DNA of 64,000 nt from Bacillus sp. sid0103 (GTDB lineage: Bacteria > Bacillota > Bacilli > Bacillales_B > DSM-18226). Under the pieces are notes generated by a model. It was given only the letters and a program-made list of their open reading frames with translations, did no database searches and was not told the DNA's origin. Position numbers and translations under genes: made by a program. Numbering within the stretch: position 1 is the first letter of the stretch; the number at the start of each line of letters is the position of its first letter. The stretch covers positions 1 to 64,000 of the forward strand of contig NZ_JAHUWN010000027.1 of the NCBI RefSeq assembly GCF_019219025.1. Reading direction: 5' to 3'. Positions 1 through 64,000 of the stretch are shown piece after piece.

Positions 1-269
1 TTACGATTTCGTCCTGTTCATCTTTTTGTTTTCTTCGTTCTTGAGATTTTGCAGAGAAATAATTATAGTAGCCAGAACGTGAGACTCCAGCGACATCACA
101 TAAATAGCTCACCATATTTTTCAATTCATACTTCTCAATAACGGAACGAATAAGGATAAACTTTTGGTCAGCTGATAAAGTTATTTCTTTTTCTTCAGCC
201 CCTTTCTGCAAATCGTATCTTTTTTAAAAGTTCATTTTCTGCCTTTAATAAATTATGTTGAGCTTGTTG
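1..269 (-). mobile_element. IS3-family transposase remnant (orfA C-terminus and orfB N-terminus), cut by the window edge
   Basis: Read on the minus strand, about 24 residues of an orfA C-terminus (…KAENELLKKIRFAERG, stop at 195-197) are followed in another frame by an orfB N-terminus. OrfB contains KNMVSYLCDVAGVSRSGYYNYF, the usual start of IS3/IS150-type orfB. The orfA/orfB overlap is A-rich, as expected for programmed frameshifting in this family. OrfB runs off the left edge. OrfA upstream of about position 269 is missing and is replaced directly by brnQ-like sequence, so this end of the element is truncated. No terminal inverted repeat is visible at the junction. Confidence 0.75.
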
Positions 270-573
270 CTGTATCCGTTAGCAATCGTTCTGATTTTAT
301 TAGCGCTCAGCTCACCATTATTCAAGCATAAGCAAAGTGTCTATGCTGCGTCGACGTTCTTTACTTTTTGTGTAAGTTTCTTCTATGAATACAGCTCATA
401 AGCCAGCAGCTTACCCAAGCGTGACAAACTCTTTTTTCGAATCGATTAAGGCTGCTTATATTGAGTATTTACCGCTTTACAATATTGGTCTTGGATGGAT
501 TTTACCTGCCTTAGAGGGTGCGGTTATCGGGTATTTTTGGCCGACAAGCTCTAAAAAGGTTGCTATTCAATAA
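270..573 (+). pseudogene. brnQ: brnQ C-terminal fragment (branched-chain amino acid carrier), truncated and frameshifted
   Basis: Positions 270-384 read LYPLAIVLILLALSSPLFKH… and 385-573, in a second frame, read AAYPSVTNSFFESIKA…LPLYNIGLGWILPALEGAVIGYFWP. Together they match the last membrane segments of LIVCS-family carriers (BrnQ/BraB), which import Leu/Ile/Val with Na+. The two parts are joined by a frameshift near 378-386. Everything upstream is lost at the IS3 junction at about 269. The piece starting at the ATG at 385 could be mistaken for a 62-residue gene, but it is only the carrier's C-terminus. Confidence 0.8.
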
Positions 574-656
574 CCATGAACACATTGATGTGTGAGTTGC
601 ACCACTTCATATAATATCTCGCACGTTAAGAAACAATGATACAGCCTAAAAAGGAC

Positions 657-686
657 AAAGGCGAAAAACAGTAGTTTTTCGCCTTT
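657..686 (+). terminator. Rho-independent terminator after the brnQ fragment
   Basis: A 13-bp stem (AAAGGCGAAAAAC/GTTTTTCGCCTTT) is followed by AATCTTTTTT. It also lies just past the 3' end of the glucokinase gene on the other strand and may serve both directions. Confidence 0.7.
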
Positions 687-720
687 AATCTTTTTTGAAT
701 TAGAAAAAACCTATTGTACA

Positions 721-1710
721 TTATTGAAGTACTAACTTATTAATTAGCTTCTCTTTCGCCAGCCAAGCTCCTCCAATGACCCCTGCGTTATTGCCTAGTG
801 TGGCAATAACAATCTTGACACCATGTGCAACTCTCGGAAAAGCGAATTGAATAAATTCCTCTTTCAGAGGTCTCAGCAATGTATCACCAGCTTTTGAGAC
901 TCCGCCTCCAATAACGATTTTTTCAGGATTTATGCCATTGGCTAAATTAGCAAGGGCCAATCCTAAATGGTAGGCAACCTCACCTATGACTCTGTTGGCG
1001 AGTTCATCCCCTTCGTTTGCAGCGTCAAAAACACGCTTGGCAGACAGGGGCTGTCCATCATAATAATCTCGTAATATACTAGTCTCGTTGGTAGAAGCTA
1101 ATTCCTCCATTGCCAAACGGACAACTCCTGTTGCGGATGCTACCGTTTCCAGACATCCTGATTTCCCACAATTACAAGGTGAACCATCTTTAGGAACGGA
1201 TGATATATGACCTATTTCACCACCGGCTCCATTTACACCATTCACAACCTCGCCATTGACGATAATTCCACCTCCTACACCTGTGCCTAATGTGACACAG
1301 ATTAAGTTTTTAGCACCCTTGCCGGCACCTTTCCACATTTCACCGATTGCCGCAATATTAGCATCATTGTCCACAACAACCGGCAGGGATGTTTCCCTCT
1401 CAAGAATGGTTTGTAAAAGGAATCGTTCCCAGCCTAGGTTAACCGCCACTTCAACTGAACCATCCTTCGAATTTACAGGGCCCGGCGCACCGATTCCGAT
1501 TCCAACTAACTGATTTTTTGTTTGATTTAATTCTTCTAACTTTTGATCAATCGATCTTGCAATCGATGCAGGTATGTGTTTGCCCTTATTACTTATATCA
1601 GTATCGATCTCCCAGCTATAAATGATGTCACCCTGCAAACTGATAAAAGCCATTTTAATCGTGGTCCCGCCTATATCAACACCAACTAACCATCTTTCTT
1701 CCATAACCAT
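721..1710 (-). CDS. glcK: ROK-family glucokinase (GlcK type)
   Basis: 329 aa. It phosphorylates glucose with ATP in the cytoplasm. The N-terminal phosphate-binding motif is VGVDIGGTTIK, the ATP-site glycines are in LGTGVGGGI, and the ROK zinc motif CNCGKSGCLE is complete. Length and sequence match Bacillus GlcK closely. Start: ATG at 1710 behind AAGGAA; an internal ATG two codons later is possible. It is last in the run of minus-strand sugar genes but is separated from the dehydrogenase upstream by a hairpin at 1761-1788. In this setting it would trap the glucose released by the neighbouring dehydrogenase/epimerase enzymes (inference). Confidence 0.9.
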   Translation of the reverse strand: MVMEERWLVGVDIGGTTIKMAFISLQGDIIYSWEIDTDISNKGKHIPASIARSIDQKLEELNQTKNQLVGIGIGAPGPVNSKDGSVEVAVNLGWERFLLQTILERETSLPVVVDNDANIAAIGEMWKGAGKGAKNLICVTLGTGVGGGIIVNGEVVNGVNGAGGEIGHISSVPKDGSPCNCGKSGCLETVASATGVVRLAMEELASTNETSILRDYYDGQPLSAKRVFDAANEGDELANRVIGEVAYHLGLALANLANGINPEKIVIGGGVSKAGDTLLRPLKEEFIQFAFPRVAHGVKIVIATLGNNAGVIGGAWLAKEKLINKLVLQ

Positions 1711-1760
1711 TCACTCATTTCCTTCATGTTTTCCCACTCCGAAAAGCGCCATTTTTACAA

Positions 1761-1788
1761 AAGAGGCTCCTCGATTGAGAAGCCTCTT
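1761..1788 (-). terminator. Hairpin between the 1852-3039 dehydrogenase and glcK
   Basis: AAGAGGCT/AGCCTCTT stem with a 12-nt loop and only a short T stretch after it on the minus strand. It may be a partial terminator. Confidence 0.5.
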
Positions 1789-1799
1789 GTCAAGTTTGA

Positions 1800-1851
1800 G
1801 AATTGTCTAGCTCCAACGCCCAGTGACTAACGGGAGCTTCTGCCTTTCTCA
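1800..1851. repeat. Short copy of a dispersed Bacillaceae intergenic repeat (TGTCTAGCTCCAACGCC type)
   Basis: TGTCTAGCTCCAACGCC … CGGGAGCTTCTGCCTTTCTC resembles the element at 25377-25457 (TGTCTAGCTACAGCGCC … GGGGCGCTTCCGCTTTTCC). Both lie just downstream of sugar dehydrogenase genes. The repeat is common between genes of this family; no function is known to me. Confidence 0.5.
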
Positions 1852-3039
1852 TTATTTTACAGCTGCAGCTGTTTTTTCAAGATTAACCCATTGACCTTTT
1901 TCAGCAGATTCAAGAATCGCATCAGCGATTAATTCAATCTGGTAGCCATCATTGAAGTTAGGTGAGAATTCAGTACCCTCACTGATTGCTTTAAAGAAAT
2001 CATATGTTTCAATGATCTTTGTTTCACCGTAACCAATACCTAGAGCAGGGATTGGCCATAGTCCTTCACCGTAAGGAGTTGCTGGTCCTGAGTAAACCGT
2101 TCTAAATCCTTTTGCATCACTTGGATCATCAGCGAAGCAAACTTGAAGTTCGTCACGGCGCTCATAGTTAAAGTATAAAGAACCTTTTTCACCATGAATT
2201 TCAAAAGTTAGGAAGTTGTTGCGGCCATGCGCATTACGTGTTGCTTCAATCGTTCCGATTGCACCATTATCAAACTTAACCATCGTAATAAATTCATCAT
2301 CCACGTCTACAGCTGCTTTAGGTACATCGTCGCTACCGGCCTTCACAGTACCTAACTTGTCGATGCCGCCAGTTTGAATTGGTCTTTCAGGAATCCATGT
2401 TTTTGTGATCGCATTTACATCTGTGATTTCGCCAACAAGGTAACGAGCATAATCAACTACGTGTGTACCAATATCACCTAGAGCACCTGACCCAGCGATT
2501 TTCTTTTGGAAGCGCCATGATAATGGAGAGTTCGGATCAGCTGACCAGTCTTGTAAGTACGTTCCACGGAAGCTTAGAACTTTACCAATTCTTCCTTCTT
2601 CAATATATTTTTTCGCAAGTGCAACAGCTGGTGTTCTCCTGTAGTTGAAAGCAACCGCGTGTTTTACACCTGCTGCTTTTACAGCTTCTAGCATTTCCTT
2701 CGCTTGTTCTGCGCCTAATGCCAAAGGCTTTTCGCAGATAATATGTTTACCAGCTTTTGCAGCTGCAATCGCAATCTCTGCGTGAGTATTATTTGGAGTT
2801 ACGATATCAATGACATCGATTTCTGGATTGTTAACAACTTCTCTCCAATCGGTCGCATAGTTGTCAAAGCCTAATCTTGCTGCCGCATCTTTAGCCAATC
2901 CTTCATTAACGTCAACTACTGTATGGCGATGAGGAATTGCTGGTGCTGGCCAGAAAAACATTGGCATTCCTGCATATGCAAGTGAATGCGCCTTACCCAT
3001 AAATCCTCCGCCGATCATACCTACGTTTAATTTTTTCAT
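1852..3039 (-). CDS. Gfo/Idh/MocA-family sugar dehydrogenase, levoglucosan-dehydrogenase (LgdA)-like
   Basis: 395 aa. The N-terminal Rossmann fold has GMIGGGFMGKAHS at residues 7-19, the EKP motif (CEKPLALG) lies near residue 98, and a C-terminal alpha/beta catalytic domain follows. The stretches FMGKAHSLAYAGMPMFFWP, YLQDWSADPNSPLSWRF and ATRNAHGRNN resemble levoglucosan 3-dehydrogenase, which oxidises C3 of 1,6-anhydroglucose with NAD+. A related glycoside 3-dehydrogenase is possible. Start: ATG behind GGGAGGAT. It follows an epimerase gene (3106-3927) with a 66-nt gap and precedes glcK, which fits a route from a C3-oxidised sugar to glucose 6-phosphate. Family assignment is firm; the substrate is inferred from remembered family sequences. 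Confidence 0.85.
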   Translation of the reverse strand: MKKLNVGMIGGGFMGKAHSLAYAGMPMFFWPAPAIPHRHTVVDVNEGLAKDAAARLGFDNYATDWREVVNNPEIDVIDIVTPNNTHAEIAIAAAKAGKHIICEKPLALGAEQAKEMLEAVKAAGVKHAVAFNYRRTPAVALAKKYIEEGRIGKVLSFRGTYLQDWSADPNSPLSWRFQKKIAGSGALGDIGTHVVDYARYLVGEITDVNAITKTWIPERPIQTGGIDKLGTVKAGSDDVPKAAVDVDDEFITMVKFDNGAIGTIEATRNAHGRNNFLTFEIHGEKGSLYFNYERRDELQVCFADDPSDAKGFRTVYSGPATPYGEGLWPIPALGIGYGETKIIETYDFFKAISEGTEFSPNFNDGYQIELIADAILESAEKGQWVNLEKTAAAVK

Positions 3040-3105
3040 CTTAGTATCCTCCCACTATTATCTTCTTATTTTTAAAAAGTTTGATATTCCTAATGGATGA
3101 AACGT

Positions 3106-3927
3106 TTATGCTTGATTTACTTTATCAAATTGATTTAAATAGCTACGGCTGATTTTAGCCCCATGTTTTGGATCTGGGTAGCTGTCTAACTCAACCGTAA
3201 TCCAGCCATCATAGTTTGCCTCTTCTAATGCTTTAACCATTTCATCAAATTTTTGATGCCCTTCACCTAATGGTAAAAAATCTCCATTGGCATAATCTTT
3301 GAAATGCACATACTTGACACGATCCACATATTTTCTGATGACAGCCACAGGATCTCCACCGCCTGCTTCGATATGAGCTGTGTCTGGGCAAAGATTAATT
3401 TTTGTTAATGGCATTAATTTATCTAGTTGTTCAGGAGCCTGAACATTCGTTCCTAAATGAGGGTGATAACTTGCAACAAGATTATATTTTTCAGCAATTT
3501 CTACTACTTTATTAAGCGCATTACCAAGGGCGGTATAATCACTTTCAAGAATCCCGTTTGCACGTACTGCTCCGCCGCCGATCACAAGATGCTCTGCACC
3601 TACTTCTGATGCGAATGCCGCTACACTTTCGATTTTTATTAATTCTTCTTCTAAAATATCAGGGAAAATAAAGTTCCCGCCTGTATAAACACCAACCAAA
3701 GTTAAAGAATGCTCGTTCATCAATTTTAAAAACTCATCTTTTTTATCTTTGTATTCCATCAAGTTGCCATCGAAGATTTCAAAGCCATTATAGCCAGCTT
3801 CGGAAATATCCTTTAATGCCTCTTCTGTTGATCCGTAAGCAAGGTAGTAAGAATCCTTAACAGAAGTAACACCCGCTGGATGACCAACTACGCCGCCCCA
3901 AGTATTTGTTTGATAACCTAATTTCAT
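3106..3927 (-). CDS. Sugar phosphate isomerase/epimerase (IolE/IolI-type TIM barrel)
   Basis: 273 aa from the ATG at 3927, which has TGGAGG 9 nt upstream; the frame continues upstream to 4002 without a ribosome site. AP-endonuclease-2-type barrel with the usual metal ligands spread over the strands: FEIFDGN, SYHPHLG, CPDTAHIEAGG, KYVHFKDY and ITVELDSY. Such enzymes epimerise keto-sugars or act as lyases and hydratases on 3-keto sugars; the Bacillus smithii levoglucosan route uses two of them (LgdB1, LgdB2). Encoded directly upstream of the LgdA-like dehydrogenase. Three operator-like palindromes lie upstream (4007-4241). The exact reaction is not decided by sequence. Confidence 0.85.
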   Translation of the reverse strand: MKLGYQTNTWGGVVGHPAGVTSVKDSYYLAYGSTEEALKDISEAGYNGFEIFDGNLMEYKDKKDEFLKLMNEHSLTLVGVYTGGNFIFPDILEEELIKIESVAAFASEVGAEHLVIGGGAVRANGILESDYTALGNALNKVVEIAEKYNLVASYHPHLGTNVQAPEQLDKLMPLTKINLCPDTAHIEAGGGDPVAVIRKYVDRVKYVHFKDYANGDFLPLGEGHQKFDEMVKALEEANYDGWITVELDSYPDPKHGAKISRSYLNQFDKVNQA

Positions 3928-4006
3928 TTGATTACCTCCATATCTTTTGGAATTTAGTGTGCCATATTTCATCCTATAAAAACCGAAGCAACTCACCTTC
4001 AATTAT

Positions 4007-4020
4007 AGTAATCGATTACA
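4007..4020. promoter_or_regulatory. LacI-type operator, AGTAATCGATTACA
   Basis: 13 of 14 bases match the palindrome TGTAATCGATTACA. It lies 80 nt upstream of the epimerase start at 3927. Confidence 0.7.
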
Positions 4021-4092
4021 TTTTCTTTTTAAAAATTTCTCTAAACTTTCAATAATATTAAGATTTAATCCATTATTTACGGTTTAGCATAA

Positions 4093-4106
4093 TGTAATCC
4101 ATTACA
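4093..4106. promoter_or_regulatory. LacI-type operator, TGTAATCCATTACA
   Basis: Both hexamer arms are perfect (TGTAAT/ATTACA); the centre is CC instead of CG. Second of three sites ahead of the 3927 start. Confidence 0.7.
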
Positions 4107-4227
4107 TTTTTATGTGCAGATGAACTGCTGTTTTTTAAAAGGAAGTAATGAATTAATCTCTATTTATTTCTAGTCAATACTATCATCAGACAAGAATAAT
4201 AGATGTTGTGTCGCTTACATGAATTAT

Positions 4228-4241
4228 TGTAATCGATTACA
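4228..4241. promoter_or_regulatory. LacI-type operator, perfect TGTAATCGATTACA
   Basis: Perfect 14-bp palindrome, the third site in this promoter region. Spacing to the 4093 site is 135 bp, which would allow looping by a tetrameric or paired repressor (inference). Confidence 0.75.
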
Positions 4242-4281
4242 CCTGAATATGCAACCTATAATTTTAAATTGTCACAAAATG

Positions 4282-4450
4282 TCACAATTTGTTCACCATA
4301 AGCTTAGGAGGAAAGGAAATCGTAAAAGTTGTTCCCTTTGCTTTTATACTATCAACATGAATAAATCCCTTTACAACCTTCAATTGGTTACGAATTTCGT
4401 GAGCGATACCTACTGCCAGCTTTTCAAGATGTTGACGATGATCCATAGTT
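4282..4450 (-). pseudogene. Histidine-kinase remnant with internal deletion
   Basis: The minus strand reads HRQHLEKLAVGIAHEIRNQLKVVKGFIHVDSIKAKGTTFTISFPPKL. The first part is a HisKA phosphoacceptor box (H in AHEIRN) as in Bacillus sporulation-type sensor kinases. The second part is the last strand of a HATPase_c domain (DS.KGTTFTI.FP). The ATP-binding domain between them is missing, so this cannot be an active kinase. The fragment overlaps the 3' end of the SDR gene on the same strand. No function is likely. Confidence 0.65.
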
Positions 4451-4462
4451 AAAGCATTCAGA

Positions 4463-5263
4463 TTAGAGGCTTGCAACGGAGCCACCATCAACTCGAAGGT
4501 TGACACCGTTTATAAAAGAAGCCTTGTTTGAAGCAAGGTACACAACAGCTGAAGCAACTTCCTCCACCGTCCCTGGCCGTTTCACTTCAACATTCGGACG
4601 ATTTTCCTTAAGAAATTGCTGGATTGCTTCATCAGGACTGATGTTTAGCTTTTTGGCATTATCCTTCAACAGGTCCTCAAGCATAGGTGTCATGATAAAC
4701 GCAGGCGATACCGTATTGACAAGTATTCCTTCTGCGGCATATGCCTTGGATAAGCTTTTTGTAAAATTAATCAGTGCTGCTTTAGAGGCATTGTAATGAG
4801 GCATGAATGCGTCTGGTTGAATGCCGGATTCTGATGAAATGTTAATAATGCGGCCAAATCCTGTTCTTTTCATAAAAGGAATAATTGCTTTAGTTACACG
4901 TACAGTTCCAAAAAGATTGACGTCAAAAATATGCTGCCATTCGTCTATATCCAATGATTCAAAGTCATCAAATCCACTTGCAATCCCCGCATTATTAACG
5001 AGGATGTCGACGGTTTTAAAACGATCAATAGCAGAAGCAACAAGATGGTCGACGTCTGCTTGTTTTGTTAAATCGGCTTGAATAGCAAGAACACTTCCTC
5101 CGGTTTTTTCGATTTCAGCCGACGCCTCATTTAACGATTCCGCGCCGCGTGCACAAATTACAACGTTGGCACCTTCTTCCGCAAACGCCATGGCAATTGC
5201 TTTCCCAATACCTTTACTGCTGCCAGTCACAAGTGCGGTTTTATTTTTTAATTCCAGATTCAT
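4463..5263 (-). CDS. SDR-family oxidoreductase
   Basis: 266 aa from the ATG at 5263 (MNLELKNKTALVTG). An ATG four codons upstream (5275) sits directly on the AAAGGA, so the later start is preferred. Classical SDR: TGSSKGIG cofactor motif at residues 13-20, NNAG, the catalytic Ser-Tyr-Lys set with SSESG and YNASK, and a C-terminal VDGG. It reduces a ketone or oxidises an alcohol with NAD(P)(H). Neighbours (ABM protein, MFS, sugar dehydrogenases) suggest a sugar or polyol substrate. No specific identity can be claimed. Confidence 0.88.
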   Translation of the reverse strand: MNLELKNKTALVTGSSKGIGKAIAMAFAEEGANVVICARGAESLNEASAEIEKTGGSVLAIQADLTKQADVDHLVASAIDRFKTVDILVNNAGIASGFDDFESLDIDEWQHIFDVNLFGTVRVTKAIIPFMKRTGFGRIINISSESGIQPDAFMPHYNASKAALINFTKSLSKAYAAEGILVNTVSPAFIMTPMLEDLLKDNAKKLNISPDEAIQQFLKENRPNVEVKRPGTVEEVASAVVYLASNKASFINGVNLRVDGGSVASL

Positions 5264-5311
5264 TTTTTCATCCATTCCTTTCTATACTAACCTGATAAAA
5301 TTGTAGTTACC

Positions 5312-5361
5312 AAATAAGGATTAACTCTAGCTGATACACAGCTCGGAGTTAATCCTTATTT
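5312..5361. terminator. Long perfect inverted repeat between the ABM protein and the SDR
   Basis: A 16-bp stem, AAATAAGGATTAACTC/GAGTTAATCCTTATTT, with an 18-nt loop. On the minus strand it is followed by few Ts, so it may act as an attenuator or mRNA-stabilising hairpin rather than a full stop. Confidence 0.55.
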
Positions 5362-5371
5362 TTGTCTAATA

Positions 5372-5665
5372 TTAATTTTTCACTGAAGCCTCAAATAATT
5401 CTGCATGGATAGGTTCAGCAACTATGGGTTCAACAGCTTTTATGAATCTTTTAAAGTGAGGGGTTTCCTCATGGAGTTGAATCGCTTCTTCATCCTTCCA
5501 TTTCTCAACAAAGATAAAGCTGTTCGCCTCTTCTGGATTTTCATAATATTGATAACTAATATTTCCGGACTCCGCTTGAGACGGTTTTGTTACAAGCCTT
5601 GCCTCTTCCAAGAATATTTCACGATAAGGCGCATTCACCTTCATTTTTGCGTGAATGATAATCAT
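5372..5665 (-). CDS. Antibiotic-biosynthesis-monooxygenase (ABM)-domain protein, YgiN-like
   Basis: 97 aa. A single ferredoxin-like ABM domain: an N-terminal strand IIIHAKMKVNAPYREIFLEEA, then SGNISYQYYENPEEANSFIFVEKW and the ETPHFKRF helix typical of the family. Members act as small cofactor-free oxygenases or as regulators of quinol and keto-compound turnover, usually as dimers. Start: ATG behind GGGGGAAG. It lies between the MFS gene (39 nt away) and the SDR, on the same strand. The role here is unknown. Confidence 0.8.
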   Translation of the reverse strand: MIIIHAKMKVNAPYREIFLEEARLVTKPSQAESGNISYQYYENPEEANSFIFVEKWKDEEAIQLHEETPHFKRFIKAVEPIVAEPIHAELFEASVKN

Positions 5666-5704
5666 TGTTCTTCCCCCTTAATGAGCGAATTTTTTTAAAA
5701 ATAA

Positions 5705-6982
5705 TTAACCTGCATGTTTTTCTAATAAAATCTCTTTTTTATTATCCTTTTCGGAAGGAAGCTTCATAAATTTCATTAAATACGCACCAAAGAAATACGT
5801 GCCTGCGAAGATCCAAATAACCCCTTTTGCACCGATAAGTCCAATAAATAACCCAACGATTGCTGGAGCGATAAAGTAGGACATTCCTGCACCAAAGCTT
5901 ACAATCGCCATCGCTGATCCTTTTTTCTCAGGAGCAAGAGATGCTACTAGAGCTGAAAGTGGCACGAAACCACAAAGCACAATTCCCATTAAAATACCTG
6001 CAATATTCAAGGCCAAGAAACTGCTGCCAAATACTTCAGGCGTGTAAAGCAAGACAAGTAACATGACGCCCATACCGAAGCTGCCAAGCCATTGAATCGT
6101 TTTTTGCCAGCCTAACCATTTATCACTGATGTAAGGAATGATTAGGTTAAAGATAATATTTGCAAACCACATCGTTCCCCACATTTGCAGAAACTGTTCA
6201 GTGGTAAATCCGTAATTTGACTTCAAGTACATCGGGAAAAAGATTGGCAGGGAACCGATCCCCGTTGAATTGATAATCCGGACCACGCCACCGATCGCCA
6301 CTTTCGGCTGTTCGATACAAATGGTGAATCCACTCATTAAGCTCTTTAGCTTTTCCTTCGGATTTCCCTTTTGTTCCGTTCTTACATCACCTTTTACCAC
6401 GATAAGACCAACAATTCCTCCAACTAATACCCAAGCTACTGCACTCCACAACAACCCGATATATCCAATCTTCGGAAGCATGTAAGCAGGGAAATAACTT
6501 CCTACAACATAGAGCCCGCCGCTCCACGCTGCCCAAAACAATCCTACAGCTGTCGCCAAAATCCGCTCTGGACTGCGATAAGTAACCCACACTAAGAAAG
6601 AGTAACAGAATAAAGGATAACCTAAACCACGAATCCCATAAGTGGGGAGCATAATAGCGAAATTGTTTAACTTTAAACCATATTCAATAAATAGAACTTG
6701 ACCGATTAACCAAGTAACAAGACCGATAACCATTACTCTCCTTGGTCCCCACATCTCGGTGAGTACACCAGAAAAATAAGATGCGATAGCCAAGATGGCT
6801 CCATAAACCGCAAAAAGAGTGGCTGATTGTTGAACGGTCAATCCCTTTTCAATAAGATAGGGAGACAACCATGCGTGCTCGAGACCGTCACCGGCCATAA
6901 AAATTAAAGTTGCAACAAATCCCCAAACGACTCCCATTGGAAGTCCGCCTAAAGTACGTTCTTGACCTACAAGCGTTTTCAT
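5705..6982 (-). CDS. MFS transporter of the polyol-permease family (RbtT/DalT/CsbX-like)
   Basis: 425 aa from the ATG at 6982 behind TAGAGGTG; an upstream in-frame ATG at 7045 lies inside a hairpin repeat and is unlikely. About 12 membrane helices. Resembles ribitol/arabinitol permeases and CsbX: FMAGDGLEHAWLSPYL at the start, GIRGLGYPLFCYSFLVW in the middle, and a GPRR motif in the loop after helix 2. Proton-linked uptake of a polyol or sugar derivative is the family role. It follows the epimerase/dehydrogenase pair (7068-9214), giving this half of the island its own importer. The substrate is not determined. Confidence 0.85.
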   Translation of the reverse strand: MKTLVGQERTLGGLPMGVVWGFVATLIFMAGDGLEHAWLSPYLIEKGLTVQQSATLFAVYGAILAIASYFSGVLTEMWGPRRVMVIGLVTWLIGQVLFIEYGLKLNNFAIMLPTYGIRGLGYPLFCYSFLVWVTYRSPERILATAVGLFWAAWSGGLYVVGSYFPAYMLPKIGYIGLLWSAVAWVLVGGIVGLIVVKGDVRTEQKGNPKEKLKSLMSGFTICIEQPKVAIGGVVRIINSTGIGSLPIFFPMYLKSNYGFTTEQFLQMWGTMWFANIIFNLIIPYISDKWLGWQKTIQWLGSFGMGVMLLVLLYTPEVFGSSFLALNIAGILMGIVLCGFVPLSALVASLAPEKKGSAMAIVSFGAGMSYFIAPAIVGLFIGLIGAKGVIWIFAGTYFFGAYLMKFMKLPSEKDNKKEILLEKHAG

Positions 6983-7010
6983 TTTTAACACCTCTATTTT
7001 TATTAATTGG

Positions 7011-7063
7011 GTGCAGGGGGGACGGTTCTCATTCTTCGGAAGCATGTGAACCCGTCCCTGTGC
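7011..7063. repeat. Hairpin repeat (GGGACGGTTCTCAT type) between epimerase and MFS genes
   Basis: The two arms GTGCAGGGGGGACGGTTCTCAT and ATGTGAACCCGTCCCTGTGC are inverted and imperfect. This kind of small dispersed hairpin is frequent between Bacillus genes and can attenuate downstream expression. Confidence 0.55.
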
Positions 7064-7067
7064 TTCC

Positions 7068-8039
7068 TTAAGCCCACCACATTTCCGATACTTGCTCTTT
7101 AAACAACGTTCCTTTTAACAATGTGATTGCTTTCATTAAGCCTTCATCGATAGACGCCAACATATCTTCATGTTCAATGGAAACCACGTAATCATACCCT
7201 ACTGCACGAAGTGTACTGATCATATCTTTCCACATTTTTTCGTTATGGCCATAGCCCACTGAGCGGAAGGTCCATGAGCGATCCAATACTTGACTGTAAT
7301 GCTTCGTATCGAGAACACCATTCACCTTGATATTGGCTTGGTCTAAATAGGTATCTTTTGCATGGAAATGGAAGATCGCATTTTCACGGCCTAATTTTTT
7401 AATAGCTTCGACTGGGTCGATTCCTTGCCATACCAAATGGCTTGGATCGAAGTTGGCTCCGATGTTCTCTCCTGCTTGTTCTCTTAGTTTTAATAGTGTT
7501 TCCGGATTATAAACAACAAATCCCGGATGCATTTCGAAAGCAATTTGATGAATCCCATGTCTTTCAGCGAATTTCGCTTCTTCTTTCCAGTACGGAATAA
7601 CGATATCATTCCATTGCCATTCTAAGACTTCTGCATATTCTGGAGGCCAAGAGCAGGTCACCCAATTTGGAAACTTGGCACCCGGATGATCCCCTGGACA
7701 TCCAGCAAAACCATTGATAACTGGTACTTCTAACTGTTCAGCCAGTAAAACCGTTTTTCTCCATACATCATGCGCCTCTTTGGCAGCCTTTACATTAGGA
7801 TGTAGAGGGTTGCCATGGCAGCTTAGTCCACTGATGGTTAGTCCCCTGCTTTCAATCGCCCGTCGGAACGATTTGATTTTATCTGGATTCCCTAACAATT
7901 CATCAGGATTACAATGACTATTCCCCGGATAGTTACCGGTTCCTAACTCAACGGCCTCTACTCCTATTTGGGCTAATTTATCTAACATGGCTTCGAAAGG
8001 AAGATTTTGATATAGAACTGTAAACACACCTAGTTTCAC
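7068..8039 (-). CDS. Sugar phosphate isomerase/epimerase, 3-keto-sugar-cluster type (copy 1)
   Basis: 323 aa. GTG start at 8039 overlaps the TGA of the dehydrogenase upstream (GTGA, 4 nt), with AAGGAGG inside that gene's 3' end, so the two are translationally coupled. Xylose-isomerase-like TIM barrel with putative metal ligands in QIAFEMHPGF, NFDPSHLVWQ, FHFHAKDT and VSIEHEDM. A very close paralogue with the same overlap lies at 26528-27499. Likely role: epimerisation, elimination or hydration on the 3-keto sugar made by the coupled dehydrogenase (inference from co-occurrence). Confidence 0.85.
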   Translation of the reverse strand: MKLGVFTVLYQNLPFEAMLDKLAQIGVEAVELGTGNYPGNSHCNPDELLGNPDKIKSFRRAIESRGLTISGLSCHGNPLHPNVKAAKEAHDVWRKTVLLAEQLEVPVINGFAGCPGDHPGAKFPNWVTCSWPPEYAEVLEWQWNDIVIPYWKEEAKFAERHGIHQIAFEMHPGFVVYNPETLLKLREQAGENIGANFDPSHLVWQGIDPVEAIKKLGRENAIFHFHAKDTYLDQANIKVNGVLDTKHYSQVLDRSWTFRSVGYGHNEKMWKDMISTLRAVGYDYVVSIEHEDMLASIDEGLMKAITLLKGTLFKEQVSEMWWA

Positions 8040-9214
8040 ACTAAAGCCTCCTTATTTGCACGAACCTTCACCCATTTTTGCTGTTCATGGCTTTCTAAAA
8101 TGGCATCGGTAATAGCCATCGAAATATGACCGTCTTCGAATGTAGCAAAATTAGCTTGATCATTTAAAGGATCTTTACCATCACGAATGAACGTATAATA
8201 ATTTAACATCATATTTTTCAGTGCATCTGGCCAGCCTTCGTTATGACCTCCTGGATGATGAATCGCTGATCTTGCTTCAGGTGCGAACAGTGCCGGATCG
8301 GCAAGAAGGATCTCATTCGGCTTATCTCTGTGCCCCATCCATAATTTTTCTGGCTCTTCTTGATTCCAGTAAGCAGAGCTCTTGCTGCCATCGATTTCAA
8401 AGCTTAAACGATTTTTTCGGCCTGCACTTACTTGTGAAACAGTGAAGACTCCTCTTGATCCATCTTCAAAACGAACTAGTACGGATGCATAGTCTTCTGT
8501 ATTGATTGAAACATCTTCATATTCTACATCTTCAGTACTTTGTGTGCTGAAAGTGGCCACACTTCCAATTGCTTTCTTTCTAACTGGAATGACCGTTGCT
8601 AAATCAGCAAATACTTCTACAATCTTTTTACCGGTAACAAATTGAACGGTGTCACACCAATGAGACCCGATATCTGCTACTGCGCGAGATTTTCCGCCGA
8701 CTTCCGGTGCTAAACGCCAGTTAAAATCCTTTTCATATAGTAACCAATCCTGCAAATAGCTTCCGTGAACCAAATTCACTTTCCCAAGGTCACCGTTAGC
8801 AATTTTAGCTCGCAGGTTTTGCACACTCGCATGCTGTCTGTAATTAAAGTTCACACCATGTACAACACCCTGTTTTTGAGCCAATGACAACAATTCCGCT
8901 GATTCTTCACTATTCATCGCAAGCGGTTTCTCTGAGATCACATGTTTACCTGCTAAAATAATTTCTTTATTGATCGTAAAGTGCACATGGTTTGGGGTAC
9001 AATTATGAACTACCTGAATTTCGTTGTCACGCAGCATTTCAAGGTAATCTCCGTATGCTTTCGGAATTCCAAGTTCAGCTGCCTTTCTTTCCGCTTGTTC
9101 TTGACTCGTCTCGGCTAATGCTACGACTTCCACGAATCCAAGTCTTCTGATTGCTTCAATATGTGTCGGGCCAATGAAACCTGTCCCGATGATTCCTACT
9201 TTTATTTTTTCCAT
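8036..9214 (-). CDS. Gfo/Idh/MocA-family sugar dehydrogenase (copy 1 of the duplicated module)
   Basis: 392 aa from the ATG at 9214 behind GGAGGA. Rossmann motif GIIGTGFIGPTHIEA at the N-terminus, SEKPLAMN for the EKP motif, and ADIGSHWCDTVQF with the family's catalytic Asp/His. NAD(P)-linked oxidation or reduction at a sugar carbon, commonly C3. First gene of the operon 9214-5705; operators at 9276, 9361 and 9493 precede it. The copy at 27496-28674 is nearly the same protein. It may supply the 3-keto-glucose reductase step (LgdC-like) or the first oxidation; the sequence alone does not tell which. Confidence 0.87.
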   Translation of the reverse strand: MEKIKVGIIGTGFIGPTHIEAIRRLGFVEVVALAETSQEQAERKAAELGIPKAYGDYLEMLRDNEIQVVHNCTPNHVHFTINKEIILAGKHVISEKPLAMNSEESAELLSLAQKQGVVHGVNFNYRQHASVQNLRAKIANGDLGKVNLVHGSYLQDWLLYEKDFNWRLAPEVGGKSRAVADIGSHWCDTVQFVTGKKIVEVFADLATVIPVRKKAIGSVATFSTQSTEDVEYEDVSINTEDYASVLVRFEDGSRGVFTVSQVSAGRKNRLSFEIDGSKSSAYWNQEEPEKLWMGHRDKPNEILLADPALFAPEARSAIHHPGGHNEGWPDALKNMMLNYYTFIRDGKDPLNDQANFATFEDGHISMAITDAILESHEQQKWVKVRANKEALV

Positions 9215-9275
9215 TTGTTTTCCGTCCTCCAATCGAACTTTTCGATTCACCCAAGAATGAGTAGAAGTCATTTAA

Positions 9276-9289
9276 TGTAATCGATTACA
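9276..9289. promoter_or_regulatory. LacI-type operator, perfect TGTAATCGATTACA
   Basis: Perfect palindrome 61 nt upstream of the dehydrogenase start at 9214. Confidence 0.75.
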
Positions 9290-9360
9290 ATACCTTGCAA
9301 AAAATATGTGTTTATTCCTAGAAAATAAATAATTTACCTAATCCTTCAAACCTCAATAAA

Positions 9361-9374
9361 TGTAATGGATTACA
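9361..9374. promoter_or_regulatory. LacI-type operator, TGTAATGGATTACA
   Basis: Perfect arms with a GG centre. Middle site in the 9290-9686 gap, which otherwise holds AT-rich promoter-like sequence and the lacI terminator. Confidence 0.7.
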
Positions 9375-9492
9375 TTTTCGTCGAAAAAAATTTGAATTTA
9401 TTCATACTTTTATATTAAGAAATAACCTTTCAGAATAAAATACCTTTTCACTTAGCACTAAAATATTTTACTCTTTTTTTCGACACCCTCAT

Positions 9493-9506
9493 TGTAATCG
9501 ATTACA
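9493..9506. promoter_or_regulatory. LacI-type operator, perfect TGTAATCGATTACA
   Basis: Third site in the same promoter region, 132 bp from the 9361 site, close to the 135-bp spacing at 4093/4228. Confidence 0.75.
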
Positions 9507-9610
9507 GTATAGAATTCAATATTTTTTTTAAAACTTCCTCGATTCTTTTTTAATCAGAATGATAAAAACTGATCTGGAACCAATCGAATCGCTGGTCCCC
9601 TAATAATGAT

Positions 9611-9648
9611 AAAAGGGAGTGAACCATTATTAAGTTCACTCCCCTTTT
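9611..9648 (-). terminator. Terminator of the LacI gene
   Basis: AAAAGGGAGTGAAC/GTTCACTCCCCTTTT stem with a 9-nt loop, 39 nt past the LacI stop codon. Confidence 0.7.
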
Positions 9649-9686
9649 GTTTTTTATTATTTTAATTCTAACAGGAATAGGCTAAA

Positions 9687-10694
9687 CTACTCTTCTATGG
9701 TAAGTTCTTTGCATGATTCACGGACAATGAGTTTATCAGGAAGAATAAATTGATCTTTCTCTATTTCTTCATCTTTAATTAATTTTAACAGTAAACGCAT
9801 CGCTTTTTGACCCATATCAAACGTTGGTTGTGCCACGGTTGTTAGAGCAGGTTCAAAAATCGATGCAAATTGAATATCATCAAAGCCCACAACAGATAAA
9901 TCTTCTGGAACTCTTAAACCTTTAGATTTAGCGGCTTTAATGGCACCCATAGCCATTTCATCATTACCGGCAAAAAGGGCTGTAGGAGGATTCTCTAGTG
10001 ACAAAAATTTCATCATTAAATTAAATCCACTTTCAAAAGAGAATTCGCCTTCCTGTACCAAACTTGGATCCACAGACAAGCCGTGTTGAGCCATTGCTTG
10101 ATAAAACCCCCTACATCGATCTCGTCCAACGACAATATTCAAGGGTCCGGAAATATGTCCAATTCTCTTGTGGTTTAAGCTAATTAAATATTCAGTTGCC
10201 TTTCTTGCACTGCTAACATTATCAATGGAGACCGTAGGCAGCTTGGAACCCTCATAGTATTCACACGCCAATACTACAGGGTAATCCTGGGATAAATCTT
10301 CTAATATTTTTTGATCTGTCCTTGCCGTTAATAATATCAACCCATCTGCTTTTTTCTGACCTAATATCGTTAAAAAACTAGTTTCGCTTTCGACATCGTT
10401 TCGCGCATCTCCTAGAAGTACTTGATATCCGTTTTCGATGGCAACGGATTCAATTCCGCGCAGCACCGCAGAAAAGAAAGTATTGGTTATATCAGGAACC
10501 ACCACAAGAATTGTTTTGGTTTCAGATCTTCTTAATTGTCTTGCCAGCATATTAGGCTGGTAATTTAATTCTTTTATGGCTTCTAAAACTTTTTCAGCTG
10601 TTTCTTTTTTTACAGTCCCTGCATTACTAATGACTCGGGATACTGTGGCCGTTGAAACATTTGCCATTTTTGCAACATCCGCAATTCTGACCAT
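9687..10694 (-). CDS. LacI-family transcriptional regulator, full length
   Basis: 335 aa. Residues 1-59 hold a complete LacI DNA-binding head: IADVAKMANVSTATVSRVI helix-turn-helix, then NYQPNMLARQLRR with the hinge-helix Leu/Ala. From TKTILVVVPDITN onward it is a periplasmic-binding-protein-like sugar-sensing core. It is the best candidate to bind the TGTAATCGATTACA sites, one of which lies 36 nt upstream of its own start (10731), implying autoregulation. Start: ATG behind AAGGGGAAAG. A paralogue without this head is at 32768-33643. Confidence 0.93.
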   Translation of the reverse strand: MVRIADVAKMANVSTATVSRVISNAGTVKKETAEKVLEAIKELNYQPNMLARQLRRSETKTILVVVPDITNTFFSAVLRGIESVAIENGYQVLLGDARNDVESETSFLTILGQKKADGLILLTARTDQKILEDLSQDYPVVLACEYYEGSKLPTVSIDNVSSARKATEYLISLNHKRIGHISGPLNIVVGRDRCRGFYQAMAQHGLSVDPSLVQEGEFSFESGFNLMMKFLSLENPPTALFAGNDEMAMGAIKAAKSKGLRVPEDLSVVGFDDIQFASIFEPALTTVAQPTFDMGQKAMRLLLKLIKDEEIEKDQFILPDKLIVRESCKELTIEE

Positions 10695-10730
10695 GTATTG
10701 CTTTCCCCTTCAGTGTTCGTTTACATTTAT

Positions 10731-10744
10731 TGTAATCGATTACA
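10731..10744. promoter_or_regulatory. LacI-type operator upstream of the LacI gene
   Basis: Perfect TGTAATCGATTACA, 36 nt from the lacI start codon; probably autoregulatory. Confidence 0.75.
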
Positions 10745-10786
10745 TGTGGAAATACAATAATTTTTGAAATTTAAATTAAATGTAAA

Positions 10787-10809
10787 AAAGCCCTTTAGAA
10801 TTGGGCTTT
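10787..10809 (-). terminator. Terminator of the fix operon
   Basis: AAAGCCC/GGGCTTT stem followed on the minus strand by TTTTTT. It is the first clear U-tract hairpin after fixA. Confidence 0.75.
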
Positions 10810-10899
10810 CGTAACATAAACATCTATATTGTATAAAAAAGCATGAATTAGAAAAGTTTACTAAAGGTGAGGATGTTTATTATATCTGATTTTTAGAAA

Positions 10900-10983
10900 G
10901 CTCGCCAATTGGCGAGCCCCTAAGGGCGAAGACAGAGGCGTAGTTGCCCTTATGCCTGATAGGAAAGTTATACTTTCCTATCA
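10900..10983. repeat. Cluster of three adjacent inverted repeats in the fixA-lacI gap
   Basis: The 10695-11027 gap has no gene. It contains a perfect 18-bp palindrome GCTCGCCAATTGGCGAGC (10900-10917), then TAAGGGC…GCCCTTA (10921-10951), then TGATAGGAAAG…CTTTCCTATCA (10957-10983). The composition resembles dispersed Bacillus intergenic repeats. Confidence 0.6.
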
Positions 10984-11027
10984 GCAAAAAAGAATATCTT
11001 TGGAAGCTAGAGATATATTTTTTGAGT

Positions 11028-11855
11028 TTATTTTGCTATGATATTTTCCTTTTTTAAGAAGCTGATAAATTGCTGGGCAATTTCTTTCGGTTCTCCTTCT
11101 AAACGATCCATCGTCCGCTGCTTTACTCCGCCAGATAATATCTGTTTAAGTCTGTTGCTAGCCCCTGCCTTACTATCCGGCATAAAGATTTTTTTCGGTC
11201 TTGGACTTGGAATTTGAAGCATTAACCGTTCAGACTTATTAGGAATTTTTATCTCATGTTCTTTAATCCTGATTTTAGATCCACTAAGTAAAGCGGGAAC
11301 CGTGGATTGTTCCTCAATGTGCATGGTACGATCGCATAACACAAATGCTGGGAATGGAAAGGCAACCTTTTGTCGTTGACCCCTGCCAAGAGTGCGGGTA
11401 GCAACACCGGTTCCATCCATTAAAAGCTCAAGGAAAATAGCTGCTGTTATGAGGGTTGAACCTGATAATGAGGCAAGAGTTGCCCCTGCGCCATTTGCCC
11501 CTGCGCCCTGTTGGCCCGTTAAAATAAGATCAAATTTATTCTCACTCATGATTTGATCAACCATTGGAATAATGTCAAACATATGTTGACCGTCTTTTAG
11601 TTTTACCAGTTCAGCTTTATCGGCACCTAAAGCTAATACACTCCGCAGCATAAATTGGTTATTACCTATATAAAATACGTGAATAGTAGAATCAGGAATT
11701 TGTTTTTTAATTTTCGCTGCAGCCTTCATAGCCGAAAGATCAGAGTTATCAATAGATAAAATCGTATTTAAATCGCTTAATTTTTTATTAGCTTCTGAAA
11801 AAATAGGATTTCCAACCGGTTCTATTTTTTCCCGAATTAAGACAGCGATATTCAA
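11028..11855 (-). CDS. fixA: Electron transfer flavoprotein beta subunit, FixA-like
   Basis: 275 aa, TTG start at 11855 behind AAAGGACG. ETF beta fold: N-terminal VLIREKIEP, the ALGADKAELV turn and LILTGQQGAGANGAG resembling the family's AMP/FAD-binding stretch. With FixB it forms the ETF of a FixABCX complex that passes electrons from NADH to ferredoxin and quinone at the membrane. Last gene of the run OYE-fixB-fixC-fixX-fixA. Its presence downstream of a sugar ABC transporter rather than a nif or carnitine locus is unusual. Confidence 0.85.
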   Translation of the reverse strand: MNIAVLIREKIEPVGNPIFSEANKKLSDLNTILSIDNSDLSAMKAAAKIKKQIPDSTIHVFYIGNNQFMLRSVLALGADKAELVKLKDGQHMFDIIPMVDQIMSENKFDLILTGQQGAGANGAGATLASLSGSTLITAAIFLELLMDGTGVATRTLGRGQRQKVAFPFPAFVLCDRTMHIEEQSTVPALLSGSKIRIKEHEIKIPNKSERLMLQIPSPRPKKIFMPDSKAGASNRLKQILSGGVKQRTMDRLEGEPKEIAQQFISFLKKENIIAK

Positions 11856-11886
11856 ACCTTATCGTCCTTTCTCTATGGAATGATAA

Positions 11887-12159
11887 TTATCCTAGGCGGA
11901 AACGAACCCCAGCCCCACCAAGGGGATATGACCAGGATACTGCTCCTGTGTCACACGATATTCGACAAGCCCCACATTCTAAACAGCCATCCACTACAAA
12001 TCTTAATTTTTCTGATTCTAATGTAAACCGTTCTGCAGGACAAATATTGAGACAAACTTTTGTACTGCAGGATGAATCACAAATAGTGGTGTTCACTTTA
12101 ATATGCGGGTTTTCATCTGGTGAAAAATTAACACGCAATAGTTTTTCGGTTATCTCCAT
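11887..12159 (-). CDS. fixX: Ferredoxin-like protein FixX
   Basis: 90 aa. ATG at 12159 sits one base past the fixC stop, with TGGAGG inside fixC. Two cysteine clusters: CDSSCSTKVCLNICP and the [4Fe-4S]-type CLECGACRISC. FixX carries electrons between the FixC flavin and quinone. The close coupling to fixC supports a complex. Confidence 0.85.
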   Translation of the reverse strand: MEITEKLLRVNFSPDENPHIKVNTTICDSSCSTKVCLNICPAERFTLESEKLRFVVDGCLECGACRISCDTGAVSWSYPLGGAGVRFRLG

Positions 12160-12160
12160 C

Positions 12161-13459
12161 TTACATATACCTCCAAACATCGAATCCGTCTTTCATTAAT
12201 TGCCAAGGCGAAACATTATTTCCACGAAGCGTACTTTTGACAGCTTCTCCTATATTAGGTTGAATTTCATCATCAAAGCCAAACAGCTTTTTAGCTATTC
12301 CATCCATAATGGCCGGATACTGATTGCTCAACCGCGGGTTCTCTAAGACCTTATGCGTTTTTCGATACTTTTTAAGATTTTTACCGACGAATGACTGATC
12401 GATTTTATTTTTATAAGAGACTAATTGTTTCGTAGATACATCCCCAATTCTAATGGCAGCTACAGCCGCTTTCCCAGCCTCTATTCCAGAAGCAATCGCA
12501 TAGTTCATTCCCTGAATGCTGAAACCATTATTAACGACAAAGCCTGCTGCATCTCCCGCTACTAAAATCCCATTACCATATAAATCAGGAACCATATCTA
12601 AGCCAATCTCAGGTACCAAGTGTGCACTGTATTCTACCAAACTTGACCCATCAATTAATTTTTTAATTTGCGGCTGACTCTTAAAATTTTCTAAAATAGA
12701 CCTGGCATTTGTTGAAGTATCGCCAACAGAGCCTAAATTCACCACAACTCCAATAGATAGAGTATCTCTATTGGTATAGAGGAAGGCCCCTCCAAACACT
12801 CCATTTAAAAAATTACCAACAAATTCGTAGGCGCATCCTTCGTTTTCCCTGATTCCAAAACGTTCATTAATAGTATTAACAGGCAATGACACAATCTCCT
12901 TAATCCCTAAACCAATTTCCTTTGGTAATACATCTCGTTTTCTTAACCCCGCCTTTTTTGCAAGCAAGGAATTAACCCCATCCGCACAGATAACAATGTC
13001 AGCTTCTAAGTAACCATCAGAGTGGTGTGTCTTAACTCCTTTTACAAAACCTTCTTCAATAATGAGATCTTCAACCAATGTATTTGTTAATAAAACGGCT
13101 CCTGCTTCTTCTGCCTTTTGGGCAAACCAACTATCAAATGCATTTCTATTTACTGTAAAAGCTTTTTTATCTTCCAATTCTTTTTCAACTTCAAACTGCA
13201 TTAAGGAGAGAGATTTTTCCGAAACTATCCCAATTCCTTTTTTTGCCACCCATCGTTCAATCGGGGCTTCATTTTTCCAACCCGGAATAAAGTCATCAAG
13301 TACACTAGAAAATAGTACGCCGCCAGTGACATTCTTTTCGCCAGGGATAATGGCCCGTTCGATTATACAAACATTTAAGCCTTCGCGGGCAATCTCTAAA
13401 GCTGCTGCAGTACCTGCCATACCAGCGCCTACTATGATGACATCGAATTTATTAGACAA
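12161..13459 (-). CDS. fixC: FAD-dependent oxidoreductase FixC (ETF:quinone oxidoreductase-like)
   Basis: 432 aa, TTG start at 13459 behind AGGAGG, overlapping fixB by 8 nt. N-terminal dinucleotide fold VIIVGAGMAGTAAALEIAREG with the distal Arg (CIIER), and a second FAD motif GNGILVAGDAAGFV. It lacks the C-terminal Fe-S domain of ETF-QO, which FixX provides. Accepts electrons from FixAB. Confidence 0.87.
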   Translation of the reverse strand: MSNKFDVIIVGAGMAGTAAALEIAREGLNVCIIERAIIPGEKNVTGGVLFSSVLDDFIPGWKNEAPIERWVAKKGIGIVSEKSLSLMQFEVEKELEDKKAFTVNRNAFDSWFAQKAEEAGAVLLTNTLVEDLIIEEGFVKGVKTHHSDGYLEADIVICADGVNSLLAKKAGLRKRDVLPKEIGLGIKEIVSLPVNTINERFGIRENEGCAYEFVGNFLNGVFGGAFLYTNRDTLSIGVVVNLGSVGDTSTNARSILENFKSQPQIKKLIDGSSLVEYSAHLVPEIGLDMVPDLYGNGILVAGDAAGFVVNNGFSIQGMNYAIASGIEAGKAAVAAIRIGDVSTKQLVSYKNKIDQSFVGKNLKKYRKTHKVLENPRLSNQYPAIMDGIAKKLFGFDDEIQPNIGEAVKSTLRGNNVSPWQLMKDGFDVWRYM

Positions 13460-14435
13460 CTTGTTCTCCTCCTAGTCCGTCGATTAATGCAGGTAATATT
13501 TCATAAGCATCACCTACAATAGCAATGTCTGCTGCTTTTATTAAAGGAGCGTTTGCATTTGCATTAATCCCAACAATGACACCCGATTCCTTAATCCCAA
13601 TGAGATGGTGCGGTGCTCCTGAAACACCAATCCCAATATAAATTTTGGGTGCGACAATACTTCCTGTTAAACCAATGAGACCGCTATGCGGGAAAAAGCC
13701 ATTGTCCACCACTACCCGGCTTGCTCCAAGAGTGGCCCCAATAAGCTGGGCAAACCTAGATACCAACTTATATCCTTTTTCAGTAGCGATTCCATCACCC
13801 ATCGCAACAATTAATTCTGCTTCCGTTAAATTAATTTCTTCAGGGCTCGCCTTAAACACATCCATAATTTTAGGGGCTATTGCTTTAATCAGCTCTTCTA
13901 CTTGTTGATTCTCAACCTTTTTATTACGCCCGGAACTGCTGCTTCTACCCGTCCCACTTGGGATAATGGTCGCTAAGCACACGTTTGTTCCTTTATAAAA
14001 TGAGCGGATTTCATCAACCTTTCCAGCATAGGTGGTCTGATGCATTTTAAAGACATTTTTATCAAGAGATACTTGTCTGCAAGAATGAAAAAATACACCA
14101 TTTAAGGAGGCCGCTGCCGTTCCCAGTATACTTTCTCCAAGCAAATTATTGATGGCTAAGATGAGCCCAACTTTTGAGTTAATTCCTATTTCTTTTACTA
14201 CTTCGCCTGCCAGTTGCCCACAGGGATCTTCATTTTTTGTCAATGGAATCTCCCAATACTCATCCAACCCTGCAGTGTTTAATTGCAGTTGTGATACACT
14301 TTCCCGGTAGGAGGTACCAATTAAGGTACCTCCCATTTGATTTGCTAATTTTTTAGCATCCTTCAGCACATTTTTACTATCTTCCGTTAATTTTCCTTCT
14401 TGACCTTCAAGAAAAACCAGGACATTATTCATCAT
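13452..14435 (-). CDS. fixB: Electron transfer flavoprotein alpha subunit, FixB-like
   Basis: 327 aa. The C-terminal FAD-binding region is clear: KIYIGIGVSGAPHHLIGIK, SGVIVGINANANAPL and ADIAIVGDA. Start: ATG at 14435 behind GGGGAG, 25 nt after the flavoprotein gene upstream; fixC overlaps its end. Pairs with FixA. Confidence 0.87.
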   Translation of the reverse strand: MMNNVLVFLEGQEGKLTEDSKNVLKDAKKLANQMGGTLIGTSYRESVSQLQLNTAGLDEYWEIPLTKNEDPCGQLAGEVVKEIGINSKVGLILAINNLLGESILGTAAASLNGVFFHSCRQVSLDKNVFKMHQTTYAGKVDEIRSFYKGTNVCLATIIPSGTGRSSSSGRNKKVENQQVEELIKAIAPKIMDVFKASPEEINLTEAELIVAMGDGIATEKGYKLVSRFAQLIGATLGASRVVVDNGFFPHSGLIGLTGSIVAPKIYIGIGVSGAPHHLIGIKESGVIVGINANANAPLIKAADIAIVGDAYEILPALIDGLGGEQVV

Positions 14436-14460
14436 CGTAATCTCCCCTCATGAAGTCCAT

Positions 14461-16410
14461 TTACAGTGCGCGGCCCAGTTCTTCTGCTTCCCAAATTACT
14501 TGTTCAATCATCCTTGGAGCTACACTATCACCAACACGGTAAACTTCTGGGCATTTCCCTTTAAGAGCAAAATACAACTCAGCAATAGAAGAATTATGGT
14601 TCGCATAAACGAATGTATCATACCCATCAATCGTCACTTCTTCTTCTGTATAACAGTTTTTAATGGTTGCACTATCACCTTCGATGGCTGTCACTTCATA
14701 GTGCGGGGTCATTTCAACATCCATTGCCATAATACGTTGATAAAGCATAACCCGGTTGCCTGGTTCTAAATTTTCACCAACTAAGTCCATTGGTGTGACA
14801 ACATTTACATGTTTGTCTTGTGTTGCCAGCAGTTCTACTACCCCAGCCCCTTTGTAATGTCCGTTATAATCGATAAATAATACTCTTTCGCCTACTTCAG
14901 CATTACCTTCAATCACATCATATACATTGTAGACATTTTCTTGGTCCGATCCAGGTATATCTAAACCCAATGGACGTGAACCAGTCGCAATGATGACGGC
15001 ATCAGGATTTAGATTCATTACTGTATTTTCATCTGCTTCATTATTGTACAAAATCTCCACACCAAGTGACTGAACACGCTTGATTAAATGAGAGGTAACC
15101 CCTTGGAATTGATCTCGAAATGGAAGCTTACTTCCTAAAAGCACTTGCCCGCCCAATTTGTCATTTTTCTCAAGGAGCGTGACCTTATGGCCTCTTAGCG
15201 CTGCAATTTCACTGACCTTCAAGCCGGCTGCACCGCCTCCGACAACCACGATCGATTTTTTCTTATCCGCTTGAAGCAACGTTCCAATTCCAAGTTCCCG
15301 TTCCTTGCCGACTGCCGGATTATGAATACAACGAATGGCCTTGTCCTGCATGACTTGGTAGATACATCCATCATTACAAGCAATACAGTTTCGAATGTCT
15401 TCTACCTCACCTTGCATAGCTTTATTAGGAAGTTCGGGATCGGCAATTAATGCCCGGGCCATACCGACCAAATCGGCATGTCCGTCTGCTAAAACCTTTT
15501 CTGCTTGAATCGGGTCATTAATTCGGCCGAAAGCAATAATCGGCAGATTAATCACTTCTTTAAGGGCTGCCCCCATATAAACTGCAAATCCAGCCGGAAC
15601 AGAAGCAGGAGGAATTTCCATGTAAAAACTGGAGAAAGTACCCGCATCCGTATTGATGTATGTAACCTGGCCCGTTTCCTCAAATGCTTTCGCCAGTTCA
15701 ATACCATACTCAAGGTCATACCCCCAAGCGGTAAATTCATCAAGGCAAAGGCGGATGCCAATCGGATAGTCATCTCCTATTTCATTTCTAATCGCCTGGA
15801 TGATCTCCATCGGTAACCTTAATCGATTTTCAAACGAACCGCCGTATTGATCCGTACGCTGGTTAAAATACTCAGACACAAACGACCTTAGCAGCCCATC
15901 ATGAGCAACTTTTATTTCCACTCCATCAAAACCCGCCTGTTTAAAATGGAAAGCTGTTTTCGCAAAGCCTTCTATGACTTCCTGAATATCTTCCAATTCC
16001 ATTTCTTTTGTATTAAATGGGCTGGATGGCTCTGGCATTTGCGTAGGAGCCATTAAGATTTGCGGCGGATTCACTAAAGTCGTGTGCCCGCCATGGTTGA
16101 TTTGCCCAAAAATTTTCGATCCATGTTCGTGGACTAATTCCGCATATTTACTTAATGCAGGCACAATTTTCGGATCCCATCCGTGGATAAATCGTTCTGA
16201 CATTTTCCCTGAACGAGTGGCGGCAATCGCATACATAATAATTAATCCGGCTCCACCCTTCGCGCGTTCAGCAAAATAATACGCATCCCGTTCTGATGGC
16301 ATTCCGTCTTCATTACATAGAGCATTAAAATGCGGCAAGAAGACGATTCTATTTTTCACGGTAACGTTTCCAATGTTAAATGGTGTAAATAGATAATCAA
16401 AGTTACTCAT
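14461..16410 (-). CDS. NADH:flavin oxidoreductase, 2,4-dienoyl-CoA reductase/TMADH type (OYE barrel + Fe-S + FAD/NAD domain)
   Basis: 649 aa. Residues 1-330: old-yellow-enzyme FMN barrel (FNIGNVTVKNRIVFLPH start, GGHT, HDGLLRSF, GRINDP). Next the 4Fe-4S cysteines in CIACNDGCIYQ…CIHNP. Then a Rossmann region KSIVVVGGGAAGLKVSE and a C-terminal dinucleotide domain. This family reduces conjugated C=C bonds (FadH, BaiCD/BaiH) or oxidises amines. A beta-elimination step on a 3-keto sugar would give an enone, a fitting substrate (inference). It leads the fixBCXA genes and follows the ABC permease by 32 nt, so it is probably in the transporter operon. Confidence 0.87.
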   Translation of the reverse strand: MSNFDYLFTPFNIGNVTVKNRIVFLPHFNALCNEDGMPSERDAYYFAERAKGGAGLIIMYAIAATRSGKMSERFIHGWDPKIVPALSKYAELVHEHGSKIFGQINHGGHTTLVNPPQILMAPTQMPEPSSPFNTKEMELEDIQEVIEGFAKTAFHFKQAGFDGVEIKVAHDGLLRSFVSEYFNQRTDQYGGSFENRLRLPMEIIQAIRNEIGDDYPIGIRLCLDEFTAWGYDLEYGIELAKAFEETGQVTYINTDAGTFSSFYMEIPPASVPAGFAVYMGAALKEVINLPIIAFGRINDPIQAEKVLADGHADLVGMARALIADPELPNKAMQGEVEDIRNCIACNDGCIYQVMQDKAIRCIHNPAVGKERELGIGTLLQADKKKSIVVVGGGAAGLKVSEIAALRGHKVTLLEKNDKLGGQVLLGSKLPFRDQFQGVTSHLIKRVQSLGVEILYNNEADENTVMNLNPDAVIIATGSRPLGLDIPGSDQENVYNVYDVIEGNAEVGERVLFIDYNGHYKGAGVVELLATQDKHVNVVTPMDLVGENLEPGNRVMLYQRIMAMDVEMTPHYEVTAIEGDSATIKNCYTEEEVTIDGYDTFVYANHNSSIAELYFALKGKCPEVYRVGDSVAPRMIEQVIWEAEELGRAL

Positions 16411-16442
16411 AATGTTCCTCCAATTAGTAAATTACTAAGCTC

Positions 16443-17444
16443 TTAAGCTTCTTCTCTACGAACCCAAATATCTAGGATAACCGCAAGTCCAATGATGGCA
16501 CCTTTAATCATCAATTGATAAGCATAGGTCATACCTAATAGAGTTAATCCATTACTAAGAACGCCAATGATAAGCGCCCCGCCAATCGTACCAAGAACAG
16601 TACCTTGACCGCCGCTAAACTTTGTTCCTCCTAGTACGACTGCAGCAATTGCATCTAATTCCCAGCCTGTTCCGGAATCAGGAAGACCAGCAGATAGACG
16701 TCCTGATAAAACAACTCCACTGAAAGCCGAAAGGAAACCACAAATAACGAAAACCATGATTTTAACTCGGCCAACATTCACTCCAGCTAATGAAGCAGCA
16801 ATGGGACCGCCGCCCGTTGCATAAATATGTCTTCCAAAGACAGTTCTGTTTAATGTAAAGTGTGCCATAAATAAAATCGCTGCTAAATAAATAAGAACAA
16901 TTGGAATAGGTCCAATATTCATCGTTGTTAAATCAACATAAGTCGATGAGTCAATCGTGATTGGTGCTGAACCAGGGCTTGATGCTAACGACAGCCCCCT
17001 TATTACAGACATGGTCACCAATGTTGCTAAAAAGGCTGTGACTCTTACCTTTACGACCATAATTCCATTAAATAATCCAATCAAGGCACCTAACATGAGA
17101 GATAATGAGATAACTAGAATAGGATTCATACCCTTTTCGATGGTTATCGCAGCAAACATACCAGTAATCCCAATAATGGATCCAACCGATAAATCAATTT
17201 CCCCAGCGATGATGACATACGTCATTCCAAAAGCCACAATTGCAATCATAGCCATTTGGCGAATGATATTCATAAAATTACTAAAGGTCAAAAAATATGG
17301 TGAAAGATAGCTAAAAACAAATGCTAATATAACTAGCCCTATAAAAATAATGGCTTGTGATGAGGTTAATATTTTTCCTATCTGTAAATTCTTATTGTTA
17401 TTTTGTTTTGAATTGATCGCCTGTCTTTCAACTCCTAAACTCAT
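16443..17444 (-). CDS. Sugar ABC transporter permease, RbsC-like (system 1)
   Basis: 333 aa, many hydrophobic helices. Typical BPD_transp_2 motifs: AGEIDLSVGSIIGITG, GVNVGRVKIMVFVICG and the ATP-coupling loop LDAIAAVVLGGTKFSGGQGTVLGT. The ATG directly abuts the ATPase stop codon (17445). The only permease of system 1, so it would homodimerise. Confidence 0.9.
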   Translation of the reverse strand: MSLGVERQAINSKQNNNKNLQIGKILTSSQAIIFIGLVILAFVFSYLSPYFLTFSNFMNIIRQMAMIAIVAFGMTYVIIAGEIDLSVGSIIGITGMFAAITIEKGMNPILVISLSLMLGALIGLFNGIMVVKVRVTAFLATLVTMSVIRGLSLASSPGSAPITIDSSTYVDLTTMNIGPIPIVLIYLAAILFMAHFTLNRTVFGRHIYATGGGPIAASLAGVNVGRVKIMVFVICGFLSAFSGVVLSGRLSAGLPDSGTGWELDAIAAVVLGGTKFSGGQGTVLGTIGGALIIGVLSNGLTLLGMTYAYQLMIKGAIIGLAVILDIWVRREEA

Positions 17445-18941
17445 TTAAACCCCCCCAGTTGCAAAATATAAAATATTTTTATCCGTAATTTCAGTGCCTT
17501 CAAGTACTTTTTTAATCTTTCCATCATAGAGAACAATCGTACGATCTGCGAGTGATACAAGTTCAGGTAATTCTGAAGAAACAACGATAATGGCCATCCC
17601 TTGTTCTGTTAATTGGCGAAATAACATTTGTAGTTCCGTTTTGGCTACTATATCAATTCCTTGAGTAGGTTCATCAAGTAATAGAATTTTAGGTTTAAGA
17701 TTTAAACATCTGGAAATTACAACCTTTTGGGCATTTCCACCGCTTAGCTTCCCAACTTTCTTTTTTGGATCACCTGGACGGATGTTTAAATGTTCAATAT
17801 TTTCTTTGGCAATCCTGTCCTCATCCTTAGATTTAAGAAGGCCTTTGGGGAATAACTGAGGCAGATTCGTTAAAGTAACATTTTCTTTTATTGACATACC
17901 AGGGATGATTCCTTCATTCCTACGATCTTCAGGGACCATAATAATCCCTAATCGAATAGCATCATGAATAGATTTTATCTTTACAACTTCACCATTTATT
18001 TGGATTGTTCCTGAGATTATTGGATCAATTCCTGAGATAGACCTTAGAATCTCTGTCCTACCACTGCCAAGTAACCCTGAAATTCCTAAGATTTCACCTT
18101 CAAAAAGTTCAAAACTTAGATTGCTGAATTTTTGTCCTGTCAGATTCTTTACCTGTAAAAGAGGACTAGCTTTTTTACCCGCCTTTTTCCTTTTTATGGA
18201 TGAATCGTACAACAACTCATTATCGCCAATCATCATATTAATAATTTGTTTCGTGTTTGTCTCTTGTGTTTGAAGTGTTTCAATTTTTTTGCCATCTCTC
18301 AGTACGGTGATCCGATTGGAGATTTCAAAGATTTCATCCATACGATGCGATACATAAATAATGGCTGTCCCTCTAAAGGTTAACGTTCTAATGATTTCAA
18401 AAAGTTTTGCCTGTTCATCCTGCGTTAACGCTGTGGTTGGTTCATCCATGACAATAATTTTCGCATCACTTGTGATGGCTCTTGCAATTTCGATAAGCTG
18501 CCTTTCCCCAATACTTAAATTTTTGACAATTTGGGATGGGGATAAATTCATTCCTAAACTATCAAGCAGCGTTTGTGCCTCTTTTTCCATCTGTTTATCA
18601 TCTAAGCGAATACCCTTTTTCTTTTCTCGTGAAAGAAATAAATTTCCAGCTACACTTAAGTTCGGCAATATACTTAACTCCTGAAAGATCATAGCAATCC
18701 CCTGTTCCTGGGATGAACTTCTTGAGTTAATTTGTACTTGATTCCCATCTATCAGAATACTGCCATTTTCAGGGCGATACACTCCAGCAAGAATCTTCAT
18801 TAAGGTTGTTTTTCCGGCCCCATTCCCGCCCAGCAAAGCGTGAACTTCTCCTTTTCTCAGGTCAAAGTCTACGTTATCGACTGCCTTAAAACCCGAAAAA
18901 ACTTTAGTTATTTGTTTCATTTCAAGAACATTACAAACCAA
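17445..18941 (-). CDS. Sugar ABC transporter ATPase, RbsA/MglA-like, two NBDs (system 1)
   Basis: 498 aa, TTG start at 18941 behind AGGGGGGG. First NBD: Walker A GGNGAGKTT, signature LSIGERQ, Walker B IIVMDEPTTAL. Second NBD: degenerate Walker A GLLGSGRTE and signature LSGGNAQK with Walker B ILLLDEPTQG. Energises import with the permease 16443-17444 and the lipoprotein 19009-20124. A hairpin at 18964-18990 sits in the 67-nt gap to the binding-protein gene. Confidence 0.9.
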   Translation of the reverse strand: MVCNVLEMKQITKVFSGFKAVDNVDFDLRKGEVHALLGGNGAGKTTLMKILAGVYRPENGSILIDGNQVQINSRSSSQEQGIAMIFQELSILPNLSVAGNLFLSREKKKGIRLDDKQMEKEAQTLLDSLGMNLSPSQIVKNLSIGERQLIEIARAITSDAKIIVMDEPTTALTQDEQAKLFEIIRTLTFRGTAIIYVSHRMDEIFEISNRITVLRDGKKIETLQTQETNTKQIINMMIGDNELLYDSSIKRKKAGKKASPLLQVKNLTGQKFSNLSFELFEGEILGISGLLGSGRTEILRSISGIDPIISGTIQINGEVVKIKSIHDAIRLGIIMVPEDRRNEGIIPGMSIKENVTLTNLPQLFPKGLLKSKDEDRIAKENIEHLNIRPGDPKKKVGKLSGGNAQKVVISRCLNLKPKILLLDEPTQGIDIVAKTELQMLFRQLTEQGMAIIVVSSELPELVSLADRTIVLYDGKIKKVLEGTEITDKNILYFATGGV

Positions 18942-18963
18942 GATTACCCCCCCTAGAAATGTC

Positions 18964-18990
18964 TCTGGGTTAAATTGAATCTAACCCAGA
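18964..18990 (-). terminator. Attenuator-like hairpin after the binding-protein gene (system 1)
   Basis: TCTGGGTTA/TAACCCAGA with no U-tract. Hairpins here usually stabilise the binding-protein mRNA or reduce read-through. Confidence 0.5.
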
Positions 18991-19008
18991 AACAAAAGTT
19001 TTAACATA

Positions 19009-20124
19009 TTAATTGGCTAAAGTCTTTTGAAATACAGTCTTATATTGTTCTTTAACGTTTTCTGGTGAAGTAGGTAATGTTGGCACTGTTACATATTTAG
19101 GAACTTCGCCGCCTGCAAGTTTTTTCAGCACGGCTAAAGTCTTATATTTTCCTTCTGCATACAAGTCTTGAGAAGAAGTGAAAACAACGATTTGATTTCC
19201 TTTTGCCATACCTTGCGCTAAATGGTCACTTAAGTCATGCGTTACAACAAATACATCATCACGTCCAGATGTTCTTACCGCTGCCTCCATCCCTAATGCC
19301 GGTGTTTCATAAACGCCAAATCCTCCGACTACATCCGGGTGTGCAGTTAAGATATTTTCAAATTCTTGCTGAGCCTGGTCTGCTGTATCAGCCTGACCCC
19401 TGGCAACAATTTTATACCCTTCTTCACGAACAGCATCTTCGAACCCTCTAACCCTTTGTTCACATGTTAGAATATAGGCTCTTAAACCCATCGTTGCTAA
19501 CGATTTACTTTTAATTCCTTTTTCCTTCAGTTTTTCTACCAATGCCTTACCTGCTGCAAATCCACCGCCGTAGCCATCTGGATCTACTAAACTAGTAAAT
19601 TTACCTTGATTCGGAGGACCGCCGCCAAGGACAACCGGAATATTGGACTCATTTAATTTCTTTACCGCTGGTCCAAATGCAGCTGTATCTACCCCAATAG
19701 CTACAACTCCATTTACCTTTTGCAGGATTAAGGACTCAACGTCACTCATTTGTTTATTTAAATTTCTTTGTGCATCGGTTTGAACATATTTTCCGCCAAA
19801 TGATTCAACTGTTTCTTTTATCGCTTTGCCAATCACCTTCTCCGATGCAATATCACCAAAATGAACGGAATAGCCAATAAATGGTTTCATCTGTTTAATT
19901 TTTTCGGTTTCCTCAGGTGTTAATTCAAGAGATTCTACACCTGCAGCCTTTCCTAACACCTTTTCTTCTTTTAATGGTGGTAAAGCTGCTAACCCATTTT
20001 TAGCTTCCTTTTCAGTTGCTGGAGTACCTTTCGCAGCTTCCTGATTTGCTCCGCATCCTGCTAACAAACTAGCAACCATTAATGAGCTTGCTAAAATTGA
20101 AAATAATCTTTTGCTTTTCTTCAT
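19009..20124 (-). CDS. Sugar-binding lipoprotein, periplasmic-binding-protein type 1 fold (system 1)
   Basis: 371 aa from the ATG at 20124 behind GGGGGAAGG. Lipoprotein signal with lipobox LLAGC (lipidated Cys24), then a linker and a Peripla_BP_4 domain (QMSDVESLILQKVNGVVAIGVD). It is clearly diverged from the other two binding proteins of the island but keeps their architecture, including the ELTPEETEKIK segment. First gene of the system 1 transporter/OYE/fix operon. No TGTAATCGATTACA site is seen upstream. Confidence 0.9.
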   Translation of the reverse strand: MKKSKRLFSILASSLMVASLLAGCGANQEAAKGTPATEKEAKNGLAALPPLKEEKVLGKAAGVESLELTPEETEKIKQMKPFIGYSVHFGDIASEKVIGKAIKETVESFGGKYVQTDAQRNLNKQMSDVESLILQKVNGVVAIGVDTAAFGPAVKKLNESNIPVVLGGGPPNQGKFTSLVDPDGYGGGFAAGKALVEKLKEKGIKSKSLATMGLRAYILTCEQRVRGFEDAVREEGYKIVARGQADTADQAQQEFENILTAHPDVVGGFGVYETPALGMEAAVRTSGRDDVFVVTHDLSDHLAQGMAKGNQIVVFTSSQDLYAEGKYKTLAVLKKLAGGEVPKYVTVPTLPTSPENVKEQYKTVFQKTLAN

Positions 20125-20255
20125 TCTTATACCTTCCCCCCTGATCAAGAATAATCTTTCTTACAATTTCAATAGTACATGGATTTGAATTGCAAAAAAA
20201 TTAATAAAATTGCGAATAAAAGTACATATTATTGTTAACGCTTCCACAAAAAAAT

Positions 20256-20283
20256 AGCCTTCCCTCATTTAATTGGAAAGACT
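20256..20283 (-). terminator. Terminator of the extra ABC ATPase gene
   Basis: On the minus strand AGTCTTTCC/GGGAAGGCT (two G-T pairs) is followed by ATTTTTTTG. It separates the 20294-21769 ATPase from the binding-protein operon. Confidence 0.7.
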
Positions 20284-20293
20284 AAAAAGTTTT

Positions 20294-21769
20294 TTATTGA
20301 ATTGCAACTCTCCTAATTCTTTCTTCAGAAGCTTGGCTATGATGAATTTCATCTACAATTTGCCCATCACGCAACACTAAGATTCTATGGCACAACCCGA
20401 TTAGTTCAGAAATGTCGGAGGAGATGACCATTACCCCCTTTCCTTTCTGGGCAAGTTCATGAATGGCTAAATAAAGTTCACATCTTGAACCAATATCAAT
20501 TCCTCGAGTAGGTTCATTTAATAAAAACAATTCACTATCGGCGACTAACCATTTTCCCAGAATAACTTTTTGTTGATTTCCTCCGCTCAAATACTTAATT
20601 TGATCATGGATATGTTTTAATTTGATATCTAGTTCCATTACCTTTTCTAATGCAGTATCCCTCTCATCATTTAGTCTAATAAATTGCCATTTATTGAATT
20701 TATCTAAACTGGATATGGTAAGATTTTGCGATATATCCATATTCGTTAAAAGCCCTTCTTCGAGACGATTTTCGCTAACGTATCCAATACGCTCTCCTAC
20801 AGCCTCGTAGGGATGCTCTAATTCAATTTCTTTACCCCGCCAAAAAACATTGCCAGAATCTTTTGTCACCTGTCCTATGATAATTTTTGATAACTCCGTT
20901 CGGCCAGACCTTGATAAACCCGCTATTCCAAGTATTTCTCCTTCATATAATGAGAGGTTAATATTCTTTAATAACGGCAACCGGGACAAATTCTCAACCC
21001 TTAACATCTCTTCACCGTTATGATCGAAAATAGGTGGGAAATAATGATGAATATCCTTTCCGATCATTTGTTTAACAATTTCACGTTTATTTACGGTTTT
21101 AATATCGTTCGTACTGATATGCCGGCCATCTCTTAAAATAGTCACCCGGTCACTGATTTTTATGACTTCATCCAATTGATGGGAAATAAAGATAATTCCT
21201 ATTCCTTGCTTTTTAAATTCTTTGATTAGTTTGTACAATCGATTACGTTCTACTTCATTTAAGTTTGCCGTTGTTTCGTCCATTATTAAAATTTTTGACT
21301 GTTTACTAAGCGCTCTAGCAATGGAAACGATATTTCGTTCACCAGGATCAATCGAAGAAACAAGTGCATTGGGGTTCATTGGACATCCAAGGAGTTCTAA
21401 TAAGCGCTTTGCTTCATTCTTCATCTTTAAAAAATTAGGAATAAATCCTAATAGTTTAGGGTAATTGCCTAAAAAGATATTTTCAGCAATGCTCATACTT
21501 CGAACTAACATTGGTTCTTGGTAAATAGTTGAAACCCCTAATTTTTGAGCTTCATTAGTAGAAGAAATTTTGACTTTTTCATCATCTATATAAATTTCTC
21601 CTTCATAAGGTGTATAAATGCCTGCAATAATCTTAATTAATGTGCTCTTACCAGCGCCATTTTCTCCGATAATCGCATGGACTTCGCCTGATTTTAATTC
21701 AAAGTCTATTCCATCTAACACTTTCGTACCAAAAAAAGACTTATGAATATTTTTCAATTCTAGAAGCAT
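20294..21769 (-). CDS. Additional sugar ABC transporter ATPase, two NBDs, without its own permease
   Basis: 491 aa from the ATG at 21769 behind GGTGG; the open frame continues upstream through hydrophobic codons without a start signal. NBD1: Walker A GENGAGKST and Walker B ILIMDETTANL (E then T instead of the usual EPT); its signature region reads SIDPGERN, degenerate. NBD2: GLSRSGRTE, signature LSGGNQQK, and Walker B LFLLNEPTRG (N for D). The downstream terminator isolates it from system 1 and there is no permease next to it. It may serve another permease or be decaying. Confidence 0.85.
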   Translation of the reverse strand: MLLELKNIHKSFFGTKVLDGIDFELKSGEVHAIIGENGAGKSTLIKIIAGIYTPYEGEIYIDDEKVKISSTNEAQKLGVSTIYQEPMLVRSMSIAENIFLGNYPKLLGFIPNFLKMKNEAKRLLELLGCPMNPNALVSSIDPGERNIVSIARALSKQSKILIMDETTANLNEVERNRLYKLIKEFKKQGIGIIFISHQLDEVIKISDRVTILRDGRHISTNDIKTVNKREIVKQMIGKDIHHYFPPIFDHNGEEMLRVENLSRLPLLKNINLSLYEGEILGIAGLSRSGRTELSKIIIGQVTKDSGNVFWRGKEIELEHPYEAVGERIGYVSENRLEEGLLTNMDISQNLTISSLDKFNKWQFIRLNDERDTALEKVMELDIKLKHIHDQIKYLSGGNQQKVILGKWLVADSELFLLNEPTRGIDIGSRCELYLAIHELAQKGKGVMVISSDISELIGLCHRILVLRDGQIVDEIHHSQASEERIRRVAIQ

Positions 21770-21920
21770 ATATCCACCTACCAAACAATACTTATTTATA
21801 TCTAATAGTTTATATGATGTTATAAAAAAAATAATTAAAAATATTGCGGTAAAACTATATATTATTGCCTTATAAAACGGCATCATTTTTTATAAACATA
21901 ATAAACGAATTTAATCGAAT

Positions 21921-21971
21921 ACATAAAGCTGTAATATTCCCTATGTTTTTGGAAAGATTACAGCTTTATGT
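21921..21971 (-). terminator. Hairpin overlapping the AraC gene stop codon
   Basis: Perfect 15-bp stem ACATAAAGCTGTAAT/ATTACAGCTTTATGT. The AraC stop codon is inside the stem; the U-tract is weak. Confidence 0.6.
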
Positions 21972-22775
21972 ACTAATTCTTCTATATTTCCCTGGTGGGT
22001 TTCCTGTCATTTTTTTAAATAGTAAATTAAAATAATTAGGGTTTTCATATCCTATGATAGCCGCAATCTCTCTTACGGAAAGATTTGAATGTTTAAGTAA
22101 TCGTTTGGCTTCTTCTATACGGCAATAAATTAGATATTGGATAGGCGGCAAGCCCACTTCTTCTTTAAAAAGATGCGCTAAATGGTAGGGACTTACATAA
22201 ACTATGTTAGCTAAATCGTTTAACGTCAGCTCACGTCTAAAATTTTCTTCTATATATTTTTTTACTTCAAGGCAGACTGGAGAAACGGAATGATGATTCG
22301 TATTTTTCAAAAGACGAGTAATTTTAATTATTATGGTTTGTAATATAGAGGTGATTACATCTTGATATCCAGAATGTTTCAAGTCATATTCACGTAATAA
22401 AGCATGAAAGTAGTTATGAATCTCATTTTTTTCTTCTAGCAAATGAATAATAGGAAGTTCCGTAGAATTTGTTAACCAACCTTTATCTTTACCATTGATA
22501 TGCAGATTTGAAAAACATATAGAAATCGCTTTAAGAGGATCAGCGATACAAGATTTTCCTTCGATAGGACTGAAAGGATTAAAAATAATAAGATCTCCAT
22601 CTTGTCCGATATAAGGTTTTTGTTCAAAAATAAACTCTCCACTCCCCTGATGTATATATATAATCTCTGTATATTCTGTATCGCAATGTTGTTTAAACCA
22701 ATTAGGACTATTTTCATTTATTTCTGTTATGGTAATAAATCGAGGAGAATTTAATATAATAGAGGATTTTCCCAC
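21966..22775 (-). CDS. AraC-family transcriptional regulator
   Basis: 269 aa, GTG start behind GGGGGAGA. N-terminal cupin-like sensor (IIYIHQGSGEFIFEQKPYIGQDGDLIIFNPFSP) and a C-terminal pair of HTHs: LTLNDLANIVYVSPYHLAHLFK and LSVREIAAIIGYENPNYFNLLFKK, ending in the standard TGNPPGKYR. Probably activates the adjacent ABC genes on binding a sugar. Confidence 0.92.
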   Translation of the reverse strand: MGKSSIILNSPRFITITEINENSPNWFKQHCDTEYTEIIYIHQGSGEFIFEQKPYIGQDGDLIIFNPFSPIEGKSCIADPLKAISICFSNLHINGKDKGWLTNSTELPIIHLLEEKNEIHNYFHALLREYDLKHSGYQDVITSILQTIIIKITRLLKNTNHHSVSPVCLEVKKYIEENFRRELTLNDLANIVYVSPYHLAHLFKEEVGLPPIQYLIYCRIEEAKRLLKHSNLSVREIAAIIGYENPNYFNLLFKKMTGNPPGKYRRIST

Positions 22776-22911
22776 GCTGTATCTCCCCCTATAGTAACAA
22801 ATGATTTAAGAATAATAATTGAGATTAATAAAAGGGGCCCCCTAGAAGTGCCTCTATGACCTGAGATACACTCCGAAAGCATTCATCTTTACTTTAGGAG
22901 CTTTTATTAAT

Positions 22912-22942
22912 AAAAGAGGCTCCCTAAATCCGAGCCTCTTTT
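22912..22942 (-). terminator. Terminator of binding-protein gene 2
   Basis: AAAAGAGGCTC/GAGCCTCTTTT stem, 9-nt loop, 145 nt after the stop at 23087. Confidence 0.7.
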
Positions 22943-22989
22943 CATTTCTTTCATCCGTAACCGTATTTTCAAGAATTACCGACTAGCTT

Positions 22990-23060
22990 GTTAGCTATTT
23001 CAAAGATTCCATAAACTCGATACTATATCCATCATTGAGTTAGAGTGAAACTTATATATC
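22990..23060 (-). pseudogene. Possible remnant of a Gfo/Idh/MocA dehydrogenase C-terminus
   Basis: In the 22776-23086 gap the minus strand reads …DGYSIEFMESLK-stop, with FTLTQ in another frame just before. The full gene at 1852-3039 ends FSPNFNDGYQIELIADAILES. The match is short and needs a frameshift, so this is tentative. Confidence 0.3.
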
Positions 23061-23086
23061 TTCAACGAATGGTTGCGATATTTTTG

Positions 23087-24253
23087 TTATTTTGCCGCAC
23101 CTTGAATAGATTCAGGTGCCTCTTGATGGTAAACAAGTTTCCATGCATCTAATACATTTTCTTTAGATACATTTAACGCAGGGACAGCTACATATGCTGG
23201 TGCTTCTTTACCAAGTAAGGCATAACCGGCTAAAATCGCTTCTGAAATTCCCTGGTCATATGGCAGCTGAGCACCGAGTCCCTTAATCATACCGCCTGAG
23301 GCAATATCCAAAGCAACATTTGTCCCTAAATCAATCGTCGTAATGACAAAATCTTTCTTTCCTGCGGTACGCGCTGCCGCTAAAGCACCTTCAGCCGGAA
23401 CGTCCCAAACGACAAACATTCCATCGAGATCACGATTTTTGGTCAGCATTCCTGATGCAACTTTCTCACCATCGTTAGGGCCAATGATACCACCTCTTGC
23501 CACTATTTTTATTTTCGGATATTTTTCCTTAATTGTTTTTTCAAATGCTTCTGTGCGCTGTTTTGTGACGAAGTAATCTGCATCATGATAAATCACACCG
23601 ATTTTTCCTTTTCCACCAAGCTTTTCTGCCATAATGTCCGCTGCTTGAACACCATTGCCATAGTTGTCAGCAGACACAACACTTACATAATCCTTGCCTG
23701 CTTCCAATCCGTTGGGTTTATTATCCATAAATACTACCTTCACCCCCGCATCTGTCGCTTTCTTAAAAGCAGATGCAGTTGAAACAGGGTCAACCGGGAT
23801 CCCTACGATAATATCCGGCATTTTCGCTAAAACAGTTTCGATATCAGATACTTGTTTTTCAGCCTTAAATTGGGCATCCGTAACGGCTACCACTTCAATT
23901 CCCATTCTTTTAAAGGTTGCTTTTAGGCCATCGATTTGTGCTGTGGCCCAGTCGTTTCCAGCATAGTGCATAACTAGAGCCGCTTTGTATTTTCCTTCTT
24001 TGATCTTTTGCACTTCTTCTTCTGTGAGCTGTAATGTTTTTGCTGAAACAGCCGCTTCTCCACTAGGACCTTTACTTAATATTTCTTGTTCAGGGATATC
24101 CTGATTTATGGTTATCGGACCTGAAACTGCGGTTGTTTCTTCTGTTTTTGTACCCTCTTTTTCTTTACTTCCGCTGCTTCCCTTGCTGCAGCCGACAAGT
24201 GCGATACTAGCCATTAATAGAATCATAGTAAGAATGGATAAAAACTTTTTCAT
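23087..24253 (-). CDS. Sugar-binding lipoprotein (binding protein 2), single-gene unit
   Basis: 388 aa. Signal with lipobox ALVGC (Cys22), a Ser/Glu/Lys linker, then a Peripla_BP_4 domain from about residue 48 (INQDIPEQEILSKGPSGE). Very close to binding protein 3 (31400-32569) and to the C-terminal domain of the hybrid kinase at 34812-37385. It has no ATPase or permease of its own and is bounded by terminators on both sides, with an operator-like site 53 nt upstream. It probably feeds the second ABC system. Start: ATG behind AAGGAGG. Confidence 0.9.
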   Translation of the reverse strand: MKKFLSILTMILLMASIALVGCSKGSSGSKEKEGTKTEETTAVSGPITINQDIPEQEILSKGPSGEAAVSAKTLQLTEEEVQKIKEGKYKAALVMHYAGNDWATAQIDGLKATFKRMGIEVVAVTDAQFKAEKQVSDIETVLAKMPDIIVGIPVDPVSTASAFKKATDAGVKVVFMDNKPNGLEAGKDYVSVVSADNYGNGVQAADIMAEKLGGKGKIGVIYHDADYFVTKQRTEAFEKTIKEKYPKIKIVARGGIIGPNDGEKVASGMLTKNRDLDGMFVVWDVPAEGALAAARTAGKKDFVITTIDLGTNVALDIASGGMIKGLGAQLPYDQGISEAILAGYALLGKEAPAYVAVPALNVSKENVLDAWKLVYHQEAPESIQGAAK

Positions 24254-24305
24254 TTTTTTGCCTCCTTATTTTTCTTGATTTTTAGTAGAAACGTAGCACT
24301 AAAGA

Positions 24306-24319
24306 TATAATCGATTACA
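24306..24319. promoter_or_regulatory. LacI-type operator, TATAATCGATTACA
   Basis: 13 of 14 bases match the consensus; 53 nt upstream of binding protein 2. Confidence 0.65.
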
Positions 24320-24416
24320 TTTAATATTCTTTTTATACTATGTAATTTTTGCATTAATATGGAAATCAAATTACTAGTATATAAATGTACTTACAATGTA
24401 AAAATTTCTAGAACAA

Positions 24417-24459
24417 GAGAGCCAACCTTGTAGAATATTAGCTATCAAGGTTAGCTCTC
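24417..24459 (-). terminator. Terminator of the second sugar operon
   Basis: GAGAGCCAACCTTG/CAAGGTTAGCTCTC stem (one G-T pair), 36 nt past the epimerase stop. Confidence 0.7.
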
Positions 24460-24494
24460 GTTTTAATTTCATCTTAAAAATATGAGGTTAATGC

Positions 24495-25340
24495 TTACTC
24501 CCAGCCAATTTCTTTTAATTTTTCTTTCAAATAAGCAATCGATGTTTTCGCATACCAATCTGGTTCGGACTGTCTGGCATGGAATCCGACTTCCATTGCT
24601 AGATATCCTTCGTAATTAATATCTTTTAATGCTCTTAATACAGCATCATAATCACATTTTCCTTGTCCAGGAGGGAGGCGGTCGCTGTCAGCGATATGAA
24701 CATGATGAAGCTTGTCCTTCATGCGGTAAACATAGTCACTGGCTACTTCATTTCGATATAATGCATGGAACGTGTCAAACATGACCTTGACATTATCCAT
24801 ACCTGACTGCTCTGCTAAAAGCAAGGCATCATCAGCTGTTTCAATTAGGTTGCTGTCTGCAGGAGTTGGTTCAACCACAAGTGTCACACCAAGATCCTTT
24901 GCATATTTGGCTACTTCAATTAAGCCTTCCAAGCTGTAGTTCCATGCTTCTTGCTGCGAAGTTCCAAACACAACCCAGCCGGCAATCCACATGACCGTCG
25001 GGCATTCCCATTCATGCGCTAAACGAACAACTTCCTTATAGTGATTGATGGTAAATTCTCTTTCTTCCTTTAAAGGAGAGCTTGGGTTCATCCCTGGACC
25101 GCCGCCTGGTGCTGGTAGCATGGATGAAACCTTTAAGTTCTTTTCTTTTAATAATTTTTTGATTTCTTGTCTTCTTTCAGGTGATAGATAGTCTGGCCAG
25201 GCATGTGGAGCAGCACAGCCAATTTCAATCGCATCGTAACCAAAAGAAGAAAGACGATTGATAACTTCCTCTAATGGATAAGAAGAAAGCCAGTTTGGAA
25301 AACTACTATACACCCATGTATTGAATGAAATACCTTTCAT
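24495..25340 (-). CDS. Sugar phosphate isomerase/epimerase, tagatose-epimerase/YcjR-like
   Basis: 281 aa. TIM barrel with the four metal ligands of this family in LVVEPTP (Glu), VMFDTFH (Asp), HHVHIADSDR (His) and LAMEVGF (Glu). The HVHIADSDR…PGQG block resembles D-psicose/D-tagatose epimerases and E. coli YcjR, a 3-dehydro-guloside 4-epimerase. Last gene of the second operon, after a dispersed repeat. Start: ATG behind AAAGGAGC. Confidence 0.87.
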   Translation of the reverse strand: MKGISFNTWVYSSFPNWLSSYPLEEVINRLSSFGYDAIEIGCAAPHAWPDYLSPERRQEIKKLLKEKNLKVSSMLPAPGGGPGMNPSSPLKEEREFTINHYKEVVRLAHEWECPTVMWIAGWVVFGTSQQEAWNYSLEGLIEVAKYAKDLGVTLVVEPTPADSNLIETADDALLLAEQSGMDNVKVMFDTFHALYRNEVASDYVYRMKDKLHHVHIADSDRLPPGQGKCDYDAVLRALKDINYEGYLAMEVGFHARQSEPDWYAKTSIAYLKEKLKEIGWE

Positions 25341-25376
25341 TTTGAACAGCTCCTTTTAATGTTTTTTACTTAGATA

Positions 25377-25457
25377 ACTGTCTAGCTACAGCGCCCCGCG
25401 GCTATTGGACTTCACTTATCTCCCTACGCCGCTAAACGGGGCGCTTCCGCTTTTCCT
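25377..25457. repeat. Dispersed Bacillaceae intergenic repeat
   Basis: TGTCTAGCTACAGCGCCCCG … CGGGGCGCTTCCGCTTTTCC, with inner arms GCGCCCCG/CGGGGCGC. Fuller copy of the element at 1800-1851. Confidence 0.65.
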
Positions 25458-26490
25458 ATTCCCAAACGAAAACAGCTTTTTCAGTTTTTCTTTCATCAAA
25501 CAAACGGAACGCTGTTTCAGCTTCTTCTAGTTTAAATTGGTGTGTCACTAATTTTTCAACAGGCAGATTTTTTCTCACAATGAATTCTGTAATTTCGTCG
25601 AACTCTTGAATTGGGAAGTACCATGAACCCATTACTGAAATTTGTTTACGAATTAACTGCTGACTTGGTTTGATTGTTGTTTCTTTGCTTTCGCCAATAA
25701 ATGCTACGCGACCATGCGCTCTTACACAATCTAGTGCATCATTTTCAGCATAAGGGCTTCCAGAACAATCAATCGCTGCGTCTGCGCCAGCCCCGTTTGT
25801 AATGCGGGCAATTTCTTCTTGCACATTCATTGCGCTTCCGTTAATCGTGTAATCTGCACCTAATTCCTTCGCAAGCTTTAAACGCTCATCCAGCATGTCA
25901 ACCGCAATAACCGTAGCGCCTAAGCCTTTGGCGATCATAACACCAGCTCCGCCCATAGGACCCATTCCAAAGATTACAAGGTAGTCTCTACCAGAAATTC
26001 CTAATCTCTTTTGAGCATGATAAAGAGTTCCCACTGCGTCTGTAGAAACGGCAGCAGTTACGAAGCTCATGCTATCTGGAAGTCTCATGCAGTTTTCAGC
26101 CGGAACTACCATATACTCAGCGTCGCCGCCATGAGAATCAAAACCAATGCACTTAAATTCTTTACAGAACATTTTGTAGCCGCTCTTACAATGAGCACAT
26201 TCACCACAGCCTAATGCTAAGTAAACGGCAACACGGTCGCCCGACTTGAAATTAGATACACCATTACCTATTTCCGTAATAACTCCAGCAGGCTCATGTC
26301 CAGGAACCGTGCATCCACATTTTGTTCCTTCAAAAACAGATGTTCCATAGTACAAGCTCATATCACTTCGGCAAATTGCTGAAGCTTTTAATTGAATTAA
26401 TACTTCTCCTTGACCTGGTGTTGGGATTTCAACCTGACGAATTTCTACCTTTTTGTCTCCTGGAAAAAATACAGCTTGCATTGTTGTCAT
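25456..26490 (-). CDS. Zinc-dependent medium-chain (MDR) alcohol/polyol dehydrogenase
   Basis: 344 aa. GroES-like N-domain with catalytic zinc ligands AICRSD (Cys) and PGHEPAG (His-Glu), structural zinc CGECAHCKSGYKMFC, and Rossmann GMGPMGGAGV. NAD(P)-linked oxidation of a secondary alcohol. MDR + epimerase + Gfo/Idh/MocA side by side repeats the enzyme classes of E. coli YcjQ-YcjR-YcjS, which interconvert gulosides and glucosides through 3-keto forms; the parallel is by class, not close sequence. Start: ATG behind GGAGGCAG. Confidence 0.9.
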   Translation of the reverse strand: MTTMQAVFFPGDKKVEIRQVEIPTPGQGEVLIQLKASAICRSDMSLYYGTSVFEGTKCGCTVPGHEPAGVITEIGNGVSNFKSGDRVAVYLALGCGECAHCKSGYKMFCKEFKCIGFDSHGGDAEYMVVPAENCMRLPDSMSFVTAAVSTDAVGTLYHAQKRLGISGRDYLVIFGMGPMGGAGVMIAKGLGATVIAVDMLDERLKLAKELGADYTINGSAMNVQEEIARITNGAGADAAIDCSGSPYAENDALDCVRAHGRVAFIGESKETTIKPSQQLIRKQISVMGSWYFPIQEFDEITEFIVRKNLPVEKLVTHQFKLEEAETAFRLFDERKTEKAVFVWE

Positions 26491-26527
26491 CGTACTGCCT
26501 CCAATAAGTTAGTTTGAATCACAAAAA

Positions 26528-27499
26528 TTAAGCCCACCACATATCAGTTACTTGTTCCTTAAATATGGCGCCTTTTAATAGAGATATCGCTTTCTTTAAT
26601 CCCTCGTCCGTTGAAGCCAGCATGTCTTCATGTTCAATGGAAATGACATAATCATAACCAACCGCTCTTAAGGCACTCACAATGTCTTTCCACATTTTTT
26701 CATCCGAGCCATATCCTACAGATCTAAATGTCCATGAACGGTCTAAAATTTCGCTGTAATGCTTTGTATCTAAAACACCATTCACACTAATATTGGTTTG
26801 ATCTAAATAAGTGTCTTTCGCATGAAAATGGAAAATCGCTTTTTCACGGCCAAGGTTCTTAATCGCCTCGACCGGGTTAATTCCTTGCCAGATTAGGTGG
26901 CTTGGATCAAAGTTGGCGCCAATATTTTCTCCGGCATGCTCCCTTAACTTCAGTAATGTTTCTGGATTATAGACCACAAAGCCGGGATGCATTTCAAAAG
27001 CAATTTGATTAATGCCGTGCTGTTTTGCGAATTTCGCTTCCTCTTTCCAATAAGGAATCACGACTTCGTTCCATTGCCAGTTCAACACGTCTAAATATTC
27101 CGGCGGCCATGAACATGTAACCCAATTTGGATTCTTGCTGCTTAGATGATCACCCGGACAGCCGGAAAAACCATTGATAACAGGAACTTCTAAATGTTCT
27201 GCCAGTAAAACGGTTTTTCGCCAAACGTCATGTGACTCTTTGGCTATTGTTACATTCGGATGCAGCGGATTCCCGTGGCAGCTTAAACCACTGATGGTTA
27301 TTCCCCTTTTTTCAAGCGCTCGCAGGAATGCTCTGGTTTTTTCAGGTGAGGCAAGCAATTCATCCGGATTACAGTGATGGTTGCCGGGATAATTTCCTGT
27401 CCCCAATTCAACGGCCTCAACACCCATGCCTGCCAGTTTATCCAGCATTTCTTCAAATGGCAGATTCTGATACAGCGGGGTAAATACACCTAATTTCAC
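26528..27499 (-). CDS. Sugar phosphate isomerase/epimerase, 3-keto-sugar-cluster type (copy 2)
   Basis: 323 aa, the same length as copy 1 at 7068-8039 and nearly the same sequence (both begin MKLGVFT.LYQNLPFE and end MWWA). GTG start overlapping the upstream TGA by 4 nt, with AAGGAGG inside the dehydrogenase gene, exactly as in copy 1. The metal-binding segments FEMHPGF, NFDPSHLIWQ, FHFHAKDT and SIEHEDM are conserved. Confidence 0.87.
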   Translation of the reverse strand: MKLGVFTPLYQNLPFEEMLDKLAGMGVEAVELGTGNYPGNHHCNPDELLASPEKTRAFLRALEKRGITISGLSCHGNPLHPNVTIAKESHDVWRKTVLLAEHLEVPVINGFSGCPGDHLSSKNPNWVTCSWPPEYLDVLNWQWNEVVIPYWKEEAKFAKQHGINQIAFEMHPGFVVYNPETLLKLREHAGENIGANFDPSHLIWQGINPVEAIKNLGREKAIFHFHAKDTYLDQTNISVNGVLDTKHYSEILDRSWTFRSVGYGSDEKMWKDIVSALRAVGYDYVISIEHEDMLASTDEGLKKAISLLKGAIFKEQVTDMWWA

Positions 27500-28674
27500 G
27501 CAAGTACCTCCTTGCTAGCCTGAACCTTCACCCATTTCTGCTGCTGGTTACTTTCTAAGATTGCGTCTGTGATACACATCGAAAGGTGTCCATCTGCAAA
27601 TGTCGCAAAATTTGGCTTGTCTGTTTTCAGGCTTTTGCCGTCACGAACAAACGAGTAGAAATTCAACATCATATTTTTCAAAGCATCCGGCCAGCCCTCA
27701 TAATGCCCTCCTGGATGATGGATAGCAGACTTTGCCTCTGGTGAAAACAACGCCGGATCAGCTAATAGAACTTCATTTGCTTTATCCCGGTGCCCAATCC
27801 ATAGCTTCTCAGGCTCTTCCTGATTCCAAAATACTGAAGCTTGACTTCCATTAATCTCAAAGCTTAATCTATTTTTCCGTCCAGCACTTACTTGAGATAC
27901 CGTAAAGACTCCTCGTGCTCCATCTTCAAACCGGACAAGAACGGATGCATAGTCTTCTGTATTAATTGGTACATCTTCATATTGCATATGTTCCGCCGTC
28001 TGTGCCCCAAAAGTAGCTACGTTTCCTGTCGGTTTCTTTCTTAATGGAACAACAGTTGCTAAATCGGCAAAAACTTCGACAATCCTTTTGCCTGTTACAA
28101 ATTGGACGGTATCACACCAATGGGAACCAATGTCCGCTACTGCGCGTGACTTTCCGCCTACTTCCGGCGCCAAACGCCAGTTGTAGTCTGTTTCATATAA
28201 TAACCAGTCCTGCAAGTAGCTTCCGTGAACCAAGTTCACTTTCCCAAGATCACCTTCAGTGATTTTCGCTTTTAAGTTTTGTACACTCGCATGCTGTCTG
28301 TAATTAAAGTTCACCGCATGGATGACGCCTTGTTTTTCTGCTAACTCCAACAATTCTGCTGATTCATCACTGTTCATAGCCAGTGGTTTCTCTGAGACAA
28401 CATGCTTTCCAGCTAAAATAATCTCTTTATTAATGGCAAAATGAAGATGATTTGGTGTGCAATTGTGCACGACCTGGATTTCGCTGTCTCTCAGCATTTC
28501 TCGGTAATCACCAAAGGCCTTCGGAATTCCAAGCTCAGCTGCCTGTTTTTCAGCCATTTCTTGACTGGTTTCCGCCAAACCGCATACTTCTACAAAACCA
28601 AGCCTTCTGATGGCTTCAATGTGAGTTGGCCCGATAAAACCAGTACCAATGATACCAACTTTAATCTTCTCCAC
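27496..28674 (-). CDS. Gfo/Idh/MocA-family sugar dehydrogenase (copy 2)
   Basis: 392 aa, GTG start at 28674 behind AGGAGG. Same length and nearly the same sequence as 8036-9214 (GIIGTGFIGPTHIEA, SEKPLAMN, GSHWCDTVQF). Here the module is attached to an ABC importer and an MDR dehydrogenase, while copy 1 is attached to an MFS importer and SDR. This suggests two uptake routes for related substrates, or an inducible duplicate (inference). Confidence 0.88.
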   Translation of the reverse strand: MEKIKVGIIGTGFIGPTHIEAIRRLGFVEVCGLAETSQEMAEKQAAELGIPKAFGDYREMLRDSEIQVVHNCTPNHLHFAINKEIILAGKHVVSEKPLAMNSDESAELLELAEKQGVIHAVNFNYRQHASVQNLKAKITEGDLGKVNLVHGSYLQDWLLYETDYNWRLAPEVGGKSRAVADIGSHWCDTVQFVTGKRIVEVFADLATVVPLRKKPTGNVATFGAQTAEHMQYEDVPINTEDYASVLVRFEDGARGVFTVSQVSAGRKNRLSFEINGSQASVFWNQEEPEKLWIGHRDKANEVLLADPALFSPEAKSAIHHPGGHYEGWPDALKNMMLNFYSFVRDGKSLKTDKPNFATFADGHLSMCITDAILESNQQQKWVKVQASKEVLA

Positions 28675-28719
28675 CTTTCTTCCTCCTGTTCAAAGTTAAT
28701 CTTGTTGTTCAAGGGTGAA

Positions 28720-28872
28720 CTTTTAATTCCGCGCTTTTTGAAGAGATTTTGAAGCCTGTTTAGGCAATAATCCCGCCAATTTCTGGTGCAATTCCGTATG
28801 TTTTATCATTAATTCCGTCTATTTGTGGAGGAATTCGGCGGAACTTAATATTATTCCGCGGAATTCTCTATT
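28720..28872. repeat. Run of short AATTCCG motifs between permease and dehydrogenase
   Basis: The 28675-28876 gap holds at least six AATTCCG/AATCCCG-type motifs spaced roughly 20-40 bp, ending in the palindrome ATTCCGCGGAAT (28852-28863). It breaks the otherwise tight operon. Resembles dispersed Bacillus repeats. Confidence 0.45.
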
Positions 28873-28876
28873 AAAA

Positions 28877-29857
28877 TTATCGTTTCATCGCTTTCTTACC
28901 AAATGCCACCGCCAAGATAATGATAATTCCTTTGATAATCATTTGCTGGCTGACATCAAGACCCATAATAATCAAACCATTGTTGATCGTACCAATCATT
29001 AGGGAACCAACAATCGTTCCGATGATTGTTCCTACACCGCCAAACAAGCTTGTTCCACCAAGGATAACCGCAGCAATAACAGAAAGCTCATCCCCTTCAC
29101 CGAAGGAAAAACGTCCGGCATTCATACGGCCCGCATAGAGAAGACCAGCTAACCCAGCCATTAAACCAGTTGCAAGAAAAACCATTAGCTTGATCTTCAT
29201 TGTCTTTACGCCAGAGAATCTTGCCGCATTTTCGTTACCACCTGTCGCCAATACCTGACGGCCAAATGATGTCTTACGAAGTAATATATGGGCAATCACT
29301 GTAAATACTAGAGTCCAAATAAGTAAAACTGGAATTGGACCAATGTCCCCTGAACCAAAGATGAAATTGAAATTTGCGTCTACAATAGGAACTGGAGCAG
29401 TATCTGTAACCCACATCGCAGCACCTTTAATGGCTCCCATCGTTCCCAGTGTTACCAAGAAGGAAGGAATCGCTACTTTTGTTACTAGCAAACCATTGAT
29501 TAATCCAACCACAAGTCCAGTACCTACACCGCCGATGAGTCCACCAATAATGCCATAACCCGCTTGGATGGCTAATGCACCGACTAGAGAAGAAAGGGCA
29601 GCAATGGAACCAACAGAAAGGTCAATCTCCCCTGTACTAATAACAAATGTCATTGCCAACGCCATCAAAGAAATCGTCGCTGTTTGTCTAACAATGTTTA
29701 ATAAGTTCCCTGAAGTTAAAAAACCTTCATCACTTAAGCTGATAGAAAAATAGATTAATACGCCCACGAAGGCAAAATAGACAATATAATTACGCCACTC
29801 GAATCCTTTCAATGAAGGAGTTGCTGCCTTTTGAATACTAGAAACCTTGGATTGCAT
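28877..29857 (-). CDS. Sugar ABC transporter permease, RbsC-like (system 2)
   Basis: 326 aa. STGEIDLSVGSIAALSS, SGVKTMKIKLMVFLATG and ELSVIAAVILGGTSLFGGVGTIIGT are the standard motifs of ribose-type permeases. The first 20 nt overlap the ATPase 3' end; ATG behind GAGGAGG. Works with 29838-31334 and binding protein 3, and perhaps binding protein 2. Confidence 0.9.
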   Translation of the reverse strand: MQSKVSSIQKAATPSLKGFEWRNYIVYFAFVGVLIYFSISLSDEGFLTSGNLLNIVRQTATISLMALAMTFVISTGEIDLSVGSIAALSSLVGALAIQAGYGIIGGLIGGVGTGLVVGLINGLLVTKVAIPSFLVTLGTMGAIKGAAMWVTDTAPVPIVDANFNFIFGSGDIGPIPVLLIWTLVFTVIAHILLRKTSFGRQVLATGGNENAARFSGVKTMKIKLMVFLATGLMAGLAGLLYAGRMNAGRFSFGEGDELSVIAAVILGGTSLFGGVGTIIGTIVGSLMIGTINNGLIIMGLDVSQQMIIKGIIIILAVAFGKKAMKR

Positions 29858-31334
29858 ATTGTAATTCCTCCTCTGATTTAATCTCCCTGCGGGTCATTTC
29901 CTTTTTGATTTTCCCATCATGCATGACGATCACACGGTCACTCAAAGCAAGCAGTTCTGGGAGCTCGGAGGAAACCACAAGGATCGCCTTGCCGTTTTCG
30001 GCCATAGCTCGAATAATTTCAACAATTTCTGTTTTTGCACCTATATCCACACCAATTGTTGGTTCATCCAACATCAAGACAGTAGGGTCGTTCGCCAGCC
30101 ATTTGGCTAGAACGATTTTTTGCTGATTACCGCCCGATAACAACCCGGCCTTTTTAAAAATATTATCTGTTTTAATATTTAACTTCCTAACAAATTCATT
30201 ACTAATCTCATTGGATTTCTTACTATCAATAAAAGCTCCTTTTTTCACCTTCGAAAGAATTGGAAGAATCATATTATCCTTGACACTATGTTCAAGGACC
30301 AATCCTTGCATCCGGCGGTCCTCCGGAATCAGTGCAAGTCCGGCTTCTATGGCATTCTTTGGGTTCTTAATGGATTGTTTTTGACCATTGATGTAGATGT
30401 CTCCACTCTTAATTGGGTCAATCCCAAAGAGATTTCGAAGTAATTCCGTCCGGCCGCTTCCCATTAACCCGGCAATTCCGACGATTTCACCCGGCTGAAT
30501 TTTTAGATTAATATCCTGGACATGTTCGGCATTTAAGTTTCTTACTTCAAAAATCGGCGGCACGTCCGTTGCGTAGAAACGTTCTTTCCATTCAAACGCT
30601 TGGTCAAATTGCATACCGACAATATGTGAAATTACAGTATCAAGATCGGTTTCACTGCATTTTTCTGTTGTGATATATCGGCCATCACGCATAATCGTGA
30701 TTCGGTCACATATTTCAAAGATTTCATCCATCCGGTGAGAAATATAGATGATGGAATAACCTTTTGCTTTCAATTTGTTAATAAAACTAAAGAGTACTTT
30801 CGTTTCATTTTTGGTTAAGGACGAGGTTGGCTCATCCATAATCAGAATCTTTGCTTCTTGGGAAAGTGCTTTGGCAATTTCCGTCATCTGCCAATAGCCA
30901 ACCCCCAAGTTTTGAACTACATCATTCGGTCTAATATCTACGCCTAATTCTTCTAGCAATTTTTCTGTTTTCTTCTCACAATCCTTATCATCGAGCAGCC
31001 CTAATGATGTTTTCTTCTCACGAGTAAGATAGATGTTTTGGGCGACGGTAAGGGTAGGAATTAAACTAAACTCTTGGAAAATCATCGATATATTATTCTT
31101 TTGAGCATCATCATAACTTTTAATGCTTACCGGTTTTCCTTCAATTAAAATCTCGCCGCTGTCTGCAGAGTATACGCCTGTGAGGATTTTCATTAACGTC
31201 GATTTCCCGGCACCATTTCCCCCCATCAAGGCGTGAACTTCACCTTTTTTGACGGAAAAATGGACATCGTTTAAAACGGTAATCCCATTAAAAGCTTTAT
31301 TAATACCTCTCATTTCGAGAATCGGTTGTTCCAT
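29838..31334 (-). CDS. Sugar ABC transporter ATPase, RbsA-like, two NBDs (system 2)
   Basis: 498 aa. NBD1: GGNGAGKST, ILIMDEPTSSL, signature region NLGVGYWQM (degenerate). NBD2: GLMGSGRTE, LSGGNQQK and VLMLDEPTIGV. Same length as the system 1 ATPase. Start: ATG behind AAGAAGGTG. A hairpin lies between it and the binding-protein gene. Confidence 0.9.
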   Translation of the reverse strand: MEQPILEMRGINKAFNGITVLNDVHFSVKKGEVHALMGGNGAGKSTLMKILTGVYSADSGEILIEGKPVSIKSYDDAQKNNISMIFQEFSLIPTLTVAQNIYLTREKKTSLGLLDDKDCEKKTEKLLEELGVDIRPNDVVQNLGVGYWQMTEIAKALSQEAKILIMDEPTSSLTKNETKVLFSFINKLKAKGYSIIYISHRMDEIFEICDRITIMRDGRYITTEKCSETDLDTVISHIVGMQFDQAFEWKERFYATDVPPIFEVRNLNAEHVQDINLKIQPGEIVGIAGLMGSGRTELLRNLFGIDPIKSGDIYINGQKQSIKNPKNAIEAGLALIPEDRRMQGLVLEHSVKDNMILPILSKVKKGAFIDSKKSNEISNEFVRKLNIKTDNIFKKAGLLSGGNQQKIVLAKWLANDPTVLMLDEPTIGVDIGAKTEIVEIIRAMAENGKAILVVSSELPELLALSDRVIVMHDGKIKKEMTRREIKSEEELQYAIQGF

Positions 31335-31360
31335 CCAAGTTCACCTTCTTTTTATGTTAT

Positions 31361-31382
31361 AGGCTGCTTTCAAAAGCAGCCT
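31361..31382 (-). terminator. Attenuator hairpin after binding-protein gene 3
   Basis: AGGCTGCTTT/AAAGCAGCCT with almost no loop, and no U-tract on the minus strand. Same position as the 18964 hairpin in system 1. Confidence 0.55.
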
Positions 31383-31399
31383 CTATCCTTTTTTTAAAA

Positions 31400-32569
31400 T
31401 TATTTCATCGCATTTTTTACTGTGTCAGGAGCCTCTGTTCCGTAGATTAACTTCCATTCATCTAATACATTCTCTTTCGTAACTTTGATGGATGGTGAAG
31501 CAACATACGCTGGTGCTTCTTTTCCTAATAAGGCATAGCCGGCAAGGATCGCTTGTGCTACACCTTGGTCATATGGCAGCTGTGCTCCAAGACCTTTAAC
31601 AATTCCATCTTGTGCAATGGAGATTGCTACGTTTGTACCTAAGTCAACTGTTGTAACAACTAGGTCATCCCTGCCAGCCGTTCTTGCTGCAGCCATTACA
31701 CCTTCAGCCGGTACATCCCATGGAGCGAAGATACCATCAATATCATGGTGTCTTGTCAACATAGCAGATGCTACTTCTTCTGCCTGATTTGGACCAGTAA
31801 TCCCACTTTTTGCGACAATCTCAATATTTGGATATTTTTCTTTGATTCTTTTTTCAAAAGCATCAGAACGGTTTTTGGTTACAAAGAAGTTTACATCGTG
31901 ATACACAATGCCAACTTTACCCTTTCCGCCAAGTTTTTCAGCCATAATGTCTGCTGCGGTTGCTCCGTTACCCATGTTGTCACCAGACACAATACTGATG
32001 TAATCTTTACCTGCAACTAAACCTTGTGCAGCACCATCCATGAATACTAACTTTACGCCTTGGGCAACAGCCTTTTTATAAGCTGGTGCGGTAGATACGG
32101 CATCAACTGGAACAGAAATCATAATGTCCGGCTTTTTCGCTAAAACGGTTTCGATATCATTTACTTGCTTTTCCGCTTTGAACTGTGCATCTGTTACAGC
32201 AACGATCTTGATGCCCATCTTCTTAAATGTATCCTTCATCGCACCAACTGCGGCATTCATATAGTCAGTACCAGAGTAGTGCATAACAATCGCTGCTTTA
32301 TAATTACCTTCTTTAATCTTCTTTAGCTCATCTTCCGTAAGCTGCAATGTCTTAGCTGAAACGGCCTGTTCTCCGTTCGGCCCTTTATCTTGTACCGCTA
32401 AATCAGGAATCTTTGGATTGATCGTTAATGGACCTGAAGCTGTTTCTGAGTAGTTTTCATTCTTTTTCGTGCTCGCTTGTTCAGATGTAGATTTTTTTCC
32501 GGCACACCCTGCAAGAAAAACACTTAAAACAAGTAACAGTAAAACTGTAATAGAAAAACTCTTTTTCAT
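31400..32569 (-). CDS. Sugar-binding lipoprotein (binding protein 3, system 2)
   Basis: 389 aa from the ATG at 32569 behind GTGGGGG. Lipobox FLAGC (Cys22), linker, Peripla_BP_4 domain (INPKIPDLAVQDKGPNGEQAVSAKTLQL onward). Close paralogue of binding protein 2 and of the kinase sensor domain. First gene of the second sugar operon (system 2 ABC, Gfo, epimerase, MDR, epimerase). Two operators lie at 32690 and 32747. Confidence 0.9.
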   Translation of the reverse strand: MKKSFSITVLLLLVLSVFLAGCAGKKSTSEQASTKKNENYSETASGPLTINPKIPDLAVQDKGPNGEQAVSAKTLQLTEDELKKIKEGNYKAAIVMHYSGTDYMNAAVGAMKDTFKKMGIKIVAVTDAQFKAEKQVNDIETVLAKKPDIMISVPVDAVSTAPAYKKAVAQGVKLVFMDGAAQGLVAGKDYISIVSGDNMGNGATAADIMAEKLGGKGKVGIVYHDVNFFVTKNRSDAFEKRIKEKYPNIEIVAKSGITGPNQAEEVASAMLTRHHDIDGIFAPWDVPAEGVMAAARTAGRDDLVVTTVDLGTNVAISIAQDGIVKGLGAQLPYDQGVAQAILAGYALLGKEAPAYVASPSIKVTKENVLDEWKLIYGTEAPDTVKNAMK

Positions 32570-32689
32570 TTGATTACCCCCACTATAGTAGTTATTTAGT
32601 TGAAGCCCGTTATTTGTCGGTACCACCTTACAATCTATAAGTGTGGCACCACCCCCTTTTCATAAATGTAAGCTTAATAGAATATTACT

Positions 32690-32703
32690 AGTAATGGATT
32701 ACA
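32690..32703. promoter_or_regulatory. LacI-type operator, AGTAATGGATTACA
   Basis: One arm perfect, GG centre; 120 nt upstream of binding protein 3. Confidence 0.6.
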
Positions 32704-32746
32704 TTCATTTAAGTTATAAAACCAGGCTTCTATGGACTTCAAAAAA

Positions 32747-32760
32747 TGTAATTGATTACA
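32747..32760. promoter_or_regulatory. LacI-type operator, TGTAATTGATTACA
   Basis: Arms perfect, TG centre; just past the stop of the HTH-less LacI gene and upstream of the system 2 operon. Confidence 0.65.
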
Positions 32761-32767
32761 TTTTTTC

Positions 32768-33643
32768 CTAAAAAATTTTCACATACTGCTGACAAGACTT
32801 TCTTACAATCAACTGGTTAGCTAAAAACATTTGCTCGTGTTTGATTTCCTCTTTGTTGATGAGCCTCAATAATAATTCCGCCACTTTCTCACCAATTTCA
32901 AACGCGGGCTGGGCAATCGTTGTCAGACCTGGTTCGAATATGGACGAGAATTTCAGATTATCAAAACCGAGAACCGAAATATCCTCTGGCACCTTAAGCC
33001 CCTTAGATTTAATGGCTTTAATGACTCCCATTGCCATTTCATCATTGGCAGCGAAAATCGCAGATGGGAGTTGACCAATGGCAAAAAACTTCATCATAAG
33101 GTTAAAACCGCTTTCAAAAGAGAAATCACCTTCCTGGACTAACACAGGATCCACGATAAGGTTGTTGCTTGACATTGCTTGATAAAATCCTTTGAGACGG
33201 TCTCGGTTCAAGACACTATTGAGAGGTCCAATAATGCATCCAATTCTTTCGTGTCCCAAATCGATTAAATATTCCGTTGCATTTCTGGCACCGCTTATGT
33301 TATCAATCGAAACAGTTGTGATGTTGGAACCTTCCAAATACTCACACGCAAGGACCAACGGAAATCTTTGGGCCGCCTCTTCAACGGTTGCTGCATCCGT
33401 TTGAGCAGTTAATAAAGCCATTCCATCTGCTTTTTTTTGATGCAAAAGGTTTAAAAACCACTTTTCTCGTTCCAGATCATTGCCTGTATCGCCGAGTATA
33501 ACTTGATATCCATTTGTAACCGCTACTGCTTCAATCCCCCTAAACACCTTTGAAAAAAACGGATTTGTAATGTCAGGCACAACAACTAGAATGGTTTTAG
33601 CAGAAACAATTTCCTTCTTTGCTACATCTACAATCCCTACCAT
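32768..33643 (-). CDS. LacI-family paralogue lacking the DNA-binding domain
   Basis: 291 aa from the ATG at 33643 (MVGIVDVAKKEIVSAKTILVVVP). Compared with the full LacI at 9687-10694 (MVRIADVAKMANVSTATVSR…ETKTILVVVP), about 44 residues are missing in frame: the recognition helix, the rest of the head and the hinge helix. The sugar-binding core is complete and collinear (SIDNISGARNATEYLI, SFESGFNLMMKF, FAANDEMAMG, SVLGFDN). It cannot bind operator by itself. It might be a dominant partner of the full repressor through heterodimers, a sugar sink, or early decay. AAAGGA lies 12 nt before the ATG. An operator precedes it at 33681. Confidence 0.85.
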   Translation of the reverse strand: MVGIVDVAKKEIVSAKTILVVVPDITNPFFSKVFRGIEAVAVTNGYQVILGDTGNDLEREKWFLNLLHQKKADGMALLTAQTDAATVEEAAQRFPLVLACEYLEGSNITTVSIDNISGARNATEYLIDLGHERIGCIIGPLNSVLNRDRLKGFYQAMSSNNLIVDPVLVQEGDFSFESGFNLMMKFFAIGQLPSAIFAANDEMAMGVIKAIKSKGLKVPEDISVLGFDNLKFSSIFEPGLTTIAQPAFEIGEKVAELLLRLINKEEIKHEQMFLANQLIVRKSCQQYVKIF

Positions 33644-33680
33644 CTTTGTTATTTGTCCTTTCTTGTTTCTATATTTGGAT

Positions 33681-33694
33681 TGTAATCGATTACA
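33681..33694. promoter_or_regulatory. LacI-type operator upstream of the HTH-less LacI gene
   Basis: Perfect TGTAATCGATTACA, 37 nt from the start at 33643, the same position as at the full-length lacI (36 nt). Confidence 0.75.
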
Positions 33695-33820
33695 AAATTG
33701 TCGTCTAATCATCTTCCGACAAGGTTTTTTTCCAACTGAAATCGTTTTCTATCCTTTTGGACACAATCATCGTTCATTCGGACAATAAAATCATAAATTT
33801 TTTAAAAAAACAAAAAAATT

Positions 33821-33843
33821 GAGGTCCGGTAAACCCGGACCTC
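33821..33843 (-). terminator. Terminator of the LytTR response-regulator gene
   Basis: GAGGTCCGG/CCGGACCTC followed on the minus strand by AATTTTTTTG; it touches the stop codon. Confidence 0.85.
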
Positions 33844-34555
33844 ACAACGATTTATTTTTTTGTAATTCTGCTAACTTATTCTTGGAAACCTTTGCTGTCT
33901 CCTCATAATTTTTAAAATATGCTTTGTACGTTTGCCCTGCCGTTTCAATCCTCTTTAAATATTGCAAATTAATAATATAGGAACGATGGGAGGCTACAAA
34001 ACGGGAATCAAGGAGTTCTTCAAGATTCGTTAACGCCTCATTTACCTCTATTTTTTGATCAATTGTATGGATGACGGCCTTTCGGTCCGCTCGTTCAATA
34101 AAAATAATGTCATCTAACGGTATAAAAGAAAACTGATTGGACTGTTTAACCATTAAATCCTTCTTAACGGTTGGGCGCTCGCTTTCGGCTGGAGTCTTAG
34201 CAAGTGCAGCTGCTCGTCCTAACGCTGCATAAAGACGGTCACGGTCAATAGGTTTGACAATGTAATCGATTGCATTTACACTAAAAGCTTCTAAGGCAAA
34301 CTCATCATGCCCGGTGATAAAGATAACTTGCAATGAAGGGACTACTTTTTTACAAGATTTCACCGCTTCCATCCCATTCAACAATGGCATATTAATATCA
34401 ACCAAAATGATGTCTGGCTTTTCAACAATCACCTTGCAAATTAAATCCTCACCATTAACTGCTTCTCCAACCATTTCATAACTCTGCAAAGGTTTAATGA
34501 GATGCTTCAATAGTTTTCTGGATGGTGCATGGTCCTCTGCAATTAAAACTCTCAA
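33842..34555 (-). CDS. LytTR-family response regulator
   Basis: 237 aa, TTG start at 34555 behind GAGGTGAT. Residues 1-120: receiver domain with acidic pocket AEDH, phosphoacceptor Asp53 in ILVDINMP, Thr in FITGHDE and Lys in YIVKPI. Residues about 140-237: LytTR DNA-binding domain (IPLDDIIFIERADRKAVIHT, FVASHRSYIINLQYLKRIE). Divergent from the hybrid kinase at 34812, the likely partner. The 34556-34811 gap would hold both promoters. Target genes are unknown; the ABC operons of the island are candidates (inference). Confidence 0.92.
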   Translation of the reverse strand: MRVLIAEDHAPSRKLLKHLIKPLQSYEMVGEAVNGEDLICKVIVEKPDIILVDINMPLLNGMEAVKSCKKVVPSLQVIFITGHDEFALEAFSVNAIDYIVKPIDRDRLYAALGRAAALAKTPAESERPTVKKDLMVKQSNQFSFIPLDDIIFIERADRKAVIHTIDQKIEVNEALTNLEELLDSRFVASHRSYIINLQYLKRIETAGQTYKAYFKNYEETAKVSKNKLAELQKNKSL

Positions 34556-34811
34556 AAGATCACCTCATATTAAAAGCTTCTATTTAATTGGAACATTAAT
34601 ATAAAAATTAATAGATAACATACTACTATTTGAAATCGCTGTCAAACTAACTACTCTCAGTATAAGGCAGTTTAAGCAGGATAGGAAGTATTTTAATATT
34701 AATTAGGTATGGCGGTTTTTTGCAGTTATAAAGAAGAATTACTGTGGACTATACTAAAGCTACGGCTTCGGGAAAATGCATGACTATTCTTTCGGAAGGC
34801 AGGGTATAAAA

Positions 34812-37385
34812 ATGGAAATCACCCCTAACGAAAATTTATATAAAGAAGTTTTACAAACCATGTCTGAATGCGTCATTATTCATAAAAAGTCGGGTAGAAT
34901 GATTGCGCTTAATGAAAATGTTGAAAAAGTACTTGGTATTAAATCCGATTTATTAACGGAAGCAAATGTAAGCAAATTAGATTATGTAAAAGAAGACGGA
35001 TCCTCCCTACCCTATTCAGAATTGCCTGGAATCATCACCCTCGAACAGGGGATTCCTTTCCATGATTATGTCTTGGGAGTAAGCGATCGAAATAATGGGA
35101 CTAAATGGCTTTCCATTACTTCAAAACCACTTAAATTACATAAAGACGGGGAACAAGCCGCGCTTGTGACCATATCGGATATTACCGAACGAAAAAAGAT
35201 GGAACAAACAATCATTCAGGCAAAAGAAGCGGCGGAAAAAGCAAACCTAACCAAATCGGACTTTCTTTCCAAAATGAGTCATGAACTCCGGACCCCTTTG
35301 AACGGAATCCTTGGTTTTGCCCAGCTATTAGAAATAGATGAAACCTTAAATGAGGAGCAGCAGGACTTTGTCCAAGAGATCTTAAGCGGAGGAAAGCATC
35401 TATTAAGTTTAATTAATGATATTTTAGATCTTTCAAGAATCGATACAGGCCAATTAAAAGTTTCGATAGAAGAGGTAGACCTTCCGACCATTATCAGTGA
35501 ATGTATCAATATCGTCCAGCCGCTTGTCAAGAAGAAGAGAATTACGATTCATAACCAATTGGATCAATCGCAAACAATAGTCGTTCTTGCCGATGCTATC
35601 CGTCTGAAACAAATCCTTCTTAATCTTCTCGATAATGCCATCAAATATAACCGGGAAGACGGCAAAGTCATGATTTTCTCTTATATGAAACAAAACGAGG
35701 CTGTTATTCATATCGCCGATACAGGAGTCGGGCTTTCAGTTGAAGAATATCAGAAAGTGTTTGTCCCATTTTATCGGATTGAAGGGACACAAGAGGAAGG
35801 TACGGGCATTGGATTGTCTTTGGTCAAGCAGCTTGTCCAGGTGATGGGCGGAAAAATCAGTGTGACTAGCAAAAAAGGAATAGGCAGTGATTTTTGCTTT
35901 CGACTCCCTCTTCCCTATGAATTAAAGGCTGCGATGCAATGGGGTGAAGAAGTGATCGATCTTCCAGCTAAGAATGGCAAGACTGATCACTACTGTTTGC
36001 TATATGTGGAAGATAATCAATCTAATTTAAATTTGGTCATAAGCATCCTGAAATCGGAACCCTCCTATACCATCTTAACGGCACGTTCCGGAAAAGAAGG
36101 ATTAGAACTGGCTAGGACTGAAAAAGTCGATTTAATTCTGCTGGATCTTAACCTCCCGGATATCCATGGTTTCGAATTATTTGACCGTTTAAAAAAGGAT
36201 GAGAATACGAAAGATATCGCGATTATTGCGGTAAGTGCCAATGCTTTGCCCCATGACATCCAGCATACATTAAACAAAGGGTTTGATAATTATGTGATAA
36301 AACCCATTAATGTAAAGGGATTCTTAACAACGGTAAACGAGACTCTAACGAGTACGATCAATCAAAATATTCCCGAACGTAAAATTTTAAGTACAGGTCC
36401 ATACGGTGAGGAAGCTGTTTCTGCTAAAACACTACAGTTATCGGTAAAGGATCTAAAGCAACTGAAGGATAAAAAATATAAAGCTGCCATTTCCATGCAC
36501 TATACAGATAATGATTGGTCCAGGTCTCAAGTGGAAGGGCTAAAAGCCACTTTTAAGAAAATAGGTATTGAGGTAGTTGCGGTGACAGATGCACATTTTA
36601 AATGGGAGAAGCAAGTGGTAGATATTGAAAACATCTTAGAATTAAAGCCAGATATTATAGTAGGGATTCCTGTTGATCCGGAAAAAACGTCAAACACCTT
36701 CCAAGTTGCGTCGAGAACTGGGGTTCATCTGGTCTTTATAGACAATGTACCAAAGGGATTACTGCCTAGAAGGGATTATGTTAGCATTGTATCTGCTGAC
36801 AATTATGGAAACGGTAGTGAGGCAGCACATATTATGGCCGAGAAATTATCTTACAAAGGCAAGATTGGGGTTATTTATCATGCTGCCGACTTCTTCGCCA
36901 CAAAACAAAGGACAGAATCATTTGAAAATATGATAATGAAACATTATCCAAACATAAAAATTGTGGACCGTAGAGGGATTGTAGGTCCATATGAAGGAGA
37001 AATTGCAGCAACTAGTATGTTAACGAAAAATAAAGATTTGGCCGGAATCTTTGTTGTATGGAGTGATCCTGCCGAAGGAGTCATAGCTGCAGCACGTAAG
37101 GCAGGTGCTGATCATCTAGTTATCACAACGATTGATATGGGGGTTAATGTTGTATTAGAAATGGTTAAAGATGGACTTATTAAGGGATTGGGTGCCCAGC
37201 TGCCTTACCAACAAGGAGTGGCGGAAGCCATCTTGGCAGGTTATGCACTGATTGGAAAACAGGCTCCAGCTTATGTAGCTGTTCCCCCTTTAAGAGTAAC
37301 AAAAGAGAATGTTCTTGATGCTTGGAAGTTAGTTTATAACGAGGAAGCTCCGGATGTTATTAAAAGGTTTATAACTGATGAATGA
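34812..37385 (+). CDS. Soluble hybrid histidine kinase fused to a sugar-binding-protein domain (PAS-HisKA-HATPase-REC-SBP)
   Basis: 857 aa from the ATG at 34812 behind GGAAGGCAGGG; an upstream in-frame ATG (34776) lacks a ribosome site. Order: PAS about 8-125; HisKA with His157 (SHELRTPLNG); HATPase_c with N271/N275 (LLNLLDNAIKYN), DTGVGL at 303 and GTGIGL at 330; receiver about 396-510 with Asp445 (LILLDLNLPD); then from about 516 to the end a complete Peripla_BP_4 domain (INQNIPERKILSTGPYGEEAVSAKTLQL…). That last domain is collinear with binding protein 2 (23087-24253) from its residue 49 on, leaving out exactly the signal peptide, lipobox and linker. No membrane helix or signal peptide is present, so it should sense sugar inside the cell. 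The fusion frame is uninterrupted for 340 codons. Confidence 0.93.
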   Translation: MEITPNENLYKEVLQTMSECVIIHKKSGRMIALNENVEKVLGIKSDLLTEANVSKLDYVKEDGSSLPYSELPGIITLEQGIPFHDYVLGVSDRNNGTKWLSITSKPLKLHKDGEQAALVTISDITERKKMEQTIIQAKEAAEKANLTKSDFLSKMSHELRTPLNGILGFAQLLEIDETLNEEQQDFVQEILSGGKHLLSLINDILDLSRIDTGQLKVSIEEVDLPTIISECINIVQPLVKKKRITIHNQLDQSQTIVVLADAIRLKQILLNLLDNAIKYNREDGKVMIFSYMKQNEAVIHIADTGVGLSVEEYQKVFVPFYRIEGTQEEGTGIGLSLVKQLVQVMGGKISVTSKKGIGSDFCFRLPLPYELKAAMQWGEEVIDLPAKNGKTDHYCLLYVEDNQSNLNLVISILKSEPSYTILTARSGKEGLELARTEKVDLILLDLNLPDIHGFELFDRLKKDENTKDIAIIAVSANALPHDIQHTLNKGFDNYVIKPINVKGFLTTVNETLTSTINQNIPERKILSTGPYGEEAVSAKTLQLSVKDLKQLKDKKYKAAISMHYTDNDWSRSQVEGLKATFKKIGIEVVAVTDAHFKWEKQVVDIENILELKPDIIVGIPVDPEKTSNTFQVASRTGVHLVFIDNVPKGLLPRRDYVSIVSADNYGNGSEAAHIMAEKLSYKGKIGVIYHAADFFATKQRTESFENMIMKHYPNIKIVDRRGIVGPYEGEIAATSMLTKNKDLAGIFVVWSDPAEGVIAAARKAGADHLVITTIDMGVNVVLEMVKDGLIKGLGAQLPYQQGVAEAILAGYALIGKQAPAYVAVPPLRVTKENVLDAWKLVYNEEAPDVIKRFITDE

Positions 37386-37520
37386 AATATATAAATAAAA
37401 CAGGAGAAAAAACCAACCTTTCGTAAAATGTCCTTTTTTTCAAAAGCACTTTATTACTAAAAAAGTAGACCTTAAAGTATAATAATGTATATATTAGCAT
37501 CTTGAGAAGGAGCATACATC

Positions 37521-38201
37521 ATGGGTTATATTGTTTATTTTATTCTAATCATGATAATTCCAATATTTGTGCAGATGTATTTAAGAAATACCTATTCGAA
37601 ATTTTTAAAAGTGGGAGCCTCTGCAGGATTAACAGGAGCCCAAGCAGCTAGAAGAATCTTAAATGAACACGGTTTGTACGATGTTTCCGTCGAAGAAGTC
37701 AGAGGTCACTTATCGGACCACTATGATCCAAGAAGTCGTTGTGTTAGACTTTCCTCGACGAATTACCATGGCACTTCCATTGCAGCAATTTCTGTTGCGA
37801 TTCACGAGGTTGGACACTGTCTCCAGCAAAAAGATGGATATGTCCCATTACGTGTTAGACATGCATTAGTACCTGTGGCGAATATCGGCTCGAATTTTTC
37901 ATTTATCTTAATTTTAATTGGTGTCCTCCTATCATCTGCCAACCTTTTATTACTTGGAATCATAGCTATGGGCGCGGCCGTACTATTTCAGGTGGTTACC
38001 TTGCCTGTTGAATTCAATGCGAGTTCTAGAGCGCTGAATGTAATGGTTGGTTCGGGTCTGATCAGAAATGATGAAGAGTATCGTGCAAAGAAAGTACTCA
38101 ATGCTGCTGCCTTAACATATGTGGCTGCAACAGTAGTAGCCGTTGCGGAGTTACTTCGTTTTGTTCTTATGTTTACTGGTATGCAAAATGATGAGGATTA
38201 A
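37521..38201 (+). CDS. yugP: YugP-like membrane zinc metallopeptidase
   Basis: 226 aa. An N-terminal membrane helix, the zinc site AIHEVGHCLQ (HExxH), then two or three hydrophobic helices. PF04298 (Zn_peptidase_2) type. The substrate is not known. Start: ATG behind AGAAGGAGC. Monocistronic. Confidence 0.9.
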   Translation: MGYIVYFILIMIIPIFVQMYLRNTYSKFLKVGASAGLTGAQAARRILNEHGLYDVSVEEVRGHLSDHYDPRSRCVRLSSTNYHGTSIAAISVAIHEVGHCLQQKDGYVPLRVRHALVPVANIGSNFSFILILIGVLLSSANLLLLGIIAMGAAVLFQVVTLPVEFNASSRALNVMVGSGLIRNDEEYRAKKVLNAAALTYVAATVVAVAELLRFVLMFTGMQNDED

Positions 38202-38210
38202 AAATTAAAA

Positions 38211-38235
38211 CCGCCATCCTATAATGGGATGGTGG
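38211..38235 (+). terminator. Hairpin after yugP
   Basis: CCGCCATCC/GGATGGTGG, 9 bp, poor U-tract. The rest of the 38236-38520 gap shows no clear gene; a short open stretch near 38310-38390 is not recognisable. Confidence 0.5.
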
Positions 38236-38520
38236 AAATATCTTTAATCTGTTTACATAATATTGTTATTGTCAAATAAATATGATTTATCATATTCATT
38301 TGAACTATTTCAGATCTAAACTGGTTCGATGGTTTGAAATACGGAGCGGCAACAGGAAATTTGCAAAAAAAATTCAACGTTCACCTGCGTTAAAGATGCA
38401 TATCATTATTCCTTCATGTATAATGAAAACCCACTCAGATACCCTTTAAGTTCAAACATGGTATACTGTGCTATAGAATAATGGCTTATAAAGTGAGAAT
38501 GCATCATAGGAGTGTGTTTT

Positions 38521-39300
38521 ATGAATTACAAAGTTGTCATCTTAGATATAGACGGAACCATCCTCCCGCATGGAAAAACACTTAGTCACGCCACAAAGGA
38601 TGCCATCCAGCGGTTAAAGGAGAAACAAATGAAAGTGGTAATTGCCACTGGGAGAGCACCATATTTTACAGAGTCGATTCTTCAAGAAACCGGAGTCGAT
38701 TCGATGGTCTTTTTTAATGGTTCCTATGCCTACCATGAAGGAAAAGAAATATACAAAAGTGCCATTGAGAAACCTGTATTAGAGAAAGTTCATCAATTGT
38801 CTAATGATTTTCAACATCCTCTTACCTATTTGAGCAAAACAAGTTTTAAAGCAACCGACCTAAGCCATCCATTTGTTTTGGAAGCCTACCAGCATGATCC
38901 ATGGAAGCCTGAGCTTGCTCCGCCGCAATTTTGGACTGACCAAGAAATTTATCAATTGTTTCTTCATTGTGATGTTGAGGAAGAACAGCATTATCAAACA
39001 AAGGTTCCGGAACTAGATTTCCGCCGATGGAGTTCAGGTGCTCGAACCTGTGATGTGAATTTGTCAAATTCAAACAAGGCTGTTGGTCTCAGTAAACTAT
39101 TAGAAAAGCTTGGGATTGCTCCTAATGAAGCAGTTGCCTTTGGGGATGGATTAAATGATATGGAAATGCTGTCTTTGGTCGGAATGGGCGTCGCAATGGG
39201 AAATGCCCGCGAAGAGTTAAAAAAAGTGGCCAATATGGTGACCCTCTCAGCAGAAGAAGACGGTGTCCGCTATGGATTAGAGCGCCTCGGTTTAATTTGA
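38521..39300 (+). CDS. HAD-superfamily (Cof-type, IIB) phosphatase, YkrA-like
   Basis: 259 aa from the ATG at 38521 behind AGGAG; a GTG three codons earlier lies too close to it. HAD motif I DIDGTILPHGK, motif II ATGRAP, motif III Lys in NSNKAVGLSKLL and motif IV GDGLNDMEML. Cytoplasmic phosphatase of sugar phosphates or nucleotides; the substrate is not deducible. Confidence 0.9.
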   Translation: MNYKVVILDIDGTILPHGKTLSHATKDAIQRLKEKQMKVVIATGRAPYFTESILQETGVDSMVFFNGSYAYHEGKEIYKSAIEKPVLEKVHQLSNDFQHPLTYLSKTSFKATDLSHPFVLEAYQHDPWKPELAPPQFWTDQEIYQLFLHCDVEEEQHYQTKVPELDFRRWSSGARTCDVNLSNSNKAVGLSKLLEKLGIAPNEAVAFGDGLNDMEMLSLVGMGVAMGNAREELKKVANMVTLSAEEDGVRYGLERLGLI

Positions 39301-39357
39301 ACGGAGTGCTCTTTTCTGATTTCAATATTGCAATTGGGAGATAAGGAGTGGGAGAAA

Positions 39358-39891
39358 ATGAATTTATCTTATGAAGTGATCTCGGATGAAGAAATAGAAA
39401 AATGCCGAGATTTATGCAATGAACTGATGGCTTTTCAAAAGTCGAGAGCGTACATAACACCAGAATTGTTTGATAGCATGAATTTTGACACCCGGATGGT
39501 TCCTTCCATAAATAGCGCCATTCACAATTATATTGTGATCGTAAAAGACGGGGATCAAAGCGTTGGGTATGTATATTCCAATATCTCTCCCAAAGAGGCC
39601 TATTCCAATGACTTTGCCACTTTTTTTGACCTTTCTTCGGTAGGAAGGCAGAATGTAGGTTGTTTATCGCAATTTTATATTAAGGAAGAATACCGCAAGT
39701 ACGGGGTTGGTTCTAAACTTTTCAAGATGTCGATGGAATGGTTAAATCAATTTGATGAGGTTGAAGATTATTTTATATTTGTCTCTAATGGAAATAATGA
39801 CGCGCTGGAATTTTATAAACGCAAAGGATTTTCTGTAAGCCATGAGATTTTGGATGGATTTATAACTGTTTTACGAAGCAAAAAGCAATAA
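39358..39891 (+). CDS. GNAT-family N-acetyltransferase
   Basis: 177 aa from the ATG at 39358 behind AAGGAG. Acetyl-CoA motif A: LSQFYIKEEYRKYGVGSKLF, then the C-terminal NNDALEFYKRKGFS. The acceptor is unknown. Confidence 0.88.
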   Translation: MNLSYEVISDEEIEKCRDLCNELMAFQKSRAYITPELFDSMNFDTRMVPSINSAIHNYIVIVKDGDQSVGYVYSNISPKEAYSNDFATFFDLSSVGRQNVGCLSQFYIKEEYRKYGVGSKLFKMSMEWLNQFDEVEDYFIFVSNGNNDALEFYKRKGFSVSHEILDGFITVLRSKKQ

Positions 39892-39892
39892 T

Positions 39893-39940
39893 AAAAGCTT
39901 GTAGGATATGTCCATATGGACTTATATCTACAAGCTTTTT
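39893..39940 (+). terminator. Terminator after the GNAT gene
   Basis: AAAAGCTTGTAG/CTACAAGCTTTT with a long loop and TTTTT; also lies downstream of the minus-strand gene at 39967. Confidence 0.75.
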
Positions 39941-39966
39941 ATATGTATTGAACGTCTTTTTAATTT

Positions 39967-40272
39967 TCACATCCATTCCTCAGCGATGGAGCTGTTATCA
40001 GCAATCGTGAAGGCTGCATTGGTGATGGCTTGTGCTAATGTATCGCCTGTCTCACATATGTTATTAAAGCGAACTTCGGAGTCCCCATTGGTTGTATAGG
40101 TGAACCCGAAATCCTTTAACTTTTCAACGATGAGCATCGCATGGTCAAGATTTTGCTCTGGTTGAAAATCAGCAACAGGAATGAATGTCCCCGTTTCATA
40201 ATCGAACCATCTGTCCCATCTATTTAACTTCCAACCTAGTATTCTACGAGCAATAATTTCTACTTGGTTCAT
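39967..40272 (-). CDS. Phage ABA-sandwich-domain protein (BC1872 family)
   Basis: 101 aa. IIARRILGWKLNRWDRWFD at the start, DHAMLIVEKLKDFGF in the middle and TLAQAITNAAF near the end are the pattern of the small BC1872/phage ABA sandwich family found in Bacillus phages and genomes. Start: ATG behind AAAAGGAGAC. Function unknown; perhaps a phage relic. Confidence 0.7.
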   Translation of the reverse strand: MNQVEIIARRILGWKLNRWDRWFDYETGTFIPVADFQPEQNLDHAMLIVEKLKDFGFTYTTNGDSEVRFNNICETGDTLAQAITNAAFTIADNSSIAEEWM

Positions 40273-40391
40273 TTCTTTCTGTCTCCTTTTCTCTGTATGT
40301 GATTATTTTACCATTTTCATCGAGCCGGCCCTGCAAAATCATTTTCAATTTAATGACACTTCTTTGTGTTTGTACTAGTTGTATCTTTACT

Positions 40392-41174
40392 TTAGATGAC
40401 AGGATTAGTGCCGATGATGACCGTGGCGTCCAATTCATCATTTCTGGTTGCTTTCGGGATCAGCCCGTTATGAGAAAAAATTTCAAAGGTTTGGGTTGCT
40501 TGTTGTTCGCTCGTTTCTACCAAAAGGTGCCCTCCTGGAGCTAACCAGAGAGGTGCTTCTTTCGCTAACATACGCTGTAGGTCAAGTCCGTCTTTTCCTC
40601 CGTCAAGGGCCAGTTTTGGTTCATATATGCGAGCCTCCCGAGGAAGCAACTTGATGGACTCGGTAGGTACGTAAGGAGCATTTGCAACTATGATTTTCAC
40701 ACGGCCTTGAAGGGAACAGGGTAGAGCTTTATACAAATCTCCTTGAAAAACGTGGCCACCGAAAGCTGATATGTTGCCGCCAGCACAGCGTACCGCAGCG
40801 GGGTCGAGGTCAACAGAGTATAACACTACTTGGCCTAAAGTTGCTGCAAGTGCAGCACCTACAGCTCCTGACCCGCAACACATATCAACAACGATATCCC
40901 CTAAACAAGTAAGCGTTTGTGCCTGGCGGACAAGAAACTCTGTTCGTTGGCGAGGCACGAAGACTTCCGAGTCTATCTTTATCCTCAGACCACAGAATTC
41001 TGTGTACCCAATAACGTGTTCAACTGGTAATCCCCCGACTCGCATTTCGACCATTTTCTTAAGTTCATCCATTGTCTGTGCTTCAGAAATAAGAAGTAGA
41101 GCCTCTTCTTCTGCAAAGACACAACCAGAGGTACGGAGCCTATGAATTATTTTTTCGACAGTTTGGTCATCCAT
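40392..41174 (-). CDS. PrmC/HemK-like protein N5-glutamine methyltransferase
   Basis: 260 aa if it starts at the ATG at 41174 (MDDQTVEKIIHRL); the frame is open to 41240 and a GTG at about 41207 is an alternative, none with a strong ribosome site. SAM motif DMCCGSGAVGAALA, post-I acidic residue VDLDP, and the substrate-binding motif reads NAPYVP instead of the canonical NPPY. It belongs to the PrmC-related, not the housekeeping PrmC, branch. Base composition appears more GC-rich than that of neighbours. Methylation of a glutamine in a release factor or other protein is the family role. Confidence 0.8.
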   Translation of the reverse strand: MDDQTVEKIIHRLRTSGCVFAEEEALLLISEAQTMDELKKMVEMRVGGLPVEHVIGYTEFCGLRIKIDSEVFVPRQRTEFLVRQAQTLTCLGDIVVDMCCGSGAVGAALAATLGQVVLYSVDLDPAAVRCAGGNISAFGGHVFQGDLYKALPCSLQGRVKIIVANAPYVPTESIKLLPREARIYEPKLALDGGKDGLDLQRMLAKEAPLWLAPGGHLLVETSEQQATQTFEIFSHNGLIPKATRNDELDATVIIGTNPVI

Positions 41175-41280
41175 ATAGAATTTAAATTGCTTTACTATAA
41201 ATACCACCCATTCTTTCCCTATAAGTTGTGCAAATATCAATTCAATAAAACACTGTCTAGGACCTTTTATATTTTCTGGT

Positions 41281-41610
41281 TTCGGTAAAATAAGAGGCTC
41301 TTTTATTACCCCCCTCTAATAATTATTCCGTTTCGGTAAAATAAGACGCCCCTTTTTTACCCTACCATATTAAATCAACTAACTTCGGTAAGATAACCGA
41401 CTCTTTCTTACCTTACCACATCAAATCAGCTCGCTTCATTAAAATAAGACGACTCTTTCTTACCCTACCACATCAAATCAGCTCGCTTCGATAAAATAAG
41501 ACGACTCTTTCTTACCCTACCACATCAAATCAACTCGCTTCGGTAAAATAAGACGACTCTTTCTTACCCTACCACATCAAATCAACTCGCTTCGGTAAAA
41601 TAGACGCACT
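41281..41610. repeat. Tandem array, 52-bp period, about 6.5 units
   Basis: Units start at TTCGGTAAAATAAGACGACT and contain CTTTCTTACCCTACCACATC; successive copies of AAAATAAG/AAGATAAC fall at 41287, 41338, 41390, 41441, 41493, 41545 and 41597. The period is 51-52 bp. The units nearest the cysteine desulfurase gene are almost identical and those further away have diverged. Each unit has inverted GGTAA…TTACC arms. This fills the 41241-41675 gap. Confidence 0.9.
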
Positions 41611-41639
41611 CTCTAAGCCTAGTTACCCCACAGAAAAAA

Positions 41640-41662
41640 GGACTACCTGCGATAAGTAGTCC
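41640..41662 (-). terminator. Terminator of the cysteine desulfurase gene
   Basis: GGACTAC/GTAGTCC followed on the minus strand by TTTTTTC. Confidence 0.8.
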
Positions 41663-41675
41663 CTTAGCCTTTGTT

Positions 41676-42791
41676 TTACAATATCCCTTTTAACAGTTCC
41701 ACCACTTGATCAATTTCATCTTTAGTCGTATCCCTGCCTAAACTAAAGCGAATAGCACCCATTCCAATTTCTTCAGGAACATCCATCACCTTTAAAACCG
41801 GTGATAATTCAATACTGCCGGCATGACATGCTGAGCCATTGGATGCAGCTAGTTGAGGAATCGCATTTAACAGATCTTGACCTACTTTTCTAACAAAACT
41901 GACATTCAATGTATTCGGGAGACGGTCCTCCGGATGGCCATTCAATACTACTAGTTCCCCGAACGCATCTTTTAATCGCGACCAAAAATACTCGGTCAAT
42001 TCCTTTACTAGAAAATTTCCTATATATTGCTCTGCTAGTTCACAGGCCTTACCTAAACCTACCGCCAGTAAAGTATTTTCTGTACCTGCCCGAAGACCAA
42101 ATTCATGCCCCGCTCCATGGATGAGAGGTTCGAGCTGAATTCCCTCTCTGATATACAACGCACCAATTCCTTTTGGTGCATAGAGTTTATGGCCAGCAAT
42201 TGTAAGCATATCCACATTCAATTCATCCACCTTCACACGGACTTTTCCAACCGATTGGGAAGCATCCGTATGAAAAACGATCCCATGCTTTTTAGCTATC
42301 TCCCCAATTTCCTTGATCGGCTGCAGGGTACCTGTTTCATTGTTGGAGTGCATAATCGAAATCAGAATGGTTTCTTTTGTAATAGCTTTTTTTATTTCTT
42401 CTAGTGTAACCTTCCCATACCGGTCAACGTCTACATATGTGACCTTTGCCCCAAATTGTTCAAGAAATTTGCAAGGATTCATTATCGCAGGATGTTCAAT
42501 TTTAGAAGTAATGATATGATTACCTTTATGCCGATTTTTAAAATAAAAACCCTTTATCGCAAGATTGTTGGCTTCACTTCCCCCGCTTGTAAAAATAACT
42601 TCTTTTGGGGAACAGTCAATTAATTCGGCCACCTGTACTCGGGCTTGATGTAATATATTTTTCACCGGTAACCCTGCCCAATGTAAGGCCGACGGATTCC
42701 CATAAAAATGCTCCAGGAGCGGCTTCATCGTTTCGGCTACTTCAGGTGCTATCGGTGTACTGGCATTGTAATCAAGATAAATTTTTTCCAT
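41676..42791 (-). CDS. Cysteine desulfurase (NifS/IscS family, PLP)
   Basis: 371 aa. PLP lysine in TIAGHKLYAPKG, SGGSEANNLAIKG for phosphate binding, DASQSVGKV, and a catalytic-Cys loop in SNGSACHAGS. Transfers sulfur from cysteine to carrier proteins; some family members also act on selenocysteine, and nothing here decides that. It lies 21 nt downstream of the gamma-glutamyl hydrolase gene. Start: ATG behind AAGGAAGGAG. Confidence 0.9.
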   Translation of the reverse strand: MEKIYLDYNASTPIAPEVAETMKPLLEHFYGNPSALHWAGLPVKNILHQARVQVAELIDCSPKEVIFTSGGSEANNLAIKGFYFKNRHKGNHIITSKIEHPAIMNPCKFLEQFGAKVTYVDVDRYGKVTLEEIKKAITKETILISIMHSNNETGTLQPIKEIGEIAKKHGIVFHTDASQSVGKVRVKVDELNVDMLTIAGHKLYAPKGIGALYIREGIQLEPLIHGAGHEFGLRAGTENTLLAVGLGKACELAEQYIGNFLVKELTEYFWSRLKDAFGELVVLNGHPEDRLPNTLNVSFVRKVGQDLLNAIPQLAASNGSACHAGSIELSPVLKVMDVPEEIGMGAIRFSLGRDTTKDEIDQVVELLKGIL

Positions 42792-42812
42792 CCTATGACT
42801 CCTTCCTTCCCC

Positions 42813-43547
42813 TTAGATTGAAACTGGTACCTTTGCACTGCTGCTTATAAATTCTTTGAATAAATTGTTCATGGCAAGGTCTTTATTCGCCATTGATTCA
42901 GGATGCCACTGAACACCGACCGTAAATGTGGTTGGATGGATATACTCAACCGCTTCAACGATCCCGTCAGATGATTGGGCAACGACACAAAGATCATTGG
43001 CTACTTTATCGATTGCTTGATGATGCAGACTATTCACACGCACTCGTTCAGATCCAATGATTTCAAATAATTTACTATTTGTGGAGAGAGTCACCCAGTG
43101 TGTATCCCTACTTCTCTCTATTTTTTGTGAATGTTGAATTGAATCATTGACTTGACTCGGGATGTCCTGGATTAACGTCCCGCCAAGGGCGACATTCAAA
43201 ATTTGAACACCTCTGCAAATGGCAAGCAGTGGGATGTTGTTTTCAAGTGCATATTTCACGATTGCAATTTCTGCCAAGTCCCTCTCCGGTGTTGTTGGAC
43301 CTAAATTGTGATGTGGCTCCTGACCAAAAAGGTTTGGATCAACGTCCTCTCCCCCGCTGAGGATAATTCCGTCGCATAATGCAAGCGTTTCTATTGATAT
43401 CTCAGGGTTAATGTAGGGAAGGATAATCGGTACTCCCCCATTGGCAGCAACACTTTTATGATAATCATGGTGCACATAGACACCTTCCATAAATTCGTTA
43501 TGTTTCACATAGGCACCTGTTATGCCAATAATTGGTTTCTTGTTCAA
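42813..43547 (-). CDS. Gamma-glutamyl-gamma-aminobutyrate hydrolase-like class I amidotransferase (peptidase C26)
   Basis: 244 aa, TTG start behind AAGGGGGAAG. Catalytic Cys in LAICRGVQILNVALGG, His/Glu in VQWHPES, and LSGGEDVDP upstream. PuuD-type hydrolases cleave gamma-glutamyl amides. Co-transcribed with the cysteine desulfurase. Confidence 0.9.
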   Translation of the reverse strand: MNKKPIIGITGAYVKHNEFMEGVYVHHDYHKSVAANGGVPIILPYINPEISIETLALCDGIILSGGEDVDPNLFGQEPHHNLGPTTPERDLAEIAIVKYALENNIPLLAICRGVQILNVALGGTLIQDIPSQVNDSIQHSQKIERSRDTHWVTLSTNSKLFEIIGSERVRVNSLHHQAIDKVANDLCVVAQSSDGIVEAVEYIHPTTFTVGVQWHPESMANKDLAMNNLFKEFISSSAKVPVSI

Positions 43548-43745
43548 ATTTCTTCCCCCTTAAACTTTGTAACACTATCATCATAATTCTAACACATTCA
43601 TACGATAAGTTATTATTTTTGAAGGTGTCCATCCTTCAAATCCAAATTTCTTCAAAAAAATTTACATAATCTTTATTCGAACTTCATAGATTACTATGTA
43701 TGGCAACCATACAATTATTTTAGATTGGAAAAGGATGGAGATAAA

Positions 43746-43883
43746 ATGGAGTATGTTCTTTACAATGGCAAGAAATACTTAATTCTTTATAAGTACACTT
43801 CGGGATATTGCGAAATTAAGGAAGTAGATAGTCTACATAATATACAATTGGTTCATTCATCAGAATTAACGGACCTAAACTAA
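43746..43883 (+). CDS. Small hypothetical protein, 45 aa
   Basis: Starts MEYVLYNGKKYLILYKYTSG with AAAGGATGGAG 6 nt upstream and a strong terminator 3 nt after the stop. A compact charged beta-rich peptide; no family recognised. The ribosome site and terminator make it a convincing gene despite its size. Confidence 0.7.
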   Translation: MEYVLYNGKKYLILYKYTSGYCEIKEVDSLHNIQLVHSSELTDLN

Positions 43884-43886
43884 TAA

Positions 43887-43925
43887 AAGCTGGAAAAGGT
43901 AATCTAACCTTTTTCAGCTTTTTTT
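43887..43925 (+). terminator. Terminator of the 45-aa gene
   Basis: AAGCTGGAAAAGGT/ACCTTTTTCAGCTT (one mismatch) then TTTTT. Confidence 0.85.
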
Positions 43926-43928
43926 GAT

Positions 43929-44726
43929 TTAACAGGCTGATACAATTGAAGAGATGATATGCCGAGAATCCCATTGCCCATCTGAAAAAGCAATAATGGG
44001 GTACTTTTTTGGAAAAAGCATTTGAGTAATCTCATCTATGGAGCGCCCTTCATTGTAGAGATTTTCCACTTCGCCAGAAAGATTTTCAAGATAATCTAAC
44101 TTTTGCTTCATCCTGCTTTTACCATCCTCAATATACCCACTATGCGCACAGTACAGCGACTGAAAATCATAGGTGAGCAGTGTACGTAATGAATGGATAA
44201 TCACAGGGATCGATTCGCTGTCCATAATGACTTTCGTTCGTGTTGTTACGAATAAATCACCCGAAAATAATCGGCCTGATTCTTCATGAAAGAATGAGAC
44301 ATGATCATCGGCATGTCCAGGTGTATAGATCACTTTCCATTCTTGATTGCGGGATTGAACTTTTTCCCCAAGCGGTAAGGCATCAAAGGGCGTCCGTACT
44401 CCCCAGGTAAGTTGTCGGTACTTTGGATAGGGACAATGCTGATTACAAATAGGAATACCGTTTGGATGGACATAGATTGGAACATGCTTATGCTTTTGAA
44501 TCCATGGCGCTAGACCGGAATGGTCTTCATGGCTATGCGTTAACGTGACCAAATCAATACTTTGCTGCTCATAAATTGGGATTAGTTCTGATTCAAGACA
44601 TTGGGTTCCTGTATCAATTAGCATTCCATCAACCAAAAAAGAATAAACCGTTCCTAATTTGAGACCAGCGCTTTGAACATTCCCCTCAATACATAAAACT
44701 TCTTCATTCGTAAACACGTTTATCAT
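43929..44726 (-). CDS. MBL-fold metallo-hydrolase
   Basis: 265 aa from the ATG at 44726. Metal motif LTHSHEDHSG (HxHxDH), further ligands in YTPGHADDHVSF and LFSGDLFV, and a C-terminal His in YCAHSGYI. Hydrolase of glyoxalase II-like type; substrate unknown. Confidence 0.87.
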   Translation of the reverse strand: MINVFTNEEVLCIEGNVQSAGLKLGTVYSFLVDGMLIDTGTQCLESELIPIYEQQSIDLVTLTHSHEDHSGLAPWIQKHKHVPIYVHPNGIPICNQHCPYPKYRQLTWGVRTPFDALPLGEKVQSRNQEWKVIYTPGHADDHVSFFHEESGRLFSGDLFVTTRTKVIMDSESIPVIIHSLRTLLTYDFQSLYCAHSGYIEDGKSRMKQKLDYLENLSGEVENLYNEGRSIDEITQMLFPKKYPIIAFSDGQWDSRHIISSIVSAC

Positions 44727-44890
44727 AATTGAGACCTGCACCTCTCTTTTTTTAATTTTCCGAATATTTAATATAACTGTATCGAAAAATGAATGAATAA
44801 TCAATCATATTTTCCTGAAGAAAATTAATCCTATTTATGAATATTTGGCCACATTTTCTCAAATTATATGAAGAAAAAGGTGGGTTACTC

Positions 44891-45127
44891 ATGAATAATT
44901 GGCATCTCATTTTAGCTGGAGCTGTATTGTTAATCTTAATCGTTGGTTTAGTTGTTACTTTAGGTACAGGAAGAATGGTTAGTACTAAATCGGGGGAATT
45001 CGATACACAAATCAATGAGGGCACACAACGACATCCTTATTTACTAAATCCGGTGTTTCTTGTCTGGATTATCGCAATGACAGCTATCATAATTTATATC
45101 ATCTATCTAGGCTTTAATTACTATTGA
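44891..45127 (+). CDS. Small membrane protein, two helices, 78 aa
   Basis: Start ATG at 44891 behind AAGGTGG. Helix 1 LILAGAVLLILIVGLVVTLG, a polar middle (STKSGEFDTQINEGTQRHPY), helix 2 PVFLVWIIAMTAIIIYIIYLG. No family named. Confidence 0.75.
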   Translation: MNNWHLILAGAVLLILIVGLVVTLGTGRMVSTKSGEFDTQINEGTQRHPYLLNPVFLVWIIAMTAIIIYIIYLGFNYY

Positions 45128-45137
45128 TGCAAAAATC

Positions 45138-45183
45138 GAGCGAAAGGTTGTCCCGTTTTGTTAACTGGAACTACCTTTCGCTC
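45138..45183. terminator. Convergent bidirectional terminator
   Basis: GAGCGAAAGG/CCTTTCGCTC between the small membrane protein (+) and the DUF1292 gene (-). Confidence 0.75.
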
Positions 45184-45189
45184 TTTGTC

Positions 45190-45444
45190 TTATTCTGCCG
45201 GAGCATGTTCCACAGCGATTTGGTATGCATCCAATATCGCTTCACTTTCGGAGGGATCATTAATACCCACTAAATCTTGATTCCCTTCCACTCCTTCTAT
45301 TTTCATGACGATGGTTTCATCCTTAGCCTTTAATAACGCATAGGATTCATCCTCCATATCAAATAATGCTTCTACAGCATAATCTTTAAGATTACCGAGG
45401 TCATCTTCAATCGTTATATAATCACGTGGTTCATCACGTTTCAT
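45190..45444 (-). CDS. DUF1292 family protein
   Basis: 84 aa, acidic. EPRDYITIEDDLGN…YAVEALFDMEDESYALLKA and a final ILDAYQIAVE match the YrzB-type DUF1292 pattern of Firmicutes. Function unknown. Start: ATG behind GAGGTGAGA. Confidence 0.8.
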   Translation of the reverse strand: MKRDEPRDYITIEDDLGNLKDYAVEALFDMEDESYALLKAKDETIVMKIEGVEGNQDLVGINDPSESEAILDAYQIAVEHAPAE

Positions 45445-45612
45445 TATCTCTCACCTCATCAATATTGTCCCCTTAACGAAGTAAGTACAAGATGGGAATA
45501 TATTGTTATTACTATCTGGGAATAATAAAAAAGAGAAGTGATTATTTTAGCAGACAAAATAAATGAAGCAGTTACACCACAAATGCATAAGGAATTGATA
45601 AGTAATGTGGGT

Positions 45613-46116
45613 TTACCAAGAACATTGGTACAACAAATAGTGGGTTTCAAAATTGAAATTTTTAATGAGGGCTGCTAATAACTCCTGGGTCTCTTCTATT
45701 TCCCTGTAATAATAGGAATCATATGAGAGGTTTCCGAAAAAACAACCAGGTCTTGTTGGTAAAAAATTTATAGGGGGTTCTTTTTGTTGTAGAACTTGGA
45801 GGCATAAGTTGTTTAGGTCTTGTAAATTTTCCTTGGTCACTTCTTGCGAGAAACAAGGCTCATCTTCCCCATTATGGAGGTTTTCAACAAACCAATTATG
45901 GATTTGATTGGCTTTTCGCCAGTAGGCCACTTCTTCATAAATACTCGACCAAGATGAATCATACTCCTTAAAATGTTTAATGTGCGGCTTCAGCTTTTCA
46001 TAGATTTCATCTTGCTCTGCTTTATGCTTACCCATTTCTGCACTCGCTTTAACAATCTCGTCATAGCTCATCCCAGTGATCTTAGGTAAAGAAAATAAAT
46101 ACATATCCAGTCCCAT
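45613..46116 (-). CDS. Phage-type hypothetical protein (MGLDMYL family)
   Basis: 167 aa. The MGLDMYLF start, VAYWRKANQIHNWFVENL centre and C-terminal YYREIEETQELLAAL…YQCSW are shared by small proteins seen in phages and plasmids. Start: ATG behind AAAAAGGAG. Function unknown. Confidence 0.75.
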   Translation of the reverse strand: MGLDMYLFSLPKITGMSYDEIVKASAEMGKHKAEQDEIYEKLKPHIKHFKEYDSSWSSIYEEVAYWRKANQIHNWFVENLHNGEDEPCFSQEVTKENLQDLNNLCLQVLQQKEPPINFLPTRPGCFFGNLSYDSYYYREIEETQELLAALIKNFNFETHYLLYQCSW

Positions 46117-46326
46117 TTTCTAACTCCTTTTTCTAATTTATTAGCTGTAAACATATAGTAATACATCCACTATTATCCTATCATAAAAAAACTCCATCAC
46201 TGCCTACTTCATATGAACAAATATTGAATTTTTCGACATTATTCTATATAAACTACTATTCTTTCTTGATAAAATGAAAATCAAATGAAGAAGGGGTTCA
46301 TCCTTCAGAAAGAAAGAGGTTTAAAT

Positions 46327-47628
46327 GTGTCACATACTCCCAAAAATTCAAAACCAGCTTGGATACAGAGTTACATAGATTCACCAGAAAAGCAGCAACA
46401 GTTGTATCGGCGGACATTGCTGATTGTGGTCATCTCACAAATTTTCGGTGGAGCTGGACTTGCTGCTGGTATTACTGTTGGTGCACTCCTTGCCCAAGAT
46501 ATGTTAGGGTCGGATCAGTATGCAGGCATTCCAGCAGCATTATTAACGTTTGGCTCTGCTGGGGCAGCGCTGCTAATCGGTCGCGTCTCCCAACGTTTTG
46601 GACGCCGGATAGGACTTGCGGGAGGTTTCTTGACCGGCGGAATCGGTGCAATTGGAGTCATTGTTTCTGCCATTACTAGTAATATATTTCTGCTATTTAC
46701 TTCACTATTGGTCTACGGTGCGGGCTCTGCCTCAAACTTACAAGCGCGCTATGCAGGAGTTGACTTAGCAAAACCTACACAGCGAGCTACAGCTGTCAGC
46801 ATCGCAATGGTTTCAACGACCTTCGGGGCTGTGGCAGGACCAAACTTGGTGGATGTCATGGGTCAATTTGCAGTCTCTATTGGTGTTCCTGCTCTTGCTG
46901 GTCCCTTCATTCTAGGGGCGGCAGCCTTTCTTCTTGCAGGTTTAGTCCTATTAACTTTTTTGCGCCCAGATCCTCTGATTGTTGCCAACGCCATTGTAGA
47001 TAGGCAGGTCATCGACAGGAGTAATCCTATTGAGAAGCAATCTAGTAATCTGGCAATCAATAAACGAGGAATTGTTGTCGGAGCTACCATCATGGTGTTA
47101 ACTCAAATTGTCATGACCTCAATTATGACCATGACACCTGTTTACATGAAACATCATGGACATGGTCTGAGAGAAGTTGGAATGGTCATCGGCTTCCATA
47201 TTGGCGCCATGTATCTTCCTTCTCTCGTGACTGGAATCCTCGTGGATAAAATTGGACGGACCGCTATGGCCATTGCTTCAGGTGCTACTCTCCTTACAGC
47301 AGGTATTCTTGCTGGTAGTACACCTGCTGATTCCATGTTTACCCTCATCATCGCGCTTTCATTGCTCGGGCTTGGCTGGAATTTTGGTTTAATAAGTGGC
47401 ACCGCACTGATCGTCGATTCCACTCACCCCTCAACCCGTGCCAAAACACAAGGGACGGTAGATGTCTTGATTGCTTTAGCAGGTGCTTCTGGGGGAGCCC
47501 TATCCGGAATGGTGGTCGAGCAGACGAGTTACGCAGGGCTCTCATTTGCTGGCGGAATTCTTTCCCTCCTCCTTATTCCAGTCGTTATCTGGTCACGTAG
47601 CAATCAAAGAATAACTGAAAAAAGCTAA
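46327..47628 (+). CDS. MFS transporter
   Basis: 433 aa from the GTG at 46327, which has AAAGAGG 7 nt upstream; an ATG at 46285 in the same frame lacks a clear site. About 12 helices, motif A-like GRVSQRFGRRIG after helix 2 and a second GILVDKIGRTAM. Probably drug or metabolite efflux; substrate unknown. Confidence 0.87.
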   Translation: MSHTPKNSKPAWIQSYIDSPEKQQQLYRRTLLIVVISQIFGGAGLAAGITVGALLAQDMLGSDQYAGIPAALLTFGSAGAALLIGRVSQRFGRRIGLAGGFLTGGIGAIGVIVSAITSNIFLLFTSLLVYGAGSASNLQARYAGVDLAKPTQRATAVSIAMVSTTFGAVAGPNLVDVMGQFAVSIGVPALAGPFILGAAAFLLAGLVLLTFLRPDPLIVANAIVDRQVIDRSNPIEKQSSNLAINKRGIVVGATIMVLTQIVMTSIMTMTPVYMKHHGHGLREVGMVIGFHIGAMYLPSLVTGILVDKIGRTAMAIASGATLLTAGILAGSTPADSMFTLIIALSLLGLGWNFGLISGTALIVDSTHPSTRAKTQGTVDVLIALAGASGGALSGMVVEQTSYAGLSFAGGILSLLLIPVVIWSRSNQRITEKS

Positions 47629-47779
47629 GTAGAAGAAATAGGATCTCTGGAAATGACATCCTATTTTTTTTGTTATTTTTAAAAAAATATTTAAAAATTC
47701 ACTATTTCACAATTAAATTTATTTTCGGAATTTTATATGTGTGGTATAGTCATAGAAAAGAAAAAATGGAGTGATAAAA

Positions 47780-48877
47780 ATGAAATTGCAAGTCCACCGT
47801 TCGTATAATTTCAATGCGGGGCCATCCGCGTTACCCATTTCTGTATTAGAAAAAGCTCAGGCAGAACTGATTGATTTTCGAGGTACGGGAATGTCGGTCA
47901 TGGAACTTAGCCACCGCAGCAAAGCTTATGAAGAAGTACATAATCAGGCAATTGACAACTTAAAAGAGCTGCTGTCGATTCCGGATACACATGAAGTACT
48001 CTTCTTGCAAGGTGGTGCTAGTCTTCAGTTTTCAATGATTCCGATGAATTTTTTACAAACTGGAAAAAAGGCTGGATATGTCATGACTGGTTCTTGGTCA
48101 GAGAAAGCTTTTACCGAGGCTAAACTTTTTGGTGAGGTTTACCATGCGGCTTCTACGAAAGAGAGCAACTATCGTAGTATTCCTGCGCTTGATCAATTAC
48201 AATACGATTCATCTGACGCATATGTACATCTAACTTCAAACAATACAATTTATGGTACACAATGGAAGGACTTCCCAGACACTGGTGATGTTCCATTAAT
48301 CGCAGACATGTCGAGTGATATTCTGTCTAAGCCAATTGATGTTAGCAAGTTTGCGCTTATTTATGCTGGTGCCCAAAAAAACCTTGGCCCTTCAGGCGTA
48401 ACCGTTGTGATTATTCGTAAGGATTTGCTTGAACAAGCAAACACGAATATTCCAACAATGTTAAAATACAGCACCCATTCTAAAAATAATTCATTGTACA
48501 ACACACCACCTACTTTCGGCATTTACATGCTCGGAGAGGTTCTAAATTGGGCCCGTGAATTGGGCGGTTTGACTGCCATTGCTGAGCTAAATGAAAAAAA
48601 AGCAAACTTGATTTACGATACAATCGATGCTAGTAATGGTTTTTACATTGGCCATGCGTTACCGGAAAGCAGATCTCTCATGAATCTTACTTTTAACTTA
48701 GCTTCGAAGGACTTAGAAAAGAAATTCCTTGAGCAAGCGAAACAAGAAGGCTTCGTTGGTGTAAACGGACACCGCTCAATCGGCGGATGCCGCGTATCTG
48801 CGTATAATGCTGTACCAGTGGAAGCCTGCCAGGCATTTAAAGAATTTATGATTCAATTCCAAGCAGAAAATAGCTAA
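47780..48877 (+). CDS. serC: Phosphoserine aminotransferase
   Basis: 365 aa from the ATG at 47780 behind TGGAGTG. Begins YNFNAGPSALP, phosphate-binding HRSKAYEEVH, PLP Lys in IYAGAQKNLGPSG, C-terminal VNGHRSIGGCRVSAYNA. Converts 3-phosphohydroxypyruvate and glutamate to phosphoserine in serine synthesis. Single gene with its own terminator. Confidence 0.95.
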   Translation: MKLQVHRSYNFNAGPSALPISVLEKAQAELIDFRGTGMSVMELSHRSKAYEEVHNQAIDNLKELLSIPDTHEVLFLQGGASLQFSMIPMNFLQTGKKAGYVMTGSWSEKAFTEAKLFGEVYHAASTKESNYRSIPALDQLQYDSSDAYVHLTSNNTIYGTQWKDFPDTGDVPLIADMSSDILSKPIDVSKFALIYAGAQKNLGPSGVTVVIIRKDLLEQANTNIPTMLKYSTHSKNNSLYNTPPTFGIYMLGEVLNWARELGGLTAIAELNEKKANLIYDTIDASNGFYIGHALPESRSLMNLTFNLASKDLEKKFLEQAKQEGFVGVNGHRSIGGCRVSAYNAVPVEACQAFKEFMIQFQAENS

Positions 48878-48880
48878 AGA

Positions 48881-48918
48881 AAAATCACCCTCTCATTTTG
48901 TTAAGAGGGTGATTTTTT
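48881..48918. terminator. Terminator shared by serC and the convergent LLM gene
   Basis: AAAATCACCCTCT/AGAGGGTGATTTTTT; T-tracts on both sides. Confidence 0.85.
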
Positions 48919-48929
48919 CATCTTTCTAT

Positions 48930-49931
48930 TTATCGACCGTCGACTACTTCTTTCAATATTTCATACGAACGTTTTTGTTTTTCCGTGTCATAAATATAGG
49001 ATACCGCCATGAGTTCATCAACGTGATAATACTCCTGGAATTTCGTCCATTGTTGGCGGACAGTTTCCTTACTTCCAATCAATGTCACACTTTGCTTCGA
49101 TGCGGCCATTTCCTTTTCCATCGGGGTCCAAATCTCATCCAGGCTTTCAACTGGCGGTTGTAACGGATTTTGTGTACCACGCACGACATTAAGGAAAAAC
49201 TGCTGCATTGTGGTTGATAAGTATTGAGCTTCTTCATCAGTTTCAGCAGCAATGACATTTAAGCAAACCATCATATACGGTTTAGCTAAATATTCAGATG
49301 GCTGAAAACGACTCCGATAGATTGAGATCGCTTCTTCCATAAATCTTGGAGCAAAGTGGGACGCAAATACATAAGGCAGACCCAAACTCGCTGCTAAATA
49401 GGCAGAATCGGTGGAAGAACCGAGGATATAAATCGGAATATTCGTGTCAACACCGGGATAGGCTTTCACATAACTTTGCTGCTCTGCTGAACCAAAATAA
49501 GTGAGCAAGGCCTTCACATCATCCGGGAAAGTATAAACGGAATCATTTTTAGCGCGTCGCAGGGCGTTTGCCGTCATCATATCTGTTCCAGGTGCCCGGC
49601 CGAGACCTAAGTCGACGCGATTAGGATAAATGGTCGCTAAAGTTCCGAATTGTTCTGCGACCACTAGCGGGGAATGGTTTGGCAGCATGATTCCACCAGA
49701 ACCTACCTGAATAGTATTTGTATGTTCTAACACATGTTTGATTAAAATCGATGTGGCTGAACTAACAAGTGTAGCTGTATTATGATGTTCTGCGATCCAA
49801 TAGCGTTGATAGCCCATCGTTTCAACTTCCTGCGCCAATTCAACCATGGATTCAATCGCTTGCCTGGGACTTTGCCCCTTCCGAATCGGTGCTAAATTCA
49901 AGACAGATACAGGTATATGAATGGTTGTCAT
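48930..49931 (-). CDS. LLM-class (luciferase-like) flavin-dependent oxidoreductase
   Basis: 333 aa. Starts with the LLM pattern [15 protein letters not shown] and [18 protein letters not shown], followed by [23 protein letters not shown] and [17 protein letters not shown]2-dependent monooxygenase group 1 (YhbW/YwcH-like). Substrate unknown. Confidence 0.9.
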
Positions 49932-50046
49932 TTTATCATTCCTTTCCCTAAAGAGAATACTACTATAGTAACAATAGGAATACAGAAATCAAAAATAAAT
50001 GCTCACCCTGGAGGTCTTTGTAATTTTTAAAAAAAGTTTAACAACT

Positions 50047-50496
50047 TTATTTTAATATCTCCCTTAACTCTTCTGTCATTTGTTCCACTAATTCAGGTCG
50101 GCCATGATATTGAGCAGGAGTATTTTGAAACAGTTGAATTCGCCAATCCCCTTCTCTTTTTACAACAACAAGTGTATGATGTGTGTTCACGTTTGCGTTA
50201 ATATCCGCTTGCCCAGGAGGAACCATGCCTGCAATCGCTCGTAAAATGGCAATCTCGGAACTTAAAAGACGGACCTCTTTTACTTTACTTACAAATCGTG
50301 CGGTTGGATGATGTTCAAAGATTGGTTTTAGATGCGAAAATATTTCTTGTCTGCCAATCGTTTGACTTCCATCAAATCCTATACTCTCGCCATCATCCGT
50401 AAATAACGCTGCCATTCCCTTGGCACTGCGTTCATTCCACGCATCTATAAGCTTCTTATAAACTGCTTGCACTTCCATAGATATAAAATCTTCCAT
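50047..50496 (-). CDS. SnoaL-like/DUF4440 protein (SgcJ/EcaC type)
   Basis: 149 aa from the ATG at 50496 behind GAGGAG. NTF2-like cone fold: YKKLIDAWNERSAKGMAALFTDDGESIGFDGS then ALLRA-type strands and a final VVKREGDWRIQLFQNTP. Unknown substrate. Same strand as, and 137 nt after, the FAD monooxygenase gene. Confidence 0.8.
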   Translation of the reverse strand: MEDFISMEVQAVYKKLIDAWNERSAKGMAALFTDDGESIGFDGSQTIGRQEIFSHLKPIFEHHPTARFVSKVKEVRLLSSEIAILRAIAGMVPPGQADINANVNTHHTLVVVKREGDWRIQLFQNTPAQYHGRPELVEQMTEELREILK

Positions 50497-50588
50497 AATA
50501 TAACAACTCCTCACAAAGCTCTAAATTTATCGTAAAACAAACCAGTCCTTCTAATCAACATTCTGGCAGTCTCCCACAAATAAAAATA

Positions 50589-50627
50589 GACCTCCACCTA
50601 CTCCATAAATAGAGATAGGTAAAGGTC
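50589..50627 (-). terminator. Terminator of the FAD monooxygenase gene
   Basis: GACCT..ACCTA/TAGGT..AGGTC stem then TATTTTTATTT on the minus strand. Confidence 0.65.
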
Positions 50628-50633
50628 CATTAT

Positions 50634-51734
50634 CTAATTTAGCGCAAACTGGTCAAATTTTTCTGAAAAAGTCGCTTCTTGTTTCATCTGCATTTCTTGT
50701 TGCTCTTTGATCTCCGACTTTCTATTTGTTTCAAATCTTTTCAATTTTTGTGTGGAGGTGTTATTTTCTCTTAATGCTTGGGTTATGAGAGGCGCAAGGA
50801 CATGCGCGTCTTTCATTCCACAATTTATCCCGATTGCACCAGTTGGAGTCATTGTATGTGCAGCATCACCGATGATGACTAATCCATCCTTTACCCAAGT
50901 TTCAGAACGTGAACTTTGGACCTTTAAAGGGACAAAGTCATTCCACGATTGAAGGTTCTTTTCGACAAGCTGTTTTAATTCTGGAAAGCACTCGATTAAG
51001 GGTTTTAGAAATGGCTGCAATGCTTGTTTTCTTAATAAAGGAAAGGATCCTTCATCAATATTCCAGCCTATTTGAATGAATCCACCAGTTTGGGTAAACA
51101 AGGCTAATTGATGGCCATTGACAAGAACCATTCTTGTTGTTGGCTCCCAACCCTGAGGTGCAGGAACTTTGGCCCATAATACATCGTACCCATGCTTCAT
51201 CTCAAACGTTGGGATATTCGCCAGTTTTCTCACTGTGGAATAACGGCCATCCGCCCCTACAACCACTGAACTTGCGATTATAATTTCTTGACCGTCCCTT
51301 ACTGCTTTTACACCCGTAAAGACCCCGCGATCATCCTGGATCAATTCCGATACCGTGGTGTTATAAAGGAGGCGATAATTTTCAAATTGCTTTGACTCTT
51401 GAATGATTGCACTTAATAAATTCGCTTGCGGAACATGAATGCCTACATGATCCTCTCCGAGTGAAGGAGTAATAGTATTAACAAGATGGTTTCCGGCAAA
51501 AAATTGGACTTTTTCCATTTTCAGAAGCCCTAGTTCTTCAATCTTTTCAAACAATTGGTGTTCTTTTAAAATTGCTTCCGTTTCAGAAGTAATATGTTCC
51601 CCTCTAAATTTTCTATTTACTCCAGAAGATCGTTCAAGAACAATGGTTGATACACCATTTTTAGCCAATAGAAAACCTAATAATGTCCCTGCTGGTCCGC
51701 CACCCACAATAACAACATCTGTCTGCAGCATCAT
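50634..51734 (-). CDS. FAD-dependent aromatic-type monooxygenase (UbiH/PHBH fold)
   Basis: 366 aa from the ATG at 51734 behind AGAAGGTG. FAD motif VVIVGGGPAGTLLGFLLAKNG, GVGADGRYSTVRKLA-type DG motif and second FAD motif LVIIGDAAHTMTPTGAIGINCG. NAD(P)H-dependent hydroxylation of a ring compound is typical. Substrate unknown. Confidence 0.9.
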   Translation of the reverse strand: MMLQTDVVIVGGGPAGTLLGFLLAKNGVSTIVLERSSGVNRKFRGEHITSETEAILKEHQLFEKIEELGLLKMEKVQFFAGNHLVNTITPSLGEDHVGIHVPQANLLSAIIQESKQFENYRLLYNTTVSELIQDDRGVFTGVKAVRDGQEIIIASSVVVGADGRYSTVRKLANIPTFEMKHGYDVLWAKVPAPQGWEPTTRMVLVNGHQLALFTQTGGFIQIGWNIDEGSFPLLRKQALQPFLKPLIECFPELKQLVEKNLQSWNDFVPLKVQSSRSETWVKDGLVIIGDAAHTMTPTGAIGINCGMKDAHVLAPLITQALRENNTSTQKLKRFETNRKSEIKEQQEMQMKQEATFSEKFDQFALN

Positions 51735-51846
51735 TATATTCACCTTCTGGTTAAATTTATATTTCAAAAAAGCTATTATCAAGAGTTTTCTTATAAGAAT
51801 AAAAGTTAATTATAGAATAACAAAGATTACATTTCTGGTCAATTAA

Positions 51847-51884
51847 AAAAGGTCAGTCCCAGATGTTGCCAGGACTGACCTTTT
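51847..51884 (-). terminator. Terminator of the DUF3800 gene
   Basis: AAAAGGTCAGTCC/GGACTGACCTTTT then TTAATT on the minus strand; touches the stop codon. Confidence 0.85.
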
Positions 51885-53055
51885 ATTCTGTAACCATTAA
51901 TTTTTCCATCTCAATAATTCTTTTAAGATATTCAAATTCGTTATTGTCGAGAATATCGATTTCATTATTTGTGGCGAGAAGAATTTGATTTCGACACTTC
52001 GAGATTCTTTGAAGCATCGGATGGATTGTAAGGCTCGATAAATTTACAAAATCATATAAGTCAGTTAAACAAACAGGTAGTTTATACCCTTTATTACTGC
52101 TGGCTATTAACAGCCCGTTATCCCGGAGCTTGGATACGATGTTCGACCTAAAGTAATGATGATTGATTTTGTTCACCCGGATCGCGTTTAGATTATCGAG
52201 AATTTCTTGTGTATATACATATTCATTTGGATTTTCTCGCAGATTAAATAACAGAAACTTGAGTAAGTCGATCCTGATTTTTTCATCCAGGTCTTCACTC
52301 TTTTTATTTTTTTCAAGGTATTGAAGGGTCAAATTCACCGTTTGTTTAAAAATAACCTCATCAAACTCTGAGTCCTGATTCCTGGATATGTAATCATGTA
52401 AATAATTTTTATAGTTTTGCGGCCATAAATTAATCGCGATGATTTTCTTTTTGATGATTTTATTAAATAGAAGATAATGTTCCGAATCCTGGGTTTGATT
52501 ATAACCTATCGCAATCGTCCCTGCGATTATATTCGCCAATTGAAGGAGGTTTTCTGATGTGCGATTGTTAAATCCAAAAGACGAATAATTAAATAAATCA
52601 GGAATACTTTTTTCGGTGATATAGGTCTTAAATTCAGTCATGAATTCCTTCGTACCCTGCTGATTTAAAACAAGATCGAGTTGGTCAAACGTTCGTTTTA
52701 AATCAGCATAGATCAATCGATTCATGTATTTTATAAACGTCTTTTCAAAAGTAATCCCGCTATCTTCTCTTATTTTTCTTTTGTCGATGACATAGGCATA
52801 TATATTAAACGGTAACTCCTTCAGTTCATTTAATAGTTGAATTCTAAGATGAGGGTTGTCGATTCTGTCAGATTGCATTTCTTCGGTTTGAAAGTATTTT
52901 TGTCTAACCTTATCAACTTCACGTTCTAGCCATTCTTTATTAGACTCTTTTGCTAGAATAGCAACGATAATAAAGTGGGTCGAGACATCATTATTTTCAA
53001 AATCAAAACTATAATCACCAGACTCTTCCATAAACGCCAATTGGATATCGTCCAT
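51883..53055 (-). CDS. DUF3800-like protein
   Basis: 390 aa. N-terminal FMEESGDYSF in place of the common DESGD/DESGN of DUF3800, then FIIVAILAK, YAYVIDKRKIREDSG and a membrane-free alpha/beta body; the C-terminal 100 residues (KLPVCLTDLYDFVNLSS…) may be a separate winged-helix-like part. DUF3800 has an RNase H-like fold and often occurs on mobile elements or beside defence genes. No such genes adjoin it here. Start: ATG behind GAGGTGGGAG. Confidence 0.65.
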   Translation of the reverse strand: MDDIQLAFMEESGDYSFDFENNDVSTHFIIVAILAKESNKEWLEREVDKVRQKYFQTEEMQSDRIDNPHLRIQLLNELKELPFNIYAYVIDKRKIREDSGITFEKTFIKYMNRLIYADLKRTFDQLDLVLNQQGTKEFMTEFKTYITEKSIPDLFNYSSFGFNNRTSENLLQLANIIAGTIAIGYNQTQDSEHYLLFNKIIKKKIIAINLWPQNYKNYLHDYISRNQDSEFDEVIFKQTVNLTLQYLEKNKKSEDLDEKIRIDLLKFLLFNLRENPNEYVYTQEILDNLNAIRVNKINHHYFRSNIVSKLRDNGLLIASSNKGYKLPVCLTDLYDFVNLSSLTIHPMLQRISKCRNQILLATNNEIDILDNNEFEYLKRIIEMEKLMVTE

Positions 53056-53158
53056 TCTCCCACCTCACCCAAATATTCTTTATTCTAATTTCAACAAAAT
53101 AGGATTGAAAACCTTTAAAAAGTTAATATTTCCATCAGTTAAAATTTAAGGGTGGGCT

Positions 53159-53824
53159 TCAACAAGATAAACCGCAAGTGCATCGGTCTTTGCCGAATAA
53201 CATCGAATAGGCAGAAGGAAATTCTTGATTCACTCGCTGGACTTCAAGTGCAAACTCCACTTCATTCTTAGGAACAGGCGATAAGGAATCAGCCTTTTTC
53301 TGGTTATCAATATGTGCTCCTGGTGGAACAAAACTACCTGGCTTAAGAGTAACTCCACCGGTAACAACGGCTCCAGAGGCGATGAAGCTCCCTTCTCCGA
53401 TATGGGCATGATAAACAATTGTCTTAAACCCGATAAATGCTTTTTGATCAATCTGACAGGGACCATGGATCAGCGCCCCATGGGCACAGGAAACCTCGTC
53501 ATCAATATAGATTGAGTATTTCTTTTGGTTAATCTCGATATGTTTGTTTTTTAAGCCGTGAAGGATTACACCATCTTGTAGATTACAGTTGCTTCCAATA
53601 TAAAATGGCGTCCCTTCATCTGCACGAATACTGACAAAAGGACCGACAAACGTATTTTTCCGAATCGTGACATCGCCGACGATATAGGTGAACGGACTTA
53701 AAAAAGTCGTTTTATTAATTTTTGGAAAAATGGGAGTTGGATTTAGGGTAGTTATCGGGTTTGAACCTACATAGTAACTATAAATATTTAATGGACCATT
53801 TAGATGATTGGGATAATTCCACAT
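53159..53824 (-). CDS. Gamma-class carbonic anhydrase/left-handed beta-helix protein with Cys-rich tail
   Basis: 221 aa. Repeated hexapeptides (VGDVTI, VGPFVS, IGSNCN, IGEGSF). Metal-type His in VILHGL and CAHGALIHG match the Cam zinc ligands. Residues about 30-190 form the helix; the C-terminus ends with a short RCTCGLSC motif that could bind a metal and is unusual for the family. Reversible CO2 hydration is the family activity. Start: ATG behind AGAGGGGA. Confidence 0.82.
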   Translation of the reverse strand: MWNYPNHLNGPLNIYSYYVGSNPITTLNPTPIFPKINKTTFLSPFTYIVGDVTIRKNTFVGPFVSIRADEGTPFYIGSNCNLQDGVILHGLKNKHIEINQKKYSIYIDDEVSCAHGALIHGPCQIDQKAFIGFKTIVYHAHIGEGSFIASGAVVTGGVTLKPGSFVPPGAHIDNQKKADSLSPVPKNEVEFALEVQRVNQEFPSAYSMLFGKDRCTCGLSC

Positions 53825-53981
53825 AATACATTCCCCTCTTTCTCATAACTGGATTCATGATACATATACGTAGGTTTTGTAGAATAAGACCATTTTCCAG
53901 CGATAGAAATTGGTTCACCTGAAACTTAGTTCACTTTTTCTCGTCTTTATTTAATAGAAGATCATGGAGAGGGGTACATAC

Positions 53982-54968
53982 GTGATTGAAAAAGCAGGAA
54001 TGGTAAAAATCGACATATATAAAGATATTTATTCACAATTGTATAAAGGATTAAAGTGGAAAACGGATAAGAGATCATTAATGCTAATTGCAGCGATGTA
54101 TGTCACAAACGGAAAAGAATTTAACTTCAAGAGATTCATGGACCTTGCTGACTATATTAAAAGCGAAGTAGGCTTCTTTTCGCAATTAAAATCTGTGACA
54201 CGATATACCACGGCTGCCACCCTCGATACGCTGACAGATGATCCTAAATCGAGCTTTAACCATTTTATTAAGCTCTATGAAAAACTTATTGAAAATGGCT
54301 TCAGCCGTCAGATTTATACCTATATAGCGGCTGGAACCCTTTTAAAAGTGGAGCAGACGCAAGTGGATGAAATCACAAAAAAGACAAGCATCATTTATAA
54401 AGGGATGAAGGAGCATCATTTCTTCCTTACCAATTCAGCTGATTACCCATTATCAGCCATCCTTGCCTTATCTAATTATGAACCAGCGGAGATCATTAAC
54501 AAGGTGGAAGACTATTACAATGCACTCAAAGATGAAGGATTTTCAATCGGAAATGATCTCCAATTTTTAAGCCACATCCTTGCATTAGATGCAAAACATC
54601 ATCCAAATGAAAAAGCGAATCAATGCAGCCACATTCAAAAACTGCTGAAAGAAAACAATTTAAAAACAAAAAAAGCCTATTACCCCTATATTGGGATGCT
54701 GACCTATTTGGACCATATTGAACAAAAGATCAAGACCTTATATGAAATAAATGAAAGTTTAAATAAAGATAAGATGTTTAAATGGAATAAAGATATCAAT
54801 TTTATGATGAGCGTTCTGTTTTTAATGAGTCATTTGACTACATTGGGCGATGCGGCCAAAACAACCTTAAATACTACAATAGAAATTTTGATCCAGGCTC
54901 AACAGGCTGCAATGACGGCAAGCATTACAGCTGCCACTGTTGCATCAAGTAGTTCAGGTGGAGATTAA
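53982..54968 (+). CDS. DUF4003 family protein
   Basis: 328 aa from the GTG at 53982, which has GGAGAGGGG 7 nt upstream; the ATG at 53964 lies on top of that site. Alpha-helical; YKGLKWKTDKRSLMLIAAMYVTNGKEF and FSRQIYTYIAAGTLL match Bacillus DUF4003 proteins. Ends in an Ala/Thr/Ser-rich tail. Function unknown. Confidence 0.82.
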   Translation: MIEKAGMVKIDIYKDIYSQLYKGLKWKTDKRSLMLIAAMYVTNGKEFNFKRFMDLADYIKSEVGFFSQLKSVTRYTTAATLDTLTDDPKSSFNHFIKLYEKLIENGFSRQIYTYIAAGTLLKVEQTQVDEITKKTSIIYKGMKEHHFFLTNSADYPLSAILALSNYEPAEIINKVEDYYNALKDEGFSIGNDLQFLSHILALDAKHHPNEKANQCSHIQKLLKENNLKTKKAYYPYIGMLTYLDHIEQKIKTLYEINESLNKDKMFKWNKDINFMMSVLFLMSHLTTLGDAAKTTLNTTIEILIQAQQAAMTASITAATVASSSSGGD

Positions 54969-55012
54969 TAAAGTATGCAAGATAATATCGCTGTGGATTT
55001 TTCTTTATTGTG

Positions 55013-55489
55013 TTTATGAAGGACAAATCTCTTGTTCCTTCGCTAAGTTTTGTCCTTCATACCGCTTATGATTGACAATTCTCTTGCTCTTGCGGTAAGT
55101 TTTGTCCTTCATACCGCTTATGATAGACAATTCTCTTGCTCCTGAGGTAAGTTTTGTCCTTCACCCCGCTTATGATAGACAATTCTCTTGCTCCTGAGGT
55201 AAGTTTTGTCCTTCATCACGCTTATGATAGACAATTCTCTTACTCCTGAGGTAGTTTTTGTCCTTCATACCGCTGATGATAGACAATTCTCTTGCTCCTG
55301 AGGTAAGTTTTGTCCTTCATCACGCTCATGATAGACAATTCTCTTGCTCCTGAGGTAAGTTTTGTCCTTCATCCCGCTTATGATAGACAATTCTCTTGCT
55401 CCTGAAGTAAGTTTTGTCCTTCATCACGTTTATGATAGACAATTCTCTTGCTCCTGAAGTAAGTTTTGTTCTTCAGAATGCTATGAGTT
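55013..55489. repeat. Tandem array, 52-bp period, nine units
   Basis: Successive GACAA motifs fall at 55022, 55074, 55126, 55178, 55230, 55282, 55334, 55386 and 55438, exactly 52 bp apart. Unit: GACAATTCTCTTGCTCCTGA … AAGTTTTGTCCTTCAT, with inverted arms GACAA/TTGTC; in the first unit ATGAAGGACAAA/TTTTGTCCTTCAT is nearly perfect. It fills the gap between convergent genes (54968 and 55533). Confidence 0.95.
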
Positions 55490-55532
55490 CAAAACAAAAG
55501 GCAGTGATCGCAAAATCACTACCCTCTTAACG

Positions 55533-56192
55533 CTATTCTTTGGTTAACTTCACAGATGGATCGTCCTGTTTAGCCATTTCTTTTTCTAACTGCTCCACGC
55601 GCGCATCAAATGTGCTGTGGATAAAGGAATGGTTCACCCTTTGTTCTAATCGTTCTAGATAGTTCTCGATATCCTTAAACTTCGAGGAAAATTGTTCACT
55701 CAATGAATTGGATTCTGAAACCTGATTTATTTTTAGATTAGCCCGTGTTACATTTTCACGGCCCATTAATTCCATCCGGCGCAAATGCATATCCTTTAAC
55801 CTTTGCTTCATTTCTTCATGCTTTCTTTCTAATTCAATGAGTTGATCCGTTACGTTGGCAAGAGAAATATTCAAGCGCTCTGCACGATCTGCATATTGCT
55901 GATGCTCTGCTGCAGCAAATTGATAAAGTTCTGTTTCTCCAGCTTTTAAGGCAATCTCTGCTTGATGCTTTCGTTTTTCCGATCGCTCGGTCGCCTGAAA
56001 ATATTCTCTTGTAAATTCCGCTTTCAAGCTAGCTTGACGTTCAACAAGCCTGCCAACCTTTTCTGTCTCTTGCTCACACTCACGAAGATATTGATTGAGT
56101 AAGGCAATCGGATTTTGTTGTCCCTTGTGTTGCATCGATTCATTTAAATCAGCAATAATTAGATCTTTAATTTTTGTTAATAAGTTTGCCAT
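55533..56192 (-). CDS. PspA/IM30 family protein (LiaH-like)
   Basis: 219 aa, almost entirely coiled coil. N-terminal amphipathic LTKIKDLIIADLNESM, then QNPIALLNQYLRECEQE, typical of PspA/Vipp1/LiaH proteins that form rings on stressed membranes. Paired with the small membrane protein 23 nt upstream, as in lia/psp operons. Confidence 0.87.
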   Translation of the reverse strand: MANLLTKIKDLIIADLNESMQHKGQQNPIALLNQYLRECEQETEKVGRLVERQASLKAEFTREYFQATERSEKRKHQAEIALKAGETELYQFAAAEHQQYADRAERLNISLANVTDQLIELERKHEEMKQRLKDMHLRRMELMGRENVTRANLKINQVSESNSLSEQFSSKFKDIENYLERLEQRVNHSFIHSTFDARVEQLEKEMAKQDDPSVKLTKE

Positions 56193-56215
56193 TATTCATT
56201 TCCCCTTTGAAATTA

Positions 56216-56560
56216 TTATTTTTTTAATTCATTCCATTGTTTATCAAAATTTGTAAAAGGATCTGACTCCTTGTTCACAGGCGGCTTTTTGTTCTTATTC
56301 CACTGTTTATAAACTAGAAATAGGATATAAGCTGCACCTACACCAATTAGAGCTGGGATATGGTGAATCGTTGCTGAAAGAACCATTAAGCCGATGATGA
56401 TTAACCCAATTTTCCACCCTATCGATTCAGTCTTCAAAAACTGTTTATAAATTAAATAGAGAATCACTAGGCTTACAAGTAACGCAATCATCGGACCAAT
56501 CATTTTTAGTAATACAAATGCCGCAATACCGCCCGCTAATAGCAAACCAAATTTTTTCAT
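56216..56560 (-). CDS. LiaI-like membrane protein
   Basis: 114 aa, about four hydrophobic segments (LLLAGGIAAFVLL, IALLVSLVILYLIYKQF, IGLIIIGLMVLSATIHHI, GVGAAYILFLVYKQW) and a basic C-terminus. Membrane anchor for the PspA-like protein downstream (inference from pairing). Start: ATG behind GAAGGAGG. Confidence 0.75.
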   Translation of the reverse strand: MKKFGLLLAGGIAAFVLLKMIGPMIALLVSLVILYLIYKQFLKTESIGWKIGLIIIGLMVLSATIHHIPALIGVGAAYILFLVYKQWNKNKKPPVNKESDPFTNFDKQWNELKK

Positions 56561-56720
56561 GTTATGTTCCTCCTTCGTTTCACTCTTTTGTCTTTATCTT
56601 AATTCCATCTTACCTTTTTCCACTTCTTTTCATAATTGCGCTTTAGCTTGATTTTCTACTAAGTCCTAAGACGTAGATGCAATGGGGCTGTACCGCAAAG
56701 GATAATTGTAAAGATCAAAA

Positions 56721-56762
56721 AAGCTCACAATCTGTCTTGATCACCCAAGTGAGTGTGAGCTT
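56721..56762 (-). terminator. Orphan minus-strand terminator in the gap 56561-56931
   Basis: AAGCTCACA/TGTGAGCTT with a TTTTTT tract on the minus strand, but no convincing gene ends here. The rest of the gap is AT-rich with a TATAAT-like box near 56846 that could serve the plus-strand gene at 56932. Confidence 0.55.
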
Positions 56763-56931
56763 CCATTAATTTTTGAATAGATTTAGTACTATAGTATCGA
56801 CTTTCAAAAAGCAGAAAAGTCAACCTTCTCTTTCGGTATCTATCTGTTATAATTAAATTATTCCAATTCGTCCATATTATGGTGTAATGATGTAAATCCT
56901 TTTTTATATAATCCATTTCAGGAGGTTATCT

Positions 56932-57522
56932 ATGTATAAAATCAAGAATAAAGAAAAACTTTTCATTTACACAGGACCAGATGGTTCAGGAAGAAAAACA
57001 ATTGCCAAAATGGTTGCGACAGCGTTTGATATGGAAACAGTTATCTCTTACACGACTCGTTCTCCTCGTCATTATGAAAAGAATGGGGAAGACTACCATT
57101 TTATTAACGAGGAAACATTCAAAAAGATGGAAGAGAAACAAGAATTTCTTGAATGCGTCGAAATCGATGGAATCCATTATGGCATTCGCGAAGAGGACAT
57201 TGTTAAAGCATTCGAATCCCACAACCTCGTCTACCTCACATTAAATCCTGAAGGAACCGAAAAATTAAAACAAATGTACGGTGATCGTGTCATGCGCTTC
57301 TTCATCTATGCCGACCGCGATACGGTTATTGAGAGACAAAAGGAACGACAAGATAATGATCAAGACATTGCCCGCCACATGGCCCATTATGATGAAACCA
57401 TGAACTATAAAAACAGCTGTGAACATGCCTTTGAAAATTATGATTCTCCGCAGATTTCCTTTCAAATTAGTGAAGTCATTGAAGATTTTCTTGAAAGAGG
57501 TTTCATAGTTACCGACTATTAA
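56932..57522 (+). CDS. Guanylate-kinase-like protein with altered P-loop
   Basis: 196 aa. Gmk layout: P-loop, then VISYTTRSPRHYEKNGEDYHFI (GMP-binding), ECVEIDGIHYG and a lid with RQKERQDND. The P-loop reads GPDGSGRKT where guanylate kinases have GPSGVGKGT: the Walker lysine position is Arg, with Lys one step later. It may be a paralogue with changed nucleotide use rather than the housekeeping Gmk. Start: ATG behind CAGGAGG. Confidence 0.85.
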   Translation: MYKIKNKEKLFIYTGPDGSGRKTIAKMVATAFDMETVISYTTRSPRHYEKNGEDYHFINEETFKKMEEKQEFLECVEIDGIHYGIREEDIVKAFESHNLVYLTLNPEGTEKLKQMYGDRVMRFFIYADRDTVIERQKERQDNDQDIARHMAHYDETMNYKNSCEHAFENYDSPQISFQISEVIEDFLERGFIVTDY

Positions 57523-57525
57523 ATA

Positions 57526-57569
57526 AAAAAAGGTGTCAGGCACGCGATTAGTGCCTGACACCTTTTTTT
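57526..57569 (+). terminator. Terminator after the Gmk-like gene (GGTGTCAGGCAC hairpin)
   Basis: AGGTGTCAGGCAC/GTGCCTGACACCT then TTTTTT. This hairpin sequence is itself a common Bacillus dispersed motif. Confidence 0.9.
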
Positions 57570-57571
57570 AT

Positions 57572-57754
57572 GGCTATGTTAAAGCTTATTGTTGATTTTG
57601 GCACCCTGTTGATTGGAGCGGAAGGCGCGAAGACTCCTGCGGGAGGACGGGGCAGGGGAGACCCCGCAGGAGCGAAGCGACGAGGAGGCTCCCCGGACCG
57701 CCCCCGAACCGCACGCGCCTGGAGCGGAAATCAACAGGCAAGTTTAACAGAGCC
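57572..57754 (+). repeat. 183-bp GC-rich dispersed repeat, copy A
   Basis: Ends GGCTATGTTAAA … TTTAACAGAGCC; internal CTGTTGATT … AATCAACAG arms and the GGAGCGGAAGGCGCGAAGAC core common in Bacillaceae genomes. Much more GC-rich than its surroundings. It contains an open frame that is also in copy B and is not a gene. Confidence 0.85.
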
Positions 57755-57767
57755 ATTTTAATAACGA

Positions 57768-58247
57768 TTACTGACTTGTTAATTTTTCAAGTGTATTAAA
57801 AACTGCTTCATAATCTTCTTTCTTATCTGCTTTAAATGAGGTGTTTATGTAGGTTATCACGCCAGCTTTATCCACCACAAAGACTGAACGAATCGCCGTC
57901 CCGCCTTTTTCGTTGAACACATAATAGCTTTTTACCGTTTGTTTAAACCAATCTGATAATAAGGGATATGGCAGCGTTCCCATACTTGCAGCAAAGACTC
58001 TATGGGAGTGGATATGATCCACACTAATCCCCAGTACTTCTGAATCTAATTGCTCAAATCGTTTGTAATCCTCTTTCCAAGAGGAAATTTCCTTAATTCA
58101 GCCGGGCGTAAAGTCCATTCCATAAAAGACAACGACTATATTTTTCTTCCCGCGATAATCAGACAAGGCAAAGGCAATTTTTTCCTTTGTCGTTGCCGTT
58201 AAAGAAAGGTCTGGAGTCAGGTCACCAACTTTCAGTGACTCTTCCAA
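57768..58247 (-). CDS. Bcp-type peroxiredoxin with in-frame TGA at the peroxidatic cysteine (candidate selenoprotein)
   Basis: 159 codons from the TTG at 58247, which has GAGGAGGG 7 nt upstream. The frame is open throughout except TGA at codon 50 (58100-58098): MDFTPG-TGA-IKEISSWKEDYKRF. Bcp peroxiredoxins have TPGC here, the Cys that attacks peroxide. The rest is a normal thioredoxin-fold peroxiredoxin (VGDLTPDLSLT start, YRGKKNIVVVFYGMDFTP, GTLPYPLLSDW, AIRSVFVVDKAGVITY), with no other lesion. No resolving Cys at +5 (Ser), so a 1-Cys type. The segment after the TGA can form a SECIS-like hairpin (58067-58089). Either selenocysteine is inserted, or the gene carries one nonsense mutation and yields a dead fragment. 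Downstream of two small ORFs on the same strand. Confidence 0.75.
58067..58097 (-). promoter_or_regulatory. SECIS-like stem-loop just after the TGA codon
   Basis: On the minus strand: AAT, bulged TT, CCTCTT, loop GGA, AAGAGG, ATT. The loop begins 20 nt after the TGA. A short stem with a small loop that starts with G at this distance is the pattern of bacterial SECIS elements read by SelB. No folding energy was computed. Confidence 0.5.
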
Positions 58248-58264
58248 AAAATCTCCCTCCTCTA

Positions 58265-58411
58265 TTATTTATTATTATTGATAGTTGGGTCCTGAATTTG
58301 TACATGCTGTGGCCGTTCTGGATAGGAACCCTTTCCTGCATCGGGCCCGGTAAGATCATTTCTTTGGTCTAGAACTTTCCCAGTATATTCAATTGGATTA
58401 TTCTTTGGCAT
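58265..58411 (-). CDS. Small hypothetical protein, 48 aa
   Basis: MPKNNPIEYTGKVLDQRNDL…QIQDPTINNNK with a strong GGGAGGTGAG 7 nt before the ATG. Hydrophilic, Pro/Asn/Gln-rich, like small spore-type proteins, but no family is recognised. It lies 17 nt upstream of the peroxiredoxin start. Confidence 0.7.
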   Translation of the reverse strand: MPKNNPIEYTGKVLDQRNDLTGPDAGKGSYPERPQHVQIQDPTINNNK

Positions 58412-58454
58412 TGTCTCACCTCCCCCCAAATCCCACATTAACAAAATAAACTAT

Positions 58455-58589
58455 TTAGCTTTGCTTATTTGGAAATTTCAGTTTCCGTTCAGCTTCGCTC
58501 ATATTTGGGTTGCTTCTGGGTTGACTTTTGTTTAATGCCCTCTTTAATTCAAAAGTAGCATCATCGCCTGTATTGGCTTTTTTATCCAT
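58455..58589 (-). CDS. Small basic hypothetical protein, 44 aa
   Basis: MDKKANTGDDATFELKRALN…SEAERKLKFPNKQS; AAAAGGAGGGAGC precedes the ATG at 58589. The frame is open further upstream but without a site. Hydrophilic and charged, perhaps a spore small protein; not identified. Confidence 0.7.
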   Translation of the reverse strand: MDKKANTGDDATFELKRALNKSQPRSNPNMSEAERKLKFPNKQS

Positions 58590-58679
58590 GTTGCTCCCTC
58601 CTTTTGGTTTTATTATGAACCTAACTAAAAGGTTCATTCTTTCAACATCTGTGATCACGAAAAAGTTTTAAAAAAAAAG

Positions 58680-58717
58680 AACTCCAAAAAACAAATTAAC
58701 TTTGTTTCTCAGAGTTC
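58680..58717 (-). terminator. Terminator of the DHA2 exporter gene
   Basis: GAACTC/GAGTTC outer stem with AACAAA/TTTGTT inside, followed by nine Ts on the minus strand. Confidence 0.8.
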
Positions 58718-58737
58718 ACTGATGTTATTTAGATTGT

Positions 58738-60174
58738 CTACTCCTGCAACTTAACGTTTACCTTCCTTTGGTGCTTCCCTTCGACTTCTGACGCACGGTC
58801 TTTTTTGATAAAAAAGGAAAGTACGAGACCGAGCAATGACAGGAAGGAAACTACCATGAAAGCAATATTGGCTCCATACATATCCGGATGAGAAATCTCT
58901 GGTCGCTCCTGCGCATTTTCTGCTGTTGTCGTCATGACTGTGACAAGTATGGCAGTACCAACAGAGGCAGCGATCATTTTCATCGTATTATCGACAGCAG
59001 CTCCGTGAGGTATTAATTGTTTTGGTAACTGGTTCAATGCAGATGTTGCGACCGGCATCATCACCATCGAAAAACCAAACATTCTGACCCCGTATAAGAC
59101 CGTAATATAGGTCATCGTAGTAGAAGGACCTAAATTAGTAAAAGCAAACGATGAAGCTGTCATAATAGATAAACCAATCATCACTAACCATCTCGCGCCG
59201 ATTTTATCAAAGACTCTCCCAATAATGGGTGCCATCAATCCACTTATTAGAGCACCAGGTAAAAGGGCAATGCCTGCCTCTACTGCCGTAAATTCCCTCA
59301 TCCTCTGCATAAATAGAGGAATGATAGTCTCCGCCCCTATAAGACCCATAAAGCCGATCATACCAATGATTATTGCAAATGGGAAAATTGAATACTTAAA
59401 AACACCCAATTCAAGCATGGGATGTTTCAGTTTTAATTGCCTAGTAATAAACAGGGCAAGTGCCACTCCACCAATCCCCAAACTAAGCAGCGTGGTGGTA
59501 TTTGACCATCCATAATTTCCTGCACAAGTAAATCCGTACAGCAGACCGCCAAAACCTAGGGTCGATAAAATGATCGAAAAAACATCCATTTTTGGTTTTG
59601 ATATCTCTGTTACATTTTTTAAAGCAATGAAAGCAACAAGAATATCGATAAGTGCAATTGGTAAAATGATAAAAAACAGTACTCTCCAAGAGTAATGTGA
59701 TGTCACCCATCCCGACAAGGCTGGACCAATTGCTGGTGCAAAAGATATGACTAGACCGACCAACCCCATTGCAGCACCGCGTTTATTGATTGGAAAAATC
59801 ATCAAAAATACTGTTGTCATTAATGGAAGCATAATTCCTGCGCCGCAAGACTGGATGATCCTGCCTAAAAGCAGTAACTCAAAATTAGAAGCAATCCCCC
59901 CTACAAGTGTACCAATAGCAAAAATACTCATTGCCGAGAGAAACAGCTGTCTTGTGGTAAACCGCTCTAATAGAAATGCACTAATCGGAATCATGATCCC
60001 ATTTACTAACATAAAGACCGTTGTCAGCCATTGCGCGCTGTTGGCGGTGATGTGCATTTCTTCCATAATTGGAGGTATCGCTGTGATCATTAATGTTTGA
60101 TTTAGAATAGCAATAAACGTCCCTGCAAGCAAAAGCACAATAATGGTCGAATGCTTATTCCCTGATATCGCCAT
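58738..60174 (-). CDS. DHA2-family (EmrB/QacA-type) drug exporter
   Basis: 478 aa from the ATG at 60174 behind GGGGGAT; an ATG at 60189 is less well placed. About 14 helices. FIAILNQTLMITAIPPIMEEM (motif D1-like), AQWLTTVFML, and motif C region LVGLVISFAPAIGPALSGW. Proton-driven multidrug export is the family role. Confidence 0.9.
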   Translation of the reverse strand: MAISGNKHSTIIVLLLAGTFIAILNQTLMITAIPPIMEEMHITANSAQWLTTVFMLVNGIMIPISAFLLERFTTRQLFLSAMSIFAIGTLVGGIASNFELLLLGRIIQSCGAGIMLPLMTTVFLMIFPINKRGAAMGLVGLVISFAPAIGPALSGWVTSHYSWRVLFFIILPIALIDILVAFIALKNVTEISKPKMDVFSIILSTLGFGGLLYGFTCAGNYGWSNTTTLLSLGIGGVALALFITRQLKLKHPMLELGVFKYSIFPFAIIIGMIGFMGLIGAETIIPLFMQRMREFTAVEAGIALLPGALISGLMAPIIGRVFDKIGARWLVMIGLSIMTASSFAFTNLGPSTTMTYITVLYGVRMFGFSMVMMPVATSALNQLPKQLIPHGAAVDNTMKMIAASVGTAILVTVMTTTAENAQERPEISHPDMYGANIAFMVVSFLSLLGLVLSFFIKKDRASEVEGKHQRKVNVKLQE

Positions 60175-60344
60175 CAATCCATCCCCCATTCCCCTTCAAT
60201 TTTCGTCATGATGGTGATTATCACCATGAGTCAAAGCTAAAAACGTACTTTTACAGATTACCTGATTTATCCATTAAGTGCTAATGAAATGCTTATCGTA
60301 TTAGGTTAGTACCTCTTATCCATCTGGTTGTCGAAAACAAAAAA

Positions 60345-60379
60345 GGAGTCCCTTCCCCCACTAAAGAGGAAAGAACTCC
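60345..60379 (-). terminator. Terminator of the acyl-CoA ligase gene
   Basis: GGAGTTCTTTCC/GGAAGGGACTCC then TTTTTTG on the minus strand. Confidence 0.8.
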
Positions 60380-60392
60380 AAATATAGGCTAG

Positions 60393-61985
60393 TTAATTGA
60401 CTCTTTTCGGACCTGCCCAGTACATTTCTCTTAATCGAAATTTTTGCAATTTACCTGTAGCTGTTTTTGGTAAAGCCTCTACAAATTCAACTGATTTCGG
60501 TGCTTTAAAATGTGCAAGTTGTGAACGGCAGAACTGAATAATCTCCTCTTCGGTTACTTTTGCCTCAGGCTGTAAGACAATAATTGCCTTTGGAACCTCG
60601 CCCCACTTTTCATCAGGAATCGCAATCACAGCCGTTTCTAAGACAGCAGGATGCTTATAAAGTACTCCTTCCACTTCTGTGGAAGAAATATTTTCGCCCC
60701 CGGAAATGATCAAATCCTTCGCCCGGTCTCGTATTTCAATGAACCCATCGGGATGGGTAACAGCCAAATCACCCGTATGGAACCATCCATCCCTAATCGC
60801 CGCAGCTGTCGTAATGGGATCCTTGTAATATCCTGCCATCACAACGTTGCCCCTTGTTATGATTTCTCCTAGTTCCTCACCGTTCCAGGCTACATCTTCC
60901 CCGTCCGGATGAATAACCTTTGTTTCACCATTAAAAGCAAGTTCAATTCCTTGTCGTGCCTTGATTGCTGCTTGTTCTTCGGCTGGTTTTGAGTCGAATT
61001 CTTTTTTCCACTCACAGTATAGTATAAACGGTGAGGTTTCCGTTAGCCCATAGACATGGATCATATTTAAGCCAAGGAGCTCTTGTGCTTTTTGAATCAA
61101 GGCAGCCGCTGGAGGTGCCCCAGCTGTTGCCATCCGAGGGTTCGTTTCAATCTTTATTTCATTGGCCTTTGGCTCATTGACCAGCATATTGACAACGGTA
61201 GGCGCACCGCATAATAGTGTGATCTTCCTTTTTTCAAATAAATCAAGAATCAGCTGCGGGTCAACCTTTCTTAAACAGACATGAGTCCCACCTGTTGCGG
61301 TAAGTGCCCACACACCGCCCCAACCATTGGCATGAAACATTGGCAACGTATGAAGATAAACATCATCATGATTGACACCCAAGTGATACATGAAATTAGC
61401 TGCATTCAGATAATTCCCACGATGGGTAAGCATGACTCCCTTAGGTTTTGACGTTGTACCGCTTGTATAGTTTAAAGTCAGAAGTTGATTTTCATCGATA
61501 TCTACTTCAGGTAGTGTAAACGTTTCCAAACTATGTTGCAAAAAATCTTCATAATCCACACCAGCTAACGCTGTTTCCTGTCCTGGGACTGAAACAGTAA
61601 TAATTTGTTCGAGCGAAAGATTATCAATGATTTTTTCGATTGGGCCGCAAAATTCCTCATCGACAATTAACATTTTCGCATCACTATGGCGAATGATATA
61701 CTCCAAATCACCACTTGAAAGTCTGTAATTTAGTGGTACCATAACAGCACCAAGTTGGCAGATACCATAGAAGCACTCAAGCATATAATGCGTGTTGGGC
61801 AGCATGACTGCTACATGATCACTTTGGCCGATCCCTGCTTGGTGCAAGGCAGCAGAGAGCTGATCGACGCGCCTGCCAAATTCTTGATATGTAAATTCTT
61901 TGTCTCCATCGATGACGGCTATTTTATTGGGATAATACTTTACCGCCCTGCGTTTCCAGTCTAATGGGGTTAATGGGGAAAACAT
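60393..61985 (-). CDS. Acyl-CoA synthetase (fatty-acid/aromatic-acid:CoA ligase)
   Basis: 530 aa. AMP-binding P-loop YTSGTTSKPKGVMLTHRG, A5 VYGLTETSP, A7 GDLAVTHPDGFIEIRDR, A8 KDLIISGGENIS and catalytic Lys in PKTATGKLQK. Activates a carboxylic acid with ATP and CoA. The sequence best fits medium/long-chain or alkyl-acid ligases. Start: ATG behind GGAGTTGGTG. Confidence 0.92.
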   Translation of the reverse strand: MFSPLTPLDWKRRAVKYYPNKIAVIDGDKEFTYQEFGRRVDQLSAALHQAGIGQSDHVAVMLPNTHYMLECFYGICQLGAVMVPLNYRLSSGDLEYIIRHSDAKMLIVDEEFCGPIEKIIDNLSLEQIITVSVPGQETALAGVDYEDFLQHSLETFTLPEVDIDENQLLTLNYTSGTTSKPKGVMLTHRGNYLNAANFMYHLGVNHDDVYLHTLPMFHANGWGGVWALTATGGTHVCLRKVDPQLILDLFEKRKITLLCGAPTVVNMLVNEPKANEIKIETNPRMATAGAPPAAALIQKAQELLGLNMIHVYGLTETSPFILYCEWKKEFDSKPAEEQAAIKARQGIELAFNGETKVIHPDGEDVAWNGEELGEIITRGNVVMAGYYKDPITTAAAIRDGWFHTGDLAVTHPDGFIEIRDRAKDLIISGGENISSTEVEGVLYKHPAVLETAVIAIPDEKWGEVPKAIIVLQPEAKVTEEEIIQFCRSQLAHFKAPKSVEFVEALPKTATGKLQKFRLREMYWAGPKRVN

Positions 61986-62146
61986 TTCACCAACTCCTCT
62001 ATTTTTAATGAGAGTGATGGATAATTTTTTCGCGTATTGTTCCCTTTGATGTTTACATCACAAGTCTATTCTTGTCCCAAAGTAGCAGTTTGTCAATCAA
62101 TAAATTGATTTTTCTGAAAATGTTTATCGGATTAATTTTTAATAAA

Positions 62147-62330
62147 GGCCCTGTTAAACCTGCCTGTTGATTTCCGCTCCAGGCGCGTGCGGTTCGTGGG
62201 CGGTCCGGGGAGCCTCCACGTCGCTGCGCTCCTGCGGGGTCTCCTTTTGTCCGGTTCTCCCGTAGGAGTCTTCGCGCATGGAACGTAGATCAACAGGGTG
62301 CCAAAATCAACAATAAGCTCTAACATAGCC
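62147..62330 (-). repeat. 184-bp GC-rich dispersed repeat, copy B (inverted relative to copy A)
   Basis: Reverse complement of the 57572 element with some divergence (GGCCCTGTTAAA … CTAACATAGCC ends, CTGTTGATTTCCGCTCCAGG arm). The 61986-62374 gap otherwise holds only AT-rich sequence and the terminator of the ykvS-like gene. Confidence 0.85.
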
Positions 62331-62338
62331 TTAAAAAA

Positions 62339-62372
62339 AATCGAGCGGAGACATTAGTCCCACACTCGATTA
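62339..62372 (-). terminator. Terminator of the DUF2187 gene
   Basis: AATCGAG/CTCGATT then TTTTTTTT on the minus strand. Confidence 0.85.
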
Positions 62373-62374
62373 TC

Positions 62375-62551
62375 CTACTTCTTAATTTTGTAATTTTTAT
62401 GGTTTACAATGGTTGTCAGTGGTTCATCTTTTTCTTTCGAGAAACCATATTGGACCATAACAGAATTTTCTCTAATCCCAGAAACGACACCTTCTAATTT
62501 CTTTCCATCCCGTTGAAAGGAAATTACATCGCCAATTTTTGCCGTTGCCAT
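62375..62551 (-). CDS. DUF2187 (YkvS-like, KOW-type) small protein
   Basis: 58 aa. MATAKIGDVISFQRDGKKLEG…SGIRENSVMVQYGF and the C-terminal TTIVNHKNYKIKK match YkvS of Bacillus. Probably a small beta-barrel RNA/protein-binding module. Start: ATG after a GGTGATGG site. Confidence 0.82.
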   Translation of the reverse strand: MATAKIGDVISFQRDGKKLEGVVSGIRENSVMVQYGFSKEKDEPLTTIVNHKNYKIKK

Positions 62552-62659
62552 TCCATCACCTCGACATTAGATTGTCCATAATTTTCCGGTAAAATACTTT
62601 AAATGAACAAGAAAAAAGCCTTTGTATAGGCAAAGGCCTCGTAGGTTTTCCAAAAACAA

Positions 62660-62944
62660 CTATTGTGCAATTGTGCTCTTTACGATCATTTCGTTAATGG
62701 TATTCCTAAATCCCCAAATGATATCGGATAACATATCCAGTTCAATATCGATTTCTTTAATGTCCCAATAATTTTCATTTTTTCGATGGTAAGTAAATTT
62801 TCCACTTGGATACTTCATAATCGTAAGTGTTCCATTAGGCCTGACTGTGTTTAATGTAAGAAAGTTTTTCGTACCATCATGTTGAGCATATCTTTCAAAG
62901 TCATGAAGAAATCCAGATATTTCATTAATTCTTAATATCATCAC
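62660..62944 (-). CDS. Hypothetical protein, 94 aa
   Basis: Start ATG behind AGGAGTGAG. Mixed alpha/beta; FERYAQHDGTKNFLTLNT, KYPSGKFTYHRKNENYWDI and a C-terminal helix. No family recognised. Confidence 0.7.
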   Translation of the reverse strand: MMILRINEISGFLHDFERYAQHDGTKNFLTLNTVRPNGTLTIMKYPSGKFTYHRKNENYWDIKEIDIELDMLSDIIWGFRNTINEMIVKSTIAQ

Positions 62945-63217
62945 TACTCACTCCTGATCTCTAATTCTTAAAAAGAATGCATGAAAAAGGTACGGTGAGG
63001 AAGAGGGAAAAACTACATTTACTAATAAAGTTATTGTATTGATTATAGAAGGAAAAAAATGCTATTTCAACCAAAATGTTAAATATCCAACCATCTTTTC
63101 CTGACAATTGGTGTCAGGCCCGCAATTTCTCCCTTCATCATAAATTTGGAATCACCTTTTCGTGGATTAATCTGATATAGTAGTCATTATGATGGAATGG
63201 AAAGGAATATAAAGACT

Positions 63218-64000
63218 ATGAAATGTATTTCAATTGATTTAGACGGTACCTTATTAAACTCTCAACATGAAATTTCAGAGCAAAATGAGATTGTCCTAAA
63301 TGAATTAAAGGATCAAGGTCACTGCCTTATTTTGAACACGGGCCGTGCTTACGCAGATGTCATTAAATTAAAAGCTGTTCAAAATATGGAGATTCCGATA
63401 TTTTGTATCAATGGTTCAGTATTATATTCAGAAACTAGAGAACTGATGTACGAAGCAACGGTGACCACTTCTATGTACAAAAATATATTTACGATTTTAA
63501 AAGGATTGGGTGTTGGCATTTTGGTTTACACCAATTATGGTGGTTTTCCATCCACATTGCCGCCATTACATGGCAAAAGTAAACAAGAGCTTGACACCCT
63601 TTTTCAAGAATTTAACTATGATGACATTCTTGAAAAAGACAATCTAAAAATCTATAAACTTATTGCCTTGGTACACCCGGACGAATTAGAAACGATTGAA
63701 GAGGTTAAAACAGCTTTAGCAGGAAAATTTGATATTTCAATGGCTTCCTCTTTTCCAAATAATGTGGAAATAACGTCAAGTGAAGCTCATAAAGGTAAAG
63801 CATTATTACGTTATCAACAAATGATGAATCTTACTTTTGATGAAATTATCGCTTTTGGTGACGGCGGTAATGATCTTGCCCAGTTTGAAGTGGCCACCAC
63901 ATCCGTCGCAATGGGAAATGCACCTGTCCATGTCCAACAAAAGGCCGATATCATCACTAAAACTAATGACGAAGATGGTTTTTCCTATGCAGTACGGGAG
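63218..64000 (+). CDS. HAD-superfamily Cof-type (IIB) phosphatase, cut by the window end
   Basis: 261 codons visible from the ATG at 63218 behind AAAGGA. Motif I SIDLDGTLLNS, motif II LNTGRAY, Lys in SSEAHKGKALL and motif IV AFGDGGNDLAQFE. Nearly full length for the family (about 270-290); the C-terminus lies beyond 64000. Sugar-phosphate phosphatase of unknown substrate. Confidence 0.9.
   Translation, partial: MKCISIDLDGTLLNSQHEISEQNEIVLNELKDQGHCLILNTGRAYADVIKLKAVQNMEIPIFCINGSVLYSETRELMYEATVTTSMYKNIFTILKGLGVGILVYTNYGGFPSTLPPLHGKSKQELDTLFQEFNYDDILEKDNLKIYKLIALVHPDELETIEEVKTALAGKFDISMASSFPNNVEITSSEAHKGKALLRYQQMMNLTFDEIIAFGDGGNDLAQFEVATTSVAMGNAPVHVQQKADIITKTNDEDGFSYAVRE

Follow-up and report, generated by a model that had tools for sequence, protein, structure and literature searches.

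An in-frame TGA codon points to selenocysteine at the peroxidatic position of a Bacillaceae peroxiredoxin

The DNA analyzed here, called the window, is a stretch of 64,000 nucleotides from Bacillus sp. sid0103. Its minus strand carries a gene that almost certainly, to judge from sequence comparison, encodes a peroxiredoxin with selenocysteine (Sec) as the peroxidatic residue, the UGA at codon 50 being decoded. A preceding sequence-only reading of the window had proposed a selenocysteine peroxiredoxin in a Bacillaceae strain, and this proposal is supported by the conservation of the TGA, by a paired hairpin downstream of it and by the presence of sel genes in relatives. The features of the locus are collected in Table 1.

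Table 1. Features of the predicted selenocysteine peroxiredoxin locus in the window
Feature	Coordinates	Strand	Description	Basis
Predicted Sec peroxiredoxin gene	57768..58247	(-)	159 codons, TGA as Sec, then TAA	frame, Pfam, pN/pS
In-frame TGA, residue 50	58098..58100	(-)	peroxidatic position (TPGU)	TGA in 108/108 related loci read
Ribosome-binding site	58255..58260	(-)	GGAGGG	sequence itself
Active-site loop codons	58098..58112	(-)	F-T-P-G-U	FYGMDFTPGU in 42/51 aligned proteins
Putative SECIS hairpin	58070..58084	(-)	stem 58084-58079 with 58075-58070, triloop GGA 58078-58076	fold, covariation
Small ORF, 48 aa	58265-58411	(-)	upstream of peroxiredoxin	conserved in closest relatives
Small ORF, 44 aa	58455-58589	(-)	upstream of peroxiredoxin	conserved in closest relatives

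Reading frame of the peroxiredoxin gene

The frame starts with a TTG codon (58247-58245), 7 nt downstream of the ribosome-binding site, and runs through 49 codons, the single TGA and a further 109 codons to a TAA at 57770-57768. The boundary at 58255 given by the sequence-only reading has to be corrected, as the coding start actually lies at 58247. The central claim of that reading, a peroxiredoxin frame of 49 and 109 codons with TGA exactly at the peroxidatic Cys, was confirmed: the context of the codon is TPG-TGA, and the read-through frame matches the Pfam family AhpC-TSA (PF00578; 1.1e-29, 103.3 bits). The label "Bcp-type" is a loose one, with scores well below the NCBIfam cut-offs for both the Bcp thiol peroxidase (NF006960, 60.2 bits versus 140) and PrxU (NF040737, 76.8 bits versus 270). 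Private changes of the window copy at conserved sites comprise A11T, F14L and two extra residues (+AF) at 25-26.

Conservation of the TGA codon

All 108 related loci read, which represent 80 distinct genes, carry TGA at the site. A first scan of contigs yielded 43 loci from Neobacillus, Mesobacillus, Pseudoneobacillus, Fictibacillus, Evansella, Salipaludibacillus and strains named Bacillus, with TGA in all 42 that cover the site. Within the family of genome G001 (193 genomes), 62 had a match at an E-value of 1e-20, and the site-covering matches of at least 50% identity all had TGA. The codon was likewise found in every one of the 32 genomes with a match at 1e-36 in the order of genome G015 (397 genomes) and of the 18 with a match at 1e-28 in a class sample (398 genomes); by sequence, four of these 18 class-level matches belong to the subfamily and six to a TGA-containing paralogue, eight being unread. 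Cys homologues, 47-52% identical, were encountered only among metagenome proteins, where the Cys aligns with the TGA column (P0034, P0038). Were the selenocysteine proposal wrong, the sequence-only reading had expected close relatives that all have TGC and no hairpin; the alignment of orthologues that it suggested gave TGA throughout and a stem that is paired in the relatives.

Six stop-free matches of the family sample, five of them in SelB-less genomes, were considered as Cys orthologues. Their sequences identify them as ordinary Bcp paralogues, and the argument from Cys orthologues and absence of SelB was therefore dropped.

The hairpin downstream of the TGA

Bacterial SECIS elements are stem-loops that lie right after the UGA and have a G at the start of the loop. 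Behind the TGA of the window stands the hairpin CCUCUU-GGA-AAGAGG, which the sequence-only reading had already picked out and whose core is located exactly at 58084-58070. The distance of 20 nt from the TGA reported there is correct for the loop (approximately 20 nt) but not for the stem, which begins 12-13 nt after the TGA. The flanking AAT/ATT pairing and bulged TT, also part of that description, are absent from the predicted fold, which has a stem of 7 bp, one of them a flanking U-A pair (58085/58069), and the GGA triloop. The folding energy is ordinary (z -1.25, matched by 20 of 200 shuffles), and an Rfam search of the window returned no family at the gathering score.

Conservation and covariation, and not energy, are the reasons why the hairpin behind the TGA is, on comparative sequence data, a selected RNA structure. 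In 55 distinct rows, standard pairs fill 329 of 330 stem cells, the sole unpaired cell belonging to the outermost pair (locus L019), and compensatory double changes are seen at four of the six stem pairs. None of 500 shuffles, which ignore kinship, matched either figure, and 26 of them attained the six further pair types that were counted; slid controls had 65-68% of their cells paired and double changes at no more than two pairs. Among more distant relatives, both sides of the stem have changed with pairing kept in L141 (CCUCCU/AGGGGG) and L142 (CCCUCU/AGAGGG), and in L162 and L167 (CUUCCU/AGGAAG) two pairs have been swapped by silent codon changes that leave the peptide SSWKED unaltered. Codons +5 to +9 show no third-base difference among 51 sequences, though codon +5 specifies Ala, Thr or Ser. 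Among the 80 genes and the window copy, the fraction of silent differences amounts to 0.02-0.10 at codons +5, +6, +8 and +9 (codon +7 is TGG) versus a mean of 0.54 at 115 other codons, and beyond the stem only codon +3 is equally low. The loop GGA is invariant in the alignment (A2). A covarying stem directly after the UGA, closed by a G-first loop, fits the bacterial SECIS rule, and with its silent double swaps this element would be a clean object for studies of recognition by SelB.

Selenocysteine machinery in relatives

All 22 gene-bearing genomes tested, namely those behind half of the 43 first-scan loci, have SelA, SelB, SelD and tRNA-Sec above the curated cut-offs, and the tRNA-Sec anticodon is UCA in all nine loci scanned. 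A lack of the Sec machinery, which the sequence-only reading had named as counting against its proposal, was not seen in these 22 genomes. The top SelD match of each of them has one in-frame TGA itself (L118-L121 among the SelD loci); of four SelD loci folded, three have a short hairpin at a similar distance behind the TGA, with a UGA triloop in two.

SelB occurs in 170 of the 193 genomes of the family sample. A close orthologue of the gene is present in 50 of them, 48 of which have SelB; G098 (2.9 Mb) and G158 combine a close orthologue with SelA and SelD and gave no SelB match. Co-occurrence of gene and SelB is weak at this level (Fisher p 0.013) because SelB is nearly universal in the family. 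In the class sample, SelB was found in 18 of 18 genomes with the gene or the TGA paralogue compared to 67 of 380 others, a strong association (p 1.8e-13, uncorrected for kinship). The nearest relatives of the window copy (G018, with locus L091, and G149, G001, G155 and G002) all have SelB and SelD, and across 300 bases beginning with the TGA the L091 DNA is 92% identical to the window copy. By analogy with such close relatives, the window strain itself probably possesses the Sec machinery.

Three further observations concern these genes. TGA-free SelD was seen, among the matches listed, in seven genomes, all without a SelB match. Neobacillus sp. OS1-33 (G002) harbors two tRNA-SeC genes separated by about 870 bases (L074:535-626 and L074:1497-1593), the first of which in coordinate order, 92 bases long and with a shortened acceptor stem, is possibly a decaying copy. 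Some other genomes likewise have a second, weaker tRNA-Sec match, which passes the cut-off in G007, G010 and G014.

Alternative readings of the TGA and selection on the frame

A near-cognate tRNA could conceivably read the UGA and insert Trp at position 50. W appears at the site in 15 of 33 aligned proteins, all from metagenomes, and some metagenome pipelines print Trp; in these metagenome protein records the letter would most simply be a code-4 translation of TGA. This alternative is very unlikely, given that the 108 genome loci never have TGG, that the hairpin covaries, that relatives possess both tRNA-Sec and SelB and that a Trp at the peroxidatic site should be inactive.

Selection on the coding frame bears on two other explanations. 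Measured against the ten closest relatives, the 22 codons ahead of the TGA have a pN/pS of 0.03-0.17 and the 99 behind it one of 0.07-0.16, and such low values on both sides argue against a pseudogene as well as against a short product starting past the TGA. A nonsense mutation or sequencing error, which would turn the gene into a pseudogene or two fragments, requires a change of one base (TGC to TGA), and the window copy does have some private changes; this explanation is contradicted by a TGA common to every locus read, by hairpin covariation and by purifying selection on either side, and hardly any credence can be given to it. Public records such as P0024-P0027 and P0029-P0032 begin just after the TGA, but a true product of 107-114 aa beginning there would have neither a peroxidatic residue nor the first strands, and with the 22 codons ahead of the TGA so constrained its probability is close to nil.

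Protein fold and proposed mechanism

Peroxiredoxins are characterized by the motif PxxxTxxC and a conserved Arg. Thr47, position 50 and an invariant Arg120 are present. Where the motif has Pro, the window protein has Gly, the residue of 42 of 51 sequences; eight have Pro (FYPxxFTPGU) and one does not cover the position. A structure model with Cys substituted for Sec, computed from an alignment of 33 sequences (pLDDT 89), adopts a peroxiredoxin fold; residue 50 falls within helix 48-59 of the model, a placement that would be as expected for the peroxidatic residue of this family. The top Foldseek match of the model is the plant 2-Cys PrxA 5zte, and AhpE matches at a TM of 0.86-0.90 with 33-34% identity. 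The window protein contains no Cys at all and would therefore be a one-Sec enzyme, regenerated by an external thiol; frames free of Cys number 32 of 51, counting any codons ahead of the start. The absence of a resolving cysteine, as in one-Cys enzymes, and the fold are shared with Mycobacterium tuberculosis AhpE (Rv2238c), which differs by having Cys where the window protein is predicted to have Sec. AhpE is reduced through mycothiol/mycoredoxin.

If the UGA specifies selenocysteine, it would be decoded by SelB carrying Sec-tRNA(Sec), with SelB recruited by, and bound to, the downstream hairpin. Following the chemistry suggested by the peroxiredoxin fold, Sec50 would attack the peroxide with the help of Thr47 and Arg120 and give rise to a selenenic acid. 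By analogy with AhpE, an outside thiol may serve as reductant, most likely bacillithiol/bacilliredoxin or thioredoxin.

Relation to known selenocysteine peroxiredoxins

TxxU-type Sec peroxiredoxins are already known, and the Bacillaceae gene is a distinct, mis-annotated subfamily. Some public records hold a fragment of 107-114 aa, or Trp at the active site. The bacterial Sec peroxiredoxin (Prx, COG1225, T/SxxU) and the window gene have in common the peroxiredoxin domain, the Thr-x-x-Sec motif and the UGA with a downstream hairpin (PMC9312934, PMC5029168, PMC1794560). The window subfamily differs in scoring below the PrxU and Bcp cut-offs, in having mostly Gly for Pro and in having no conserved cysteine. 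A second Sec peroxiredoxin of the relatives (DWTPVU-GAQMPSYEDD) has its TGA at the same site and occurs in many of the same genomes, but is about 40% identical and continues with another downstream sequence, and its hairpin has been folded only singly. Loci of this second protein are L122-L130, L139 and L143-L148.

Sec peroxiredoxin has been counted in 78 organisms (PMC5029168). An earlier survey associates Sec use with low oxygen, citing peroxiredoxin as one case, and its 2006 table counts three selenoproteins in Bacillales (PMC1794560). Among the hosts of the subfamily, Neobacillus OS1-33 is described as facultatively anaerobic. No paper on this gene was found by title or abstract, most subscription papers being out of reach, and none was found on selenocysteine in Neobacillus or on selA together with selenocysteine in Bacillaceae. 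Others among the host bacteria are aerobes. It is quite conceivable, if tentative, that the subfamily is almost entirely selenium-based, cysteine-free and bacillithiol-recycled, that it has persisted in spore-forming Bacillaceae with a facultative or aerobic way of life, and that truncation at the TGA by annotation has kept it from notice. Such a selenium-based, cysteine-free subfamily would run against the trend of Sec peroxiredoxins belonging to anaerobes. The hosts can be cultivated, so that the reason for employing selenium in an enzyme that faces peroxide in the presence of oxygen could be tested directly.

Gene loss and genomic neighborhood

The gene is dispensable and can be lost, as illustrated by two loci. 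In Neobacillus sp. SuZ13 (G019), whose genome has SelA, SelB, SelD and tRNA-Sec, the peroxiredoxin is frameshifted (L039:5980-6490), and Bacillus sp. AFS073361 has a deletion remnant in which the upstream small ORF region is joined to the last ~34 residues (L043:5840-6160). The gene order of the window, acyl-CoA ligase, MFS, two small ORFs, peroxiredoxin and Gmk-like, is wholly or partly kept in L001-L004, L037 and L039, and in L043 with the peroxiredoxin remnant, while the two small ORFs of L005-L007 are located approximately 2.7 kb upstream. At the other 33 of the 43 loci, the window neighbors are absent within the DNA examined, a weak MFS match in L025 being the sole exception. With the neighbors kept at few loci, no operon partner is proposed. 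The two small ORFs upstream of the peroxiredoxin had no Pfam or NCBIfam match at 0.01. Elsewhere in the window, two spurious-looking ORFs (57570-57761 and 62132-62326) have in common the peptide IVDFGTLLI and GC-rich sequence and are perhaps copies of an interspersed repeat.
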